Positions 1 through 64,000 of a stretch of DNA of 64,000 nucleotides are shown here, in pieces. The stretch spans positions 1 through 64,000 of the forward strand of contig JAGNYW010000007.1 in assembly GCA_017984755.1 (NCBI GenBank). Direction: 5' to 3'. Each line of letters opens with the position of its first letter. Position 1 is the stretch's first letter. This stretch comes from Methyloversatilis sp. Its GTDB lineage: Bacteria; Pseudomonadota; Gammaproteobacteria; Burkholderiales; Rhodocyclaceae. The position numbers and the translations under genes were made by a program. The notes under the pieces were generated by a model that searched no databases, was not told the origin of the DNA, and worked only from the letters and a program-made list of their open reading frames with translations.

Positions 1-2200
1 CTGTCTGCAGGGCACGGTGCAGCGTGCGGCCAGCCAGCAGCCAGACGGCGATCCAGGCCAGCCAGGACCACAGGTCCTGACCCGGCAGCCACACCTGCAG
101 CCAGCTGCCGGCTTCGATGCCGGCCGACAGCAGCAGGGTCCAGGCGCTGGCGATGTGACGCGTGCCGGTGGCCAGACCGGCTTCGTCCTCGTCATGGCGG
201 CGCAGTATCCACAGGTGGGTAGCCCAGGCCAGCGGCAGTACAACGGCCATGGTTCCTGCCAGCAGGTGCTGCTGCATGTCCCACGCCATCAGGCTGCCGG
301 CCCACAGCACCGGCAGCGACAGCGCGGCCAATGCGCGGGCGGTGGTGAAATCGCGCGCGCGGCCGACGTGCTCGGCCCATGCGGCGCTGGCAATGCCGAA
401 CAGCAGTGCTGCTGCCGGCTGCATGCCGGCAGGCACGAAGTCGTCGATGTCGGCCAGGCCGCCGGTGAGCCACCATCCGGCGAGCCACAGCGTGAAGGCT
501 CTGGGCAGCCAGTCCGGCACGAGAGTGCCCGTGCGGTCGCCGTCGGCCTGTAAGGCGCGCAGCGCGCGCACGCTGGCCAGTGCGGCACCGGCGATGAGCA
601 GGCTGCCAAGAGTCCGGCCGTTGGCCAGCGGCCACTCGATGTGCAGATCGGGCAGGGCGGCGATCAGCCACAGACCGGCCGCGCCCTGCAGCGCGGCGCC
701 TGCCCACAGCGTGAACCGGGCGCTGCGCACGCAGCCGTACCACATTGCTGCCGCGCCCTCCACGGCGTAGATCGCCGCCGTCATCTGCAGATCGAAGGCC
801 AGCGGCACCGCCAGCGTGAGCAGCGCGGCGCCGATGCCGGCGTGGGCCCGGAAGGCCTGTACGGCATCGCGCGCCCGAGCGCGCAGCAGTCCGGACAGCG
901 CGAGGTAATAAACGCCGGCAGCCGCCGAACTGATGGCGTCGCCGTATTCGAACGGCTGCACCAGTGCCGCCTGCAGTACGCCGGCCGCCAGCGGCGGACC
1001 GAAAAGAAGGCTGCCCGATTCCCAGCCGGCGGCGCCCGGGGCGCGGCTTGCGGTCAGTGCGACGTAGGTGGCGCTGAACAGCACGAAGAACGCAATCAGG
1101 AAGCATTGCACCGCGAAGTAATCGTCAGCCGTGTAGCTGCGCAGCCCCCAGCCGGTGCCGATCACGAAGGTGAAGGCGAAGCCGGCGAAGATGAGTGTGC
1201 GCCACGCGCGGCGCCATGACAGTGCGACGATGAAGGCGTCGAGCAGCAGGTAGTAGGAAAACAGCACCATGTAGTCGCCGCGACCGGTCGCGGCCAGCAT
1301 GGGTGCGACGAAGGCGCCGGACAGCCCGAGCAGTGCGAGGATCTGCGCCGACTGGTGGGTCGCCAGCGCGGCGCAGGCGACGCCGAGTGCCGCAAACAGA
1401 CCGAAGGCCGGACCGGCAGCGATGAAGCCGTAGGCGGTCAGCGCGAAATAGGTCGCCAGATAGAGCAGCGCGAAGCCGCCGCCCTGCACTGCCAGTGCGA
1501 ACATGCGGCGCTGGTTCTCCCCCTTCATGCGCAGCCCGAAGCCGATCATCGCCAGACCGGTCGCCACGGCGCCGGCCAGGCGCAGTCCCGGCGGCAATAT
1601 GCCGGCCTGAGCGGCCAGCCGCAGCGCCGACGCCACGCCGAAGAACAGCACGATCACGCCGATGCGTGCCAGCGGATTGCTGCCCATCAGGCGCGACCAC
1701 AGGGCAGCGAGCGTGTGCGTCAAGTCATCGCCCGCCGCGGCGCGCGAAGCTTTCGCGGACGGGCGCGGCGTCGCGCGTACGCCTTCTCCGCTCAGCGCAT
1801 CGAGCGGTGCAGCCTGCGTGCTGACCGGAGGTGGCGTTTCCGGCGCCGGAATATCGGGCGCAGGGCCGGCCGGCGCCTGCGGGCGCTTCGGTTCGGGCGC
1901 CGTCACGCCCTCCACCGGCATGACGCCGGAGGAGGGCTTCGCGGCCGTTGCCCCTGGCCGCTCTCCGCCTGCCGCCGATTGCGCGTTCAGCGCTTCGTAG
2001 AGCCATCGGGCCTTGTCGTCGAGTTCGCGCAGTCTTGCCTGCACAGCTGCCTCGCGCGCTGCCTGACGTGCGCCAATCCACATGCCGGCCGCAAGACCGG
2101 ACGCGGCACCGCCGATGGCGGCCAGTTCGCCATGCGCGGCGCCGGCGACGAGACCCAGCAGGCACAGGATTGCGGCTAACACGGCGACCTCCGCATGCAT
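1..2200 (-). CDS. DUF2339 family polytopic membrane protein, C-terminus beyond the left edge
   Basis: The reading frame stays open from the ATG at 2200 to the window edge, giving about 733 codons without a stop. It begins with a hydrophobic segment (about residues 4-24), then a charged helical, coiled-coil-like stretch, then a Pro/Ala-rich linker to about residue 120. After that comes a long series of hydrophobic segments rich in Ala, Leu, Gly and Trp. This order (short coiled coil, Pro-rich linker, very many membrane helices) is typical of DUF2339, an uncharacterised inner-membrane family. A GTG at 2182 is an alternative start; the ATG was preferred because it completes the first hydrophobic helix. 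The gene lies 74 bases downstream of a transporter-acyltransferase gene on the same strand and may belong to that transcript. No biochemical function can be given. Confidence 0.8.
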   Translation of the reverse strand, partial: MHAEVAVLAAILCLLGLVAGAAHGELAAIGGAASGLAAGMWIGARQAAREAAVQARLRELDDKARWLYEALNAQSAAGGERPGATAAKPSSGVMPVEGVTAPEPKRPQAPAGPAPDIPAPETPPPVSTQAAPLDALSGEGVRATPRPSAKASRAAAGDDLTHTLAALWSRLMGSNPLARIGVIVLFFGVASALRLAAQAGILPPGLRLAGAVATGLAMIGFGLRMKGENQRRMFALAVQGGGFALLYLATYFALTAYGFIAAGPAFGLFAALGVACAALATHQSAQILALLGLSGAFVAPMLAATGRGDYMVLFSYYLLLDAFIVALSWRRAWRTLIFAGFAFTFVIGTGWGLRSYTADDYFAVQCFLIAFFVLFSATYVALTASRAPGAAGWESGSLLFGPPLAAGVLQAALVQPFEYGDAISSAAAGVYYLALSGLLRARARDAVQAFRAHAGIGAALLTLAVPLAFDLQMTAAIYAVEGAAAMWYGCVRSARFTLWAGAALQGAAGLWLIAALPDLHIEWPLANGRTLGSLLIAGAALASVRALRALQADGDRTGTLVPDWLPRAFTLWLAGWWLTGGLADIDDFVPAGMQPAAALLFGIASAAWAEHVGRARDFTTARALAALSLPVLWAGSLMAWDMQQHLLAGTMAVVLPLAWATHLWILRRHDEDEAGLATGTRHIASAWTLLLSAGIEAGSWLQVWLPGQDLWSWLAWIAVWLLAGRTLHRALQT

Positions 2201-2273
2201 GCCGAGGCGTGCTGCAGGTCGAAACCGGCGGCGGAAGCCCGGTATCGGGAAGGTGCGGTCATGAGGTCGGCCG

Positions 2274-4148
2274 TCATTTCAGGTCGCCACGCAATCCGGC
2301 AACGATGGACTGCAGCGCGGCCGGTGTCGCTGCTTCCGGCGGCACGGCGTCACCGGCTACCAGTTCGATGCGGCTGAACGGGCCGCGCCGCGGCGGGCGG
2401 CCCATCGCCGGTCCGCCCTTGCGCGAGAAGAAGCTGCCCCAGAGGCCGCGCAGCGCGAGCGGAATCACCGGCACCGGTGTGCGGCCGACGATGCGCGCGA
2501 TGCCCGGCTTGAAGGGGTGGAGCTCGCCGGTATCGGTGATGCGCCCTTCCGGAAAGATGCCGACCAGCTCACCCGCCTCGAGCGCCGCGGCGATGTCGTC
2601 CCAGGCACGTCCGAGCAGCGCTGCGTCTTCCCTCGCCGATGCGATCGGAATGCAGCGGTTGGTGCGGAACACAAAGCTCAGGAGCGGTGTGCGGAAGATG
2701 CGGTGATCCATCACGAAGCGGATCGGCCGCCGGCAGGCGGCGGTGATGACCAGCGCATCGACGAAGCTGACGTGGTTGCACACGATGACGGCTGCCCCGT
2801 CGTCCGGTATGCGCTCCAGTCCTTTCGTCTGCAGCCGGTACACCGTGTGGATCAGCATCCACACGATGAAGCGCATCAGGAATTCCGGCACCAGCGTGTA
2901 GATGTAGAGCGCGACCACGGCGTTGAACAGCGCCGTCGCCAGGAACAGTTGCGGAATGTCGAGTCCGGCGTTGAACAGCAGCAGGCTCACTCCTGCCGAC
3001 ACCACCATGAAAGCGGCATTTAGGATGTTGTTGGCCGCGATGACGCGCGCTGCGTGGCTGCGCTCGCAACGGGTCTGGATCAGAGCATACAGCGGCACGA
3101 TGTACAGCCCCCCCGAGGTGCCGATCAGCGCGATGTCCGCCAGCAGGCGCCAGTGCGCGGCGCTCCGCAGGAAGCCGCCGACGGTGCCGTCATGAACGGT
3201 CGGCACCGTCGGGGTGGCGAAGAACAGGTCGATGCCGAACAGCGTGAGCCCGATGGCGCCGAACGGCACCAGACCGATTTCCACCTTGCCGCCGGACAGC
3301 TTTTCGCAGGCCAGCGAGCCGGCGCCCACACCGACCGAGAAGACCGCCAGCAGCAGGATGAACACGCCCTCGCCGCCGCCCAGCACATCGCTGGCGTAGA
3401 CCGGAAACTGCGCCAGCAACGTGGCGCCGTAGAACCAGAACCACGAAATGCCGAGCAGGGACAGCCACACGGTGCGGTTGCCGGCGGCGAAGCGCAGGTT
3501 GTCGCGGGTGGCCGTGAACGGATTCCAGTCGAGCCGCATCGCCGGTTCGGGCGGGGGCGAAAGCGGGATGCCGCGGCTGGTCCACCAGCCCGCCACGGCC
3601 AGCGCGAGCACCACGCCGGCGATGCCCTCGACCGTGCTGCCGCCGACCAGCCAGGCACCGAAGATCTGTCCGCCGAGGATGGCCAGAAAGGTTGCGGACT
3701 CGACCAGACCGTTGCCGCCGACCAGTTCGCCGTCGCGCAGGTGCTGCGGCAGGTAGGCGTACTTGACCGGCCCGAACAGCGTGGACTGCGCACCCATCAG
3801 GAACAGCGCGAGCACCAGCAAAGGCAGGCTGGCTGCAATGAAACCCCAGGCGCCGAGCCCCATCACGACGATTTCCAGCTGCTTGCTCAGGCGTGCCAGC
3901 AGGGCGCGGTCGTACTTGTCGGCGATCTGGCCGCAGGTGGCCGAGAACAGGAAGAAGGGCAGGATGAACACGCCGGGCAGCACGGTCGCCAGCAACGCGG
4001 GCGACAGATCGGTGATGGAACCTGCGCGGAAGGTGAGCAGCGCGATCAGGGCCGTCTTGAACACGTTGTCGTTCAGTGCCCCCAGCAGCTGGGTCATGAA
4101 GAACGGCCTGAAGCGTGCTTCCTTCAGCAGGTGGAATTGCGAGCTCAT
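2274..4148 (-). CDS. MFS (LplT-like) transporter fused to PlsC-type 1-acylglycerophosphate acyltransferase
   Basis: The 624-residue protein has two parts. Residues 1 to about 425 form a major-facilitator transporter of the lysophospholipid-flippase (LplT) type, with the early LLGALNDNVFK signature. Residues of about 440-624 form a PlsC acyltransferase domain with the catalytic HX4D motif (NHVSFVD, H459 and D464) and the FPEG substrate motif (532-535). Related trifunctional proteins also carry an AMP-binding acyl-ACP synthetase domain, which is absent here. Expected role: moving lysophospholipid across the inner membrane and re-acylating it. The ATG at 4148 was chosen because it starts at the conserved N-terminus and overlaps the upstream stop by four bases (ATGA), indicating translational coupling. 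The fold assignment is firm; the substrate is inferred. Confidence 0.86.
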   Translation of the reverse strand: MSSQFHLLKEARFRPFFMTQLLGALNDNVFKTALIALLTFRAGSITDLSPALLATVLPGVFILPFFLFSATCGQIADKYDRALLARLSKQLEIVVMGLGAWGFIAASLPLLVLALFLMGAQSTLFGPVKYAYLPQHLRDGELVGGNGLVESATFLAILGGQIFGAWLVGGSTVEGIAGVVLALAVAGWWTSRGIPLSPPPEPAMRLDWNPFTATRDNLRFAAGNRTVWLSLLGISWFWFYGATLLAQFPVYASDVLGGGEGVFILLLAVFSVGVGAGSLACEKLSGGKVEIGLVPFGAIGLTLFGIDLFFATPTVPTVHDGTVGGFLRSAAHWRLLADIALIGTSGGLYIVPLYALIQTRCERSHAARVIAANNILNAAFMVVSAGVSLLLFNAGLDIPQLFLATALFNAVVALYIYTLVPEFLMRFIVWMLIHTVYRLQTKGLERIPDDGAAVIVCNHVSFVDALVITAACRRPIRFVMDHRIFRTPLLSFVFRTNRCIPIASAREDAALLGRAWDDIAAALEAGELVGIFPEGRITDTGELHPFKPGIARIVGRTPVPVIPLALRGLWGSFFSRKGGPAMGRPPRRGPFSRIELVAGDAVPPEAATPAALQSIVAGLRGDLK

Positions 4149-5761
4149 CGGCGCAGCAACCGCATCGCGGCGAACAGCACGAGTGCGGCAAGCGCCACCA
4201 GCCACACGATGAGTGCGCGTCGCGAAGCGGGATGCGCCTCCTTCGGTGCCTGCGGGTCGCGCAGGGCGTCAGGGAACGGGCGTGGCGGCGCCGGCCTCAC
4301 GATCCATTTCGTGCGGTCTGCCGGCACCCGCGCCGCATACTCTTCGTAGGATGCGACCGGTGCGTTGCCGAAGGCGCGCGAGGACGGAATCTGCGGTACG
4401 CGGATGAGGATGAGCGCTTCCACGTCGTCCGCCAGCAGGCGCTCCAGGCCCTGTTCGGCCGCCTTGCCGCGGGTCAGCCGGCCCAGCAGATCGCTGCCCG
4501 CCACGTTGAACGCGACGAAGGGAAACAGGCCGCTGCGTTCGGCGCTCATGTAGTCGAAGGCCTGCAGGCCGCTGGCTATGCTGGCGTCCTTGATGGCCAT
4601 CCAGGGCAGGCCGAGCCACGCCTTGACTTTCGAGGTCGGGCCCAGGGCCGGGATGGCCCAGCCGAGCGAGCGCAGCGTGTCGAGACTGATGCTCGCGCAG
4701 TTTGCGGTGGCGTGGCGATAGCCGAAATCGTGCCGGTAGAAGTGGTTGAACACGCGGGAGAGGCCCTGCTGCGCGAGCCGTGCGGCCCGCGGTTCCCGCA
4801 GCACCGCCACCAGCACGGCCGACGGCCGGTACCAGGCCTGTCCGCTGTTCAGATCCGTCAGGTAGGCGTCCATCGTCAGCGTCGACGCAACGATGCCTTT
4901 TTCGCTCCAACTGTCGAGGGCGTAGAAGTTGCCGACCAGCCAGTCGTTCCATTCGCCACGCGCGCCGAAGTGGCCGGTGGCGACGGCAAAATGTCCGCCG
5001 TGCGCCTCGTCGTCGTCGCCCTGGGCGCCGTTGATCATCAGCGCGAACACCGGCTTGCCGGCTGCGGCCCGCGCTGCACCCGGCGTGCGTTCCCATAGCA
5101 GACGTGCCGATGCAGGCGTACGCACCCCGCCCTCGTCTGCGCGTACCAGCGTCGCCAGCGTTTCACCGTCGCGCAGCGGTTCGAACGCGAGGCTGGCCGG
5201 GTCGATGTCGAAACTGCCCGGCCACAGCGTCCGGGCGGTGAATGTTCCGCCGCCCAGCGTACCGCGCAGTGTCAGAGGCTGGCCCTGCAGCCAGGTCACG
5301 CTGTCGGTGTTGAACCACGACACATTGCTGGGCAGTTGCGACACCAGCGCGAATGCCGTGTGCGTGCCATCGCCCCAGACGACCGTGCTGCCGTCGGGGC
5401 TTAGCCGTGCGGCGTGCGCGATGTGAGGCGAGCCCAGCCAGATGGGCGACGGATGCTGCGCATCGGGTTGCCAGCGGGTCGACTGCGCCCAGTTGCGTAC
5501 GTCATCCTGCGCCGGCAGCGCCGCATCGAAACCGGCGGGATCACGCAGCGGCAGCACAACGAGTTCGGACTCGAAATACCAGAGCGCCTGCGGCGGTGCA
5601 TTGCAGTCGTCGCACGGCGGACGTACGGCGCGGAAGTCCTGCGCGTCGTACAGCCCGAGCCGGCCGTCGGTCAGGGCATCGCGCGGCAGTGCGGACGAGG
5701 CGGCAGCGGGAAGGGTGGTCATCATCAGCGCGAGTATGCACAGTGGGTGATTCGAGGACAT
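4145..5761 (-). CDS. Secreted, C-terminally anchored protein with a His...Asn-Cys hydrolase-like arrangement (possibly DUF4105-like)
   Basis: The 538-residue protein starts with a probable signal peptide (residues 1-22, ending near AAAS) and ends with a hydrophobic anchor plus positive charges (514-538). Most of the chain is therefore expected in the periplasm. The middle region has a GGHFAV segment (H257) and, about 100 residues later, an ANCAS segment (C355) at the start of a helix. That order, His before Cys in an Asn-Cys context, is what circularly permuted NlpC/P60-like and DUF4105 (Lnb N-terminal) proteins show. I infer a cysteine hydrolase or acyltransferase fold but did not recognise the family with certainty. 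Its stop overlaps the start of the transporter-acyltransferase gene (ATGA), so the two products are probably made together. Confidence 0.7.
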   Translation of the reverse strand: MSSNHPLCILALMMTTLPAAASSALPRDALTDGRLGLYDAQDFRAVRPPCDDCNAPPQALWYFESELVVLPLRDPAGFDAALPAQDDVRNWAQSTRWQPDAQHPSPIWLGSPHIAHAARLSPDGSTVVWGDGTHTAFALVSQLPSNVSWFNTDSVTWLQGQPLTLRGTLGGGTFTARTLWPGSFDIDPASLAFEPLRDGETLATLVRADEGGVRTPASARLLWERTPGAARAAAGKPVFALMINGAQGDDDEAHGGHFAVATGHFGARGEWNDWLVGNFYALDSWSEKGIVASTLTMDAYLTDLNSGQAWYRPSAVLVAVLREPRAARLAQQGLSRVFNHFYRHDFGYRHATANCASISLDTLRSLGWAIPALGPTSKVKAWLGLPWMAIKDASIASGLQAFDYMSAERSGLFPFVAFNVAGSDLLGRLTRGKAAEQGLERLLADDVEALILIRVPQIPSSRAFGNAPVASYEEYAARVPADRTKWIVRPAPPRPFPDALRDPQAPKEAHPASRRALIVWLVALAALVLFAAMRLLRR

Positions 5762-5776
5762 GTCGGACAGGATGGG

Positions 5777-6967
5777 TCACCTGATCAGTATTTCGGCAGC
5801 GGGCGGGTGGCCGAGGAAATTCACCGGGCTGGCGCTCGCACCGTACGCGCCGGACTGGTAGAGCACCAGCAGGTCGCCGGGCCGTGCCACCGGAAGCTCG
5901 ATATCCCGCGCAATGATGTCGAACGGCACGCACAGTCTGCCGGCGATGCTGACGCGCTCGGTGTCCGGCGCCGGGTTCGACTGCATCAGCCGCATCGGAA
6001 GATTCACCGGTTTTTCGCGGTCCGGCTGCAGCGTGGCGTGAAGATGGTGCTGCGCGCCGCCATCGACCACCAGCCAGGTGCGGCCACGCACGGTCTTGCG
6101 TTCGATGATGCGGCACACATAGATGCCCGCTTCGCCCACCAGATAACGCCCGGGTTCGATGGCGATGCGCCCGCCGGGATGGGCAGCCTGCAGTTGCGCG
6201 TCCAGCGTGTGCAGATGAGCGGCCACTGCGGCGATGTCGAGGGGCGTCTCGTCCGGCCCCGCCGGTATGCCGAAGCCGCCGCCGAGATTGAGCCAATCAA
6301 GGGACAGCCCTGCATGATCGGCAGCCCGGATGGCCAGTTCGGTGCAGAAACCGTGCAGTGCGCGAACCACGTCGGCGTTCAGCATGCGTGATGCACAGTG
6401 AAAGTGGAAGCCGCCGAATTCGAGTTCCCGCGCGCGCAGCAGCGACAGCGCGGCCGGAATCTGTGCGTCGTCGATGCCGAAAACGCTGTCTTCGTTCATG
6501 CGCACGCGGGTGCCGGCAACGTGGAAGTCCGGATTGATGCGGAGTGCCACACGCGCCGGCCGGCCCTGCTGCGCGGCGGCGTCGCCGATGCGTCCGATCT
6601 CGCCGATCGATTCGGCGCAGATGCGAACCCCGGCGCGGACTGCTGCGGCCAGTTCGTCATTCGTCTTGCCCGGACCCGTGAAGCCGAGTTGTGCGCCGTC
6701 GAAACCTGCATCCAGTGCGCGCTGAAGTTCGCCGCCGGAACTGATGTCGGCACCGTCAACCCGCGGACGCAGCCTTTCCAGCAGAGCCGGCAGCGGATTG
6801 GCCTTGATCGCAAAGCAGATCAGTGTGCGCTCCGGCAGCAGTGCGCGCAGTTGCCGCACCCGTTTCTCGACCGCAGCGCCATCGACGGCGAAGAAAGGCG
6901 TGGTTCCCGTGTGCTGCGCAAGTGCCGCGACGTCGGCCGCGTCGAGATGATCCAGTGTCCGATGCAT
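5777..6967 (-). CDS. PLP-dependent decarboxylase, diaminopimelate/ornithine decarboxylase fold (type III)
   Basis: The 396-residue enzyme has an alanine-racemase-like barrel followed by a beta domain. The PLP lysine is K55 (FAIKANP). The glycine-rich phosphate-binding loop GGGFG lies at 229-233, an EPGR motif at 271-274, and the active-site cysteine in AGRLCVPFD is C346. It resembles the decarboxylases found with exosortase/PEP-CTERM loci, but no such genes are present here, so the substrate (diaminopimelate, ornithine, another amino acid or a derivative) is open. The start is the ATG at 6967, which overlaps the stop of the ArsR-type gene by one base (TGATG). The ATG is better than the TTG immediately before it. 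Co-translation with a repressor suggests that the decarboxylase is the regulated product. Confidence 0.82.
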   Translation of the reverse strand: MHRTLDHLDAADVAALAQHTGTTPFFAVDGAAVEKRVRQLRALLPERTLICFAIKANPLPALLERLRPRVDGADISSGGELQRALDAGFDGAQLGFTGPGKTNDELAAAVRAGVRICAESIGEIGRIGDAAAQQGRPARVALRINPDFHVAGTRVRMNEDSVFGIDDAQIPAALSLLRARELEFGGFHFHCASRMLNADVVRALHGFCTELAIRAADHAGLSLDWLNLGGGFGIPAGPDETPLDIAAVAAHLHTLDAQLQAAHPGGRIAIEPGRYLVGEAGIYVCRIIERKTVRGRTWLVVDGGAQHHLHATLQPDREKPVNLPMRLMQSNPAPDTERVSIAGRLCVPFDIIARDIELPVARPGDLLVLYQSGAYGASASPVNFLGHPPAAEILIR

Positions 6968-7278
6968 CAACGGTGGGCCTGGAGATAGTCGATGACGCTC
7001 TGCAGGTTTTCGATCAGCTGCGGCGCCCGCAGGCGGAAATGTATCTCGCGCCCCTGCTTCGTACGATCAAGCACGCCGGCTTCGCACAGCAGCCTGAGAT
7101 GATGCGAGACCGTAGGGCGGCTCAGCGTCGACGCCCGGGAAATCTGACTCGCGTTGAGTTCCCCCCCGGGAGGAAAGGACAGCAGGATGCGCTGGCGTTC
7201 CTCGTCGCCGAGTGCCGAGAAAAGGCGCGACAGATAGAGCCATTCCTGTGGGATGGATGATGCGTGACCCGATTTCAT
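6967..7278 (-). CDS. ArsR/SmtB-family winged-helix regulator
   Basis: This 103-residue protein is a compact winged helix. It has a dimerisation helix at about 11-34 (SRLFSALGDEERQRIL), a recognition helix around 51-64 (TLSRPTVSHHLRLL), and a wing with GREIHFRL at about 77-84. The ELCVCDL-type metal site of ArsR/CadC sensors is absent, so the signal is unknown and need not be a metal. The ATG at 7278 is preferred over an upstream in-frame TTG at 7314, because that TTG is better explained as the -35 element of the gene's own promoter. The stop overlaps the PLP decarboxylase start. Autoregulation is likely, since an inverted repeat covers the -10 region. Confidence 0.85.
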   Translation of the reverse strand: MKSGHASSIPQEWLYLSRLFSALGDEERQRILLSFPPGGELNASQISRASTLSRPTVSHHLRLLCEAGVLDRTKQGREIHFRLRAPQLIENLQSVIDYLQAHR

Positions 7279-7314
7279 GTCGAAAAATATCGACTTGTTT
7301 TGCGGGCAGGTCAA
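7279..7314 (-). promoter_or_regulatory. Probable sigma-70 promoter with overlapping operator for the arsR-like/decarboxylase operon; leaderless start predicted
   Basis: On the minus strand TTGACC (7314-7309), a 17-base spacer and GATATT (7291-7286) form a plausible -35/-10 pair. Only seven bases separate the -10 box from the ATG at 7278, so transcription would begin at or next to the start codon. No Shine-Dalgarno sequence is visible. An inverted repeat, GTCGA (7279-7283) and TCGAC (7290-7294) with a 6-base spacer, encloses the -10 box and is the natural candidate operator for the repressor. Confidence 0.55.
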
Positions 7315-7370
7315 GCAAATCTGTTGTTGCGACGCAACATTTCAGCCTGCTTCCGCACCCGGTCGCCCGA

Positions 7371-7399
7371 TTGACCGAGGTTGTAAGCTCATGTACCAT
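7371..7399 (+). promoter_or_regulatory. Probable promoter of the ATP synthase operon
   Basis: TTGACC at 7371-7376 and TACCAT at 7394-7399 are separated by 17 bases, a good match to a housekeeping promoter pointing toward atpI. This would give a leader of roughly 120 bases before the ATG at 7525. It faces away from the divergent arsR-like promoter, about 55 bases off. Basis: sequence match only. Confidence 0.45.
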
Positions 7400-7524
7400 C
7401 GCGGACTTTGTGTGTGTCGCCTGCCTTTTGGTGAGCGTCGCCGCAGTGCAGGTAGAGGTGCCGCGTCAGTGGCGCAGGGGTCGGTGTCTGAACAGGTTCG
7501 CGCAGTGAGCCGGAAAGTTGTCGC

Positions 7525-7875
7525 ATGCTGAAGGCGGTCATGCTCCAGCTTTCCCTGATGTTCGTCGTGACGGGGATTGCCCTGTTGGTCGGCGGCAACA
7601 TGGCGGGGTTGTCGGTGCTGTTGGGCGGGGCCTGCTACGGTATCCCCTCTGCACTGTTTGCCCTCAGGCTGATTCGGCTGACCCGTCTGGCGCTGACGTC
7701 GGAAAGCTCCTACCCGCTCGAATTCTTCTTCGGCGAGGCGATCAAGATCCTCTCGACGATTGGGCTGCTGGCGTTCTGTCATTACCTCGTGCCGGACCTC
7801 ATGTGGGGCTGGTTTCTGGGCGGTCTGGCGGTGACGCTGCAGGCAGGTTTTTTTGCTTTTTTGTTCAAACACTGA
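7525..7875 (+). CDS. atpI: ATP synthase subunit I
   Basis: A 116-residue hydrophobic protein with about four membrane helices, the first starting right at the N-terminus and the last near residue 95-113. It is the first gene of the ATP synthase operon, the usual site of atpI. AtpI proteins assist assembly of the c-ring and are not part of the final enzyme. A GGAAAG Shine-Dalgarno-like sequence lies just upstream of the ATG. The stop is one base from the atpB start. The sequence is divergent, as is normal for AtpI, so the assignment relies partly on position. Confidence 0.85.
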   Translation: MLKAVMLQLSLMFVVTGIALLVGGNMAGLSVLLGGACYGIPSALFALRLIRLTRLALTSESSYPLEFFFGEAIKILSTIGLLAFCHYLVPDLMWGWFLGGLAVTLQAGFFAFLFKH

Positions 7876-7876
7876 C

Positions 7877-8755
7877 ATGGCATCCGGAACCGAACTGACG
7901 CACGGCCCAACGGCAGGCGAATACATCGCCCACCACCTGACTTTCCTGAACAATTCCGGCGAGATGCAGGCCAACCTGATTGATTTCGGGTTGTTCAACG
8001 TCGATACGCTGTTCTATTCCATCACGCTCGGCCTTCTGGTGTTGTTCATTCTTCACCGCGCCGCCAGCAAGGCAACGTCCGGCGTACCGGGTCGATTCCA
8101 GGCCGCTGTCGAAATCCTCGTCGAAATGGTTGCGGATCAGGCCAAGGGCATGATTCACAGCGAGGAGTCACGCAAGTTCGTCGCGCCGCTCGCGCTCACC
8201 GTGTTCATGTGGATCTTCTTCATGAATGCCATGGACCTGCTGCCGGTAGATTTGTTGCCGCGCATCTGGGAAGGCATGTATGCCGCCGCCGGACACGATC
8301 CGCACCACGCCTACATGCGCGTCGTGCCGACCGCCGACATCAACGCCACGATGGGCATGTCGGTGGCTGTCCTGCTGCTCTGCCTCTATTACAACGTGAA
8401 GATCAAGGGCGCCGGCGGATGGTTCCACGAGCTGATTTCCGCGCCGTTCGGCAATCACTTCCTGCTCGCGCCGTTCAACTTTGCGATGAACGTCATCGAG
8501 TTCGTCGCGAAGACGGTTTCGCATGGCATGCGACTGTTCGGCAACATGTTTGCCGGCGAACTGATATTCATGCTGATTGCGCTGATGGGTGGCGCATGGA
8601 CCGGCATGAACGCACCGAGCATCCTGCTTGCGGCCGGCCAGTTCGTTGCAGGTCTGTCCTGGGCGATCTTCCACATTCTGGTGATCACGCTTCAGGCATT
8701 CATCTTCATGATGCTGACGCTCGTCTATATCGGCCAGGCTCACGAAGGTCATTGA
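7877..8755 (+). CDS. atpB: F1Fo ATP synthase subunit a
   Basis: This 292-residue inner-membrane subunit forms the proton half-channels facing the c-ring. The conserved helix containing the essential arginine is present in the segment SHGMRLFGNMFAGELI, and the C-terminal membrane helices follow. Start choice: the ATG at 7877, one base after the atpI stop, gives an N-terminus (MASGTELTHGPTAGEYI) with the conserved HHL segment soon after; a GTG/ATG extension into atpI is not needed. Second gene of the operon. Length is normal for proteobacterial subunit a. Confidence 0.96.
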   Translation: MASGTELTHGPTAGEYIAHHLTFLNNSGEMQANLIDFGLFNVDTLFYSITLGLLVLFILHRAASKATSGVPGRFQAAVEILVEMVADQAKGMIHSEESRKFVAPLALTVFMWIFFMNAMDLLPVDLLPRIWEGMYAAAGHDPHHAYMRVVPTADINATMGMSVAVLLLCLYYNVKIKGAGGWFHELISAPFGNHFLLAPFNFAMNVIEFVAKTVSHGMRLFGNMFAGELIFMLIALMGGAWTGMNAPSILLAAGQFVAGLSWAIFHILVITLQAFIFMMLTLVYIGQAHEGH

Positions 8756-9047
<292 letters not shown>

Positions 9048-9092
9048 GACAGGCAACCGCCCCAACACCGACTCATTGAAGGGAAAGTTGCC

Positions 9093-9566
9093 GTGAATCT
9101 GAACGCAACGCTCATCATCCAGCTCGTGGTGTTCCTGTCGTTTGTGTGGTTTACGAAGAGCTTCGTATGGCCGCCCATCGTCAAGGCACTCGACGAACGC
9201 GCCAAGAAGGTTGCTGACGGACTGGCTGCTGCAGACAAGGCGAAGGCAGATCTGGCCAACGCAGAGAAGAGGTCGATGGAAGAGCTGCGCTCCGCGCGCG
9301 AATCCGCTTCCGAACTCCGTGCCAGCGCCGAGAAGCAGGCTGCCAGGCTGATCGAGGATGCGCGCGCGGAAGCGAATCGCGTCATCGCAGCCGCCCGCGA
9401 AGCTGCAACGGCGGAAGCTGGTGCTGCAGCACAGAAAGCCAAGGATGCCTTGCGCGACCAGGTTGCTGCACTGGCCGTTGTGGGTGCCGAACGCATCCTG
9501 CGCCGCGAAATCAATGCCCAAACCCACGCTGATCTGCTCTCCAACCTGAAACAGGAACTGAGCTGA
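9093..9566 (+). CDS. atpF: F1Fo ATP synthase subunit b
   Basis: The 157-residue protein has one N-terminal membrane helix (about residues 4-24) followed by a long, highly charged, Ala/Glu/Arg/Lys-rich helix that forms the dimeric peripheral stalk. The start codon is GTG at 9093, giving [14 protein letters not shown]; a GGGAAAG ribosome binding site precedes it. Length and architecture match proteobacterial subunit b. It follows atpE and leads into atpH after a four-base gap. Confidence 0.95.
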
Positions 9567-9570
9567 CACC

Positions 9571-10107
9571 ATGGCTGAAAACGTCACCATCGCGCGACCT
9601 TATGCCGAAGCAGCGTTCCAGCTGGCGAAAGAGGCGGGCTCGCTGAATAACTGGGCGGACGCGCTGGGTCACATGGCTGCTGCTGCTGCCGATCCGGCTG
9701 TCCGTCAGCTGCTTGCCGATCCGACCCGTACTTCGGTCGATCGCGGGTTTCTCTTCCTTGCCACCGTACCGGGCGATCTGACCGACGAGCACCGCAGCTT
9801 TGCGCGTGTTCTGGCTCAGAACAATCGTCTGACGTTGCTGCCCGAGGTTTTCGAACAGTTCATCGAACTGAAGAATGACCACGAGCGGAATGCGGTTGCA
9901 TACATCAGCTCGGCCTTCCCGATGGACGATGCCACCGTGGCACGTCTGCTGGCAGATCTCGAACCGCGATTCGGTCGTCACCTTGAAGCCAAGGTTCGCA
10001 TCGATCCGGAACTGATCGGCGGCGTGAAGGTTGCGGTCGGTGACGAAGTGATCGACGCCTCGGTCCGCGGCAAGCTTGCCGCAATGGCTACTGCGCTACA
10101 GAACTAG
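9571..10107 (+). CDS. atpH: F1Fo ATP synthase subunit delta
   Basis: A 178-residue soluble protein of the OSCP/delta family, which joins the peripheral stalk to the top of F1. The N-terminal helical domain begins with the conserved [14 protein letters not shown] segment. The C-terminal domain contains the conserved pattern around [20 protein letters not shown] near the end. Length is as expected. It sits between atpF and atpA, as in other Betaproteobacteria. Confidence 0.95.
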
Positions 10108-10117
10108 GAGTTTTTTG

Positions 10118-11656
10118 ATGAACCTCAATCCGTCTGAAATCAGCGACCTGATCAAGAGCCGGATCCAGAACCTGCAGCTGACCGCGCAGGCGCGTACCGA
10201 AGGCACCGTGGTTTCGGTGACCGACGGCATCGTGCGCGTGCATGGTCTGGATGACGTGCAGCAGGGCGAAATGCTGGAATTCGAAGGCAACACATTTGGT
10301 CTGGCCCTGAACCTGGAGCGCGACTCGGTCGGCGCGGTGGTTCTGGGTGACTACGAACACATTTCCGAAGGGCAGACCGTCAAGTGTACGGGCCGCATCC
10401 TCGAAGTTCCGGTCGGACCGGAACTGATCGGGCGTGTCGTCAATTCACTCGGCCAGCCGATCGACGGCAAGGGCGTCATCGACGCCAAGCTGACCGACAA
10501 GGTTGAAAAGGTCGCTCCGGGCGTCATCGCGCGTCAGTCGGTTTCGCAGCCGGTGCAGACTGGCCTGAAGTCGATCGACTCGATGGTGCCGGTCGGCCGC
10601 GGTCAGCGCGAACTGATCATCGGCGACCGTCAGACTGGCAAGACGGCGGTTGCGGTCGACGCCATCATCAACCAGAAGGGTCAGAACATGACCTGCATCT
10701 ACGTGGCGGTCGGCCAGAAGGCCTCGACCATCGCCAACGTGGTGCGCAAGCTGGAAGAGTACGGCGCGATGGCCTACACGATCGTGGTTGCCGCCACGGC
10801 ATCCGACTCGGCTGCGATGCAGTTCCTCGCACCGTACGCCGGCTGCACGATGGGCGAATACTTCCGCGACCGTGGTGAAGACGCGCTGATCGTCTATGAC
10901 GACTTGTCGAAGCAGGCTGTTGCCTACCGCCAGATTTCGCTGCTGCTGCGCCGTCCGCCGGGCCGCGAAGCCTACCCGGGCGACGTGTTCTATCTGCACA
11001 GCCGTCTGCTCGAACGCGCAGCTCGCGTGAATCCGGAATTCGTCGAGAAGTTCACCAATGGCGAAGTGAAGGGCAAGACCGGTTCGCTCACCGCACTGCC
11101 GATCATCGAAACACAGGCCGGCGACGTGTCCGCATTCGTGCCGACCAACGTGATTTCGATTACCGACGGTCAGATCTTCCTTGAAACCGACCTTTTCAAC
11201 GCTGGTATCCGCCCCGCCATCAACGCGGGCGTGTCGGTGTCGCGGGTCGGTGGTGCTGCTCAGACCAAGATCATCAAGAAGCTTGGCGGTGGTGTACGTC
11301 TGGCGCTCGCTCAGTACCGCGAACTGGCTGCGTTTGCGCAGTTCGCTTCCGATCTGGACGAAGCGACCCGCAAGCAGCTCGAGCGCGGCCGCCGTGTGAT
11401 GGAGCTGATGAAGCAGCCGCAGTATTCGCCGCTGTCCGTTGCGCAGATGGGTGTTTCGCTTTACGCCGCCAACAACGGTTACTTCGACGACGTCGAAGTG
11501 CCCCGCGTGCTCGCTTTTGAATCGGCCCTGCACCAGTACCTGCAGCAGAAGACCCCTGATCTGATGAACAAGATCGAGTCCACCAAGGATCTCGATGGCG
11601 AATCGGAAAAGGCGCTCGCTGCCGCAGTGGCCGAGTTCAAGAAGAGCTGGGCTTAA
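10118..11656 (+). CDS. atpA: F1Fo ATP synthase subunit alpha
   Basis: The 513-residue non-catalytic nucleotide-binding subunit of F1. The beta-barrel domain comes first, then the P-loop GDRQTGKT, and the conserved [17 protein letters not shown] segment in the nucleotide domain. The start at 10118 ([13 protein letters not shown]) matches the family N-terminus and is preceded by an AGGAG ribosome binding site at 10106-10110; an earlier in-frame start would lie inside atpH. Length is normal. Confidence 0.98.
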
Positions 11657-11677
11657 GCGCGCGGATCGGAGATAACC

Positions 11678-12547
11678 ATGGCCAGCGGAAAAGAGATCCG
11701 TACCAAGATCAAGAGCGTGCAAAACACGAAGAAGATCACTAAGGCAATGGAGATGGTGGCCGCGTCCAAGATGCGCAAGGCGCAGGACCGGATGCGGGCC
11801 GCCAGGCCTTACGCCGACACGATCCGCCGTCTTGCTGCCAACCTGTCGGCCGCTGCTGCCAGCGACTACAGGCATCCGTTCCTCGCGACGGTCGGTCAGA
11901 TCAGGCGCGTCGGCATCATCGTCGTCACGACCGACAAGGGTCTGTGCGGTGGCATGAACACCAACGTGTTGCGCCTCGCCCTCAATTCGATGAAGGATTG
12001 GGAAGCAAAGGGTGCGACAGAAATCCGCGTTGCCGCGATCGGCAACAAGGGTCTGGGTTTCATGCAGCGCATGGGTGCAAAGGTCGTGTCCCAGGCGATT
12101 CAGCTGGGCGACACGCCGCACCTGGAAAAATTGATCGGCACCGTGAAGGTGATGATCGATGCCTTCCAGGCCGGCGAACTCGATGCGGTGTATCTGTCAT
12201 TCACCCGTTTCGTCAATACGATGAAGCAGGAGCCCGTCATGGAGCAGTTGCTGCCCCTGACCGGCGATCGTCTCGGTACGCCGCAAGGTACCTGGGATTA
12301 CCTGTACGAGCCCGATCCGCAGGTGGTGATCGATGAGCTGCTCGTTCGTTATGTCGAAGCACTGGTGTATCAGTCCGTAGCGGAAAACATGGCGTCCGAA
12401 CAGAGCGCGCGAATGGTGGCCATGAAGGCGGCTTCCGACAACGCGGGCAATGTAATCGGCGAATTGCAGCTGGTCTATAACAAGACCCGCCAGGCGGCGA
12501 TCACGAAGGAGCTGTCCGAAATCGTCGGCGGCGCCGCTGCAGTCTGA
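11678..12547 (+). CDS. atpG: F1Fo ATP synthase subunit gamma
   Basis: A 289-residue central-stalk subunit. The N-terminal helix starts with the conserved pattern [20 protein letters not shown], and the C-terminal helix has the conserved [12 protein letters not shown] segment. Together these make the coiled-coil shaft that turns inside the alpha/beta hexamer. Length and gene order are standard. Confidence 0.97.
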
Positions 12548-12579
12548 TCGCGCACAACGATTTTTTGTATTGGGGATAG

Positions 12580-13986
<1,407 letters not shown>

Positions 13987-14057
13987 CGCAGTACAGGTGA
14001 GCGGTGACGGGCCGAAGCGGTCCGACACCGCCCACATCCTGCTTTCACGGAGTAATC

Positions 14058-14480
14058 ATGGCAATGACCGTACATGTCGACGTAGTCAGCGCGGAAGAGA
14101 AGATCTTTTCCGGGATGGCGGAATTCGTCGTGCTACCGGGCGAAAGCGGCGAACTGGGCATCCTGCCCGGTCACACGCCGCTGATCACACGCATCCGCCC
14201 GGGTGAAGTCCGTATCAAGGTGGCCAACCAGGAAGCGGAAGAACTCGTCTTCGTGGCAGGTGGTCTTCTTGAAGTGCAGCCGGGTCTGGTTACCGTGCTC
14301 GCAGATACGGCCATTCGCGCGCACGATCTGGACGAGGCGAAAGCCGAGGCATCGAAGCGTCGGGCCGAAGAAGCACTGACGAACCGCAACGCAACGATGG
14401 ATTACGCATCGGCACAGGCCGAGCTTGCTTCGGCCGTCGCTCAGCTTGCCGCGATTCAGAAACTGCGCAAGCGCCGCTGA
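14058..14480 (+). CDS. atpC: F1Fo ATP synthase subunit epsilon
   Basis: A 140-residue protein with an N-terminal beta sandwich ([20 protein letters not shown]) and a C-terminal helical hairpin rich in Ala, Glu and Arg that can inhibit ATP hydrolysis. The ATG at 14058 gives the family N-terminus [19 protein letters not shown] and has an ACGGAG ribosome binding site; the longer in-frame start is not supported. It is the last gene of the operon and is followed by a strong terminator. Confidence 0.96.
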
Positions 14481-14507
14481 AACGTCGATCGGACTCAGTA
14501 ACGCGAT

Positions 14508-14541
14508 ACAGAAAAAGCAGGCTGCGGCCTGCTTTTTCTGT
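14508..14541. terminator. Strong bidirectional intrinsic terminator after atpC
   Basis: A perfect 15-base-pair inverted repeat (14508-14522 with 14527-14541) closes a TGCG loop. The stem carries an A-tract on its left arm and a T-tract on its right arm, so it can end transcription of the ATP synthase operon and, on the other strand, of the converging ubiJ transcript. Confidence 0.9.
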
Positions 14542-14602
14542 TCACGCCCATCCGGGTGACGGTTGGTGGAAACGCCGTCATCTTGCAATCAAGCGTACGC
14601 GT

Positions 14603-15202
14603 TCACCGCGTTGCCGCGGTAGCCGAGCGTTCCAGTTGCTCGATGCGTTTCTGGAGTCGCGCCTGGTCGTCGCGCAGCGTGTCTACGCTGCTTGCGAACG
14701 ACGCCAACGCGCCTGAACGAACCACTATCGCAGCTTCATCCGCGACGTATTCGGAGGTGGAGGCGCTCAGCCGGGAAGCGAGATCCTTGCCGGAGGCAAG
14801 CGTCGCACGCGTTGCACCGACGATGCGTTCGGCTGCAGTGTCGCCCAGCAGGCGGCTGATGTCTTCCGCAGCATCCCACTGCAGCGAGCGGAAAACCCGG
14901 GAGATCGTCTCGGCCAGCGCTGCATCCCCTTCCACTCTGACCTCGCGCAGTACGCCTTCGCCCTGATGCGGAAAGCGCAGCAAAGCATCTGCAGGAAGCC
15001 TGATTGTGACGGCGGGTGTTCCTTCCGGGTCACCCGAAAGCCGGCCGCTGTCGTCTATTGAAAAAGAAAGTCCCGAGCCCGCGCCGAGCTCGAGACGTAC
15101 ATGCCGCCCTGCCTGTGAGGCCAGCCGGGCGTGCGCGCCCGGGGTCTGATCGATCAGGTGATTGAGTACCTTCAGTACCGCGGCCGGCAGCATGCTGCTC
15201 AT
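14603..15202 (-). CDS. ubiJ: Ubiquinone biosynthesis accessory factor UbiJ (SCP2-like)
   Basis: A 199-residue protein with an SCP2-type lipid-binding domain in the first ~110 residues (LRLELGAGSGLSFSIDDSGRL-like beta strands, TPAVTIRLPADALL). It ends in a coiled coil (SVDTLRDDQARLQKRIEQLE). This matches UbiJ, which with UbiK helps late hydroxylation and methylation steps of ubiquinone synthesis. The ATG at 15202 was chosen because it overlaps the Tim44-like gene stop (ATGA) and opens the conserved domain. ubiB, often next to ubiJ, is not downstream here because the atp operon converges on it. Confidence 0.83.
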   Translation of the reverse strand: MSSMLPAAVLKVLNHLIDQTPGAHARLASQAGRHVRLELGAGSGLSFSIDDSGRLSGDPEGTPAVTIRLPADALLRFPHQGEGVLREVRVEGDAALAETISRVFRSLQWDAAEDISRLLGDTAAERIVGATRATLASGKDLASRLSASTSEYVADEAAIVVRSGALASFASSVDTLRDDQARLQKRIEQLERSATAATR

Positions 15203-16086
15203 TCCATCTGCTGGATGCCGGAAATCAGCCAGCCGCGTTCGCCGGACACCGGTTTGGACAGGTGCCATACCTCGTCAAACGATTCAGGCGACGCATCGGC
15301 ATCTTCGCGGACAAGACCGTAGAAGCGAACGCTCGCAACATACTGCTCGCCTTCGGTGCTGACATCCAGGAGCACCGCGTCGACCTGGACCACATCGGTA
15401 TGCTGCGCGTTCGTGCCGCGTTCCTGAAGCTGCATGCGGATTTCCGCAAACACTTCCGGCGAGGTGAAGGAGCGGATGTCCTCCACGTCACCGCTGTCGT
15501 TTGCCGCTTGCAGGCGCACAAAATTGAGCTTCGCCTGGCGAAGGAACCCGGCGACATCGAAATCAGCGGGAATGTTGGCCGCAGCAGTTGCCGCGCTGCC
15601 GCCCCCGGTTACAGCAGCCGATTCGAAGGCCTGTGCCTGCGGAGGTGTATAGGCGGAACCTGCTGCTGCACCGGCGCTGGCGTATTGCATCGCTTGCGGC
15701 GCATTGCCCGCCTTGCGCTGCGCAAACATGCGCCACAGGAACAGTGCCGCAACGACCAGCAGCGCGATCATCATGAATGAAGCCATTTCTTCGCCGAAAC
15801 CGAGATGGGACGCCAGCGCCGCAAGGCCCAAGCCTGCAGCGATACCGGCAAGCGGCCCCATCCACGAACGTTTTGCGGGTTGGGCGACTGCGCCGGCGGT
15901 CTGACCCGGACGCTGCGCCGTGGCGCTGTTCTGCGTCGGCGCTGGAGTGGCATCGCGCTTCATGACCGAAGAGTCACGCTGCGAACCGAAGGACTTGCCA
16001 CCGCCGAGCCGCTTTGCCTCGGCCTCGTGCACAACACCGCTGAAGCCGATGAAGGCTGCGAAAAGCATGAACACAAACTTCTTCAT
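15199..16086 (-). CDS. Tim44-like domain protein, exported or membrane-anchored
   Basis: The 295-residue protein has an N-terminal signal peptide (MKKFVFMLFAAFIGFSG..., cleavage near EAEA) and a basic, Ser/Gln-rich region. A hydrophobic pair of segments follows (about 80-120), then a Tim44-like domain (about 165-295) ending in GWLISGIQQME. Bacterial Tim44-like proteins are widespread beside ubiE/ubiJ and have no firm function; the fold binds lipids in mitochondria. Coupled to ubiJ by a four-base overlap, so a link with membrane or ubiquinone metabolism is plausible but unproven. Confidence 0.82.
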   Translation of the reverse strand: MKKFVFMLFAAFIGFSGVVHEAEAKRLGGGKSFGSQRDSSVMKRDATPAPTQNSATAQRPGQTAGAVAQPAKRSWMGPLAGIAAGLGLAALASHLGFGEEMASFMMIALLVVAALFLWRMFAQRKAGNAPQAMQYASAGAAAGSAYTPPQAQAFESAAVTGGGSAATAAANIPADFDVAGFLRQAKLNFVRLQAANDSGDVEDIRSFTSPEVFAEIRMQLQERGTNAQHTDVVQVDAVLLDVSTEGEQYVASVRFYGLVREDADASPESFDEVWHLSKPVSGERGWLISGIQQME

Positions 16087-16177
16087 TCCGTGTCTCCCGA
16101 TGGAAAGCTGTAAAAATTAGCACACTAAGAGACATGCTGGCGGGTGAATGGTTCGCCACCGTTACCGGCCACATCCT

Positions 16178-16915
16178 TCAAAGCTTGAATCCGCGATGCA
16201 GCGCAACGACGCCTGCGCTGAGATTGAAGTACTCGACGCGATCAAGCCCCGCGTCGCGCATCATGTCTGCAAGGGTGTCCTGATCGGGATGCATGCGTAT
16301 CGACTCCGCCAGATAGCGGTAGCTTGCTTCATCGTTCGCGACGCGTTTGCCCAGCCAGGGCAGCACCTTGAACGAATAGACGTCATAAGCCTTTTCCAGC
16401 GGCTTGGCGACACGGGAAAATTCAAGTACCAGCGCACGACCACCCGGCTTGAGCACGCGCTTGAATTCAGCCAGCGCCCGGTCCTTGTGCGTCATGTTGC
16501 GCAAACCGAACGCAACGGTCACGCAGTCGAAATAATTGTCCGGAAACGGCAGGTTTTCCGCATCGCACAGCAGGCTCGGCAACAGCAGTCCGGCGTTGGT
16601 CAGACGATCCCGCCCTTCGCGCAGCATGTCCGGATTGATGTCGGTGTGCCACACCTCGCCGCTTTCACCGGCGCGCCTGGCGTGTGCAATGGTGAGATCG
16701 CCGGTGCCGGCGGCCACGTCGAGCACACGATGCCCGGGCCTCACGCCCGCCATCTCGATTGCGAAGGCCTTCCACGTACGGTGCAGACCCGCCGACATCA
16801 GGTCGTTCATGATGTCGTAGCGCCTCGCGACCGACGAAAAAACGCTGGCGACACGGCGGGCCTTGGCTGCCTCGGCTACCTTTTCGAAGCCGAAATCGGT
16901 TGAACGTTCGCTCAT
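16178..16915 (-). CDS. ubiE: Ubiquinone/menaquinone C-methyltransferase UbiE
   Basis: A 245-residue SAM-dependent methyltransferase. Motif I is [13 protein letters not shown], and the UbiE signatures [18 protein letters not shown] near the N-terminus and a late [14 protein letters not shown] segment are present. It adds the C-methyl group to the benzoquinone (and naphthoquinone) ring. The ATG at 16915 gives [13 protein letters not shown], the usual family start; upstream in-frame codons run into the DUF971 gene and are not needed. The gene lies seven bases after the DUF971 stop. Confidence 0.95.
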
Positions 16916-16922
16916 GCCGGAC

Positions 16923-17351
16923 TCAGTGATGATTACTGCACCCGCCACCGCTGCGTGGCGCAGCGACAGGCGTTCTGGCTGGATCGCGGCTCGCGCCGGC
17001 GGCTTCCAGCCGCGAAAGATAGTCTGCCCAGAGCGCCTGCTGATTTTCTCCGAGCAGATACAGGTAATCCCAGGAGTAGATGCCACTGTCGTGTCCATCC
17101 GAGAATACCGGTTTCACCGCATAGGCGCCCACCTGCTCGACACGAGTGATATCGACGTCGCGCTTGCCGACCTGCAGAGTCTCCTGGCCCGGGCCATGCC
17201 CGCGCACTTCGGCCGAGGGTGAGCAGACGCGGAGGAATTCGAAGCTGAAGCTGAAATGACGACCGTTGTCGAAGCTGACGTCCATCAGCCTGGATTTCTG
17301 CTGCACCTTGATCTCGGTGGGGATCGGTGTGTCCTTGTCCAGTCCTGCCAT
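16923..17351 (-). CDS. DUF971 domain protein
   Basis: A 142-residue protein with a DUF971 domain (also the N-terminal domain of gamma-butyrobetaine hydroxylases), here without the oxygenase. Visible signatures are [21 protein letters not shown] and [14 protein letters not shown], followed by a short Pro/Gly-rich tail ending GGCSNHH. The Cys and His residues are consistent with metal or cluster handling proposed for the family, but no function is established. The ATG at 17351 opens the conserved region. It is commonly found just before ubiE, as here. Confidence 0.85.
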
Positions 17352-17444
17352 GATGACCTGTGTCGCGAATGAATGACGCCCATCATACCTTGGTGAGGAT
17401 CGATCGATCTGCCGTCGCAACCGGGAGTGGTGGCTGCCGGCAAG

Positions 17445-17478
17445 TCTGTCACCAAACCGTCATCGTGCTGAAATAGAC
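17445..17478 (+). promoter_or_regulatory. Pho box and -10 element before phoB
   Basis: Two 7-base half sites, CTGTCAC (17445-17451) and CCGTCAT (17456-17462), are spaced by four A/C bases. This is the 11-base direct repeat expected for PhoB. Ten bases further lies TAGACT (17473-17478), a suitable -10 box, with no good -35 box. This is the layout of PhoB-activated promoters and implies positive autoregulation of phoBR under phosphate starvation. Confidence 0.75.
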
Positions 17479-17515
17479 TCGTTTTCGATTCTTATCCGGA
17501 TGCATCGTTGACGTC

Positions 17516-18205
17516 ATGGCCCGCATACTCGTTGTCGAGGACGAACCGTCCATTCAGGAACTCATCGGCGTTACTCTCACCCGCACCGGGCATGAACCCA
17601 TGCGCGCGCTCGATGCCGAGAGCGCGTTGCGCATGATGCGTGACGAGTTGCCGGATCTCGTGCTGCTTGACTGGATGCTCCCCGGCCAGAGCGGAATCGA
17701 TCTGGCGCGTCGGTTGCGCAGCGATGAACGAACCCGCAGTGTTCCGATCATCATGCTGACCGCGCGGGGTGACGAACAGTCGAAGGTCACCGGTCTCGAG
17801 ACCGGCGCGGACGACTACGTCACCAAGCCTTTTTCGCCACGCGAGCTCGCCGCACGAATCAAGGCCGTATTGCGTAGACAGAAGCCGCAGGCGACCGAAG
17901 ACGCGGTGGAAATCGACGGACTGCGTCTTGATCCGGCAACCCATAGGGTTACCGCACGCGGTGCGGCGGTCATGCTCGGTCCGACCGAATTCAGGCTGCT
18001 GCATTTCTTCATGACGCACGCGGAACGTGTTCATTCGCGTGCCCAGTTGCTGGACAAGGTCTGGGGCGACCACGTGTTCGTCGAAGAACGTACGGTCGAT
18101 GTGCACATCAGGCGCCTGCGCAGCGTACTCGAGGCCAGCGGGCACGATGCGCTGATCCAGACCGTGCGCGGAAGCGGTTATCGTCTGTCCTGCCAGCAGG
18201 AATGA
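17516..18205 (+). CDS. phoB: Phosphate regulon response regulator PhoB
   Basis: A 229-residue OmpR/PhoB-family regulator. The receiver domain has the acidic pair D9/E10, the phosphoacceptor D52 in LLDWMLPG and K104 in YVTKPFSPRE. The C-terminal winged helix (about 130-229) has the recognition segment RTVDVHIRRLR and ends with VRGSGYRLS. Strong similarity to PhoB, the adjacent phoR, and the upstream Pho box support the specific name. It would activate phosphate-scavenging genes. Confidence 0.94.
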   Translation: MARILVVEDEPSIQELIGVTLTRTGHEPMRALDAESALRMMRDELPDLVLLDWMLPGQSGIDLARRLRSDERTRSVPIIMLTARGDEQSKVTGLETGADDYVTKPFSPRELAARIKAVLRRQKPQATEDAVEIDGLRLDPATHRVTARGAAVMLGPTEFRLLHFFMTHAERVHSRAQLLDKVWGDHVFVEERTVDVHIRRLRSVLEASGHDALIQTVRGSGYRLSCQQE

Positions 18206-18251
18206 ACGCCCTTCCTCCCGCATAATCCGGGGATGAACGGACTTTGCCGCG

Positions 18252-19577
18252 ATGCGTGAATTCTGGCTGCGTGCCCTGACGCGACTGGCGGTGATCAGCG
18301 CCTGCGTGCTCGCAGGGCTGATCGTCAACTCGCTGCCCATCGGACTTGCATTGGCTGTTCTTGTCCTGCTCGTGAGCAGCCTGCGCGATCAGTACGAAAT
18401 CGTCCGCCTCGATCTCTGGCTAGATTCGACCGGCGGTGTTGCCCCACCGGACGGCGACGGCCAGTGGGAATTCCTCTTCGCCAAACTTGCACGGCGCCAG
18501 CGCGATGAGCGGCATCAGCGTGATCAACTTCACAAACGGCTTGAGCGCATGAGCCAAGCGAGTCGAGCCATGCCTGACGGTACGCTCATCATGTCGCGTG
18601 ACGAGCTGATCGAGTGGCTCAACCCCAAGGCGGAAGAGCACCTTGGCCTGAACGGGCAACGCGACGCCGGCACGCCCATCCTCAATCTTCTGCGGCAACC
18701 GGACTTTGCGGAATACCTGCAGTCAGGTGACTACACGGAACCGCTTTCCATGCCTTCGCCGCGCCAGCCCGGTCGTACGCTGCAGCTGCGGGTCGTTCCG
18801 TTCGGCGACGATCAGAAGCTGCTGCTGACGCGGGACATCACGCAGCTCGACAAGCTTGAGACAATGCGCCGCGACTTCGTTGCAAACGTATCGCACGAGA
18901 TGAAGACGCCGCTGACGGTGATACACGGCTTCCTCGAAACGCTGGAGGACGCCCTGCCCGAGCTGTCGCACGAGCAGGCGATGTCGTTCATCGGCATGGC
19001 GCAGCAGCAGTCGGTGCGCATGCAGCGGCTGGTCGATGACCTGCTCACGCTATCTGCACTGGAGACGGATGCGCCGATGCCGGAAGAGTCGGTCGACATG
19101 CGCAATCTGCTCGAAATAGTGATGGTCGAGGCGCGTGCGCTGTCCGGTGGCCGGCACACGATCGTGCTTGATCTTGCGGACGAGCCGGGCTCGTTGACAG
19201 GGTGCGCGCGCGATCTGCGCAGTGCGCTCGGCAATCTGGCGAGCAATGCCGTGCGCTACACGCCCGACGGCGGGCGGGTATGTCTGGGGTGGAAGATCGT
19301 CGACGGGGGAGCGGAGTTTTCGGTGGTCGACAACGGCATCGGAATCGACGCATCCCACATACCCAGGCTGACAGAGCGCTTCTATCGTGTCGACCGCGGC
19401 CGGTCACGCGAAACCGGTGGCACGGGGCTCGGACTCGCCATCGTCAAGCATGTCCTGGAGAGGCATCAGGCCACGCTGACCATAGAAAGTCATCCCGGTG
19501 CCGGAAGCCGTTTCACGGTGCATTTTCCGGAACGACGCATCCTGCGTGCGCTGCCGGCACATACCGAAGCGGCCTGA
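18252..19577 (+). CDS. phoR: Phosphate regulon sensor histidine kinase PhoR
   Basis: The 441-residue kinase has two hydrophobic segments near the N-terminus (about 8-42) with almost no periplasmic loop, as in PhoR. A charged linker and a PAS-like region (about 100-195) follow. The phosphorylated histidine is H215 in FVANVSHEMKTPL. The ATPase domain has the N box (NLASNAVRYTPDGG), DNGIGID, and GTGLGLAIVKH. The lack of a sensory loop fits signalling through the Pst/PhoU transport complex, whose genes are not in the window. It lies 46 bases after phoB. Confidence 0.93.
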   Translation: MREFWLRALTRLAVISACVLAGLIVNSLPIGLALAVLVLLVSSLRDQYEIVRLDLWLDSTGGVAPPDGDGQWEFLFAKLARRQRDERHQRDQLHKRLERMSQASRAMPDGTLIMSRDELIEWLNPKAEEHLGLNGQRDAGTPILNLLRQPDFAEYLQSGDYTEPLSMPSPRQPGRTLQLRVVPFGDDQKLLLTRDITQLDKLETMRRDFVANVSHEMKTPLTVIHGFLETLEDALPELSHEQAMSFIGMAQQQSVRMQRLVDDLLTLSALETDAPMPEESVDMRNLLEIVMVEARALSGGRHTIVLDLADEPGSLTGCARDLRSALGNLASNAVRYTPDGGRVCLGWKIVDGGAEFSVVDNGIGIDASHIPRLTERFYRVDRGRSRETGGTGLGLAIVKHVLERHQATLTIESHPGAGSRFTVHFPERRILRALPAHTEAA

Positions 19578-19585
19578 AGGCTACA

Positions 19586-21202
19586 TCAGGGCGCTGCAAG
19601 CTCGGCGAACGCGACGCGCTCGTAGTTGTTGCCGAACGAACCCAGCCGCACGAGGCTTACGCGGCGCAATACGTCATTCAGATAGATCTCCAGCTTGCGC
19701 TCCGCCTGAAACCAGCCTCTCGGCATGATCAGCGATGCGTCTTCGCCCATGACCTGCACCGCGGGCAGCAGGAAGGCCCGGATGAAACGTTCGCTGGCCG
19801 CACCTTCTTCCGCCAGCGGCCTGATCGCAACCGCGCGGGGCGTACCCGGCAGCACATAGAGACCGGACAGCAGGTGGCCGTCGGGTTCAAGGGTCAGCCA
19901 TGACACGCGCGCCAGCCGCCAGTGCTCGGAGTCCGGCCCGAAAACGGCAATGAGCTGCGAGTGCTCCAGGGTGTGGATGTCAGGCGGTGCCCGTAGCCGG
20001 TAGCCCATGACGCTGTGGTCGAGCATCGTCCAGCGTTGCGTCGGGTAGTGGGCGCGTGCGCTCGCCTGACGTACCGCAAGAACTGCGCCGTCGTGAGCCC
20101 GCTCGCCGAAGGTGGCGATGTCCACGAAATCGCTGTGGCTGTAGATGCGCGCAGGCGGGGGCTGCACGAACTCGGCACCCGAGATCAGGTAGTACATGGC
20201 GTCGAAGCCGAGTGCGATGTCGACTTCACCCCCTCCGGCATGCCGCTGAAATCGACGCGGGCTGGCCGCCAGGCACCACGGCTTGTAAAGTTGCAGCAGA
20301 AGCCGCCCTGCAGAGACAGGGTGGCAGTCTGCACCCAGGCCGAGATGTTCCGGCGACAGCCCCTGCTTCAGACCGGCGATCACGCGTTCGATTTCGCTCG
20401 ACAGGCGTGCCGATCCGAGGCGCCGAAGGTGCTGGCTGCGGGCAAATGATTCGAGCGGCCGGGCACCGGTGTCGAGGTTGAGGTCCACGGCGTACGTCTT
20501 GGCATCCGTACCGCCGAATACCGGCATGATTTCGGTCAGGCTCGCGTAATGCTGGGCCCAGCGGCAGACCCACTCGAATTCGCGCGGACTGCGGCCATAC
20601 GGATTCGACAGGTCGATCAGCAGCACGCTGCAATAGGATTCCGCGGCGCTCTGCGGATAACCGCCCTGCTTCAGGTTGTCCGCCACCGGCTGGGTCGCGA
20701 AGCCCCATTCTTCGGCGGTGCTGAAGTAGCCATGCAGTTCCAGCCACATGCCGCGCGGCACGGTGCGCCGTGCGCGGTAGTACTCGACCACGGCACGTCC
20801 CGCATACAGCACGCAGCGTTGGCAAACGAGAGCGAGCGATTGCTCTTCCAGCGGATGCAGTCCGGTCGTTTCGGCGGCCTGCGCATAAGCCTGCGCCATG
20901 GCCAGCCACAGCGCGACCACCTGCCGCAGCACGGCGTCCTCCGGGCTTCCCGGAACCACCGGCTTGCTGCTGTAGCGGATGGCGAGGCTTTCCTGGAGGA
21001 ATTGCAGCGGTGCACGCATCACTTCCAGCACGTCGATGTAGTCGGCGCTGCGCGGCGGGGTCTGACGCAGGCCGTAGAGCATGCGGGTAAGCGTGTCGCG
21101 CACCCGCGGCACGTTCGTCAGCGGCAACTCCGCGATCAGTGCCCTGCACTGGCGGGCGTCACGGTAATTGAGGGTTCCGGCTGGCCGACTGACGTCCGTC
21201 AT
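19586..21202 (-). CDS. Conserved hypothetical with split PilZ-like signature (tandem copy 2)
   Basis: A 538-residue soluble protein without signal peptide or membrane segments. The first ~300 residues are helical. An RRFQR segment (R316/R317-R320) starts a beta-rich C-terminal part, and a DHSVMG segment (D395, S397, G400) follows about 75 residues later. RxxxR and (D/N)xSxxG are the two c-di-GMP contact motifs of PilZ domains, normally 20-35 residues apart, so the domain would carry an insertion. The upstream gene is a distant paralogue with the same pair of motifs, and the two overlap by four bases. Likely a c-di-GMP-linked protein, but the family was not recognised. Confidence 0.6.
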   Translation of the reverse strand: MTDVSRPAGTLNYRDARQCRALIAELPLTNVPRVRDTLTRMLYGLRQTPPRSADYIDVLEVMRAPLQFLQESLAIRYSSKPVVPGSPEDAVLRQVVALWLAMAQAYAQAAETTGLHPLEEQSLALVCQRCVLYAGRAVVEYYRARRTVPRGMWLELHGYFSTAEEWGFATQPVADNLKQGGYPQSAAESYCSVLLIDLSNPYGRSPREFEWVCRWAQHYASLTEIMPVFGGTDAKTYAVDLNLDTGARPLESFARSQHLRRLGSARLSSEIERVIAGLKQGLSPEHLGLGADCHPVSAGRLLLQLYKPWCLAASPRRFQRHAGGGEVDIALGFDAMYYLISGAEFVQPPPARIYSHSDFVDIATFGERAHDGAVLAVRQASARAHYPTQRWTMLDHSVMGYRLRAPPDIHTLEHSQLIAVFGPDSEHWRLARVSWLTLEPDGHLLSGLYVLPGTPRAVAIRPLAEEGAASERFIRAFLLPAVQVMGEDASLIMPRGWFQAERKLEIYLNDVLRRVSLVRLGSFGNNYERVAFAELAAP

Positions 21203-22752
21203 GTCACCGGCTCGATGCGGGCAAGCTCGAAGTCACAACCCCGTTCAAGCGATTCGACGAGCTGCACGCGCCGCTTGCCCTGATGACCGGACAGCATGAT
21301 CCTCCTCGATTTGCGGTACCAGCCCGAGGGCAGTGCAACGCATTCGGGCTGGCCGATGCGTTCGACGGCGGGCATCAGCAGGCCCTGACCTTCATGGTCA
21401 CCGCTGCCGTCGGGCGAGCGTGCCACATCGACCGGTTGCGGTATGCCGGCGAGCATGCTGATGCCGATCTGCAGTTCGGCGCCATGTGACATCGTCCAGC
21501 AGATATGGGCAAGCAGGAAGTTCGAGGAATTCTCCGGCCGCACGGCGAGCAGCATGCCGTTGCTCACCCGCGTGCCTTCGGATGTGGTGCGTCGGCTCAG
21601 CCGAAGCCCGGTTGCGCTGTCGTCGATGATGTGCCAATCCTCGATCAGGTAGCCGGTCGCAACCGTGTCCGGTCGTGCGTCGGGAGGCATGAGATCGGCA
21701 CCCGGTGTACCGGCCCCTCCCAGAAAGGCCTGCACTGCGCGCATGCCGATCACGACGGATGCATTCTGCTGCATCGGCCGCCGCGATTCGGCGCGCGTGA
21801 GGCCACCGCGGCAGCAGTGCGTGTGCATGTGGCGCAGCAGCGCTTCGGCCTGCGTCGGGCTGAGTTCGGTACCCAGGCGCAGTGCTTCGGGCGTTTCTCC
21901 CTGGCCCAGCAGCGTCAGGCGCTTGCGTATGCCATGTGAAAACTCGTCGAGCACCAGCCAGCGCAGCTTGCTGTTGAGCTGGGTCGAGCGCGCCACGGCT
22001 TCGTCGCTGGAGAGGTCCAGCATCAGCGGAGGCAGCACACACTGATGCACCGCAACGTCCAGCAGCGCAGCCTTGCCGGCCCATTTGCCTAGCCAGCGAA
22101 AGAGCATGCCGAGCTGGCGGTGGTTCAGTCCGAAAGGACTCGATGTGAACATGAGCACGCACAGCACATAGACCGCGCGTACGCTCATCGGGCGTTCTTC
22201 GCTCAGCGCGTCGTCCTTGATCTTGCGTTCGCTTGCGCCGAGTTTTTCTGCCGCTTCATAGCAGGCATGCGTACGTCGCCAGTAGCCGGGCGCGGGCAGA
22301 TGGGATGCGCGCAGGGCGTCGAACTGCATCAGCACGAATGCGCCCAGTGCGCGATGGGCGATCAGCGAGACCTGACCACCTACGTTGCCGTCCCCATCGA
22401 GGGCGGCGGCAAGGCAGTGCAGGTAGGCGGTTGCCAGGGTGTCCCACATCGCCTGGTTGGCGTCGAAGGCCGCACGCTCTCCTGCCGACAGGGGCAGGCT
22501 GCGACCGGCGAAACGGCTCGCCGTGCTCGCCTGAGCAGCCAGCACGGCCGCGCGCAGTTCCTCGATCACGCGCAGCCGGTCACCGGCCGGCATGCGGTAG
22601 CGGTTCAGCAGGTTGATCTGTCCGAGCAGCCTGGCCTGCATCTTGAGCGGCTGCGATCGGTCGAGTTGCTCCAGCCAGTCGCGCGCCGACCGTGCATTGC
22701 CGAATTCCGGCGGATGCTCGTGTGCGGTAGCAGGCAGGGAGAACGAATGCAT
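21199..22752 (-). CDS. Conserved hypothetical with split PilZ-like signature (tandem copy 1)
   Basis: The 517-residue soluble protein resembles its downstream neighbour in size, helical first half and C-terminal beta-rich part. An RAESR segment (R320-R324) precedes a strand (ASVVIGMRAVQAFLGG) that parallels the second protein's DIALGFDAMYYLISG. The later DDSATG (D377, S379, G382) supplies the second PilZ-type motif. Spacing between the motifs is about 55 residues. It is the first gene of the pair and overlaps the second by ATGA. Its start is near-divergent from nothing; the HIT gene upstream reads the same way, 122 bases away. Confidence 0.6.
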   Translation of the reverse strand: MHSFSLPATAHEHPPEFGNARSARDWLEQLDRSQPLKMQARLLGQINLLNRYRMPAGDRLRVIEELRAAVLAAQASTASRFAGRSLPLSAGERAAFDANQAMWDTLATAYLHCLAAALDGDGNVGGQVSLIAHRALGAFVLMQFDALRASHLPAPGYWRRTHACYEAAEKLGASERKIKDDALSEERPMSVRAVYVLCVLMFTSSPFGLNHRQLGMLFRWLGKWAGKAALLDVAVHQCVLPPLMLDLSSDEAVARSTQLNSKLRWLVLDEFSHGIRKRLTLLGQGETPEALRLGTELSPTQAEALLRHMHTHCCRGGLTRAESRRPMQQNASVVIGMRAVQAFLGGAGTPGADLMPPDARPDTVATGYLIEDWHIIDDSATGLRLSRRTTSEGTRVSNGMLLAVRPENSSNFLLAHICWTMSHGAELQIGISMLAGIPQPVDVARSPDGSGDHEGQGLLMPAVERIGQPECVALPSGWYRKSRRIMLSGHQGKRRVQLVESLERGCDFELARIEPVT

Positions 22753-22874
22753 CGGGAAAGGACGCGGGAAAATGCCGACAATACGATTCTATGTGTGTGC
22801 CGCACTTTTCGTGCATGCGTGAATCACTGGCCAGCGCATTTTTCCGCCCGTGCCGTGCGTGATTTTTGCTCCGG

Positions 22875-23746
22875 TCAGCCTTCGCTGTCCGCCCGCACGC
22901 ACCACAGCAGACGAGCAGTCTCGCCGGCTTCGCCGACCAGCACGGCGTTCTGGCCGAACGCGGCACCGATGCGCACCGCTTCTTCGGCCGTCAGCCCTCC
23001 GCACAGCAGTGCTGGTTCCGTCCAGCCCGCAGCGCCATCCTCCGGCCAGTTCACCGCCTCGCACACCGGCAGGCCGCGCTGCACCAGCAGTGCACGCAAT
23101 GCAGCGTGTGCAGCCAGATTGGCGTCGCCCTCGCAGCGCGCCGACCACGGATTCGCTGCAGAGATCAGTGCCCACCGATTCTGCGACTGTGCGGTCAGCC
23201 AGCGGTCGAGCAGTGGCTCGGTCGTGCCCATGCGCAGCGTTGCCGGTCCGTCGGGCAGATCGGCGGCATAGGCAGTCGCTGCGTAGGCTTCGGCCAGCGC
23301 GGCCGAAATTTCCACGGTCGGCAGACCGAGCCGCGCCAGCAAGGTTGCGCGCCACAGCGCAGCAGGCAGGCGCGGGCGTGCAGTGCCGTCACGCAGACGA
23401 GTGCTCCAGATCGAGCCTGGGAAATGAGCGTCGTCCTGCCAGCGTGCGATCACGTGCCAGTGCAGGTGCGGCACCATGTTGCCGAGACTGCCCAGATTGA
23501 TCTTTTCGGGCTGCGCGATTTCGCGGACGCTGCGTTCGACCTGCCATACGACATTCATCAGATGCTCGCGGTCGGCGTCGTTCAGGTCGGTCATCTCTCG
23601 CGCGTGACCGTTCCAGATGACGCGCAGGAAGGCCGGATGATCGGCATCGCGCGCGTCGATCACGCGCAGCCGGTCGTCGCGCCACAGCCAGTGATGGCCG
23701 GGCCTGTCGTTGCAGATCGGGCAGTCCGGCGTGTTCGATTCGGCAC

Positions 23747-23750
<4 letters not shown>
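22875..23750 (-). CDS. HIT-domain protein fused to DUF3293
   Basis: The 291-residue protein has a histidine-triad domain (about 8-110) with CPIC (C10, C13) and the active-site HLHWH (H95, H97, H99). The second half (about 165-291) is a DUF3293 domain, recognisable from [16 protein letters not shown] and the later [22 protein letters not shown] proteins hydrolyse or transfer nucleotides; DUF3293 has no known function. The only sensible start is TTG at 23750, which overlaps the YbiT stop (TTGA); no ATG or GTG lies in this frame before CPIC without running deep into ybiT. The coupling suggests a shared setting with the ribosome-associated ATPase. Confidence 0.78.
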
Positions 23751-25369
<1,619 letters not shown>

Positions 25370-25510
25370 GGCACTCACGGGTAAAAGGATGCGCGGACGC
25401 GCACAGCCGGTCATTGTACCGGACGTAAATGTGCGTCCGGCCGTGCCGGCTGCGCAGGTGTAGAATTCGGGCGCCTGAATTTCATTGCGGATCGCGCCCG
25501 CCCAACGCCC

Positions 25511-26833
25511 ATGGTGCCTCACCTGACCACCGCGCTCACCGGCCCGCTGCTCGCGCTGGAGCGACGTTTCCTCGAACGCCAGACGGACATCGAACAGTGG
25601 TTCCGTTCGCAGTGGCTCGAACATTCACCGCCGTTCTACGCATCGGTCGATCTGCGCAATGCGGGCTTCAAGCTGGCCCCGGTTGACACCAACCTGTTTC
25701 CGGGTGGTTTCAACAACCTCAATGCCGAATTCCTGCCGCTGTGCGTTCAGGCGACGATGACAGCCATCGAAAAGCTGTGTCCGGAAGCGCGCAACCTGCT
25801 GCTGGTGCCGGAGAACCACACGCGCAACCTGTTCTATCTGCGCAACGTCGCCCGTCTCGCACAGATACTGAAACTGGCCGGGCTCAACGTGCGCATCGGC
25901 AGCCTGCTGCCGGACCTCGCCGGGCCGACCGAGCTCGATCTGGGTGACGGCCACAGCCTGCGGATCGAACCGTTGATCCGCCTGCCGGGCGGGCGGCGCA
26001 TCGGCGTGGAAGGCTTCGATCCCTGCGCCATCCTGCTCAACAACGACCTGTCGGCCGGCGTGCACGAATTGCTTCGGGGCGTGCATGAGCAGACCTTCAT
26101 TCCGCCACTGCATGCCGGCTGGACCACGCGCCGCAAATCACAGCATTTCGAGGCTTACAGCGAGGTGGCACGAAGCTTCGCTTCGGTCATGGACATCGAT
26201 CCGTGGGTCATCGATCCGATGTACGACGTGTGCAGCGACATCAATTTCCAGGAACGCAGCGGCGAAGAGTGCCTGGCTACGCGCGTCGGCGCATTGCTTG
26301 CCCGCATCCGCGAAAAGTACGCCCAGCACGGCGTCGAGCATGACCCCTTCGTCATCGTGAAGGCAGATGCCGGCACCTACGGCATGGGCATCATGACCGT
26401 GCGAGATCCATCGGAAGTGGTGGGGCTGAACCGCAAGCAGCGCAACAAGATGGCGGTGGTGAAGGAGGGCATGGAAGTCAGTTCAGTGATGATCCAGGAA
26501 GGTGTGCCCACCTTCGAGACGGTTGATGGCGGCGTTGCCGAGCCGGTCGTCTACATGATGGATCGCTACGTGGTGGGCGGGTTCTATCGCGTGCATGGCG
26601 AACGGGGTCGCGACGAGAACCTGAACGCGCCGGGCATGCATTTCAAGCCGCTCGCCTTCCAAGCCTGCTGTTCCATGCCGGATCCGGGCTCGGCGCCGGA
26701 CGCACCACCCAACCGCTTCTATGCTTATGGCGTGGTGGCTCGTCTTGCACTGGTTGCAGCCAGCCTCGAGCTGGAGCGCGGTATGCCGATGAACGGTGCC
26801 GAAGAGGCGCTCGAAACCGCGCGGCGCGGCTGA
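25511..26833 (+). CDS. gshA: Glutamate-cysteine ligase, proteobacterial second type
   Basis: A 440-residue enzyme of the GshA type common in Beta- and some Gammaproteobacteria (not the E. coli type). It makes gamma-glutamylcysteine, the first step of glutathione synthesis. Recognised from the N-terminus ([16 protein letters not shown]), [14 protein letters not shown], and the late [17 protein letters not shown] segment. It is followed by gshB after one base, so both enzymes of the pathway are co-transcribed. Divergent from ybiT with a 141-base gap. Confidence 0.93.
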
Positions 26834-26834
26834 C

Positions 26835-27785
26835 ATGGCGCTGCGCATCGCTTTCATCGTCGACCCGCTGGACGCGCTCAAACCTGCCAAGGATTCCAGC
26901 ATCGCAATGATGCGCGAGACCGCGCGCCGGGGCCACGAAGTGTGGACGGTGCAGCGCGAGGCTCTGAATCTGCACGGCGGCGATCTCTCCGCGCGGGCAC
27001 GGCGCATCGCGCCGAGCGCATCCGACAAACCGTGGTTTCGCATCGAAGATGAGCAGACGATTTCGCTGTGCGATGTCGACGCGGTGCTGATGCGTCAGGA
27101 CCCGCCCTTCGATTTCGAATACATCACCGCCACCTGGATGCTCGAGCGTGCCGTGGCCGGCGGTGCGCGCGTATTCAACAACCCGCGCGCCATCCGCGAC
27201 CACTCCGAAAAGGTGTCGATCTGCGAATTTCCGGACCTCATCACGCCGACCCTGGTGTCGCGTGATGTGTCCTCGGTGAATGCCTTCATCGACAGCCACG
27301 CCGACTGCATCCTGAAGCCGCTCGACAGCATGGGCGGCGCACGCATCTTCCGTGTCCGTCATGATGATCCGAACCGCAACGTCATCATCGAAACGCTGAA
27401 CAATGACGGTGCTGCCACACTGATGGCGCAGCGCTACATTCCCGAAATCACTGCAGGCGACAAGCGCATCCTTCTGATCGACGGCGAGCCCGTGCCCTTC
27501 TGCCTTGCGCGCATTCCGAAGGCGGGCGAGACGCGCGGCAATCTGGCGGCCGGCGGCCGGGGGGTCGCTCAGCCGCTGTCCGACAGCGACTGGCGCATTG
27601 CACGTGCGCTCGGGCCGACACTGGCAGCGCGCGGCCTTCTGCTGGTCGGACTGGACGTCATCGGTGACCGCCTGACGGAAATCAATGTCACCAGCCCGAC
27701 CTGCTTCGTTGAAATCACGCAGCAGACGGGTTTCGACGTCGCCGCCATGTTCGTCGATGCGCTCGAGCGTGCCGCCGCGCCTTAA
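26835..27785 (+). CDS. gshB: Glutathione synthetase
   Basis: The 316-residue ATP-grasp enzyme adds glycine to gamma-glutamylcysteine. Conserved segments include FIVDPLDALKPAKDSS near the start, LMRQDPPFDFEYI, ILKPLDSMGGARIFRV, and the metal-binding TEINVTSPT near the end. The ATG at 26835 is one base after the gshA stop and matches the family N-terminus. The stop TAA shares one base with the apbE start (TAATG). Confidence 0.96.
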   Translation: MALRIAFIVDPLDALKPAKDSSIAMMRETARRGHEVWTVQREALNLHGGDLSARARRIAPSASDKPWFRIEDEQTISLCDVDAVLMRQDPPFDFEYITATWMLERAVAGGARVFNNPRAIRDHSEKVSICEFPDLITPTLVSRDVSSVNAFIDSHADCILKPLDSMGGARIFRVRHDDPNRNVIIETLNNDGAATLMAQRYIPEITAGDKRILLIDGEPVPFCLARIPKAGETRGNLAAGGRGVAQPLSDSDWRIARALGPTLAARGLLLVGLDVIGDRLTEINVTSPTCFVEITQQTGFDVAAMFVDALERAAAP

Positions 27786-28819
27786 TGCCGACAGACGCTG
27801 AGGCGAGCTTCCTCCGGCTGGTGTTGTGCCTGCTTTGCTGTGCGCTGCTCGCCGGCTGCACGGGTGACCGGATCGAGCGTCAGGAATCCTTCGTGTTCGG
27901 TACCCGCGTCGAGGTGCTGGTGTTCGGTCTCGACCGCGCACAGGCGCGTGATGCCGCGGGTGAGGTGCTGCGTGAATTCGATCGCCTGCATCGGCTTCTC
28001 CACGCGTGGCAGCCGTCCGAACTGACGCGCATCAATGCTGCGATCGAAGCAGGACTGCCGGTCGACATCGACCCGGAAATCGCAGCGCTGCTCAAGGGCG
28101 CGGCCGACGCAGCGAAGCGCGGGGAAAACCTGTTCAACCCCGCTGCCGGCGCTTTGATCGCTGCATGGGGCTTCCATGCCGACGAGTTCCGGCCGCAACG
28201 ACCCGACGACGCGACCGTCGCAGCACTGCTGGCTGCACGGCCCGTGATGTCCGACCTGGACATGGTCGTGCTGCCCGGCGACGGTCATCGTGTGAGCAGC
28301 CGCAATCGCATCGTGCGGCTCGATCTCGGCGGTTACGCCAAGGGCTACGCACTCGACCGCGCAGCTGCACTGCTGCGTGCCCGTGGTGTCCGCAATGCGC
28401 TGATCAACATCGGGGGCAATGTGATGGCGCTGGGCAGTAAGGGCGACACGCCCTGGCGCATCGGCATCCAGCATCCGCGCAAAGCCGAATCGCTCGCCAG
28501 CGTCGAATTGCGTGACGGCGAGGCGATCGGCACCTCGGGTGACTATCAGCGCTATTTCGAGCTGGATGGCGAGCGCCTGTGTCACCTGATCGATCCGCGC
28601 ACCGGCCAGCCAGTGCGTCATACGCAATCGCTCACCGTGCTGATGCCTGCGCAGCCGGACGCCGGCGCGCGTTCCGACGCCGACAGCAAGCCGCTGTTCA
28701 TTGCCGGCCGCGACGACTGGATGGCGCTGTCGGGCCGCATGGGCGTAAGCCACGTGTTGCGTATCGATGCCGATGGCAGTATGGATGCCACGACCGCCAT
28801 GCGGGCGCGGTTGCGCTGA
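27785..28819 (+). CDS. apbE: FAD:protein FMN transferase ApbE (lipoprotein)
   Basis: A 344-residue periplasmic lipoprotein. The signal peptide ends in the lipobox LLAGC (lipidated C25). The ApbE domain shows GGYAKGYALDRA, NIGGNVMALG and HLIDPRTGQPV. ApbE uses FAD to attach FMN covalently to Ser/Thr of target flavoproteins such as NqrB/C or RnfD/G; no target gene is in the window. Overlaps gshB by one base, so it is in the glutathione operon. Confidence 0.92.
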   Translation: MPTDAEASFLRLVLCLLCCALLAGCTGDRIERQESFVFGTRVEVLVFGLDRAQARDAAGEVLREFDRLHRLLHAWQPSELTRINAAIEAGLPVDIDPEIAALLKGAADAAKRGENLFNPAAGALIAAWGFHADEFRPQRPDDATVAALLAARPVMSDLDMVVLPGDGHRVSSRNRIVRLDLGGYAKGYALDRAAALLRARGVRNALINIGGNVMALGSKGDTPWRIGIQHPRKAESLASVELRDGEAIGTSGDYQRYFELDGERLCHLIDPRTGQPVRHTQSLTVLMPAQPDAGARSDADSKPLFIAGRDDWMALSGRMGVSHVLRIDADGSMDATTAMRARLR

Positions 28820-28822
28820 GTT

Positions 28823-29272
28823 TCAGGCGGCCGTGTCGGCCGCAGGTGCGGCGGATTCGACCCGATTGCGGCCAATATTCTTGGCTTGATAGAGCGCCGT
28901 GTCAGCGGCTTCGATCAGTTAGCCGATCGATGTGCATTGCGGCTCGCCCAGCACCAGCGGGCTGTCGGCGAAACGGTCGTCCCCCGGTGTGTCCGGCACC
29001 ACCAGTACGCCGTCGCGTTCGTCGAACGCGTGCGCACGCATCGATACGTCGCGCGAGGTTTCGCCTTCCTGCAGGCCGCAGCGGGATTTGAACCACTGAC
29101 GATCAGCATCGACGAGGGAAATCGGTGCGATCGGTGTGTCGCAGATATCCGCGGCAAGCCGGGTCAGGTCGTCGAATGCCGGCTTCGGCTCGGTGTCGAG
29201 CAGGTTCAAACGGTGCAGGGCAAGCAGCCGGGCTTCTTCGTTGTCGGGTATCCGGGCGGGCTTGATCGGCGT
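28823..29272 (-). pseudogene. Remnant of a GAF-GGDEF diguanylate cyclase with a large internal deletion
   Basis: On the minus strand the frame from 29272 to 28922 encodes the first part of a GAF domain (NEEARLLALHR..., DTPIAPISLVDADRQWFKS, VVPDTPGDDRFADSPLVLGEP) and ends in TAA at 28919-28921. Directly after that stop, in the same frame, 28918-28823 encodes the end of a GGDEF domain (LIEAADTALYQAKNIGRNRV) and its own stop. The rest of the GAF and nearly all of the GGDEF domain, including the catalytic GG(D/E)EF motif, are missing. No normal start codon is visible at the N-terminus. The simplest reading is a deletion that joined the two ends of the gene. Confidence 0.85.
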
Positions 29273-29466
29273 TCAGCGTTGTTTATTCCTGCTTATCGCC
29301 CGATGCGTAGGACTCCTTGAAACAAATTTGTGTCGGAGTGCTGCACGTCCGGCGAATGGAAAACCGGACAATGCGCCGGCGGGGGCCACCCTCGAAAAAA
29401 TGGCCAGCGAATGCAACCCGCCACGCCGGCATCGGTCTTCACCAAAACCACACTCGGTGAGTCCGC

Positions 29467-29625
29467 ATGAAAAGCCATTTCAAGGGCAACAAGTCCAGCC
29501 TGCCGACGAAGACATGCGCGGCCTGCGGTCGCGAAATGACCTGGCGGCGAGCATGGCGAAACAACTGGGATGAGGTCCGATATTGTTCCGACGCCTGTCG
29601 CCGGAAGAGGGCGCCCCATGTCTGA
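29467..29625 (+). CDS. DUF2256 small zinc-binding protein
   Basis: A 52-residue protein with four cysteines, C17, C20, C40 and C44 (CAAC ... YCSDAC), and the family pattern GNKSSLPTKTC, TWRRAW, WDEVRYCS. This matches DUF2256, a small probable zinc-ribbon family of unknown role, often found beside photolyase/cryptochrome genes. The ATG at 29467 is the only suitable start. Its last eight bases overlap the photolyase gene, indicating coupled translation. Confidence 0.85.
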   Translation: MKSHFKGNKSSLPTKTCAACGREMTWRRAWRNNWDEVRYCSDACRRKRAPHV

Positions 29626-31183
29626 GGTACGTCCCGAGGTGCGCAATCTGGTGCTGGTGCTTGGCGATCAGCTCGATCACGCGTCGGCCGCTTTCGACGG
29701 TTTCGACCCGGAGCACGACTGCGTGCTGATGATCGAGGCGGCCGGTGAGTCGCAGCATGTATGGAGCCACAAGGCGCGTACCACGCTGTTCCTGTCGGCC
29801 ATGCGTCATTTCGCCCGAAGCCTTCGCGCGCGCGGCTGGACGATCGACTACCGTACCCTCGACGACGCAGGCGCTGCCCCGGGTGCCGACGATCTTGCGG
29901 ACGTGCTCGCGGCGCGCATCACCCGCCACCGCCCGCGCAGGCTGGTGCTGGTCGAACCCGGTGAATGGCGTGTCGAGCAATCCATCCGTACGCTTTGTGC
30001 CCGCGTCGACCTCACCCTCGACATGCGTGATGACCTGCACTTCATGATGTCGCGCGCCGGTTTTGCCGGCTGGGCGCGCAAGTACAGGCAGCCGCGCATG
30101 GAGTTCTTCTATCGCCACATGCGGGAACGGCACGCGGTCATGATGGACGGTGACCAGCCGGTCGGCGGGCGCTGGAATTTCGATGCGGAAAACCGTTCCG
30201 GCTTCGGCCGGCGCGGCCCGGGCCTGGTGCCGCCGCCGACGCGCTTCGATCCGGATGACATCACGCGCGACGTCATCGCCCTGGTCGAGCGGCGCTTCGG
30301 CGACCATCCGGGTTCGACCACCCGCTTCGACTGGCCGGTCACGCGCGACGAGGCGCTGACGGCGCTGCAGGACTTCGTCGCGCACCGGCTGGAACTGTTC
30401 GGCCACCATCAGGATGCAATGTGGACCGGTCAGCCCTGGCTCTGGCATGCGCGGCTCAGTGCGGCGATGAACCTGAAGCTCATCTCGCCGCGCGAAGTGA
30501 TCGCCGCTGCGGTGGATGCCTGGCGCGCACGTGCACTGCCGCTGCAGTCGGTCGAAGGCTTCGTGCGCCAGGTGCTGGGCTGGCGGGAGTTCGTGCGCGG
30601 CATGTACTGGCTCGACATGCCCGGCATGCGCGAGGCGAACCACTACGGTCACGCCCGCGCACTGCCGCGCTGGTACTGGACCGGCGACACGCACATGCAG
30701 TGCATGCGCGCTGCCATCGGCCAGACGCTGGAATACGGGTATGCGCACCACATCCAGCGGCTCATGGTCACGGGCCAGTTCGCGCTGCTGGCCGAAGTCA
30801 TGCCGCAGCAGGTCGAAGACTGGTATCTGGCCGTGTATGTGGATGCGGTCGAATGGGTCGAATTGCCGAACGTGGCCGGCATGACGCTGTATGCCAACGG
30901 TGGTCGCTTCACCAGCAAGCCGTATGTCGCGAGCGGCGCCTACATCCAGCGCATGAGCAACTACTGCGATGGCTGCCGCTACAAGGCCGCCGAGCGTCAC
31001 GGCGCGCGTGCGTGCCCCGTCACCACGCTGTACTGGAATTTTCTCGACCGCCACGAAGCGTCGTTTGCGGGCAATCCGCGGACGGCGCTCATGGTGAAGA
31101 ATCTGACGCGCATCGATGAAGCGGAACGCATCGCCATTCGCGCACGTGCTGCCGGCATGCTCGCCGTTCTGGACGACCTGTAA
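29618..31183 (+). CDS. Iron-sulfur bacterial cryptochrome/photolyase (PhrB-like)
   Basis: A 521-residue flavoprotein of the FeS-BCP class. The N-terminal antenna domain starts VRNLVLVLGDQLDHASAAF, and the C-terminal FAD domain contains the QMLGW-like and EGFVRQVLGWREF segments. Four cysteines, C362, C450, C453 and C466 (YCDGC ... ACP), have the spacing that coordinates the [4Fe-4S] cluster in Agrobacterium PhrB, a (6-4) photolyase. It probably repairs UV lesions or senses blue light. The ATG at 29618 is chosen over an earlier in-frame start because it fits the family and overlaps the DUF2256 stop. Confidence 0.9.
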   Translation: MSEVRPEVRNLVLVLGDQLDHASAAFDGFDPEHDCVLMIEAAGESQHVWSHKARTTLFLSAMRHFARSLRARGWTIDYRTLDDAGAAPGADDLADVLAARITRHRPRRLVLVEPGEWRVEQSIRTLCARVDLTLDMRDDLHFMMSRAGFAGWARKYRQPRMEFFYRHMRERHAVMMDGDQPVGGRWNFDAENRSGFGRRGPGLVPPPTRFDPDDITRDVIALVERRFGDHPGSTTRFDWPVTRDEALTALQDFVAHRLELFGHHQDAMWTGQPWLWHARLSAAMNLKLISPREVIAAAVDAWRARALPLQSVEGFVRQVLGWREFVRGMYWLDMPGMREANHYGHARALPRWYWTGDTHMQCMRAAIGQTLEYGYAHHIQRLMVTGQFALLAEVMPQQVEDWYLAVYVDAVEWVELPNVAGMTLYANGGRFTSKPYVASGAYIQRMSNYCDGCRYKAAERHGARACPVTTLYWNFLDRHEASFAGNPRTALMVKNLTRIDEAERIAIRARAAGMLAVLDDL

Positions 31184-31201
31184 CGACGCAGGAAGGTGTT
31201 T

Positions 31202-32194
31202 TCAGGACCGCTTGCGGCTGCGCCTCGGCGGCTCGGTGTCTTTCGTCGGTCGGGTCGGCGCAGGTGCTTCGGGCGCGCGCAGCAGTTGGTCCTGCACATG
31301 CTTCTGTCCGTGTTCGACCAGAAACTTCTCGAATGCCACCGCCACCGGCGTGAGGTTGCGCGCCGCCAGGTGAATCACGAACCACTCGCGCTCGATCGGA
31401 TTCCCGGTCACCGGCAGCAGCGCCAGTTCGCCGGATTCCAGTTCGTGGCGGCAGATATGCTGCGACATGAAGGCCAGCCCGAAGCCCGCCGCGCACATCT
31501 GCTTGATCGCTTCGTTGCTCGACAGTTCGGAGCCGATGCGCAGGTTCAGTTCGGCGTTGCGGAACAGCTGCTCCAGCGTGGTGCGGGTACCCGAACCACG
31601 CTCGCGCACCAGCAGGTCTTCCTTCGCCAGATCCTTGAGCGCCAGCTTGCCGCGCGACATCAGCGGATGTGCCGGCGCCGCGATGAACGCCATGGTGTGG
31701 CGGGCGAACGGCGTGGCGACCGTCTTCAGCTCTTTCGGCGGCCGCCCCATGATGACCAGATCGACTTCGTGACTTGCGAGCAGGCGCACCACCTCGTCGC
31801 GGTTGCCTACCTTGAGCTTCACTTCCACGTTCGGGCAATCGCGCGAAAATACGATGAGCATGCGCGGCACGAGGTATTCGGCGGTGGTGACCACACCGAT
31901 GCGCAGCCGGCGAGACATGACGCCGCGATGTGCCGCCATTTCGTCGCCGACCTCGCGCCACAGGTCGAGTATTCGCCCGGCGTAATCCGCCATCAGTTCG
32001 CCGGCCGAAGTCAGGCGTATGCCACGACCTTCCCTCTCGATCAGCGGTGTGCCGGCCGATTCCTCGAGCAGCTTGAGCTGGATGGACACAGCCGGCTGGG
32101 TCAGATTGATTTCGCTGGCAGCACGCGACACGCTGCCCAGCCTGGCAACGGCATGCAATGCGGACAGTTGGCGCAGCGTCGCATTCTTCAGCAT
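31202..32194 (-). CDS. cbbR: LysR-type regulator CbbR
   Basis: A 330-residue LysR-family protein. The N-terminal winged helix (TLRQLSALHAVARLGSVSRAASEINLTQPAVS, recognition helix about 30-50) is followed by a two-lobed effector-binding domain. It ends in a basic, Pro/Arg-rich tail. It is divergent from cbbL and has the sequence features of CbbR, the activator of Calvin-cycle operons that responds to metabolites such as RuBP or NADPH. The ATG at 32194 has a GGGAG ribosome binding site at proper spacing; a GTG two codons upstream would be too close to it. Confidence 0.92.
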   Translation of the reverse strand: MLKNATLRQLSALHAVARLGSVSRAASEINLTQPAVSIQLKLLEESAGTPLIEREGRGIRLTSAGELMADYAGRILDLWREVGDEMAAHRGVMSRRLRIGVVTTAEYLVPRMLIVFSRDCPNVEVKLKVGNRDEVVRLLASHEVDLVIMGRPPKELKTVATPFARHTMAFIAAPAHPLMSRGKLALKDLAKEDLLVRERGSGTRTTLEQLFRNAELNLRIGSELSSNEAIKQMCAAGFGLAFMSQHICRHELESGELALLPVTGNPIEREWFVIHLAARNLTPVAVAFEKFLVEHGQKHVQDQLLRAPEAPAPTRPTKDTEPPRRSRKRS

Positions 32195-32393
32195 GGACAC
32201 ACTCCCGGGCAGGGGAATTGCAGGTGTTCGATCTTCTGCGGCTGCGAACCGTTTCCCCGCAACGCAGGCCGGTCTGGCAACTGCACCTTCAGACCCGGGT
32301 TTCTGCCACGTGGCCTGTGTCTCCCCATAACCGTCCGCCGCAGGCCAGCGCCTGCACGATGCAGATATGGCCTGTCATGACGGCGATTTTGCA

Positions 32394-33998
<1,605 letters not shown>

Positions 33999-34006
33999 CA
34001 GTTTTT

Positions 34007-34054
34007 CGTGGGAGCGATCCATTGATCGCTCCCACGGGGAGTCGCTTCGGCGAC
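34007..34054 (+). repeat. Two tandem hairpins between cbbL and cbbS
   Basis: The 111-base gap between the two RuBisCO genes holds a perfect 13-base-pair hairpin (34007-34019 with 34024-34036, loop CATT). A smaller one follows, GTCGC-TTCG-GCGAC (34041-34054), with a UUCG-type tetraloop. The first follows a T5 run rather than preceding one, so it is not a normal terminator. Its GTGGGAGCGA core resembles REP-like elements of Proteobacteria. It may stabilise or process the cbbL mRNA. Confidence 0.75.
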
Positions 34055-34109
34055 CGGCATCGACTCAGTCGCCCTTGGCGGACGACAGACATTCACACAG
34101 GAGCACACA

Positions 34110-34529
34110 ATGCGCATCACCCAGGGCACCTTCTCCTTCCTGCCCGACCTGACCGACACACAGATCGGTGCCCAGATCGATCATTGCCTCGACAAGGGCT
34201 GGGCCATCGGCATCGAGTACACCGACGATCCGCACCCGCGCAATACTTTCTGGGAGATGTTCGGCAATCCCATGTTCGATGTGCGCGACGCCACCGCCAT
34301 CCTGCTCGAGGTGAACAGCTGCCGCGCCACTTTCCCGAACCATTACATCCGGGTCACCGCATTCGACTCGACGCACGGCACCGAATCGGTCGTGCTGTCG
34401 TTCATCGTCAATCGCCCGCCGGTCGAACCGGGTTTCCGCCTGATCCGTAACGAAGAAGCCGGCCGCACCGTGCGTTACAGCATCGAAAGCTATGCCGTGC
34501 AGGCGCGCCCGGAAGGCGCGCGTTACTGA
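34110..34529 (+). CDS. cbbS: RuBisCO small subunit, red-type
   Basis: The 139-residue small chain has the conserved start ([19 protein letters not shown]), the core [22 protein letters not shown], and the C-terminal extension ending near [13 protein letters not shown]. That extension forms the beta hairpin found only in red-type enzymes. It completes the L8S8 enzyme with CbbL. Preceded by a CAGGAG-like ribosome binding site. Confidence 0.97.
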
Positions 34530-34542
34530 CCGCGCGGCGCAC

Positions 34543-35439
34543 ATGGACGATACGCCACTCACCCGGCCCGCCACCCTGCGCTCGATGTTCGAGTCCTCGG
34601 GTGTGCAGGCGCTGCTCGATCAGCTCGACGCCGAACTGATCGGGCTGGCGCCGGTCAAGGGCCGCATCCGCGACATCGCGGCGCTGCTGCTCATTGATCG
34701 GCTGCGCGCCGAGCAGGGCCTGCAGTCGCAGCCTCCCTCGCTGCACATGTGCTTCACCGGCAACCCGGGCACCGGCAAGACAACAGTCGCGCTGCGCATG
34801 GCCGAAGTGCTCAGGCAGCTCGGCTACGTGCGCAAGGGCCACCTGGTGGCGGTCACGCGCGACGACCTGGTCGGCCAGTTCATCGGCCACACCGCGCCCA
34901 AGACCAGGGAAGTGATCAAGAAGGCGATGGGCGGCGTGCTGTTCATCGACGAGGCCTATTACCTCTACCGGCCGGAGAACGAACGCGACTACGGCCAGGA
35001 GGCGATCGAAATCCTGCTGCAGGTGATGGAGAACCACCGCGACGATCTGGTGGTGATCCTGGCCGGCTACAAGGACCGCATGGACACCTTCTTTTCCAGC
35101 AACCCGGGCATGAAGTCGCGCATCGCGCATCACATCGATTTCCCGGACTACGACGAAGGCGAACTGATGCGCATCGCGCAGTTGATGCTGCACGGCCTGA
35201 ACTACCGCTTCGACGATGGGGCGCAGTCGGCCTTCGGTCGTTACCTCGGGCTGCGCCGGCAGCAGCCCCATTTCGCCAATGCTCGCTCGGTGCGCAATGC
35301 ACTCGACCGCATCCGGCTGCGCCATGCCACCCGGCTGTTCGCGGCGGACACCGCACCCACCCGCGACGCGCTTTGCACGCTGCAGGCAGAAGACGTGCTG
35401 GCCAGTCGCGTATTCGCGCTGCAGGCGCAGGAAAGCTGA
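34543..35439 (+). CDS. cbbX: Red-type RuBisCO activase CbbX
   Basis: A 298-residue AAA+ ATPase. Walker A is [11 protein letters not shown], Walker [12 protein letters not shown], and the sensor/arginine-finger region follows ([14 protein letters not shown]). CbbX hexamers, activated by RuBP, pull the C-terminal tail of red-type CbbL to release inhibitory sugar phosphates. Its presence fits the red-type CbbL/CbbS. The ATG at 34543 matches the family N-terminus. Thirteen bases separate it from cbbS. Confidence 0.95.
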
Positions 35440-35440
35440 C

Positions 35441-36136
35441 ATGAACATAGAGCGTCTGAACAGTGTCCGGGCCATCGCCTTCGATCTTGACGGCACGCTG
35501 GTCGACAGTGCACCGGATATCTGCCACGCATTGAACGTCGGGCTGGCCGAAGCCGGCATCGACAGTGCAGACCTGCGTACGGTGCGCGGCTGGATCGGCG
35601 GCGGTCCCGATCTGCTGATCCGGCGCGCGCTTGCCCATTTCGGTCGCACCGATGCAGACGGAGTGCTGCAGGCGCGTCTGCGTGCGTCCTTCGACGCTGC
35701 AACGCTGCATGCGCCGCTCGCAAACGGCTCCGTCTTCAACGGCATCGCCGACATGGTCGAAGCGCTCTACGCGGCCTGTCCGCTTGCCGTGGTGACCAAC
35801 AAGCCGACGCATCTGGCGCGCGCGGTACTGGGTGCGGCAGGCGTGCTGCCCTTCATGTCATCGGTGCATGGCGGTGACCGCGCCGAACAGCTCAAGCCTT
35901 CGCCGGCCTTGCTGCTCGACGCCGCCCGCTGCCTGCATGTCGAACCCGGCGAATTGCTGATGGTCGGCGACAGTTCGGCCGATCTGATGGCCGCGCACGC
36001 TGCCGGCTGTCCGGTCGTGCTGGTCGGGTGGGGCTACGGTGCGCATGCCCTGCCCGAAGGCATCGAACCCTGGCATGTCGAGTCGCCGCTGCAGCTGGCG
36101 AGGGAGATGCTGTCACGTCAGGCCGAGCGGGCATAG
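35441..36136 (+). CDS. cbbZ: Phosphoglycolate phosphatase
   Basis: A 231-residue HAD-superfamily phosphatase with DLDGTLVDS (catalytic Asp pair), VTNKP, and the motif IV region MVGDSSADLMAA. In the cbb operon this is CbbZ, which hydrolyses 2-phosphoglycolate, the product of RuBisCO's oxygenase reaction. The ATG at 35441 follows the cbbX stop by one base. A gph gene elsewhere cannot be ruled out. Confidence 0.92.
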   Translation: MNIERLNSVRAIAFDLDGTLVDSAPDICHALNVGLAEAGIDSADLRTVRGWIGGGPDLLIRRALAHFGRTDADGVLQARLRASFDAATLHAPLANGSVFNGIADMVEALYAACPLAVVTNKPTHLARAVLGAAGVLPFMSSVHGGDRAEQLKPSPALLLDAARCLHVEPGELLMVGDSSADLMAAHAAGCPVVLVGWGYGAHALPEGIEPWHVESPLQLAREMLSRQAERA

Positions 36137-36208
36137 CGACAGGCATGGCGGAAGACTTCGGCTTCCCCGCCCGGACTGCGCCTCGAAAATCGAACACCGG
36201 AGGACATC

Positions 36209-37297
<1,089 letters not shown>

Positions 37298-37377
37298 CCC
37301 GCCCGGCATGCACGGACGACGCAGCATCGCTGCGCCGTGCCCCGTTGGTTCAGGATTTCAGTCATTGCGAGGTTCCC

Positions 37378-38256
37378 ATGTCAGTCAGACATCCCATCGT
37401 TGCGATCACCGGCTCATCCGGTGCGGGTACCACGTCGGTCACGCGCACCTTCGAGAGCATCTTCCGGCGCGAAGGCGTGGCCGCCGCCATCATCGAGGGT
37501 GACAGCTACCATCGATACGACCGCGCGGAAATGAAGCGCGCGATGAGCGAGATCGATCCGTCGGAAAAGCCCCATTTCAGCCATTTCGGCGAAGAGGCTA
37601 ACCTGTTCGACGAACTCGAGGCGCTGTTCCGCAGTTATTCCGAAACGGGGACCGGCCGCAGCCGGAAATATCTCCACAACGATCAGGAAGCGGCCCCTTT
37701 CGGACAGCCGGCCGGCACCTTCACGCCGTGGGCGCCGCTGCCTGCCAGCGATCTGCTGTTCTACGAAGGTCTGCACGGCGGTGTGAAGACGGACAGTGTC
37801 GACGTATCGCGCTTTCCCGACCTGCTGATCGGCGTGGTGCCGGTGATCAATCTCGAATGGATACAGAAGATTCACCGTGACCGCAGCACCCGCGGCTACT
37901 CGACGGCTGCCGTGACCGACGTCATCCTCGGCCGCATGCATGACTATGTGCATTACATCTGCCCGCAGTTCACGCGCACCCACATCAACTTCCAGCGCGT
38001 GCCGATCGTCGACACCAGCGATCCCTTCATCGCACGCAACATACCGACCGCCGATGAAAGCCTGGTGGTGATCCGCTTCGCCAATCCGCGCGGCTTCGAC
38101 TTCCCGTACCTGCTCAGCATGCTGCACGACTCCTGGATGTCGCGCGCCAACACGCTGGTGGTGCCCGGCGGCAAGATGGAACTGGCGATGCAGCTCATCT
38201 TCACGCCGATGATCCTGCGGCTGGTGGAACGGCGGCGCAAGCAGCTTGCCGCCTGA
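37378..38256 (+). CDS. cbbP: Phosphoribulokinase
   Basis: A 292-residue class I (proteobacterial, octameric) phosphoribulokinase with the P-loop GSSGAGTTS, the IIEGDSYHRYDR segment, and YEGLHGGVKTD. It makes ribulose 1,5-bisphosphate from ribulose 5-phosphate and ATP. The ATG at 37378 gives the family start (MSVRHPIVAITGSSG) and has a GAGG ribosome binding site. It is the last recognisable catalytic gene of the operon. Confidence 0.96.
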   Translation: MSVRHPIVAITGSSGAGTTSVTRTFESIFRREGVAAAIIEGDSYHRYDRAEMKRAMSEIDPSEKPHFSHFGEEANLFDELEALFRSYSETGTGRSRKYLHNDQEAAPFGQPAGTFTPWAPLPASDLLFYEGLHGGVKTDSVDVSRFPDLLIGVVPVINLEWIQKIHRDRSTRGYSTAAVTDVILGRMHDYVHYICPQFTRTHINFQRVPIVDTSDPFIARNIPTADESLVVIRFANPRGFDFPYLLSMLHDSWMSRANTLVVPGGKMELAMQLIFTPMILRLVERRRKQLAA

Positions 38257-38335
38257 ACGGGCTGTTGATCATGACCTCTGAACGCTTCATCCTGCGCGTT
38301 GCCGGCGCCCGCGTGCTCCGGCAACGGGGCTGAAC

Positions 38336-39205
38336 GTGGTAACCCGCATTGCGGTCGCGGGTGGGGCGGGAATTGCCGCTCGAGTGAGGGCGGCGCTGCG
38401 CGTTCATCCGGCCCTGTGCGAGGCGAACGAACTCGAACTGGTGTGCATGCACGGAGCGGCTGAAGAGTGCGACTGCACCGGTCTTGTCTCCGGTGGTCCC
38501 CCGCCTGCGTATACGTGGCCATGGCAGAAACTGGCGATCGACATCGTTCTCGATTGTTCGGAGGACGACGCGCGCGCGCATCTCTCGGCCGGTGCGAGGA
38601 GAGTGTTGCGCTGCACGCCGGATATATCCCGGCCCGACATCACAGTCATATATGGTGTGAACCATGCGCTGCTGTGCGATTCACACCGCAGCGTACACGG
38701 GGCGAACGGCGCCGCGCACTGCATTGCGCCCGTCGCACGCGTGCTGCACTACGCACTGGGCATTTCTAGCGGCATAGTCACCATCATGCACCCGTCGGGC
38801 ATCGCCTGTGACGGCACCCCGCCTTCCTGTAACGGTGTCGCGCAGCATGTGGAGAGCGTACTGCCTGCGCTCGAGCACCGCTTCGACGAAACTGCGCCGA
38901 TCGTCCTGCCGAATGGCCCGGCGTCTCTGGTCGGTCTGGTGTTCGAAGCGCAGCGCGAAACCTCGGTCGAAGAGGTGAATGCGCTGATCCAGTGCGCATC
39001 CTTCGGTGCCTTCGGCGACCCCCTGCTGTACAGCGATGTGCCGTTCAGCAAAGTCCTGTCCGAGCGGGATACGCGATCGAGCGTGTTCGAAGCGGGGCTG
39101 ACGCGCGTATCGGGGCGCATGGTCAAGATATGTGCCGGGTATCGAAGCGACTGGGGTTTCTGCAACCGCCTCATCGATACCGTTGCGGTCATGGCGCGTC
39201 TGTAG
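38336..39205 (+). CDS. Glyceraldehyde-3-phosphate dehydrogenase-like protein lacking catalytic and NAD-binding residues
   Basis: The 289-residue protein aligns along its length with GAPDH: DITVIYGVNH, a CIAPVARVLHYALGI region, VEEVNALIQCASFG, and the end GYRSDWGFCNRLIDTVAVMA. Key residues are altered. The catalytic cysteine of SCTTNC is replaced by glycine (G125 in ANGAAHC). The second and third glycines of the GxGxxG loop are alanine (A11, A14). The Asp that binds the NAD ribose is glycine. The active-site histidine region (H152) survives. It is about 45 residues shorter than usual GAPDH. The frame is intact, with a GTG start at 38336, and it lies 79 bases after cbbP. Probably a pseudoenzyme with a binding or regulatory role, otherwise an early-stage decaying cbbG. 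Confidence 0.82.
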   Translation: MVTRIAVAGGAGIAARVRAALRVHPALCEANELELVCMHGAAEECDCTGLVSGGPPPAYTWPWQKLAIDIVLDCSEDDARAHLSAGARRVLRCTPDISRPDITVIYGVNHALLCDSHRSVHGANGAAHCIAPVARVLHYALGISSGIVTIMHPSGIACDGTPPSCNGVAQHVESVLPALEHRFDETAPIVLPNGPASLVGLVFEAQRETSVEEVNALIQCASFGAFGDPLLYSDVPFSKVLSERDTRSSVFEAGLTRVSGRMVKICAGYRSDWGFCNRLIDTVAVMARL

Positions 39206-39236
39206 TGTCTGCGATGCGGATGCCCGCAGCTTTGCT

Positions 39237-40112
39237 CTATCGATTGCCACCCGTGGCGCGACGGCACAGCAGCACGCCACCGAGTGCGAGTGCGAAGCCG
39301 GCGATCTGCAGTGTGCCCAGACGCTCGTCGAACAGCCACCACGCCTGCAGTGCGGCCAGTGGCGGTGCCAGCAGAAGCAGCACGGTCACGCGCGCGGCCG
39401 AACCCCGGCGCACCATCCACACCAGCAGGGTGGTGGCCACGCCGGACAGCAGCAGTACCGCCCAGGCGAGCGCACCCCACAGCGCGACGCCAGGCCGCCA
39501 CAGCGATTCATCGAGCAGCCAGGCGGCGATCGCGACTACCAGCGCCCCGCCTGCGTACTGTACGGCGCTGGCACTGATGAGGTTGGCTGCTGCAAGGGAG
39601 GTCTTCTGCACCAGCGTGCCCGCCGTGATGGCCGCCACCGACAGCAGCGCTACGGCGATGACCGGCAGCGGCAGGCCGTCGCCGTCCGCCAGTGCGAGCC
39701 GTGGCGACAGCACGAGCAGCACGCCGGTGATGCCGGCGAGCAATCCGCCCCAGAAGCGTCGGCCGACCCGCTCGGCGAACAGGCGCTGTGCGATCAGGGC
39801 TGTCACCATGGGCTGCAGCGTGCCGAGCAGCGCCATCACGGCCGGTGAAAGGCCGTGCGACACGGCCCAGTAACCGCCGCCTACATAGAGTCCCTGCAGC
39901 AGCGCTCCGGCCACGAGGTGCTTCGGCCATTCGCCCGGCGCCGGCCATTCGGCGCGCAGTGCCACGGCAAGCAACGCGAACAGTCCGGCCGATGCGACGA
40001 ACCGCACCACCAGGAACAGATTGGGATCGGCTACACCGTCCATGGCCCGCGCAACGACGAAGCCGGTGGACCAGATGAGCACGAACAGGCAAGAGGCGAC
40101 GACGTTCAGCAC
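39237..40112 (-). CDS. EamA/DMT-family transporter
   Basis: A 291-residue integral membrane protein with about ten hydrophobic segments in two EamA repeats (for example LVVRFVASAGLFALLAVAL in the first and the VWMVRRGSAARVTVLLLLAPPL region of the second). Members export amino acids, metabolites or drugs; the substrate cannot be told from sequence. The start is GTG at 40112, just before the first membrane helix. It converges on the GAPDH-like gene 31 bases away. Confidence 0.86.
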   Translation of the reverse strand: MLNVVASCLFVLIWSTGFVVARAMDGVADPNLFLVVRFVASAGLFALLAVALRAEWPAPGEWPKHLVAGALLQGLYVGGGYWAVSHGLSPAVMALLGTLQPMVTALIAQRLFAERVGRRFWGGLLAGITGVLLVLSPRLALADGDGLPLPVIAVALLSVAAITAGTLVQKTSLAAANLISASAVQYAGGALVVAIAAWLLDESLWRPGVALWGALAWAVLLLSGVATTLLVWMVRRGSAARVTVLLLLAPPLAALQAWWLFDERLGTLQIAGFALALGGVLLCRRATGGNR

Positions 40113-40203
40113 GGCGGATGGTCAAGGTTCCGCACACGCAGTCCGACGGGTGTCGGAGCGCGTGTCTCGCATGCCCATGCGCCGATTCCGGCCCGGCGCG
40201 CGC

Positions 40204-43116
40204 TCAGTGCTGTTCGTATTCCGACAGCGGCGGGCAGGTGCATACCAGATGGCGGTCACCCGCGACGTTGTCCACGCGGGCCACCGGCGGCCAGTACTTG
40301 TCGCGATCCACCGACGGATGCGGGAAGAAGGCCTGGCGGCGTCCGTAGGGCCGGTCCCACCGATCGGCGATCAGCAGTTCGTGCGTGTGCGGTGCGTGCT
40401 TGAGCAGATTGTCCTCGCGGTCGGCCCGCCCGGCCTCGATCTCTGCGATCTCGGCACGGATGTGGATCATCGCATCGCAGAAGCGGTCGATCTCGGCGCG
40501 GTTTTCACTCTCGGTCGGCTCGATCATCATCGTGCCCGGTACCGGGAAGGACACTGTCGGCGCGTGGAATCCGTAATCCATCAGCCGCTTGGCGACGTCT
40601 TCCACCGTGAGGCCGCACGCGTCCTTGATGGCGCGCAGATCGATGATGCACTCGTGCGCCACCCGCCGGTGCTTGCCGGTATAGAGAATCGGGTAGTGCG
40701 GCGCCAGACGCCGTGCGATGTAGTTGGCGTTCAGGATCGCCACCATGGTCGCGCGGCGCAGGCCAGCGGCGCCCATCAGCGCGATGTAGGCCCACACGAT
40801 GGGCAGGATGCTGGCCGAACCCCAGGGCGCGGCCGATACTGCACCGATGGTGCCGGCCGACCCGGCCACCGGATTCACGCCCTGCACCACCGGGTGGTCC
40901 GGCAGGAAGGGCGCGAGATGCGGTGCCACGCCGATCGGGCCCATTCCGGGCCCGCCGCCGCCGTGCGGAATGCAGAAGGTCTTGTGCAGATTCAGGTGGC
41001 ACACGTCGAAGCCGATGTCGCCCGGCCGCACCAGACCCACCATGGCATTCATGTTGGCGCCATCCATATAGACCTGACCGCCGTGTGCGTGGATCAGCGC
41101 GCAGATGTCGCGCACGCCCTCTTCGAACACGCCGTGCGTGGACGGGTAGGTCATCATCAGCGCGGCCAGACGGTCGGCATGCTGCGCGACCTTCGCCCTG
41201 AGGTCGGCCACGTCGATGTTGCCCAGCGCATCGCAGGCAACGACCACCACTTCCATGCCGGCCAGCACGGCGCTTGCCGGGTTCGTGCCGTGCGCGGACG
41301 CGGGGATCAGGCATACGTTGCGGTGATCTTCGCCGCGCGTCCGGTGGTATTTGCGGATCACCAGCAGGCCGGCGTACTCACCCTGCGAGCCGGCATTCGG
41401 CTGGAATGACATGGCGGCGAAGCCGGTGATCTCGCACAGCTGTTCTTCCAGTTCCTCGAACAGCTGCTGGTAGCCCTGCGCCTGTTCCAGCGGCACAAAC
41501 GGATGCAGCGCGGCGAACAGCCGATAGGTGACGGGCACCATCTCGGTGGTTGCGTTAAGCTTCATCGTGCAGGAGCCGAGCGGAATCATCGCGCGGTCGA
41601 GCGCGATGTCGCGCGACGCGAGCCGGCGCAGGTAACGCATCATTTCCGTTTCGGAGTGATAGCGGTTGAACACCGGGTGCGTCAGAAAGTTGCTCTCGCG
41701 CTGCAGATTCGCCGGAATGCAGTCGGGCACGGCGGCGTCGATCTGCGTGACGTCGAGCATAGTTTCCGCGCGCGTGGCGAACACGGCAAGCAGCTGCTTC
41801 AGTTCGCTGCGGCGCGACGTTTCGTCGAAGGCGGCCGACAGGTGGTCGGCATCGATCACGTGCAGGTTGAAGCCCGCCGCACGTGCGCGTGCCGCGATGC
41901 GTCGCGCGATGCCCGGCACGCGCACCTGCACCGTGTCGAAGAAGCTGTCATGCACGACGTCGAAACCGAGGTCGCGCAGCCCCTGGGCGAAGATGATCGC
42001 CATGCGGTGCACGCGGCTGGCGATCGTGCGCAGCCCCCTGGGGCCGTGATACACGGCGTAGAAGGCGGCGATCACGGCCAGCAGTACCTGCGCGGTGCAG
42101 ATGTTGCTGTTCGCCTTTTCGCGGCGGATGTGCTGTTCGCGCGTCTGCAGCGCCATGCGCAGTGCGGGTTTGCCGAGTGCGTCGGTCGATACGCCGATGA
42201 TGCGGCCCGGCATCTGCCGCTTGTGTTCGTCGCGGCAGGCGAAGAACGCCGCGTGCGGACCGCCGTATCCCATGGGCACGCCGAAGCGCTGCGCGCTGCC
42301 GAACACGATGTCCGCACCGACACCGTCCGGCCCCATCGTGCCGGGTTCCTTCAGCAGCACGAGACCGAGCGGATCGGCCGCCACCGAGGACAGCGCGCCG
42401 ACCGCGCGCGCGGCAGCCAGCACCGGCGCCGGATCGCGCAGGCGACCGCTCGAACCGGGGTAGCTCACCAGCACACCGAAATAATCGCCTTCGACGCCGG
42501 CCCACGGGTCGCACTCCACGACCTCGATGCCCAGCGGCTCGGCGCGCGTGCGCACGACGGCCAGCGTCTGCGGATGCGTGTCGGCGTCGACGATGAAGCG
42601 CGGCGACTTCACCTTCGAAATGCGGTGCGCCATGGTCATCGCCTCGGCTGCCGCCGTGGCTTCGTCGAGCAGCGATGCGTTGGCGACCGGCAGGCCGGTC
42701 AGGTCGATCACCATCTGCTGGAAGTTCAGCAGGGCCTCCAGGCGGCCCTGCGAAATCTCGGCCTGGTAGGGCGTGTAGGCGGTGTACCAGCCCGGGTTCT
42801 CCAGCACGTTGCGCTTGATGACGTTGGGCGTGATGGTGTCGTGGTAGCCCATGCCGATCAGGCTGGTGTGCAGTTCGTTGCGCGCGAACATGCGGCGCAG
42901 CGCGTCATCGACCACGCGCTCCGAGCGTGGTGGCGGCAGGTTCAGCGATGCCGTGCCGAGCAGGTCTGCGGGGACGGTCTGCGCGATCAGTTCATCGAGA
43001 CTGGACACGTCCAGCGCAGCCAGCATGACGGCCAGGTCGCGTTCGTCCGGGCCGATGTGGCGACCGATGAAGTCTCCGCGGTCTTCGAGTGCTGCGAGGG
43101 TGGGGCGCTTGTTCAT
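40204..43116 (-). CDS. gcvP: Glycine dehydrogenase (decarboxylating), P protein
   Basis: A 970-residue single-chain P protein of the glycine cleavage system. It decarboxylates glycine with PLP and passes aminomethyl to the H protein. It begins with the [17 protein letters not shown] segment; the PLP lysine is in [16 protein letters not shown] in the second half. Length matches other single-chain enzymes. The ATG at 43116 has a GGAAAGGA ribosome binding site. gcvT lies upstream on the same strand, but gcvH is not between them. Confidence 0.97.
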
Positions 43117-43221
43117 GGTTCAACAGTCCTTTCCGGGCCGCTTTTGGCGACCATTTTGTGAAGGTACCGGACAGGCCCCGCGTCGAGAGGCGTGCCCGGA
43201 GTCGAGCTTGCGAGGGGTGGA

Positions 43222-44376
43222 TCAGCGCTTGTAGCGCGTCGGCACGAACGGCATGGTGGCGATGCTGACCGCCACCTGCTGTCCGCGGGAATCGATATGC
43301 AGCGCTTCTCCCGAAAGCTTGACCGTGCGGTCGATATAGCCCATGGCAACCGGCTTGCCGAGCGACGGGCTGTGGTTGCCGCTCGTGATGACGCCGACTT
43401 CGCGTCCGTCGGCGCCGAGAAGCTTCGCGCCGGCGCGCTGCGGCGCACGCCCGTCGGGCAGCAGCCCGACCCGCACGCGCTGCGGCGGCGCGGTGCTCGA
43501 CAATCCGAGTTCGCCCAGGACGCGGGCCGCGCCCGGAAAACCGCCGGCCCGCGCGCCATCGCTGCGTCGCGCCGGCGCAATCGCCCAGCCGAGTCCGGCC
43601 GATACCGGTGTCGTGCTGTCGTCGATGTCGTTGCCGTACAGGCACATGCCTGCTTCCAGCCGCAGCGTGTCGCGTGCGCCCAGACCTGTCCAGCGCACGT
43701 CCGCATGCGCCAGCAGACGTTCCGCAAACGCGCAGGCGGCGTCGGCCGGCAGCGATATCTCGAAGCCGTCCTCGCCGGTGTAGCCGCTGCGGCTCACGCG
43801 CAGCGGCACGCCGTCGGCAGACATTTCACGCACGTCGAGAAAGCGCATCCCCGTGACGTCCGCCGTGCCGGTGACCTGCTGCTGCAGCACGGCCTCCGCC
43901 GAAGGTCCCTGCAGCGCCAGCAATGCACGATCGGCATGCAGCGCGAACGCACATTCCGCGGCGCTGTCCGGAGCGTGCGCGGCCAGATGCGCCATCACGG
44001 CGCTCAGACGCGATGCGTTGCACACGACATGAAAGCCGTCGCCGACGCGCTGGATCATCAGGTCGTCGATGATGCCGCCGGCCGCGTTCGGCAGCAGTGA
44101 ATAGCTCTGCCGGCCGGGTGCCAGGGCGACCAGATCGGCGGTGGTCAGTGATTCGAGCCAGGCGGCTGCTTTCGGACCGGTGACTTCGATCTGTCCCATG
44201 TGCGACACATCGAAAAGACCGGCGTGACTGCGCGTTTGAAGATGTTCCTGAATGATGCCGGGCGGGTACTGTATCGGCATCGACCAGCCGGCGAACGCGA
44301 CCATCCTTGCACTGGCGGCAACGTGAAGCGGATGAAACGGTGTGCGCTGCAAAACTGCCTGATCCGGGGTTTCCAT
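43222..44376 (-). CDS. gcvT: Aminomethyltransferase, T protein
   Basis: A 384-residue folate-dependent T protein, which transfers the methylene from the H protein to tetrahydrofolate. It shows FAGWSMPIQYPPGIIQEH, GLFDVSHMGQIEVTG, and the C-terminal NHSPSLGKPVAMGYID. Length is normal. It leads into gcvP after a 105-base gap that holds no gcvH. The upstream region (about 120 bases to the tetR operator) does not show a glycine riboswitch fold. Confidence 0.96.
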   Translation of the reverse strand: METPDQAVLQRTPFHPLHVAASARMVAFAGWSMPIQYPPGIIQEHLQTRSHAGLFDVSHMGQIEVTGPKAAAWLESLTTADLVALAPGRQSYSLLPNAAGGIIDDLMIQRVGDGFHVVCNASRLSAVMAHLAAHAPDSAAECAFALHADRALLALQGPSAEAVLQQQVTGTADVTGMRFLDVREMSADGVPLRVSRSGYTGEDGFEISLPADAACAFAERLLAHADVRWTGLGARDTLRLEAGMCLYGNDIDDSTTPVSAGLGWAIAPARRSDGARAGGFPGAARVLGELGLSSTAPPQRVRVGLLPDGRAPQRAGAKLLGADGREVGVITSGNHSPSLGKPVAMGYIDRTVKLSGEALHIDSRGQQVAVSIATMPFVPTRYKR

Positions 44377-44497
44377 GGTCAGTTCCTTGTTGTGTCAATA
44401 CGCCGGATGGGCGCTCGAGCGGCGCGATGATGCCATGCAACATGCCGTTCGTTCTCATCGGGCGTGTCTTAGGCGGCGGACTTGACGCAGCCTTCCC

Positions 44498-44522
44498 ATT
44501 AACTGAACATTCGGTCATTAAT
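44498..44522 (+). promoter_or_regulatory. Probable TetR-type operator over the tetR-RND promoter
   Basis: A 25-base A/T-rich imperfect dyad begins ATTAA and ends TTAAT, with core half sites TGAAC and GGTCA. It lies 15 bases before the regulator ATG. A TTGACG box (44482-44487) with a weak GAACAT at 17-base spacing would place the dyad over the -10 region. This is the usual arrangement for self-repressed RND efflux operons. Confidence 0.5.
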
Positions 44523-44537
44523 TTACTGCAGCAGCCC

Positions 44538-45287
44538 ATGGCAACGAAAAAGCGCGCGCCATCGACGGACCCCGGCCCTACCGGGTCATTCGCGCACTCC
44601 GGCGAGTACGACGCGATGCTGCACCACACTGTCGAAACGCACGGCGAGGATCGATCCGTGCCGCAATCGGCTCGTCGCGGTCGACCGGCGCTGGTCGATC
44701 CGGGCGCACTGGTCGTCTGTGCGCTCGACCTGTTCGTCGAGAAGGGCTATGCGGCGACCCGACTCGACGATGTCGCGCGCGCGGCCGGGGTGTCCAAGGG
44801 CACCCTCTACCTTTATTTCGATTCCAAGCTTTCACTCTTTGCAGCAGTCGTCACGCAGGGTCTGGTCCCCGCATTGGCGGAAGGCGAGGCGCTGGTCGAC
44901 GGTTTTTCGGGCAGCGGCGACGACCTGATGCGCGAGCTGCTGTGGGGCTGGTGGCGGCTGATCGGAGCGACCCGCCTCGGTGGTCTGCCCAAGCTGATGG
45001 TTGCCGAGGCGCGCAACTTCCCCGACATCGCAGAGCTCTATCACCGCGCGGTGATGGAGCGCGGCTGCCGACTGGTCGGACGCGCCATCGATTACGGCCA
45101 CGCCCGCGGCGATTTCCGCATTGCCGGCGACCCTTGCACGGTGCAGGCGGTCATGGCACCACTGCTCTTGCGCGTACTGATGAAGCACTCCTTCGGCTGT
45201 GTTGACCCGGGCGCCGCGACCGGCAGCGACAGCGAAGACATCGCGGCATCCATCGAATTCGTAATCAAGGCTCTGCAACATGACTGA
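44538..45287 (+). CDS. TetR/AcrR-family repressor of the RND efflux operon
   Basis: A 249-residue regulator. Residues of about 46-105 form the TetR winged HTH (GRPALVDPGALVVCALDLF, VARAAGVSKGTLYLYF), followed by a helical ligand-binding domain. The first ~45 residues are an unusual low-complexity extension (Thr/Pro/Ser and His-rich) not needed for the fold. A second in-frame ATG at 44616 would give a shorter, still complete protein; the first is used because it follows the operator closely. The stop overlaps the adaptor gene by eight bases. Confidence 0.87.
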   Translation: MATKKRAPSTDPGPTGSFAHSGEYDAMLHHTVETHGEDRSVPQSARRGRPALVDPGALVVCALDLFVEKGYAATRLDDVARAAGVSKGTLYLYFDSKLSLFAAVVTQGLVPALAEGEALVDGFSGSGDDLMRELLWGWWRLIGATRLGGLPKLMVAEARNFPDIAELYHRAVMERGCRLVGRAIDYGHARGDFRIAGDPCTVQAVMAPLLLRVLMKHSFGCVDPGAATGSDSEDIAASIEFVIKALQHD

Positions 45288-46320
45288 CTTCCGTCCGATC
45301 GCGCGTCTCGCGGTCCTGTGTCTGGGCCTTGCCGCGACCGCCGCCATGGCGCAGGCGCCTGCAGCCCAGCCTGCGCCCGCCGTCGGCTTCAAGCCCTTTT
45401 CCGGGCTCGCGACCTTTCCGGTGCGCGATGCGCCGGCACAGGCGGTGGCCCTGAACCGCACCCAGCTGGCGGCCGAAGTCAGCGCGCGTGTCGCCTCGAC
45501 CCATGCCGACCCGGGCGAGCGGGTGAAGAAGGGTCAGGTGCTGGTGCAGCTCGATGCGCGCGATTACCAGCTCGCGCTGGAGCGGGCGCGGGCGCAATTG
45601 CAGGCGGCAAAGGCGCGACTGGACCAGGTCGAGGCGCAATTGCGGCGCACGCGTTCACTGCAGGCCCAGAACTTCGTGTCGCCCGAGGCACTGACGCAGC
45701 GCGAAACCGAGGTCGAGGTTGTGCGCGCCGACGTGGCGGTGGCGGTCAATGCGGTCGATCTGGCACGACGCAATGTCGAAAAATGCACCTTGCGCGCGCC
45801 CTACGAGGCGGTTGTACGTTCGCGCGAAGCATCGGCCGGTTCGCTCGCCGGTGCCGGCATGGTGTTGATGACGCTGGAAGACGCGACCCGGGTCGAGGTG
45901 ACTGCGCGCGTGTCGCCGCGCGACCTGGCTTCGCTGCGCGCGGCGAAAGAGGTCGCCTTCGTGTCGCCGGCCGGCCGCAGTCCGGTGCGCGTCGTCCGTG
46001 TGTCGCCGTCCATCGACGACGCCAGCCGCACGCACGAGGTTCGCGTGGCGTTCGTGGCGGAACGTGCCCCGGCCGGCGCCGACGGACGACTCGCCTGGTC
46101 CGATCCGGTGCCGCATGTACCAGCAGAATTGATGCTGCGCCGCGAGACCGATCCGGGTCGCAGCGTACTGGGCGTGTTCGTTCTGCGCGATGGCGTTGCG
46201 CGTTTCGTGGCGCTGCCCGGAGCACAGGAAGGCAGGCCCGCGCCGGCGGATCTGCCGCCCGACGCGCGCATCGCGGTCGATGGCCGCAACAGCCTGCGCG
46301 ACGGGCAGGCCGTGAAATGA
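45280..46320 (+). CDS. RND efflux periplasmic adaptor (membrane fusion protein)
   Basis: A 346-residue exported protein with a Sec signal peptide (residues 1-25, ending AAMAQ) and no lipobox cysteine. It has a barrel-sandwich hybrid split by a helical hairpin (LERARAQLQAAKARLDQVEAQL), then the lipoyl half LRAPYEAVVRSREASAGSLA, then a beta-barrel domain. Such adaptors join the inner-membrane RND pump to a TolC-type channel. Its start overlaps the repressor gene; the pump follows 13 bases later. Confidence 0.9.
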   Translation: MTDFRPIARLAVLCLGLAATAAMAQAPAAQPAPAVGFKPFSGLATFPVRDAPAQAVALNRTQLAAEVSARVASTHADPGERVKKGQVLVQLDARDYQLALERARAQLQAAKARLDQVEAQLRRTRSLQAQNFVSPEALTQRETEVEVVRADVAVAVNAVDLARRNVEKCTLRAPYEAVVRSREASAGSLAGAGMVLMTLEDATRVEVTARVSPRDLASLRAAKEVAFVSPAGRSPVRVVRVSPSIDDASRTHEVRVAFVAERAPAGADGRLAWSDPVPHVPAELMLRRETDPGRSVLGVFVLRDGVARFVALPGAQEGRPAPADLPPDARIAVDGRNSLRDGQAVK

Positions 46321-46333
46321 GGCGGTCCCCCCG

Positions 46334-49300
46334 ATGAATTTCTACGCCCGCTTCATCAGCAATCATCCGCTGGCCAACATCACCTTCGTGGTGCTGCTGC
46401 TGCTCGGGCTGATGGCCTATCTGGGCCTGCCGCGCGAGCAGGATCCGGAGATCAACTTCAACTGGGTGCAGATCACGGTCGTGCTGCCGGGCGCTTCGCC
46501 GGAAGACGTCGAAAAGCGCGTTTTGCAGCCGCTCGAGGATGCGATCAAGAACGTGTCCGACATCCGCTTCATCTCGTCGGCGGCGCGCGACAGCATCGCC
46601 GGCATCCTGGTGCGCTTCGACGATGTGCCGACCAGTGTGTTCGACAAGCGCATCAACGACCTGCGCCGCGAGATCCAGAACAAGGCCCGTGCCGAACTGC
46701 CGATCGAGGCCAAGGAACCGACCATCACCGAGGTCACCAGTTCGAACGGCTTTCCGACGGCGCAGATACTGCTGACCGGGCAGGCAGACGACGAAGTGCT
46801 GCGCGCGCTCGGCCGCGAAATGCGCACCGACATCGAGCGCATGCCGGGTGTCGATCGCGTGTTCGCGCTCGGTCTGCACGACCCTGAACTGCGCATCGAA
46901 TATTCGCCACAGGCCGCGCAGTCGCGCGGACTGCTGCCGACGGATATTGCCGACAGCGTTGCCGGCTGGTTCCGCGACGTGTTCGCCGGCCGCAGCCCCG
47001 CGGGCGATCAGGAGTGGCTGGTGCGCGTGGTCGGTCAGGACGCGGACCCTGCCTGGCTGGCCGATGTCGGCATCGCGGCAGCCGGCCGCGCGGGTGCCAT
47101 GGTGAAGCTGGACGAGGTGGCCACCATCGCGCGGGCGCGGGCGCGGGCATCGCAGAAGGTGTCATCCGATGGTCAGGCGGGCGTACTGTTTTCGGTCAGC
47201 AAGAAGGCCGGCGTCAATACGCTGGCGATGGTCGAGCGCATCGGCGACTACGTCGAGCGCAAGAACGCCCTGCTGGCGCCGCAGGGGCTGCAGCTGCAGC
47301 TCATGGACGATCAGACGGTACCGACCCGCGAAGCGATTTCCGTCATGGAATCGAATGCGGTAGTGGGGTTGGCGCTCGTCATCGGCCTTTGCTGGCTGTT
47401 CCTCGGCACCCGCATCTCGCTTCTGGTCGGCCTCGGCGTCCCCTTTGCGCTGGCCGGCACCTTTGCGGTGCTCGACGCCACCGGCAACACGCTGAATATT
47501 TCGGTACTGCTGGGTGTTGTGATTGCCCTCGGCATGCTGGTCGATGATGCGGTGGTCATCGTCGAGGCAATCTACTATCGACTCGAGCGCGGCGCCGACC
47601 CCCTCGACGCGGTGGTCGAGGGGGTGCGGGAGGTGTGGGCGCCTGTGGTGGCGTCCGTCGCGACGACGATGGCAGCCTTTCTGCCGCTGATGCTGCTGCC
47701 CGGCATTCTCGGCGACTTCATGTTCATCATTCCTTTCGTCGTGTCGCTGGCGCTGGCGATCAGTCTGATCGAAGCGTTCTGGATGCTGCCGTCCCATGTC
47801 CTCGCCGTCAGCTATACATCCCGGATGCCGACCCGGACCGACAGGCTGCGCACGCAATTCACCCGCGTGCTGCGCCACCGTTACGCGCAATCGCTGGCAT
47901 GGACGCTGCGTCACCGGGTGCTGCTGTGCTTCGTCGTCCTGTCGCTGATCGCCGGTGCGGCGGCGGCCATGGCGACCGGCCTGATCAGGGTGCAGTTCTT
48001 CGCCTTCGATCCGATGCGAATCTTCTATGTGAATGTCGACATGCCGGCTGGCAGTCCGCTCGATGCGACGCTGGCGCGGGTCGCCCGGATCGAGACTGAA
48101 GTGCGTGGCCACATGCAGGAGGGTGAAGTGCGTCGCATCGCGTCGCTGGCGGGCGCCAAGTTCACCGATGCCGAAGCGCTGTTCGGCGACGTCTATGGTC
48201 AGGTCATCGTCGCGCTGCTCCCGCGCGAGGAAGGCGGACGCCAAGTCGGCGACATGGTGCACGGCATGCGCGCAGCCGTCACCGAATTGCCCGGCGCCGG
48301 CACGGTCAGCTTCACCGAACTTTCCGGCGGGCCGCCGGTGCAGAAGCCGATCAAGGTACGCATCCGCGGTGACGATCTGTCCGAACTGCGGGCCGCCACC
48401 GCCGAAGTGAAACGCATCATCGCTGCGCTGGACGGCACGCGGGACGTGGTCGACGACGATACGCCGGGCCGGCCGCAGCTCGCGTTGAAACTCGACCGCG
48501 ACGCCCTGCGCGATGCCGGACTCAGCGCCACACACGTGGCGCGCGCGGTGCGCCTGCAGGTCGATGGCGAAATCGTTGCCGTGGCACGTGATCAGGGCAA
48601 CAAGCTCGAAGTGCGGGTGGTGTCGCAAGCGGTGCCCGACGTCGATGTGATGCGCGTGCTCGATGCGCCGATCGCGCTGCCGGCCGGCGGAGCCACCACG
48701 CTGCGGTCGCTGGTCGAGCCGGACACCCGCCGCGGGCCGGGTGTCATCAAGCACTACAACCTCAGGCGCACCATCACCGTCGAAGGCAATCTCGACAGCG
48801 ACAAGATCAATTCGCTGCAGGTGCGGGAGGCGCTTCACACAGCGTGGGAGGCTCAGCGCAGCCGTTTCCCGCGGACGGATCTCGACTTTTCCGGCGAACT
48901 GGAAGATGTCGAAGAAAGCCTCGAGTCGATGAAGGTGCTGTTCCTGCTCGGGGTGGGGCTCATCTACCTCATCCTGGCGGCACAGTTCCGCAGTTACTGG
49001 CAACCGTTGATGATCCTGGCCACCGTGCCGTTGGCCTTCACCGGTGTGGCGGTGGGCCTGCTGGCCAGCGGATCGCCGCTTTCGCTCTATACCCTGTACG
49101 GCGTGATTGCGTTGACCGGCATCGTGGTGAATTCGGCCATCGTGCTGATAGATGCCGCCAACGAGCGCCTCAAGGCCGGCATGAGCGTGCTGCACGCCGC
49201 CATCTATGCTGCCCGCCGGCGCGTGGTGCCCATCATCATCACCACCAGCACGACGGTGGGCGGCCTGTTCTCGCTGGCAGCGGGCATCGGCGGCTATTCT

Positions 49301-49456
49301 CTGCTGTGGGGGCCGGTCGCCGGTGCCATCGTCTGGGGGCTGGGCGTGGCCACCGTATTGACGCTGTTCGTCATGCCGGTGCTGTACATCGCCTGCATGA
49401 GCGGATCGGTGCGTCGCAAAGGCGGGCGCGCACGCCCGGCGGCACGTTACAATTGA
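46334..49456 (+). CDS. RND-family efflux pump, inner-membrane subunit
   Basis: A 1040-residue RND transporter with twelve membrane helices and two large periplasmic loops. It starts MNFYARFISNHPLANITFVV. The proton-relay aspartates are in GVVIALGMLVDDAVVIVEA (fourth membrane helix). The second-half repeat ends with the usual LFVMPVLYIAC helix. It is closer to the HAE/MMPL-like pumps that work with a single adaptor than to metal (CusA) pumps, since no methionine-rich metal site was seen. The substrate is unknown. Confidence 0.93.
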   Translation: MNFYARFISNHPLANITFVVLLLLGLMAYLGLPREQDPEINFNWVQITVVLPGASPEDVEKRVLQPLEDAIKNVSDIRFISSAARDSIAGILVRFDDVPTSVFDKRINDLRREIQNKARAELPIEAKEPTITEVTSSNGFPTAQILLTGQADDEVLRALGREMRTDIERMPGVDRVFALGLHDPELRIEYSPQAAQSRGLLPTDIADSVAGWFRDVFAGRSPAGDQEWLVRVVGQDADPAWLADVGIAAAGRAGAMVKLDEVATIARARARASQKVSSDGQAGVLFSVSKKAGVNTLAMVERIGDYVERKNALLAPQGLQLQLMDDQTVPTREAISVMESNAVVGLALVIGLCWLFLGTRISLLVGLGVPFALAGTFAVLDATGNTLNISVLLGVVIALGMLVDDAVVIVEAIYYRLERGADPLDAVVEGVREVWAPVVASVATTMAAFLPLMLLPGILGDFMFIIPFVVSLALAISLIEAFWMLPSHVLAVSYTSRMPTRTDRLRTQFTRVLRHRYAQSLAWTLRHRVLLCFVVLSLIAGAAAAMATGLIRVQFFAFDPMRIFYVNVDMPAGSPLDATLARVARIETEVRGHMQEGEVRRIASLAGAKFTDAEALFGDVYGQVIVALLPREEGGRQVGDMVHGMRAAVTELPGAGTVSFTELSGGPPVQKPIKVRIRGDDLSELRAATAEVKRIIAALDGTRDVVDDDTPGRPQLALKLDRDALRDAGLSATHVARAVRLQVDGEIVAVARDQGNKLEVRVVSQAVPDVDVMRVLDAPIALPAGGATTLRSLVEPDTRRGPGVIKHYNLRRTITVEGNLDSDKINSLQVREALHTAWEAQRSRFPRTDLDFSGELEDVEESLESMKVLFLLGVGLIYLILAAQFRSYWQPLMILATVPLAFTGVAVGLLASGSPLSLYTLYGVIALTGIVVNSAIVLIDAANERLKAGMSVLHAAIYAARRRVVPIIITTSTTVGGLFSLAAGIGGYSLLWGPVAGAIVWGLGVATVLTLFVMPVLYIACMSGSVRRKGGRARPAARYN

Positions 49457-49480
49457 CGGTCATTCCGAGGAACAGGTTTT

Positions 49481-50134
49481 ATGGATATCGAACAGGCCCG
49501 CTTCAACATGGTGGAACAGCAGATCAGGCCCTGGGACGTGCTCGACCAGGACATTCTTGACCTGCTGTTCGTGGTGAGACGCGAAAATTTTGTGCCGGCA
49601 GCGCTGCGTGATCTGGCATTCGTCGATACGGCGATACCGCTCGGTCATGGTGCCGCGATGCTCGAACCCAAGATCGAAGCGCGTGTGCTGCAGGAACTGC
49701 ACGTGCGCACCACCGATACCGTGCTCGAGATCGGTACCGGCTCCGGCTACATGGCTGCACTGCTCGGTGCGCGCGCCAGCCAGGTGACGACGGTCGAGAT
49801 CGAGCCGGATCTCGCTGCGCGTGCGCGGGAGAACCTGGTCGCAGTGGGTGCGCTCAACGTACGTGTCGAAGTGGGCGATGCCTCGCAGGGCTGGCCGGTG
49901 CATGCGCCGTACGACGTGATCGTCGTGTCAGGCGGTCTGCCGGTGCTGCCGCAGGAACTGGTCGCGCAACTGCGCCCGGGTGGCCGCCTGATCGCATTCA
50001 TCGGCGCAGAGCCGCTGATGAACGCAACCCTGGTGACCCTGCATGCCGACGGCAGCCAGACGGAGGAAATCATCTTCGAAACCTTGTTGCCGACGCTGCG
50101 CAACGCGCGTGGGGCTCAGCGTTTCGTCTTCTGA
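49481..50134 (+). CDS. pcm: Protein-L-isoaspartate O-methyltransferase
   Basis: A 217-residue SAM-dependent methyltransferase that begins repair of isoaspartyl residues in aged proteins. It starts MDIEQARFNMVEQQIRPWDVLD, with the SAM motif VLEIGTGSGYMAALL. Motif post-I (VTTVEIEPDLAARAREN) and a late PYDVIVVSGGLPVLP segment follow. The sequence is of the shorter, Betaproteobacterial Pcm type. Separated from the RND gene by 24 bases and from the rhodanese by 10. Confidence 0.93.
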   Translation: MDIEQARFNMVEQQIRPWDVLDQDILDLLFVVRRENFVPAALRDLAFVDTAIPLGHGAAMLEPKIEARVLQELHVRTTDTVLEIGTGSGYMAALLGARASQVTTVEIEPDLAARARENLVAVGALNVRVEVGDASQGWPVHAPYDVIVVSGGLPVLPQELVAQLRPGGRLIAFIGAEPLMNATLVTLHADGSQTEEIIFETLLPTLRNARGAQRFVF

Positions 50135-50144
50135 GGCGCCAGCG

Positions 50145-50468
50145 ATGCTGCAGATCAACGTGACCGAGCTGGCGGCATGGCTGGCCGACGAAAAAAGTCC
50201 GAAGCCTCAGTTGATCGACGTGCGGGAAGCGCACGAGTGGGATATCTGTCACATCGAAGGTAGCCGGCACGTTGCGATGAACACCATACCGACCCGGCTC
50301 GATGAGCTCGATCCATCGCGTCCGCTGGTGTGCATCTGCCATCACGGCGGACGTTCGATGCAGGTGGCGATCTTCCTGGCACGGAACGGTTTCGGCGAGG
50401 TGTACAACATGTCCGGTGGCGTCGAGGCATGGGCGACGCAGATCGATACGACGATGGCGAGGTATTGA
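50145..50468 (+). CDS. Single-domain rhodanese (sulfurtransferase)
   Basis: A 107-residue rhodanese domain. The catalytic loop is CHHGGRS, with the cysteine in CICHHGGRSMQVA. The N-terminal part (LIDVREAHEWDICHIEGSRHVAMN) is typical. It would carry a persulfide; the partner is unknown. The ATG at 50145 follows the pcm stop closely. The pcm-rhodanese-tolC order recurs in Betaproteobacteria. Confidence 0.93.
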   Translation: MLQINVTELAAWLADEKSPKPQLIDVREAHEWDICHIEGSRHVAMNTIPTRLDELDPSRPLVCICHHGGRSMQVAIFLARNGFGEVYNMSGGVEAWATQIDTTMARY

Positions 50469-50472
50469 CCGG

Positions 50473-51819
50473 ATGGCGTGTCAGCGACGAGGCAAGGGTG
50501 CAGGGCTGCCGTTCATCCCGTTATGTGTTGTCTTGTCCCTGTCTTCCGGATATTCGTACGGCGCGGATGACCTGATGTCGGTGGTGCGCGCGGCGCTGAG
50601 CAACGACGCGCAGTACCAGTCCGCTCGTGCCCAGCGACTGGCGACGGGTGAAAGGCTGCCGCAGGCGCGGGCTGGTCTGCTGCCGTCGCTGACCCTTTCG
50701 GGCACGACGCAGTGGAACGACGTCACCGTCAAGCAGCCGACCAACACGGCCACGCAGTACAACTCGCACAACTTCAGCTTCCAGCTTTCCCAGCCGCTGT
50801 TCCGCTGGGCCAACTGGGTGCAGTTCGAACAGAGCAAGCTGCAGATCGAAGCCGGCAAGGCCATCGTGGAACAGGCGCGTCAGGACGTGCTGCTGCGCGC
50901 GGCACAGGCCTATTTCGATCTTCTGTACGCCCATGATGTACTGGCTTCCATCGAGGCGCAGAAGGGGGCCACGGCGCAGCAACTCGAACTGGCCCGCAAG
51001 AGCTTCGAGGTCGGTACCGTCACCATCACGGACGTGCATGAGGCGCAGTCGCGCTTCGATCTCGCCAGCGCGCAGGCTATCGCCGCGGGCAGCGACATCG
51101 AAGTGAAGCGCCATGCGCTGTCCCTCATCACCGGCCAGGCGCCCGGCGAGCTGCGTCGCCTGCGCACCGACGTCAACTTTGCGTTGCCTGAACCGGCGCG
51201 CATGGATGACTGGGTGGAGCGGGCACAGACCGACAGCCTGAATGTGCTTGCGCAGCTGGCCAATCAGGAAATCGCCAGCCGCGAAATCGAACGCCAGCGT
51301 GCCGGTCACTATCCGAATGTCGATCTGGTCGCCACCTACGGCCAGAACAAGACGGTGGTTACCTTCGCCGGCAATCCGCTGTCGAATCAGACCGAAACCG
51401 GGACCATCGGCGTGCAGGTCACCGTGCCCCTGTTCCAGGGATTGGGGCAGGAATCCCGCGTGCGCGAGTCGGCTCACCTGCTCGATCGCGCCCGCGCGGA
51501 TCTCGATCTGGCTCGCCGCAACGCCGCGCTGCAGGCACGGCAGGCCTACCTCGGCGTGATGAACGGCATCGCCCAGACAGCGGCGCTGCGAGCAGCGCTG
51601 GTGTCGTCGCAATCTGCGCTGGATTCGAACAAGCTGGGCTACGAAGTGGGCGTGCGCATCAACATCGACGTGCTCAACGCGCAGCAGCAGCTTTACGCCA
51701 CGCGACGCGATCTGGCACGCGCGCACTACGATACCTCGCTAGCCCAGCTTCGCCTCAAGGCGGCCGCCGGCCAGCTGACCGAAGACGAGATCGCCAGCGT
51801 CAATGCGCTGCTCGAGTAG
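50473..51819 (+). CDS. tolC: TolC-family outer-membrane channel
   Basis: A 448-residue outer-membrane efflux protein with a signal peptide ending near SYGA (residues about 1-31). It shows the two TolC repeats: SFQLSQPLFRWANWVQFEQSK in the first, VTVPLFQGLGQESRVRES in the second, each followed by long helices. It could be the exit duct for the RND pump just upstream or for other systems. The start is four bases after the rhodanese stop. A strong terminator follows 180 bases downstream; the intervening 51820-51998 holds no gene. Confidence 0.92.
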   Translation: MACQRRGKGAGLPFIPLCVVLSLSSGYSYGADDLMSVVRAALSNDAQYQSARAQRLATGERLPQARAGLLPSLTLSGTTQWNDVTVKQPTNTATQYNSHNFSFQLSQPLFRWANWVQFEQSKLQIEAGKAIVEQARQDVLLRAAQAYFDLLYAHDVLASIEAQKGATAQQLELARKSFEVGTVTITDVHEAQSRFDLASAQAIAAGSDIEVKRHALSLITGQAPGELRRLRTDVNFALPEPARMDDWVERAQTDSLNVLAQLANQEIASREIERQRAGHYPNVDLVATYGQNKTVVTFAGNPLSNQTETGTIGVQVTVPLFQGLGQESRVRESAHLLDRARADLDLARRNAALQARQAYLGVMNGIAQTAALRAALVSSQSALDSNKLGYEVGVRINIDVLNAQQQLYATRRDLARAHYDTSLAQLRLKAAAGQLTEDEIASVNALLE

Positions 51820-51998
51820 TGCTCTCAATCCGGTATTCGGGGGTTGAATCGGTCATCACTTACTGCGCAGGCGCTGACGTGAGCGCGAGTCGGAACGGCG
51901 GCTTTGCCGCCAGGCGCCAGGGACCGTTGATCGCGAGACCGGCCCCCTGCCTGCAACTTCATCGGGGCCATGTGTGTTCGCGCCGGCCGCAGCAATTA

Positions 51999-52034
51999 AA
52001 AAAGCGGGCTCCGGTTGATCGGAGCCCGCTTTTT
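51999..52034. terminator. Strong bidirectional terminator after tolC
   Basis: A perfect 15-base-pair inverted repeat (51999-52013 with 52020-52034) around a six-base loop GTTGAT. The arms start with an A-tract and end with a T-tract, so it can end the tolC transcript on the plus strand and the converging lipoprotein transcript on the minus strand. Confidence 0.9.
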
Positions 52035-52076
52035 GTCTTCAGGTACTCACCCGGCCGAGGCCGGGCCACAGCAAGG

Positions 52077-52451
52077 TCACTTCTTGCGCGTGGCCTTGAA
52101 CGGGAAGTCCAGACCCGACACCCACATCGCGCCGGTGATCTCGTCGCCGTTTTCGTGCTGGATGGCGTCGACGGTCACCTTCATGCCCGAATAGATGAAT
52201 TCGCCGGCGATCTTGTTCGTTTCGGCATCGAACGAAAACTTGTCCATCGCCAGTTCGCTGCCGTTGGCCTTCATCATCACGGCGAATGACTTCGGATCGG
52301 CAGTCGGCCCCGTGATCGTCAACGTGCCGACGACATCGCCTTCAGGCGTTTCGGAGACCTGATAGTCCCAGTTTCCCGCCGGTGTGGGCTTCATCGGCGA
52401 ACAGGCAGCGAGCGCAAGGACGCTGAAAAACAGGCAGAGCAGTTTTTTCAT
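52077..52451 (-). CDS. Small lipoprotein of unknown function
   Basis: A 124-residue lipoprotein: signal peptide MKKLLCLFFSVLALAAC with the lipobox LAAC (lipidated C17). The mature part is a small beta-rich domain with repeated Thr/Val strands (GTLTITGPTADPKSFAVMM, GEFIYSGMKVTVDAI) that ends KATRKK. The fold looks like a compact sandwich; no family was recognised. The ATG at 52451 gives the signal peptide; an earlier in-frame start would destroy it. It is not in an obvious operon. Confidence 0.75.
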   Translation of the reverse strand: MKKLLCLFFSVLALAACSPMKPTPAGNWDYQVSETPEGDVVGTLTITGPTADPKSFAVMMKANGSELAMDKFSFDAETNKIAGEFIYSGMKVTVDAIQHENGDEITGAMWVSGLDFPFKATRKK

Positions 52452-52618
52452 GGCAGGTCGGTCTCCAGAATTATGTAGGTCACTCGATATTGAGTTGATC
52501 CGGGCGGCACGCGATGGCCGCAGCACTTCTCATGGTGCCGCACCCGCAGCCCGTCGGCAAGCAGGCCATTTCTTCATATCAGGGCAATTCCCGTCGACAC
52601 AAGTCCTGTCGCCTGTGG

Positions 52619-53080
52619 TCATCCCAGCGCGGCGATCACTTCCGGCGGCGCCTGCACCAGCTCGATCAGCACGCCTTCGCCGCACAGCGGAAACTGCTCA
52701 TTGCCCTTCGGGTGAATGAACACGATGTCGTAGCCGGCCGCGCCACGCCGTATGCCGCCCGGCGTGAAGCGCATGCCCTGTTCGGTCATCCACTCGACCG
52801 CCCCCGGCAGGTCGTCCACCCACAGCCCGATGTGGTTCAGCGCCGGCTCATCCACGCGCGGTTTCCTGGCCGGGTCGAGCGGCTGCATCAGGTCGACTTC
52901 GACGCGGGTCGGGCCCGAGCCGAGCACCGCGATGTCTTCCACTACGTTTTCACGCTCGGAGGTGAAATCGCCCTCCAGACCGAGTCCGAATACATCCACC
53001 CACAGGCGGCGAAGTTTCAGGCGCTCGGGCCCGCCGATGGCGATCTGTTGCAGGCCGAGGATGCGGAAGGGTTTTGTCAT
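52619..53080 (-). CDS. VOC-family protein, possibly an acyl-CoA epimerase
   Basis: A 153-residue vicinal-oxygen-chelate protein with two beta-alpha-beta-beta-beta modules. The second begins [17 protein letters not shown] and ends in [10 protein letters not shown]. This pattern is close to methylmalonyl-CoA epimerases, with metal-binding Glu and His at the expected ends of strands. The substrate is not certain; glyoxalase or dioxygenase-like members also share it. It starts 13 bases after the lgt stop and so probably belongs to its transcript. Confidence 0.75.
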
Positions 53081-53093
53081 GCGGGTTCTCCGG

Positions 53094-53897
53094 TCAGTTG
53101 CGGCGGTACGCCAGAATCATCATCACCACGCCGGCAGCGATCATGGGCAGGCTGAGCCACTGGCCCATCGACAGCCCGCCGGCCAGCAGGCCGAGAAAGT
53201 CGTCCGGTTCGCGGCCGAATTCCGCGATGAAGCGGAAGCTGCCATAGCCGATCAGAAACAGTGCGCTGACGGCTGAACGCGGTCGCGGCACACGCGAGAA
53301 CCACCACAGCAGCGCGAACAGCGCCAGACCTTCCAGCGCGAACTGGTAAAGCTGCGACGGATGACGCGGTTGCGCGTCGACCGTCGGAAAGATCATCGCC
53401 CAGGGTACGTCCGTGACGCGCCCGACCAGTTCGGCGTTGATGAAGTTGCCCATGCGCCCGGCAGCCAGACCCAGCGGTACCAGCGGCGCGATGAAATCGG
53501 TCAGTTGAAAGAAGCGCCAGTCGATGCGCCGCGCGAACAGCGCCGCTGCCACCAGCACGCCGAGAAAGCCGCCGTGAAAACTCATGCCGCCAGTCCATAT
53601 GGCCGGAATTTCGTGCCAGTTTTCCAGGTAGTAGGCGGGCTTGTAGAAAAGCACATAGCCCAGTCGTCCGCCCAGCACCACGCCGAGTACGCCCCAGAAA
53701 AGCAGATCATCGATCTGCTTCACGTCGAGCGATGGGACACCCTTCACCGCCAGCCGGCGCGCATGCAGGCGGCCGAGCAGCATGAAACCGACGAAGGCCA
53801 GCAGATACATGAGACCGTACCAGCGCACGGCCAGCGGGCCGATTTCGAAGGCGATCGGCGAAATCGCGGGGTGGATGAGGAAGTCGGAGACGGGCAC
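53094..53897 (-). CDS. lgt: Prolipoprotein diacylglyceryl transferase
   Basis: A 267-residue inner-membrane enzyme with about seven membrane helices. It transfers diacylglycerol to the lipobox cysteine, the first step of lipoprotein maturation. Conserved segments are [27 protein letters not shown], and the Lgt signature [13 protein letters not shown]. Length is normal. It lies upstream of the VOC gene; a DUF4124 gene lies before it on the same strand, 62 bases away. Confidence 0.96.
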
Positions 53898-53959
53898 GGC
53901 GGGGGCGGATGGCAGGCGATTCGATCACTCAGTGTACCGCCGCAGCCGCGCCTGCGGGT

Positions 53960-54571
53960 TCAGCCATTGCAGGCTCTGGAAAAGCGTTCGTCCATCAATG
54001 CCTTGCGCCGGGCTCGGTAGTGCTCGGCCAGTGGAATCGACAGCGGCTGGCGCGTGACTGCGTCGATCTGCCGGACTGCACCGTCGATCGTTGCGCAGCG
54101 ATCAACGGCCTGCGAGTCGTTCCGGGCACTCGTGACCGGCGCCGGTTGCGATGCGGCATGGCGCGCCCGCTCGGCGCGCACCTGGGCCAGCTGATCCGCG
54201 TAACTGCGTCCGGGTGAGAGCCCGGCGCTGTGGGGAATGATCACGAGTGTCTCGACCCGGTCACCGCAGGGCGCATCCGCATAGACCGTGCGTCCGCCGC
54301 CGGTGCATTTGTATAGGGTGTTCTCGCGTACCGCCGGTGCGGGAGGTGTCTGCACTGTCAGGGTGGTCGCCGGTGGCCGGGTGGCCGTTGCCGGCGGTGA
54401 AGCGGGGGGGGCGGCCGAAGAAGGCGATGGCGCTCCATCCGTCCGGTCCACCTTCGACAGCCATTCCAGGGCGATCCATGCGCATCCGACTAATGCAATC
54501 GCGCAGATCAGCGCGATCACGCGCAGGTGGCCGTCATTCGACAGGCCGATCGCGCTGTATCGTCGGTTCAT
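53960..54571 (-). CDS. DUF4124 domain protein, single-pass membrane anchor
   Basis: The 203-residue protein has one hydrophobic helix (about 18-38) followed by a Pro/Ala/Thr-rich linker, so most of it faces the periplasm. The DUF4124 domain (about 80-110) is visible as YKCTGGGRTVYADAPCG, with the paired cysteines that define the family. The C-terminal part is charged and helical and ends ERFSRACNG. DUF4124 has no known function. No partner is evident; it may be transcribed with lgt. Confidence 0.75.
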   Translation of the reverse strand: MNRRYSAIGLSNDGHLRVIALICAIALVGCAWIALEWLSKVDRTDGAPSPSSAAPPASPPATATRPPATTLTVQTPPAPAVRENTLYKCTGGGRTVYADAPCGDRVETLVIIPHSAGLSPGRSYADQLAQVRAERARHAASQPAPVTSARNDSQAVDRCATIDGAVRQIDAVTRQPLSIPLAEHYRARRKALMDERFSRACNG

Positions 54572-54874
54572 CCGTTCTCCCGATTTAGAAAGGGAAGGCC
54601 GCGGTCATCGCGCCCCAGGTACTTGCAGGCACTCGATCGTGCAGTTGCGGCGACCGTGCGCGCCGGAATGAAAATTATATGTCATGTGAGAACAGGCGTG
54701 GCGGGGCGATGCCCGCGCCAAGCTCGCCTTCTGTTCCATGCACCATCGGCTGCTTCAGAAGCACGTGCGGTTTCGGATACGGGGCGACAACCGCGGCGCT
54801 GAAGAAGCAGCAGCGTACTCGTCAGAGCCTGAATGGATTGGCATAATGATCCGAACAGCTCCTTTGTCTCCCAG

Positions 54875-55855
54875 ATGGCCATCCTTCGTTGCAACAAATG
54901 TGGCCATGTGGCCGAAGTGCCCACCGGGCTGATAGGCACGGAGGTGTCCTGCCCCGCCTGCGACAATCGCGTCCCTGCCTACGACACAGTCCTGTTCGTG
55001 CGCAAGGTACTGCAGCAGTACTTTGCCCTGCAGGACGAACTGAAGCAGTTGCGCGCCAGCCCCGCTGCGACGGGAATCACGGCAGCGAAGGCAGTGGCCA
55101 ACATCGATTTTCACAACACTGAACACCTCGCCAGCGACGCCCGGCATGCCCGGATCGTAGCCTGGTTCCTGCGCCGGCAGATACAGGTCCGCACCAGCCT
55201 CGACGCCGTCAATACCACGGGTTTCTTCGACGAGTTTGCGGTGGAAATCGGTGACAACTACCCGCTGCTGGGCGATGTGGTCGGCAAGATCCGCTGGGCC
55301 CAGCAGAAGGATGTTCCCACTTTCAGTCTCAAGTTCGCGGAACTGAGCCAGAAGGATGGCCAGGCAATCAACGCTTTCTGCAAGAGGCTCTACGAACACA
55401 CTTTTTTGGCAAAGTACTTCTATCAGAAACAGGACAAGATCGGCCGGGCCACCATCCAGTCTGCGCCGGCCATCCGCAACTTCTTTGCAGGCGAGTGGCT
55501 GGAGTGGTACGCACTGATGAAGCTGCTCGCCTTCTTTCGCGAAGGTCAGCGGATCTTCTCGTGCGCACGCAACCTTTCGGTGGTCTTCCCCAACGAGGAT
55601 CTGCACGAGCTCGATGTGTTCTTCCTGGTGGATGAGGACACACCGGTGTGCATCGAATGCAAGACCGGAGAGTTTCGTCAGGACATCGACAAATACCTCC
55701 GGCTGCGCAAGCGCCTGGGCATTGATCGGAGCCAGTTCATCCTGTGCTGCCTCGGTCTGGATGACGAACAGGCAGCGGGGCTGAGCAGCATGTACGAACT
55801 CAGCTTTGTCAGCCCGACCGGTTTGCTGGGCCACCTCGCAAAGCAGCTCTCGTGA
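54875..55855 (+). CDS. Zinc-ribbon protein with a PD-(D/E)XK nuclease-like C-terminal domain
   Basis: With the ATG at 54875 the protein has 326 residues. A zinc ribbon opens it: C6, C9, C26 and C29 (CNKCG ... CPACD). A helical middle (about 40-200) contains no recognised domain. The C-terminal part (about 205-326) has GEWLEWY (E207, E210), then HELDVFF (D247), then CIECKTG (E261, K263). This order, a glutamate helix, then D...ExK, is the PD-(D/E)XK nuclease core and most resembles the nuclease domain of Card1/Can2 (DUF1887) effectors. No CARF domain is present. An in-frame ATG at 54833 would add 14 residues. The gene stands alone between lgt/DUF4124 and yggS and looks less GC-rich than its neighbours by eye. 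Function unknown; a nuclease is inferred. Confidence 0.72.
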   Translation: MAILRCNKCGHVAEVPTGLIGTEVSCPACDNRVPAYDTVLFVRKVLQQYFALQDELKQLRASPAATGITAAKAVANIDFHNTEHLASDARHARIVAWFLRRQIQVRTSLDAVNTTGFFDEFAVEIGDNYPLLGDVVGKIRWAQQKDVPTFSLKFAELSQKDGQAINAFCKRLYEHTFLAKYFYQKQDKIGRATIQSAPAIRNFFAGEWLEWYALMKLLAFFREGQRIFSCARNLSVVFPNEDLHELDVFFLVDEDTPVCIECKTGEFRQDIDKYLRLRKRLGIDRSQFILCCLGLDDEQAAGLSSMYELSFVSPTGLLGHLAKQLS

Positions 55856-55883
55856 AATCGGCGTCGTGTTGGCCGTGGTTGCT

Positions 55884-55911
55884 GAAAATCTCCTAGTCCG
55901 GCGAGGTTTTC
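55884..55911. terminator. Possible terminator between converging genes
   Basis: GAAAATCTC (55884-55892) pairs with GAGGTTTTC (55903-55911) through one G-T wobble, with a ten-base loop and a T-rich right side. It lies between the zinc-ribbon gene and yggS, which converge. The stem is weak compared with the other two terminators in the window. Elsewhere in the 163-base gap (55856-56018) nothing was seen. Confidence 0.35.
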
Positions 55912-56018
55912 TTGTTTTCAGGCGTTCAGCACACCCACATCGACGTCAGGCAGGTGAATCGCGGGCGTTGTGCGCCGTCGAGAGAACAAGACTCTGCCAT
56001 CACAAGTGAGGGCAGGCC

Positions 56019-56708
56019 TCATCCGCGCGCCCCGAACAGCGCCGTACCCACGCGCACGATGGTGGCGCCTTCCGCGATGGCAGCCTCGAGATCCTGCGAC
56101 ATGCCCATCGACAGTGTGTCGAGCGCATGTCCGCCGGCATTCAGTTCTTCGAGCAGTTGCCGTAAATGGGCAAAACGGCGTCGCTGGAGCGCGGGATCGT
56201 CGGTCGGTTCGGGGATGGCCATCAGGCCGCGCAGCTTCAGCCGCGGCAGGCGGGCCACCGCGTCGGCGAGCGCGGCGACCTGATCCGGTGTCACCCCGCT
56301 CTTCGATGCTTCGCCGCTGACGTTCACCTGTATGCACACATCGAGTTCGCCTTTTTCGGCATCGCGCTGCTCCGACAGGCGCTGCGCAATCTTTTCGCGG
56401 TCGATCGAATGAACCCAGTCGAAAAAGGTGGCCACCTGCCGCGTCTTGTTGCTCTGGATGGGGCCGATGAAATGCCAGTCCAGCACTTGGCCGGAAGCGG
56501 CCAGACGCTGCGCCTTGTCGCACCCTTCCTGCACGTAGTTTTCGCCGAATGCATGCTGCCCCGCAGCCACGGCGGCGATGATGTCCGCATCCGGTCTGGT
56601 CTTGCTGACGGCCAGCAGTGCGATGTCTGCCGGATCCCGTCCGCACGTGTGCGCTGCGGCCGCGATACGGTGCCGAATTGCTTGCAGGTTGTCTGAAATG
56701 TTCATCAT
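56019..56708 (-). CDS. yggS: PLP homeostasis protein, YggS/PROSC family
   Basis: A 229-residue single-domain PLP-binding protein with the alanine-racemase barrel but no C-terminal domain. The PLP lysine is K36 in LLAVSKTRPD. Other family segments are FGENYVQEG, WHFIGPIQSNK and LSMGMSQDLEAAI. YggS stores and distributes pyridoxal phosphate and affects amino-acid balance. The start is the ATG at 56708 (a second ATG follows directly). Divergent from pilT with an 86-base gap, an arrangement common in Proteobacteria. Confidence 0.95.
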   Translation of the reverse strand: MMNISDNLQAIRHRIAAAAHTCGRDPADIALLAVSKTRPDADIIAAVAAGQHAFGENYVQEGCDKAQRLAASGQVLDWHFIGPIQSNKTRQVATFFDWVHSIDREKIAQRLSEQRDAEKGELDVCIQVNVSGEASKSGVTPDQVAALADAVARLPRLKLRGLMAIPEPTDDPALQRRRFAHLRQLLEELNAGGHALDTLSMGMSQDLEAAIAEGATIVRVGTALFGARG

Positions 56709-56794
56709 AATGCCCTGAATTTCATCGATTTATATTCGGCTGCAACGCAGCGCCAGACGCCATCAGACGCGTCGAAATCACTCCGAGGTTACGC

Positions 56795-57838
56795 ATGGAC
56801 ATCACCGAACTGCTCGCGTTTTCCGTCAAGAACAAGGCATCCGACCTGCACCTGTCGGCCGGTTTGCCGCCGATGATCCGCGTGCATGGAGACGTTCGCC
56901 GCATCAATCTGCCGCCCATGGAGCACAAGGACGTGCATGGGATGATCTACGACATCATGAACGACACCCAGCGCAAGGTGTATGAAGAGCACCTCGAGTG
57001 CGACTTCTCGTTCGCGGTGCCCAACCTGGCGCGCTTCCGGGTCAATGCCTTCGTGCAGAACCGGGGCGCCGGTGCGGTGTTCCGGACCATTCCGAGCAAG
57101 GTGCTGACACTGGAAGAGCTGAACGCACCGAAAATATTCAAGGACATCGCGAACACGCCGCGCGGCATCGTGCTGGTGACCGGGCCGACCGGTTCCGGCA
57201 AGTCGACGACGCTGGCGGCCATGGTCGATTACGTCAATGAAAACGACTATGGTCACATCCTGACGGTTGAGGACCCGATCGAGTTCGTGCATGAATCGAA
57301 ACGCTGCCTGATCAACCAGCGCGAGGTCGGGCCGCACACGCTGAGCTTCGCCAACGCGTTGCGTTCGGCGCTGCGGGAAGATCCGGACGTGATTCTGGTT
57401 GGCGAAATGCGCGACCTGGAAACCATCCGTCTGGCGCTGACGGCGGCCGAAACCGGCCACCTCGTGTTCGGCACGCTGCACACATCGAGCGCCGCGAAGA
57501 CGATCGACCGCATCGTCGACGTGTTTCCGGCGGAAGAAAAGGAAATGGTGCGGGCGATGCTTTCCGAGTCGCTGCGCGCCGTCATTTCCCAGACGCTGCT
57601 CAAGACAAAGGACGGTGCAGGGCGCGTTGCCGCACATGAAATCATGGTGGGCACGCCGGCCATCCGGAACCTGATCCGCGAAAACAAGATCGCACAGATG
57701 TACTCGGCGATCCAGACCGGTCAGAACGTGGGGATGCAGACGCTCGACCAGAATCTGACCGAACTCGTGAAGCGCAACGTGATTTCCAACGCAGAAGCGC
57801 GCACCCGCGCACAGAACAAGGACGCATTCGGCGGCTGA
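56795..57838 (+). CDS. pilT: Type IV pilus retraction ATPase PilT
   Basis: A 347-residue hexameric ATPase that drives pilus retraction and twitching. It has Walker A (GPTGSGKST), the Asp box around LTVEDPIEFVHE, Walker B (DPDVILVGEMRD) and the His box (ETGHLVFGTLHTSSA). The PilT-specific AIRNLIRE segment near the C-terminus separates it from PilU. The start MDITELLAFSVKNKASDLHLSA matches the family. Confidence 0.97.
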   Translation: MDITELLAFSVKNKASDLHLSAGLPPMIRVHGDVRRINLPPMEHKDVHGMIYDIMNDTQRKVYEEHLECDFSFAVPNLARFRVNAFVQNRGAGAVFRTIPSKVLTLEELNAPKIFKDIANTPRGIVLVTGPTGSGKSTTLAAMVDYVNENDYGHILTVEDPIEFVHESKRCLINQREVGPHTLSFANALRSALREDPDVILVGEMRDLETIRLALTAAETGHLVFGTLHTSSAAKTIDRIVDVFPAEEKEMVRAMLSESLRAVISQTLLKTKDGAGRVAAHEIMVGTPAIRNLIRENKIAQMYSAIQTGQNVGMQTLDQNLTELVKRNVISNAEARTRAQNKDAFGG

Positions 57839-57949
57839 GCGGACTGATCCCGGCCGTATGGCCGGCTAGACTTGAACGAATATGCAGGGCGCTGCGCGCC
57901 CTGCAGCCCTAACTCACACACAGCGGTCATACCGCAGCGGAGCGCGCAG

Positions 57950-59083
57950 ATGGAACGAGATCAGGCACTGAAATTCATGTATGACCTGCTGCGCCTGATG
58001 GTGACCAAGCGGGGGTCCGACCTGTTCGTGACCGCCGGTTTTCCGCCCGCCATCAAGGTCGACGGGCGCATCGTGCCGCAGTCGAATCAGTCGCTGACGC
58101 CACAGCACACGGCCGAACTCGCGCGCGCCATCATGAACGACCGTCAGGCGGCGGAATTCGAATCGACCAAGGAATGCAATTTCGCGATTTCGCCGGCCGG
58201 CATCGGCCGTTTCCGCGTCAATGCCTTCGTGCAGCAGGGCAAGATCGGCTGCGTGCTGCGCACCATCAACGCCAAGATTCCGACGCTCGACGAGTTGGGC
58301 CTGCCGCCGGTGCTGAAGGACGTGGCCATGGCCAAGCGCGGTCTCACCATCTTCGTCGGCGGCACGGGCACCGGCAAGACAACCTCGCTCGCCGCGCTGG
58401 TCGATTGGCGCAATACGAACAGCTACGGTCATATCATCACGATCGAGGATCCGATCGAGTACGTGCATGACCACAAGAACTGCGTGGTGACGCAGCGCGA
58501 GATCGGACTCGATACGGCAGACTGGGAAATCGCGTTGAAGAACACGCTGCGCCAGGCACCGGACGTGATCCTGATGGGTGAAATCCGGGACCGTGAAACG
58601 ATGGAACACGCCATCCAGTTCGCGGAAACCGGCCATCTGTGTCTGGCCACGCTGCACGCGAACAGCGCCAATCAGGCGATCGACCGCATCATCAACTTCT
58701 TCCCGGAAAACAAGCGGGAACAGTTGCTGATGGATCTGTCGCTGAACCTGCGCGCGATGATTTCGCAGCGTCTGGTGCCGATGAAGGAGGGCAAGGGGCG
58801 TGCGGCGGCGATCGAGGTGATGCTGAATTCACCACTCATTGCCGACCACATCTTCAAGGGCAACATCGGCGAGATCAAGGATGTGATGAAGCGCTCGCGC
58901 GAGATCGGCATGCAGACCTTCGACCAGGCACTGTTCGACCTGTACGAGGCCGGACGCATCAATTACGAAGACGCGCTGCGCAACGCCGACTCGGTGAATG
59001 ACCTGCGCCTGCAGATCAAGCTGAACAGCCGCGAGGCGCAGGACCGCAACCTCAACGTGACGTCGGGCCTGGATCTGATCTGA
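57950..59083 (+). CDS. pilU: PilT-dependent type IV pilus ATPase PilU
   Basis: A 377-residue paralogue of PilT with Walker A GGTGTGKTTS, ITIEDPIEYVHDHK, DVILMGEIRD and HLCLATLHANSA. It lacks the AIRNLIRE motif and has the longer C-terminal tail of PilU. It assists retraction together with PilT. The ATG at 57950 matches the family start (MERDQALKFMYDLLRLM). The 111-base gap after pilT and shared direction suggest one operon. No terminator was seen after the stop; 59084-59238 is a GC-rich gap without a gene. Confidence 0.95.
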   Translation: MERDQALKFMYDLLRLMVTKRGSDLFVTAGFPPAIKVDGRIVPQSNQSLTPQHTAELARAIMNDRQAAEFESTKECNFAISPAGIGRFRVNAFVQQGKIGCVLRTINAKIPTLDELGLPPVLKDVAMAKRGLTIFVGGTGTGKTTSLAALVDWRNTNSYGHIITIEDPIEYVHDHKNCVVTQREIGLDTADWEIALKNTLRQAPDVILMGEIRDRETMEHAIQFAETGHLCLATLHANSANQAIDRIINFFPENKREQLLMDLSLNLRAMISQRLVPMKEGKGRAAAIEVMLNSPLIADHIFKGNIGEIKDVMKRSREIGMQTFDQALFDLYEAGRINYEDALRNADSVNDLRLQIKLNSREAQDRNLNVTSGLDLI

Positions 59084-59238
59084 TTCAGGCGGTGTTCCGG
59101 TGGTCGCGCAGACTTCCGCTCCGTGCGCCGGGCTCCGCGCCGGACCTGCTGCATTGACGGCCCGTCAGCCGGCGGCGGCCCGCCTCGATCCGAACGCACA
59201 GGATTCACGCGCGAATAACGGTTTGAAGTCATCAGACC

Positions 59239-59622
59239 CTAGAAGCAGGAACTGCCGTTGATCTGCAGTCGGCAGCTCCACTGGAACTGTTCGCGCAGAT
59301 GCTTGGCCGAGCGCTGGAACATCACCGTCGGTTCGGCGATGACGGCATCGGGCAGCGGGAAGGTGAGCGCTGCACGGGTGCTGTTGGTGAAGAAGCGCAG
59401 GAAGCAGGACGCGGTCTGATCCGCGCACACTTCGGCGATGATGCGTTCGTAATAGGCCTGATCGCGCGCGGATGCTTCGGGTACGACGATGAACTGCAGC
59501 AGCCCCAGCGAGCCGGCCAGCTGCCAGTTTACAGGCGGCGGTGCACCAGCCTCGGCCGTCTTGCCGGCCGACGGCAGCAGCGCCGCGAGGAGCAGTACGC
59601 ACAGCGCTTTCCTCATCGTCAT
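59239..59622 (-). CDS. Secreted hypothetical protein
   Basis: The 127-residue protein has a signal peptide (MTMRKALCVLLLAALLPSAG, likely cut near KTAEA). The rest has three cysteines, including CADQTASC in the middle and SCRLQINGSSCF at the end, which may form disulfides. No domain was recognised. Two in-frame ATGs (59622 and 59616) are possible starts. It is probably transcribed after the RNA methyltransferase gene, whose stop lies ten bases downstream; the genes are in the same direction, with this one following. Confidence 0.65.
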   Translation of the reverse strand: MTMRKALCVLLLAALLPSAGKTAEAGAPPPVNWQLAGSLGLLQFIVVPEASARDQAYYERIIAEVCADQTASCFLRFFTNSTRAALTFPLPDAVIAEPTVMFQRSAKHLREQFQWSCRLQINGSSCF

Positions 59623-59632
59623 CCCAGCCTCG

Positions 59633-60913
59633 TTACGACGCCGCTTCGTTGCCGTCCGAAGGTGAAGCCGCGCCGCGGGTTCCGCGCATGCTGCCTTCGA
59701 CCATGCGGTACTCGAACAGCCGGCACTCCAGCGCGCCGTTGTAGAGCGGCGTGCGGCGGCTCGCCTTCAGCTTGATCAGCTTCGGGAAATCGGTGTCGGC
59801 GGTGATGAACAGGCAGCGCCAGCCGCTGTACCGCCGCTTCAGAAGATCACCCAGTTTCGGGTAGAAGGCGGCGAGCTCCTGCTTTTCGCCGATCCGTTCG
59901 CCGTACGGCGGGTTGGTCACCATCACGCCGTGGTCCGCGGGCGGATCGCGCTCCAGCAGATCGGCGCCTTCGACACGCACCACCCACGGCAACTTCGCTG
60001 CCTGCAGGTTTTCCTTGCAGCGGGCGACTTCGCGGCCGGAATGATCGGAGCCGTAGATCGGCAGTTCGCGTGGCGGCTGCGCGCGTGCGGCCGCTGCGTC
60101 GCGCACGCCGGCCCAGCTCCCCGCGCTGAACGAGGCCAGCTTCTCGAAACCGAAGCCGCGGCCCAGACCGGGGGCGACGTCCAGCGCCATCTGCGCCGCT
60201 TCGATCAGGAAGGTGCCGCTGCCGCACATCGGATCGAAGAAGGGCTCTACCTTGTTCCAGCCCGACAGCATGATGATGCCGGCCGCCAGATTTTCCTTCA
60301 GCGGTGCCTCGACGCTGGCCACCTTGAAACCCCGCTTGTAAAGGGGTTCGCCCGATGTATCGAGATAGAGCGTGGCTTCGCGGTCGGTCAGGAAGACGTG
60401 CACGCGCACATCCGGACTGACCGTATCGATGCTGGGGCGCGAGCGCGTCTGTTCGCGCATGCGGTCGCATATGGCGTCCTTCACGCGCAGGGTGACGAAG
60501 TCGACGCTCCTGAGTGGCGAGCGCACGGCCGTGGTGTAGACGCGCAGCGTGCGGCGCGGCGAAAACCAGCGCTCCCACGGCAGACCGCAGGCCAGCTTGA
60601 AAACATCGTCTTCCTTGCGGTAGCTGCCGTGACCGACGCGCCACAGCACGCGGGTGGCGATGCGGCTTTCCAGATTGACCACATAGACCAGCTTCCAGCT
60701 GCCCTCGAAGGCGACGCCACCGGGCACCACCTTGATGCTGTGTGCATCGAGCTGCGCCAGTTCCTCGGCCAGCACTGCTTCCAGCCCGCGTGGGCAGGGC
60801 GAGAAGAACTGCTGATCCGACAGCAGTTCCGGTGGCGTTTCGCCTTCGGGGCGCGGCACGCGGCGTACCGCGCGGACGGGGGATCTTCCGGAGTTCGGGG
60901 GCGTATTCGTCAT
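59633..60913 (-). CDS. THUMP-domain SAM-dependent rRNA methyltransferase (RlmL N-terminal type)
   Basis: A 426-residue enzyme. A THUMP RNA-binding domain is near residues 45-150, followed by a Rossmann methyltransferase of the UPF0020 type with FDPMCGSGTFLIEAA and the catalytic NPPYGER motif. It resembles the N-terminal half of RlmL, which methylates N2 of a guanine in 23S rRNA (G2445 in E. coli), without the RlmK half. The first ~30 residues are a Pro/Arg-rich extension. It starts four bases after the HemJ stop. Confidence 0.88.
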   Translation of the reverse strand: MTNTPPNSGRSPVRAVRRVPRPEGETPPELLSDQQFFSPCPRGLEAVLAEELAQLDAHSIKVVPGGVAFEGSWKLVYVVNLESRIATRVLWRVGHGSYRKEDDVFKLACGLPWERWFSPRRTLRVYTTAVRSPLRSVDFVTLRVKDAICDRMREQTRSRPSIDTVSPDVRVHVFLTDREATLYLDTSGEPLYKRGFKVASVEAPLKENLAAGIIMLSGWNKVEPFFDPMCGSGTFLIEAAQMALDVAPGLGRGFGFEKLASFSAGSWAGVRDAAAARAQPPRELPIYGSDHSGREVARCKENLQAAKLPWVVRVEGADLLERDPPADHGVMVTNPPYGERIGEKQELAAFYPKLGDLLKRRYSGWRCLFITADTDFPKLIKLKASRRTPLYNGALECRLFEYRMVEGSMRGTRGAASPSDGNEAAS

Positions 60914-60917
60914 CGCG

Positions 60918-61346
60918 TCAGAAAGGTTTCAGCACAACCAGGATCACCACTGCGAACAGCAGCAGCACCGGTGCTTCGTTGAACCAGCGGTACCACACAT
61001 GACTGCGCGTGTTGCGGTTGGCTTCGAAGGTGCGAAGCAGCCGGGCGCAGTAGTGGTGATAGCCGACCAGCAGGATGACCAGCAGGAGCTTGACGTGCAT
61101 CCAGCCGCCGCCGATGCCTTCGCCCAGCCACAGCCAGAGGCCCAGCACGATGGCCAGTATGGCGAGCGGCGTCATGAAGCGCAGCAGTTTCCGCGACATG
61201 AGCAGCAGGCGGTCGCGAACGGCGGTTTCGTCCGGGCCGAGCATGGCGAGATTCACGAAGATTCGCGGCAGGTAGAACAGGCCGGCGAACCAGCTGGTGA
61301 CGAATACGATGTGCAGGGCCTTGGCCCACAGATAGGTGCTGTTCAT
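60918..61346 (-). CDS. hemJ: Protoporphyrinogen oxidase HemJ
   Basis: A 142-residue protein with four membrane helices. The HemJ family start (KALHIVFVTSWFAGLFYLPR) and the invariant lysine segment (MHVKLLLVILLVGYHHY) are present. It oxidises protoporphyrinogen IX to protoporphyrin IX, the penultimate step of heme synthesis, in organisms without HemG/HemY. The ATG at 61346 opens the first helix; the longer in-frame start has no support. Thirty-seven bases follow the epimerase stop. Confidence 0.88.
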   Translation of the reverse strand: MNSTYLWAKALHIVFVTSWFAGLFYLPRIFVNLAMLGPDETAVRDRLLLMSRKLLRFMTPLAILAIVLGLWLWLGEGIGGGWMHVKLLLVILLVGYHHYCARLLRTFEANRNTRSHVWYRWFNEAPVLLLFAVVILVVLKPF

Positions 61347-61383
61347 CGGGACAGGTGGCGTCAGACAGGGGCGTTGAAGAATT

Positions 61384-62331
61384 CTACGGGGGCAATGTCC
61401 GGGAACGGACGGCATCGCGTGCCTGCGCAAGCACGGCATCGACGTCGGGGCAGGCAAGCTTCAGGCGAAGTTCGCGCTTCATGCGGCGGTTGTCCAGGAC
61501 CCGCGATTCGCTCATGAAGGAAAGCGTCATCGGGCTCAGGTGCGCGCGTGCATCGGCGCGGCTGACGCGGGGCGGGCGCGGCAGGTCGAAGGCGTCGGCG
61601 ACGCAGTCGAAATAGTCGCCCATGGTCAGCCGCGTGTCGTCGCTGGCGTTGAAGGTGCGGCCGCCGCGTGCGCGCATCAGTGCAGCCCAGGACAGACGGG
61701 CAAGGTCGGTGGCATCGATGTGATTGGTGAACACGTCGTCCTCCGCTCTCAGCACCGGGTCGCCGCGCTTCAGTCGGTCGAGCGGCAGTCGGTCGGCACC
61801 GTAGATGCCCGGTGCACGCAGGATGGCCACGGCAGTGCCGCGCCGTGCCAGACCGCGTACCGCGCGTTCGGCGTCGATGCGCCGCGCACCGCGCGGGCTG
61901 GTTGCCCCCGGCGGCCGCGTTTCCGGCACATGTGCGCCGGCGCAGTCGCCATAGACACCGCTGGTGCTGATGTAGCAAAGCCGCCGGACCCGGCCGGCAC
62001 GGCGCAGTGCCGTCACCAGACGACGGCTGCGCGGGTCGCGGCCGTCGCCGGTGCCCAGCGGCGGCGCGAAATGCCAGACCCAGGGCGCGAGGGCGGCGAC
62101 ACGGCGCAGGCTGGCTGCCTCGTCGAGGTCAGCCGCCACGCAACGCACGCCCAGCGCCCGCAATTCGGTTGCCGACTGCGCGCTGCGCACCATGGCCCAG
62201 ACGCGTACGCGACGCGCGAGCCAGGGCAGCGCGCGCCGCGCAACGTCGCCACAGCCTACAATCAGGAGCCTTGACCGTTTGCCGCACCACCCCGCAGGGG
62301 CGGACCGCTGCGGTCGCTTTACCTTGTTCAT
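61384..62331 (-). CDS. NAD-dependent epimerase/dehydratase-like protein (SDR superfamily)
   Basis: A 315-residue extended SDR protein. The NAD-binding loop is VGCGDVARRALPWL. A YISTSGVYGDC segment (catalytic-type Ser/Tyr region) and a later TNHIDATDLARLSW follow. It belongs to the same group as E. coli YeeZ, whose substrate is unknown. The arginine-rich composition is typical of this GC-rich genome. Possibly in one transcript with hemJ and the methyltransferase downstream. Confidence 0.78.
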   Translation of the reverse strand: MNKVKRPQRSAPAGWCGKRSRLLIVGCGDVARRALPWLARRVRVWAMVRSAQSATELRALGVRCVAADLDEAASLRRVAALAPWVWHFAPPLGTGDGRDPRSRRLVTALRRAGRVRRLCYISTSGVYGDCAGAHVPETRPPGATSPRGARRIDAERAVRGLARRGTAVAILRAPGIYGADRLPLDRLKRGDPVLRAEDDVFTNHIDATDLARLSWAALMRARGGRTFNASDDTRLTMGDYFDCVADAFDLPRPPRVSRADARAHLSPMTLSFMSESRVLDNRRMKRELRLKLACPDVDAVLAQARDAVRSRTLPP

Positions 62332-62353
62332 TTCCGGATTGTCTCACGCTGCC

Positions 62354-63370
62354 ATGTCCTATCAGGTCACCCTCACGCCCAGTCAGCACACCTTTGCCAC
62401 CGACGCCGAAACGCGCCTGCTCGACGCCGCGCTGGCGGCCGGCTTCAATCTGCCGTACGGGTGCCGCAACGGCGCCTGCGGCTCATGCAAGGGCAGGATC
62501 GTGTCCGGCACGGTCGATTACGGCAAATACCAGGCCGCCAAGCTCACCGACGCAGAAAAGGCCCAGGGCTACGCGCTGTTCTGCTGCGCCACGGCGAGCT
62601 CCGATCTGGTGCTGGAGTGCCGCGAAGTCGGCGGCATGAAGGACATCGCCGTGCGCACGCTGCCCACCCGCGTGCAGAAACTCGAGCGCGTGGCGCCGGA
62701 TGTGATCGTGCTCAGCCTCAAGCTGCCTGCCAGCGAGCGCCTGCAATACCTCGCCGGCCAGTACATCGACTTCCTGCTGCGCGACGGCAAGCGGCGCAGC
62801 TTTTCGATCGCCAATGCGCCGCATGACGATGAGTTCATCACCCTGCACATCCGCGAAGTGCCGGGTGGCCACTTCACCGGCCATGTGTTCGGCGCGATGA
62901 AGGAGCGCGACATCCTGCGTTTCGAGGGGCCGCTCGGCAGTTTCTTCCTGCGCGAGGACGTCGATCGCCCGGCCATCATGGTGGCCGGCGGCACCGGCTT
63001 CGCACCGATCAAGGCGGTCATCGAACACGCGATCCAGATCGGCTACGACAAGCCGATCGCCCTGTACTGGGGTGCGCGAACCCGGGCCGATCTGTACATG
63101 CACGAACTGGCCGCGAGCTGGGAAGGCCGCCTGCCGGGCTTCCGCTACATTCCGGTGCTGTCCGATCCGGCCGACGGTGATGCATGGCAGGGCCGCACCG
63201 GCTTCGTGCATCAGGCCGTGATGGCCGACCTGCCGGACCTGTCAGGCCATCAGGTCTATGCCTGCGGCGGGCCGGCGATGATCGATGCCGCAAAGGCCGA
63301 CTTTACCCAGCGCTGCAATCTGCCGATAGAGCATTTTCACGCCGATTCCTTCACCTATTCACCGCAATGA
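62354..63370 (+). CDS. Ferredoxin-type flavin oxidoreductase (CDP-6-deoxy-delta-3,4-glucoseen reductase-like)
   Basis: The 338-residue enzyme has an N-terminal plant-type 2Fe-2S domain, with cysteines C37, C42, C45 and C77 (YGCRNGACGSC and FCC). A ferredoxin-NAD(P) reductase module follows, with RRSFSIAN for FAD and GGTGFAPIKA for the pyridine nucleotide. It passes electrons from NAD(P)H to a partner; the name from the deoxysugar pathway is a family label only. The ATG at 62354 is preferred. Its stop overlaps the EAL/HDOD gene by four bases (ATGA). Confidence 0.88.
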   Translation: MSYQVTLTPSQHTFATDAETRLLDAALAAGFNLPYGCRNGACGSCKGRIVSGTVDYGKYQAAKLTDAEKAQGYALFCCATASSDLVLECREVGGMKDIAVRTLPTRVQKLERVAPDVIVLSLKLPASERLQYLAGQYIDFLLRDGKRRSFSIANAPHDDEFITLHIREVPGGHFTGHVFGAMKERDILRFEGPLGSFFLREDVDRPAIMVAGGTGFAPIKAVIEHAIQIGYDKPIALYWGARTRADLYMHELAASWEGRLPGFRYIPVLSDPADGDAWQGRTGFVHQAVMADLPDLSGHQVYACGGPAMIDAAKADFTQRCNLPIEHFHADSFTYSPQ

Positions 63371-64000
63371 GCCAGGACGTCCTTTTCACCCGCGAACCCG
63401 TGATCAACAAGCAGCGCGCCATCACGGCAACACGGCTGCGCGTGCATGCCCCGGGTTGTGCCGAAGCGGTGGCCGCCCTCGACGCCATCGGCGAAGACTG
63501 GCCGCCCGCGCGTCCGGTATTCGTCAGCCTCGACGGCTGCGCCCCGGACGCCAGCCTCGCCGACTGGATTGCGCCCGAGGGTGCGATGATGGAAATCGCC
63601 GCGTCGCAACTGACCGATCCGGCCTGTGCCGAAGCGGCCGTGCAGCTCGCGCAGGCAGGTGTTCCGCTGGTACTGGCCGACTACAAGGCCGGGATCGAAA
63701 TGCCGCACGGCCTGAGTTTCCGTTTCGTGATGGCCGACGCGCGCGTGCAGCCGGCGACCATCCGTGTGCCGGGCATCCTGCTGGCCACCGGCGTCGTCGA
63801 TCCGGTCGCTTTCGACGCTGCGGTCAAGGCCGGTTACGGCGGTGCGACCGGGTGGTTCTTCAAGGCCAACCAGACCACCGCAAAGAAGCTCGCACCGGCA
63901 CACGCCCAGATCGTGCGTGTGCTGAATCTGGTGCGCCGCAATGCCGACCCGAAACAGATCGAAGACGCGCTGAAGCAGGACGTCGCGTTGTCGTTCAAGC
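63367..64000 (+). CDS. EAL/HDOD-type signalling protein, cut by the right edge
   Basis: The open frame of at least 211 residues begins MSQDVLFTREPVINKQRAITA, matching YuxH/CdgJ-type proteins with an EAL-like domain (to about residue 165) followed by HDOD. The EAL signature is lost (ITATRLRV in place of the EAL-containing strand), so c-di-GMP hydrolysis is unlikely. An HDOD start is visible near the edge (VLNLVRRNADPKQIEDALKQ). The coupling to a reductase gene is unusual. The rest lies outside the window. Confidence 0.8.
   Translation, partial: MSQDVLFTREPVINKQRAITATRLRVHAPGCAEAVAALDAIGEDWPPARPVFVSLDGCAPDASLADWIAPEGAMMEIAASQLTDPACAEAAVQLAQAGVPLVLADYKAGIEMPHGLSFRFVMADARVQPATIRVPGILLATGVVDPVAFDAAVKAGYGGATGWFFKANQTTAKKLAPAHAQIVRVLNLVRRNADPKQIEDALKQDVALSFK

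Follow-up and report, generated by a model that had tools for sequence, protein, structure and literature searches.

A conserved family of GAPDH-like proteins without the catalytic cysteine, likely pseudoenzymes, in the RuBisCO operon of Methyloversatilis

The RuBisCO operon and its last gene

The window, by which is meant the whole 64,000-nucleotide stretch of DNA analyzed here from Methyloversatilis sp., a member of a genus of methanol-using bacteria, carries a RuBisCO operon with a divergent cbbR-like regulator gene (Table 1); the small subunit gene cbbS bears a name that we presume from its position and sequence. The operon closes with a gene for a GAPDH-like protein, which is followed by a transporter gene in convergent orientation, and the intact forward-strand reading frame described for it in the first-pass annotation is present and open. 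One terminator-like site was found (39215-39228), which does not exceed the background of shuffled sequences, and a scan of 37200-39400 returned no sigma-70-like promoter. Upstream of the operon lies a gene for a deoxyribodipyrimidine photolyase-related protein (DPRP, 5.7e-75) at 29570-31183.

Table 1. Genes of the RuBisCO operon in the window and segments of its GAPDH-like product
Feature	Position	Strand	Evidence or remark
cbbR-like LysR regulator, divergent	31202..32200	-	best NCBIfam model CbbR, 269.5 bits, below cut-off of 450
cbbL, RuBisCO large subunit	32532..33998	+	Pfam, NCBIfam
cbbS, RuBisCO small subunit	34110..34529	+	no NCBIfam match at 1e-20
cbbX, RuBisCO activase	34543..35439	+	TIGR02880, 505.8 bits, scanned from 34546; start inferred
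cbbZ-like phosphoglycolate phosphatase (HAD)	35441..36136	+	TIGR01449, 171.7 bits, cut-off 180; start inferred inside ORF 35216-36136
cbbF, class 1 fructose-bisphosphatase	36209..37297	+	NCBIfam
cbbP, phosphoribulokinase, proteobacterial type	37378..38256	+	PRK15453, 491 bits, cut-off 362
GAPDH-like gene, likely pseudoenzyme	38336..39205	+	GTG start, 289 aa, open frame; last gene of RuBisCO operon
Former NAD loop, residues 11-14, Ala11 and Ala14	38366..38377	+	alignment
Former catalytic loop, A-N-G-A-A-H-C replacing A-S-C-T-T-N-C	38702..38722	+	residues 123-129; Gly125, His128
Remodelled K-I-C-A-G-Y-R-S-D segment, residues 264-272	39125..39151	+	alignment with GAPDHs

Homology to GAPDH

The product is homologous to GAPDH far beyond chance, although the match over its whole length that had been proposed at first is broken by deletions. 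Searched against the PDB with phmmer, its 289 residues match a Bordetella GAPDH at 1e-39 in two stretches (residues 60-153 and 162-286), while a Pfam scan returns the GAPDH C-terminal domain alone (Gp_dh_C, PF02800, 2.9e-14) and an NCBIfam scan returns nine GAPDH or Epd models (best 2.4e-36), all scoring far below their curated cut-offs. With the type I GAPDH model TIGR01534 (cut-off 367.2), the product fails at 91.2 bits where the intact GAPDH of the same genome passes at 436.3 bits, and with the Epd model (cut-off 539) it reaches 126 bits. In an alignment with 34 true GAPDHs, the window product lacks equivalents for 52 of the 337 residues that make up the intact GAPDH of this genome, and the main gaps fall at 41-61 in the NAD domain and at 186-202 in the S-loop, which forms the core of the GAPDH tetramer; residues 193-202 of the own GAPDH are missing from all 13 family copies described below. 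Conservation away from the lost sites, at first called good, is modest, with only 32% identity to the own GAPDH.

An AlphaFold2 model computed from 47 rows (the 13 copies and 34 GAPDHs) reached a pLDDT of 88.6 and a pTM of 0.88, a good model biased by the true GAPDHs in its alignment, and the 50 chains listed by Foldseek were Epd and GAPDHs (TM 0.82-0.86, query-normalised). Without the GAPDH rows, the 13 family copies yielded a poor model (pLDDT 56.7), and the GAPDH fold predicted for the product therefore follows from homology and not from an independent prediction.

Distribution and gene order across the genus

Thirteen intact copies of the gene, that of the window included, occur in 11 of 13 Methyloversatilis genomes. 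Full-length relatives are present in 10 of the 12 genus mates, with two copies each in G003 and G009, and share 49-54% identity with the window copy, against 86-92% for cbbP. They can be assigned to type A (n = 7, with Arg at the former catalytic column) or type B (n = 5, with Ser), and the window copy stands apart. The RuBisCO large subunit (94-98% identical to that of the window) is found in exactly the same 11 of 13 genomes, as is the PRK of the RuBisCO operon; the two genomes without the gene, G002 and G008, have a second-type PRK alone.

Profile searches with the 13 copies were run at three taxonomic levels. The family-level search (219 genomes) gave matches in six genomes at E <= 1e-70, all within the genus, and listed G002 without a match; the class-level search (369 genomes) gave a single match, the window's own genome. 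In the order-level search (399 genomes), the own genome scored 1.9e-135 and the next genome 6.7e-68; matches were present in 246 other genomes, and SCTTNC was found in 29 of the 29 loci inspected beside that of the window. A scan of genome contigs with the window protein recovered 48 loci, four of them from Methyloversatilis, and 41 of the 44 others carried SCTTN. The patterns used found no motif in the remaining three (L075, L079 and L080, 22-27% identity). Two gammaproteobacterial GAPDH-like genes (L038 and L047) have SCTTNG for SCTTNC, the second Cys being replaced by Gly. No family member was thus found outside the genus among the genomes sampled, a search in which weaker-scoring dead GAPDHs of independent origin could be missed.

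The position of the gene differs between types. All seven type-A copies sit between cbbT (transketolase) and cbbA (class II aldolase), the families of these neighbors having been checked on L081. In G003 and G009, where one operon contains a type-B copy as well as a type-A copy, the B copy stands after cbbA. The A and B paralogues thereby flank cbbA within one operon (L082:10013-10903 and 12286-13119; L087:8432-9265 and 10643-11521). The other three type-B copies (G007, G011 and G012) and the window copy directly follow cbbP, and neither cbbT nor an aldolase gene was found near these four in the stretches searched. Being next to cbbP coincides, in the window, with an operon that lacks cbbT and cbbA.

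Fifteen operons from outside the genus, chosen from the better PRK matches and not strictly the 15 best, served for comparison. Ten carry a GAPDH with an intact motif, four have cbbT-cbbK-cbbA without cbbG, and for one only cbbP was shown. Two of these operons, with cbbS and cbbX upstream (L132 and L138), have the order cbbT-cbbG-cbbA, which matches that of the type-A operons except that cbbG is intact, and the family therefore occupies the place of cbbG. In four operons of the bacterial family (L129, L133, L136 and L139), no cbbG was found between cbbT, cbbK and cbbA, another route by which an operon can lose its GAPDH. In a phylogenetic tree, the 13 copies form one clade (100/100) on a stem so long that the tree does not place it among the GAPDHs, and placement was no better when only two type-A copies were included and eight distant or long GAPDH rows were dropped. 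Gene order is accordingly the ground on which descent from cbbG is proposed. Within the clade, the window copy may group with type B, a weak association (87/48) in which long branches meet.

An intact GAPDH is encoded elsewhere in the same genome, on contig C67, in a second cbb operon (L094, G000:C67:15000-33000) that consists of a cbbR-like gene, cbbF, cbbP, cbbT, gap, pgk, pyk and fba, with pgk and pyk named by sequence and gene order and not by a family scan. No RuBisCO gene was found in the stretch of this operon that was read (C67:15000-33000). Two or more PRK matches are seen in 10 of the 13 genus genomes, and G007 has the RuBisCO-operon type alone. One second-type PRK copy, close to a contig end (G003:C56:28-900), contains an in-frame TGA. 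GAPDH activity is likely supplied by the second operon.

Lost and new residues

Residues were judged on the alignment of the 13 copies with the 34 true GAPDHs, and aligned positions are given the catalytic, NAD and phosphate roles that they have in GAPDH. Three losses named in the first-pass annotation hold on this alignment: that of the catalytic Cys of SCTTNC (Gly125), that of two NAD-loop glycines (Ala11 and Ala14), and that of the ribose-binding Asp, now Gly. The catalytic column is Cys in 34 of 34 GAPDHs and in none of the 13 copies (Arg in seven, Ser in five, Gly in one). In the window, the NAD loop NGxGRIG has become A-G-G-A-G-I-A, with its first Gly kept and the second and third replaced by Ala11 and Ala14. 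Conservation of these changes within the family is partial: Ala replaces the third loop Gly in all 13 copies, whereas Ala11 and Gly125 occur in the window copy alone, with Gly at the former place and Arg or Ser at the latter in the remaining 12. Neither the ribose Asp nor the nicotinamide Asn (Ser271 in the window) is kept in any of the 13 copies, and the dinucleotide site is eroded in all of them. The phosphate-site Arg is Val in the window product, and types A and B differ from one another at the phosphate-site Arg and Thr. The catalytic His is retained in the window as His152 and in 11 of the 13 copies overall. With this His lost in two copies and the two types unlike at the phosphate-site Arg and Thr, the pocket does not appear to follow one fixed design.

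The family has also acquired residues of its own. Of the 86 columns that do not vary among the 13 copies, 20 have a residue seen in no more than 20% of the 34 GAPDHs (Ala14, Leu35, Asp73, Asp78, Arg80, Ala126, His128, Ile130, Arg135, Ala140, Glu185, Thr186, Pro188, Leu198, Gly200, Gln219, Phe223, Cys266, Gly268 and Arg270). Six of the 20 lie in the former active-site and nicotinamide segments (119-130 and 264-274), which together hold 11 of the 86 invariant columns (Fisher p = 0.017, for segments picked after inspection). Cys266, Gly268 and Arg270 are present in 13 of 13 copies, and at the places of the latter two all 34 GAPDHs have Trp and Asp. We read the clustering of new residues in these segments as a putative remodelled pocket.

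A remodelled pocket could also belong to a new enzyme, the fold having been turned to another reaction (e.g., that of a hydrolase or an isomerase, or thiol chemistry) with His128, Cys266, or the Cys that precedes the former catalytic position as the residues involved. The invariance of His128, Cys74 and Cys266 fits such a change, as does the Cys found one place before the catalytic position in 12 of the 13 copies. However, the window has Asn124 at that place, Cys74 is usual in true GAPDHs as well (31 of 34), no conserved new catalytic pair is evident, and every copy has an eroded dinucleotide site, which together make a new catalytic function unlikely.

Selection versus decay

Selection was estimated on 265 gap-free codons under the GY model. 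Maximum likelihood put omega at 0.120 across the 13 copies. Taken separately, type A had 0.108 and type B 0.084, and three trios that include the window copy had 0.108, 0.127 and 0.138. Fixing omega at 1 (kappa 2.4) lowered the log-likelihood by 205 for type A, 113 for type B, 343 for all copies and 114 for a window trio. The dN/dS check called for by the first-pass annotation accordingly came out on the side of purifying selection, with omega = 1 rejected. The branch of the window copy is long (1.35) and single, and its omega was measured only together with others.

Constraint on the gene is weaker than on an enzyme because it evolves fast, with an omega about 2.6 times that of cbbP (0.046 for nine sequences and 0.055 for a trio) and NG86 values of 0.63-0.82 between types A and B (among the pairs listed). 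Other NG86 estimates were also higher than those from maximum likelihood (0.12-0.43 within type A, 0.14-0.23 within type B, 0.29-0.38 between the window and type A, and 0.43-0.51 between the window and type B), with 0.02-0.19 for cbbP. Types A and B thus diverged quickly and afterwards stayed under constraint. The A and B paralogues of shared operons (L082 and L087) parted with high dN/dS.

The alternative raised at first, a recently decaying cbbG, is disfavored by omega and by the new residues shared among the copies, and it was ruled out as the main reading on these grounds. The open frame was dropped as an argument against decay. Simulated neutral evolution at this G+C, from one start sequence and with 300 runs per distance at four distances, left 42-55% of the runs without a stop. 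Another reading is a slowly dying cbbG, made redundant through the gap of the second operon and with a reading frame still in decay. Fast evolution and long branches speak for it, as do an open frame that proves little, the loss from the window copy of even the neighboring Cys, a GC3 of 0.74 in the window gene that is the lowest of nine window genes compared, and the four operons of the bacterial family in which no cbbG stands between cbbT and cbbK. Yet omega is far under 1 in every subset, none of the 13 copies has an internal stop, the window copy retains 86 of 101 columns that do not vary among the remaining copies, and the same new residues recur in all copies, so that slow decay seems quite unlikely.

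The distinction drawn at the outset between a pseudoenzyme and a recent wreck is upheld in favor of the former by purifying selection and by the absence of internal stops and of the catalytic Cys in 13 of 13 copies. A family kept across species under purifying selection without its catalytic residues is likely a family of pseudoenzymes, and it can be stated firmly that this pseudo-GAPDH family is conserved, is tied to the RuBisCO operon and does not decay at random.

PRK as a candidate partner

Cyanobacteria and plastids have a complex of CP12, GAPDH and PRK. The first-pass annotation had proposed a CP12-free analogue of this complex, in which the window protein would bind and control CbbP, or else another cbb enzyme, and had predicted co-occurrence with cbbP. 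That prediction was borne out, the RuBisCO-operon PRK being present in 11 of 11 gene-bearing genomes and in neither of the two others, and the gene directly follows cbbP in the window, G007, G011 and G012. However, co-occurrence with RuBisCO is equally perfect, and PRK is therefore not singled out. Further evidence against the proposed complex comes from the type-A copies, 7 of 7 of which lie between cbbT and cbbA and not beside cbbP, and from both operon-sharing B copies, which lie after cbbA. The window PRK fits PRK15453, which we take to be the model of the proteobacterial kind, and scores 50.5 bits against a cut-off of 236 with PRK07429, presumably that of the plant and cyanobacterial PRK that binds CP12-GAPDH. 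A search for CP12 (PF02672) gave no match in any of the 13 genus genomes, with a positive Synechococcus control, and the S-loop is cut in all 13 copies. PRK is a possible partner with nothing that singles it out, and the protein is very unlikely to be specifically its regulator.

A probable repurposed CbbG

The reading favored here, though by no means with certainty, is that the window gene is a repurposed former cbbG now maintained for a role other than that of GAPDH and tied to the operon. That the protein has been repurposed and is functional is quite probable; a regulatory role without catalysis is a guess, and a tentative one. A type I GAPDH homologue at the place of cbbG would have lost its dehydrogenase residues, with GAPDH activity provided by the intact gap of the second operon on contig C67. 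The remodelled pocket, with His128, Cys266, Gly268 and Arg270 in place of Asn, Leu or Thr, Trp and Asp, may bind a ligand without turnover, perhaps a sugar phosphate or a nucleotide, and the protein could act as a sensor or as a non-catalytic partner of one or more Calvin-Benson-Bassham (CBB) enzymes from the same operon. A more specific and rather doubtful proposal is that both lineages (A and B) of these genus-restricted pseudo-GAPDHs are ligand-sensing regulators or assembly subunits of the CBB cycle, evolved from the pathway's own enzyme, that couple RuBisCO, PRK or aldolase to metabolite state without CP12.

It should be noted that a probable member of the family has already been listed under its ancestral name. 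The RNA-seq table for the cultivated methylotroph M. universalis FAM5 gives the operon as cbbR-L-S-X-Y-E-pgp-F-P-T-G-A, with an RPKM of 17.5 on methanol and 19.6 on methylamine for the 'CbbG' METUNv1_750054 (PMC5023235). Against the expression limit of RPKM 50 used in that study, CbbG and most of the operon fall below and were counted as not expressed, and the separate Gapdh METUNv1_700107 has values of 1479 on methanol and 1537 on methylamine (PMC5023235). The low values of the operon gene count against the favored reading. The FAM5 operon CbbG is very probably a type-A copy because its gene order equals that of the type-A operons, and its listing as an ordinary CbbG (PMC5023235) is a name that hides a probable new job. 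The paper also describes M. thermotolerans as having the serine cycle only, in line with the RuBisCO-free members of the genus (PMC5023235). A literature search returned, among its best matches, no description of an inactive GAPDH encoded within a cbb operon. Because operon annotation names such a gene CbbG, pathway reconstructions assign to the RuBisCO operon a dehydrogenase that is probably absent there, and should the protein regulate or scaffold the cycle, it would be a bacterial control element of CO2 fixation derived from a dead enzyme of that cycle.

Comparison with known systems

With type I GAPDH and CbbG, the window product has in common its predicted fold, its domain order and its place in the operon (cbbT-cbbG-cbbA, as in L132 and L138); it differs in lacking the catalytic Cys, the ribose Asp and the nicotinamide Asn, in its broken NAD loop, in the cuts to the S-loop and to part of the NAD domain, and in failing the family score. 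Its best neighbor by structure and by NCBIfam model is E. coli Epd, which itself retains the Cys/His pair. The CP12-GAPDH-PRK complex is alike in that a GAPDH-like protein is encoded with PRK and RuBisCO, whereas here CP12 was not found, the PRK is of another type, and the GAPDH is without its catalytic Cys. A further parallel, by analogy, is with dead paralogues such as HisZ, which is kept as a regulator in a biosynthetic operon; both are catalytically lost homologues encoded with the pathway that they serve or, for the protein described here, possibly serve.
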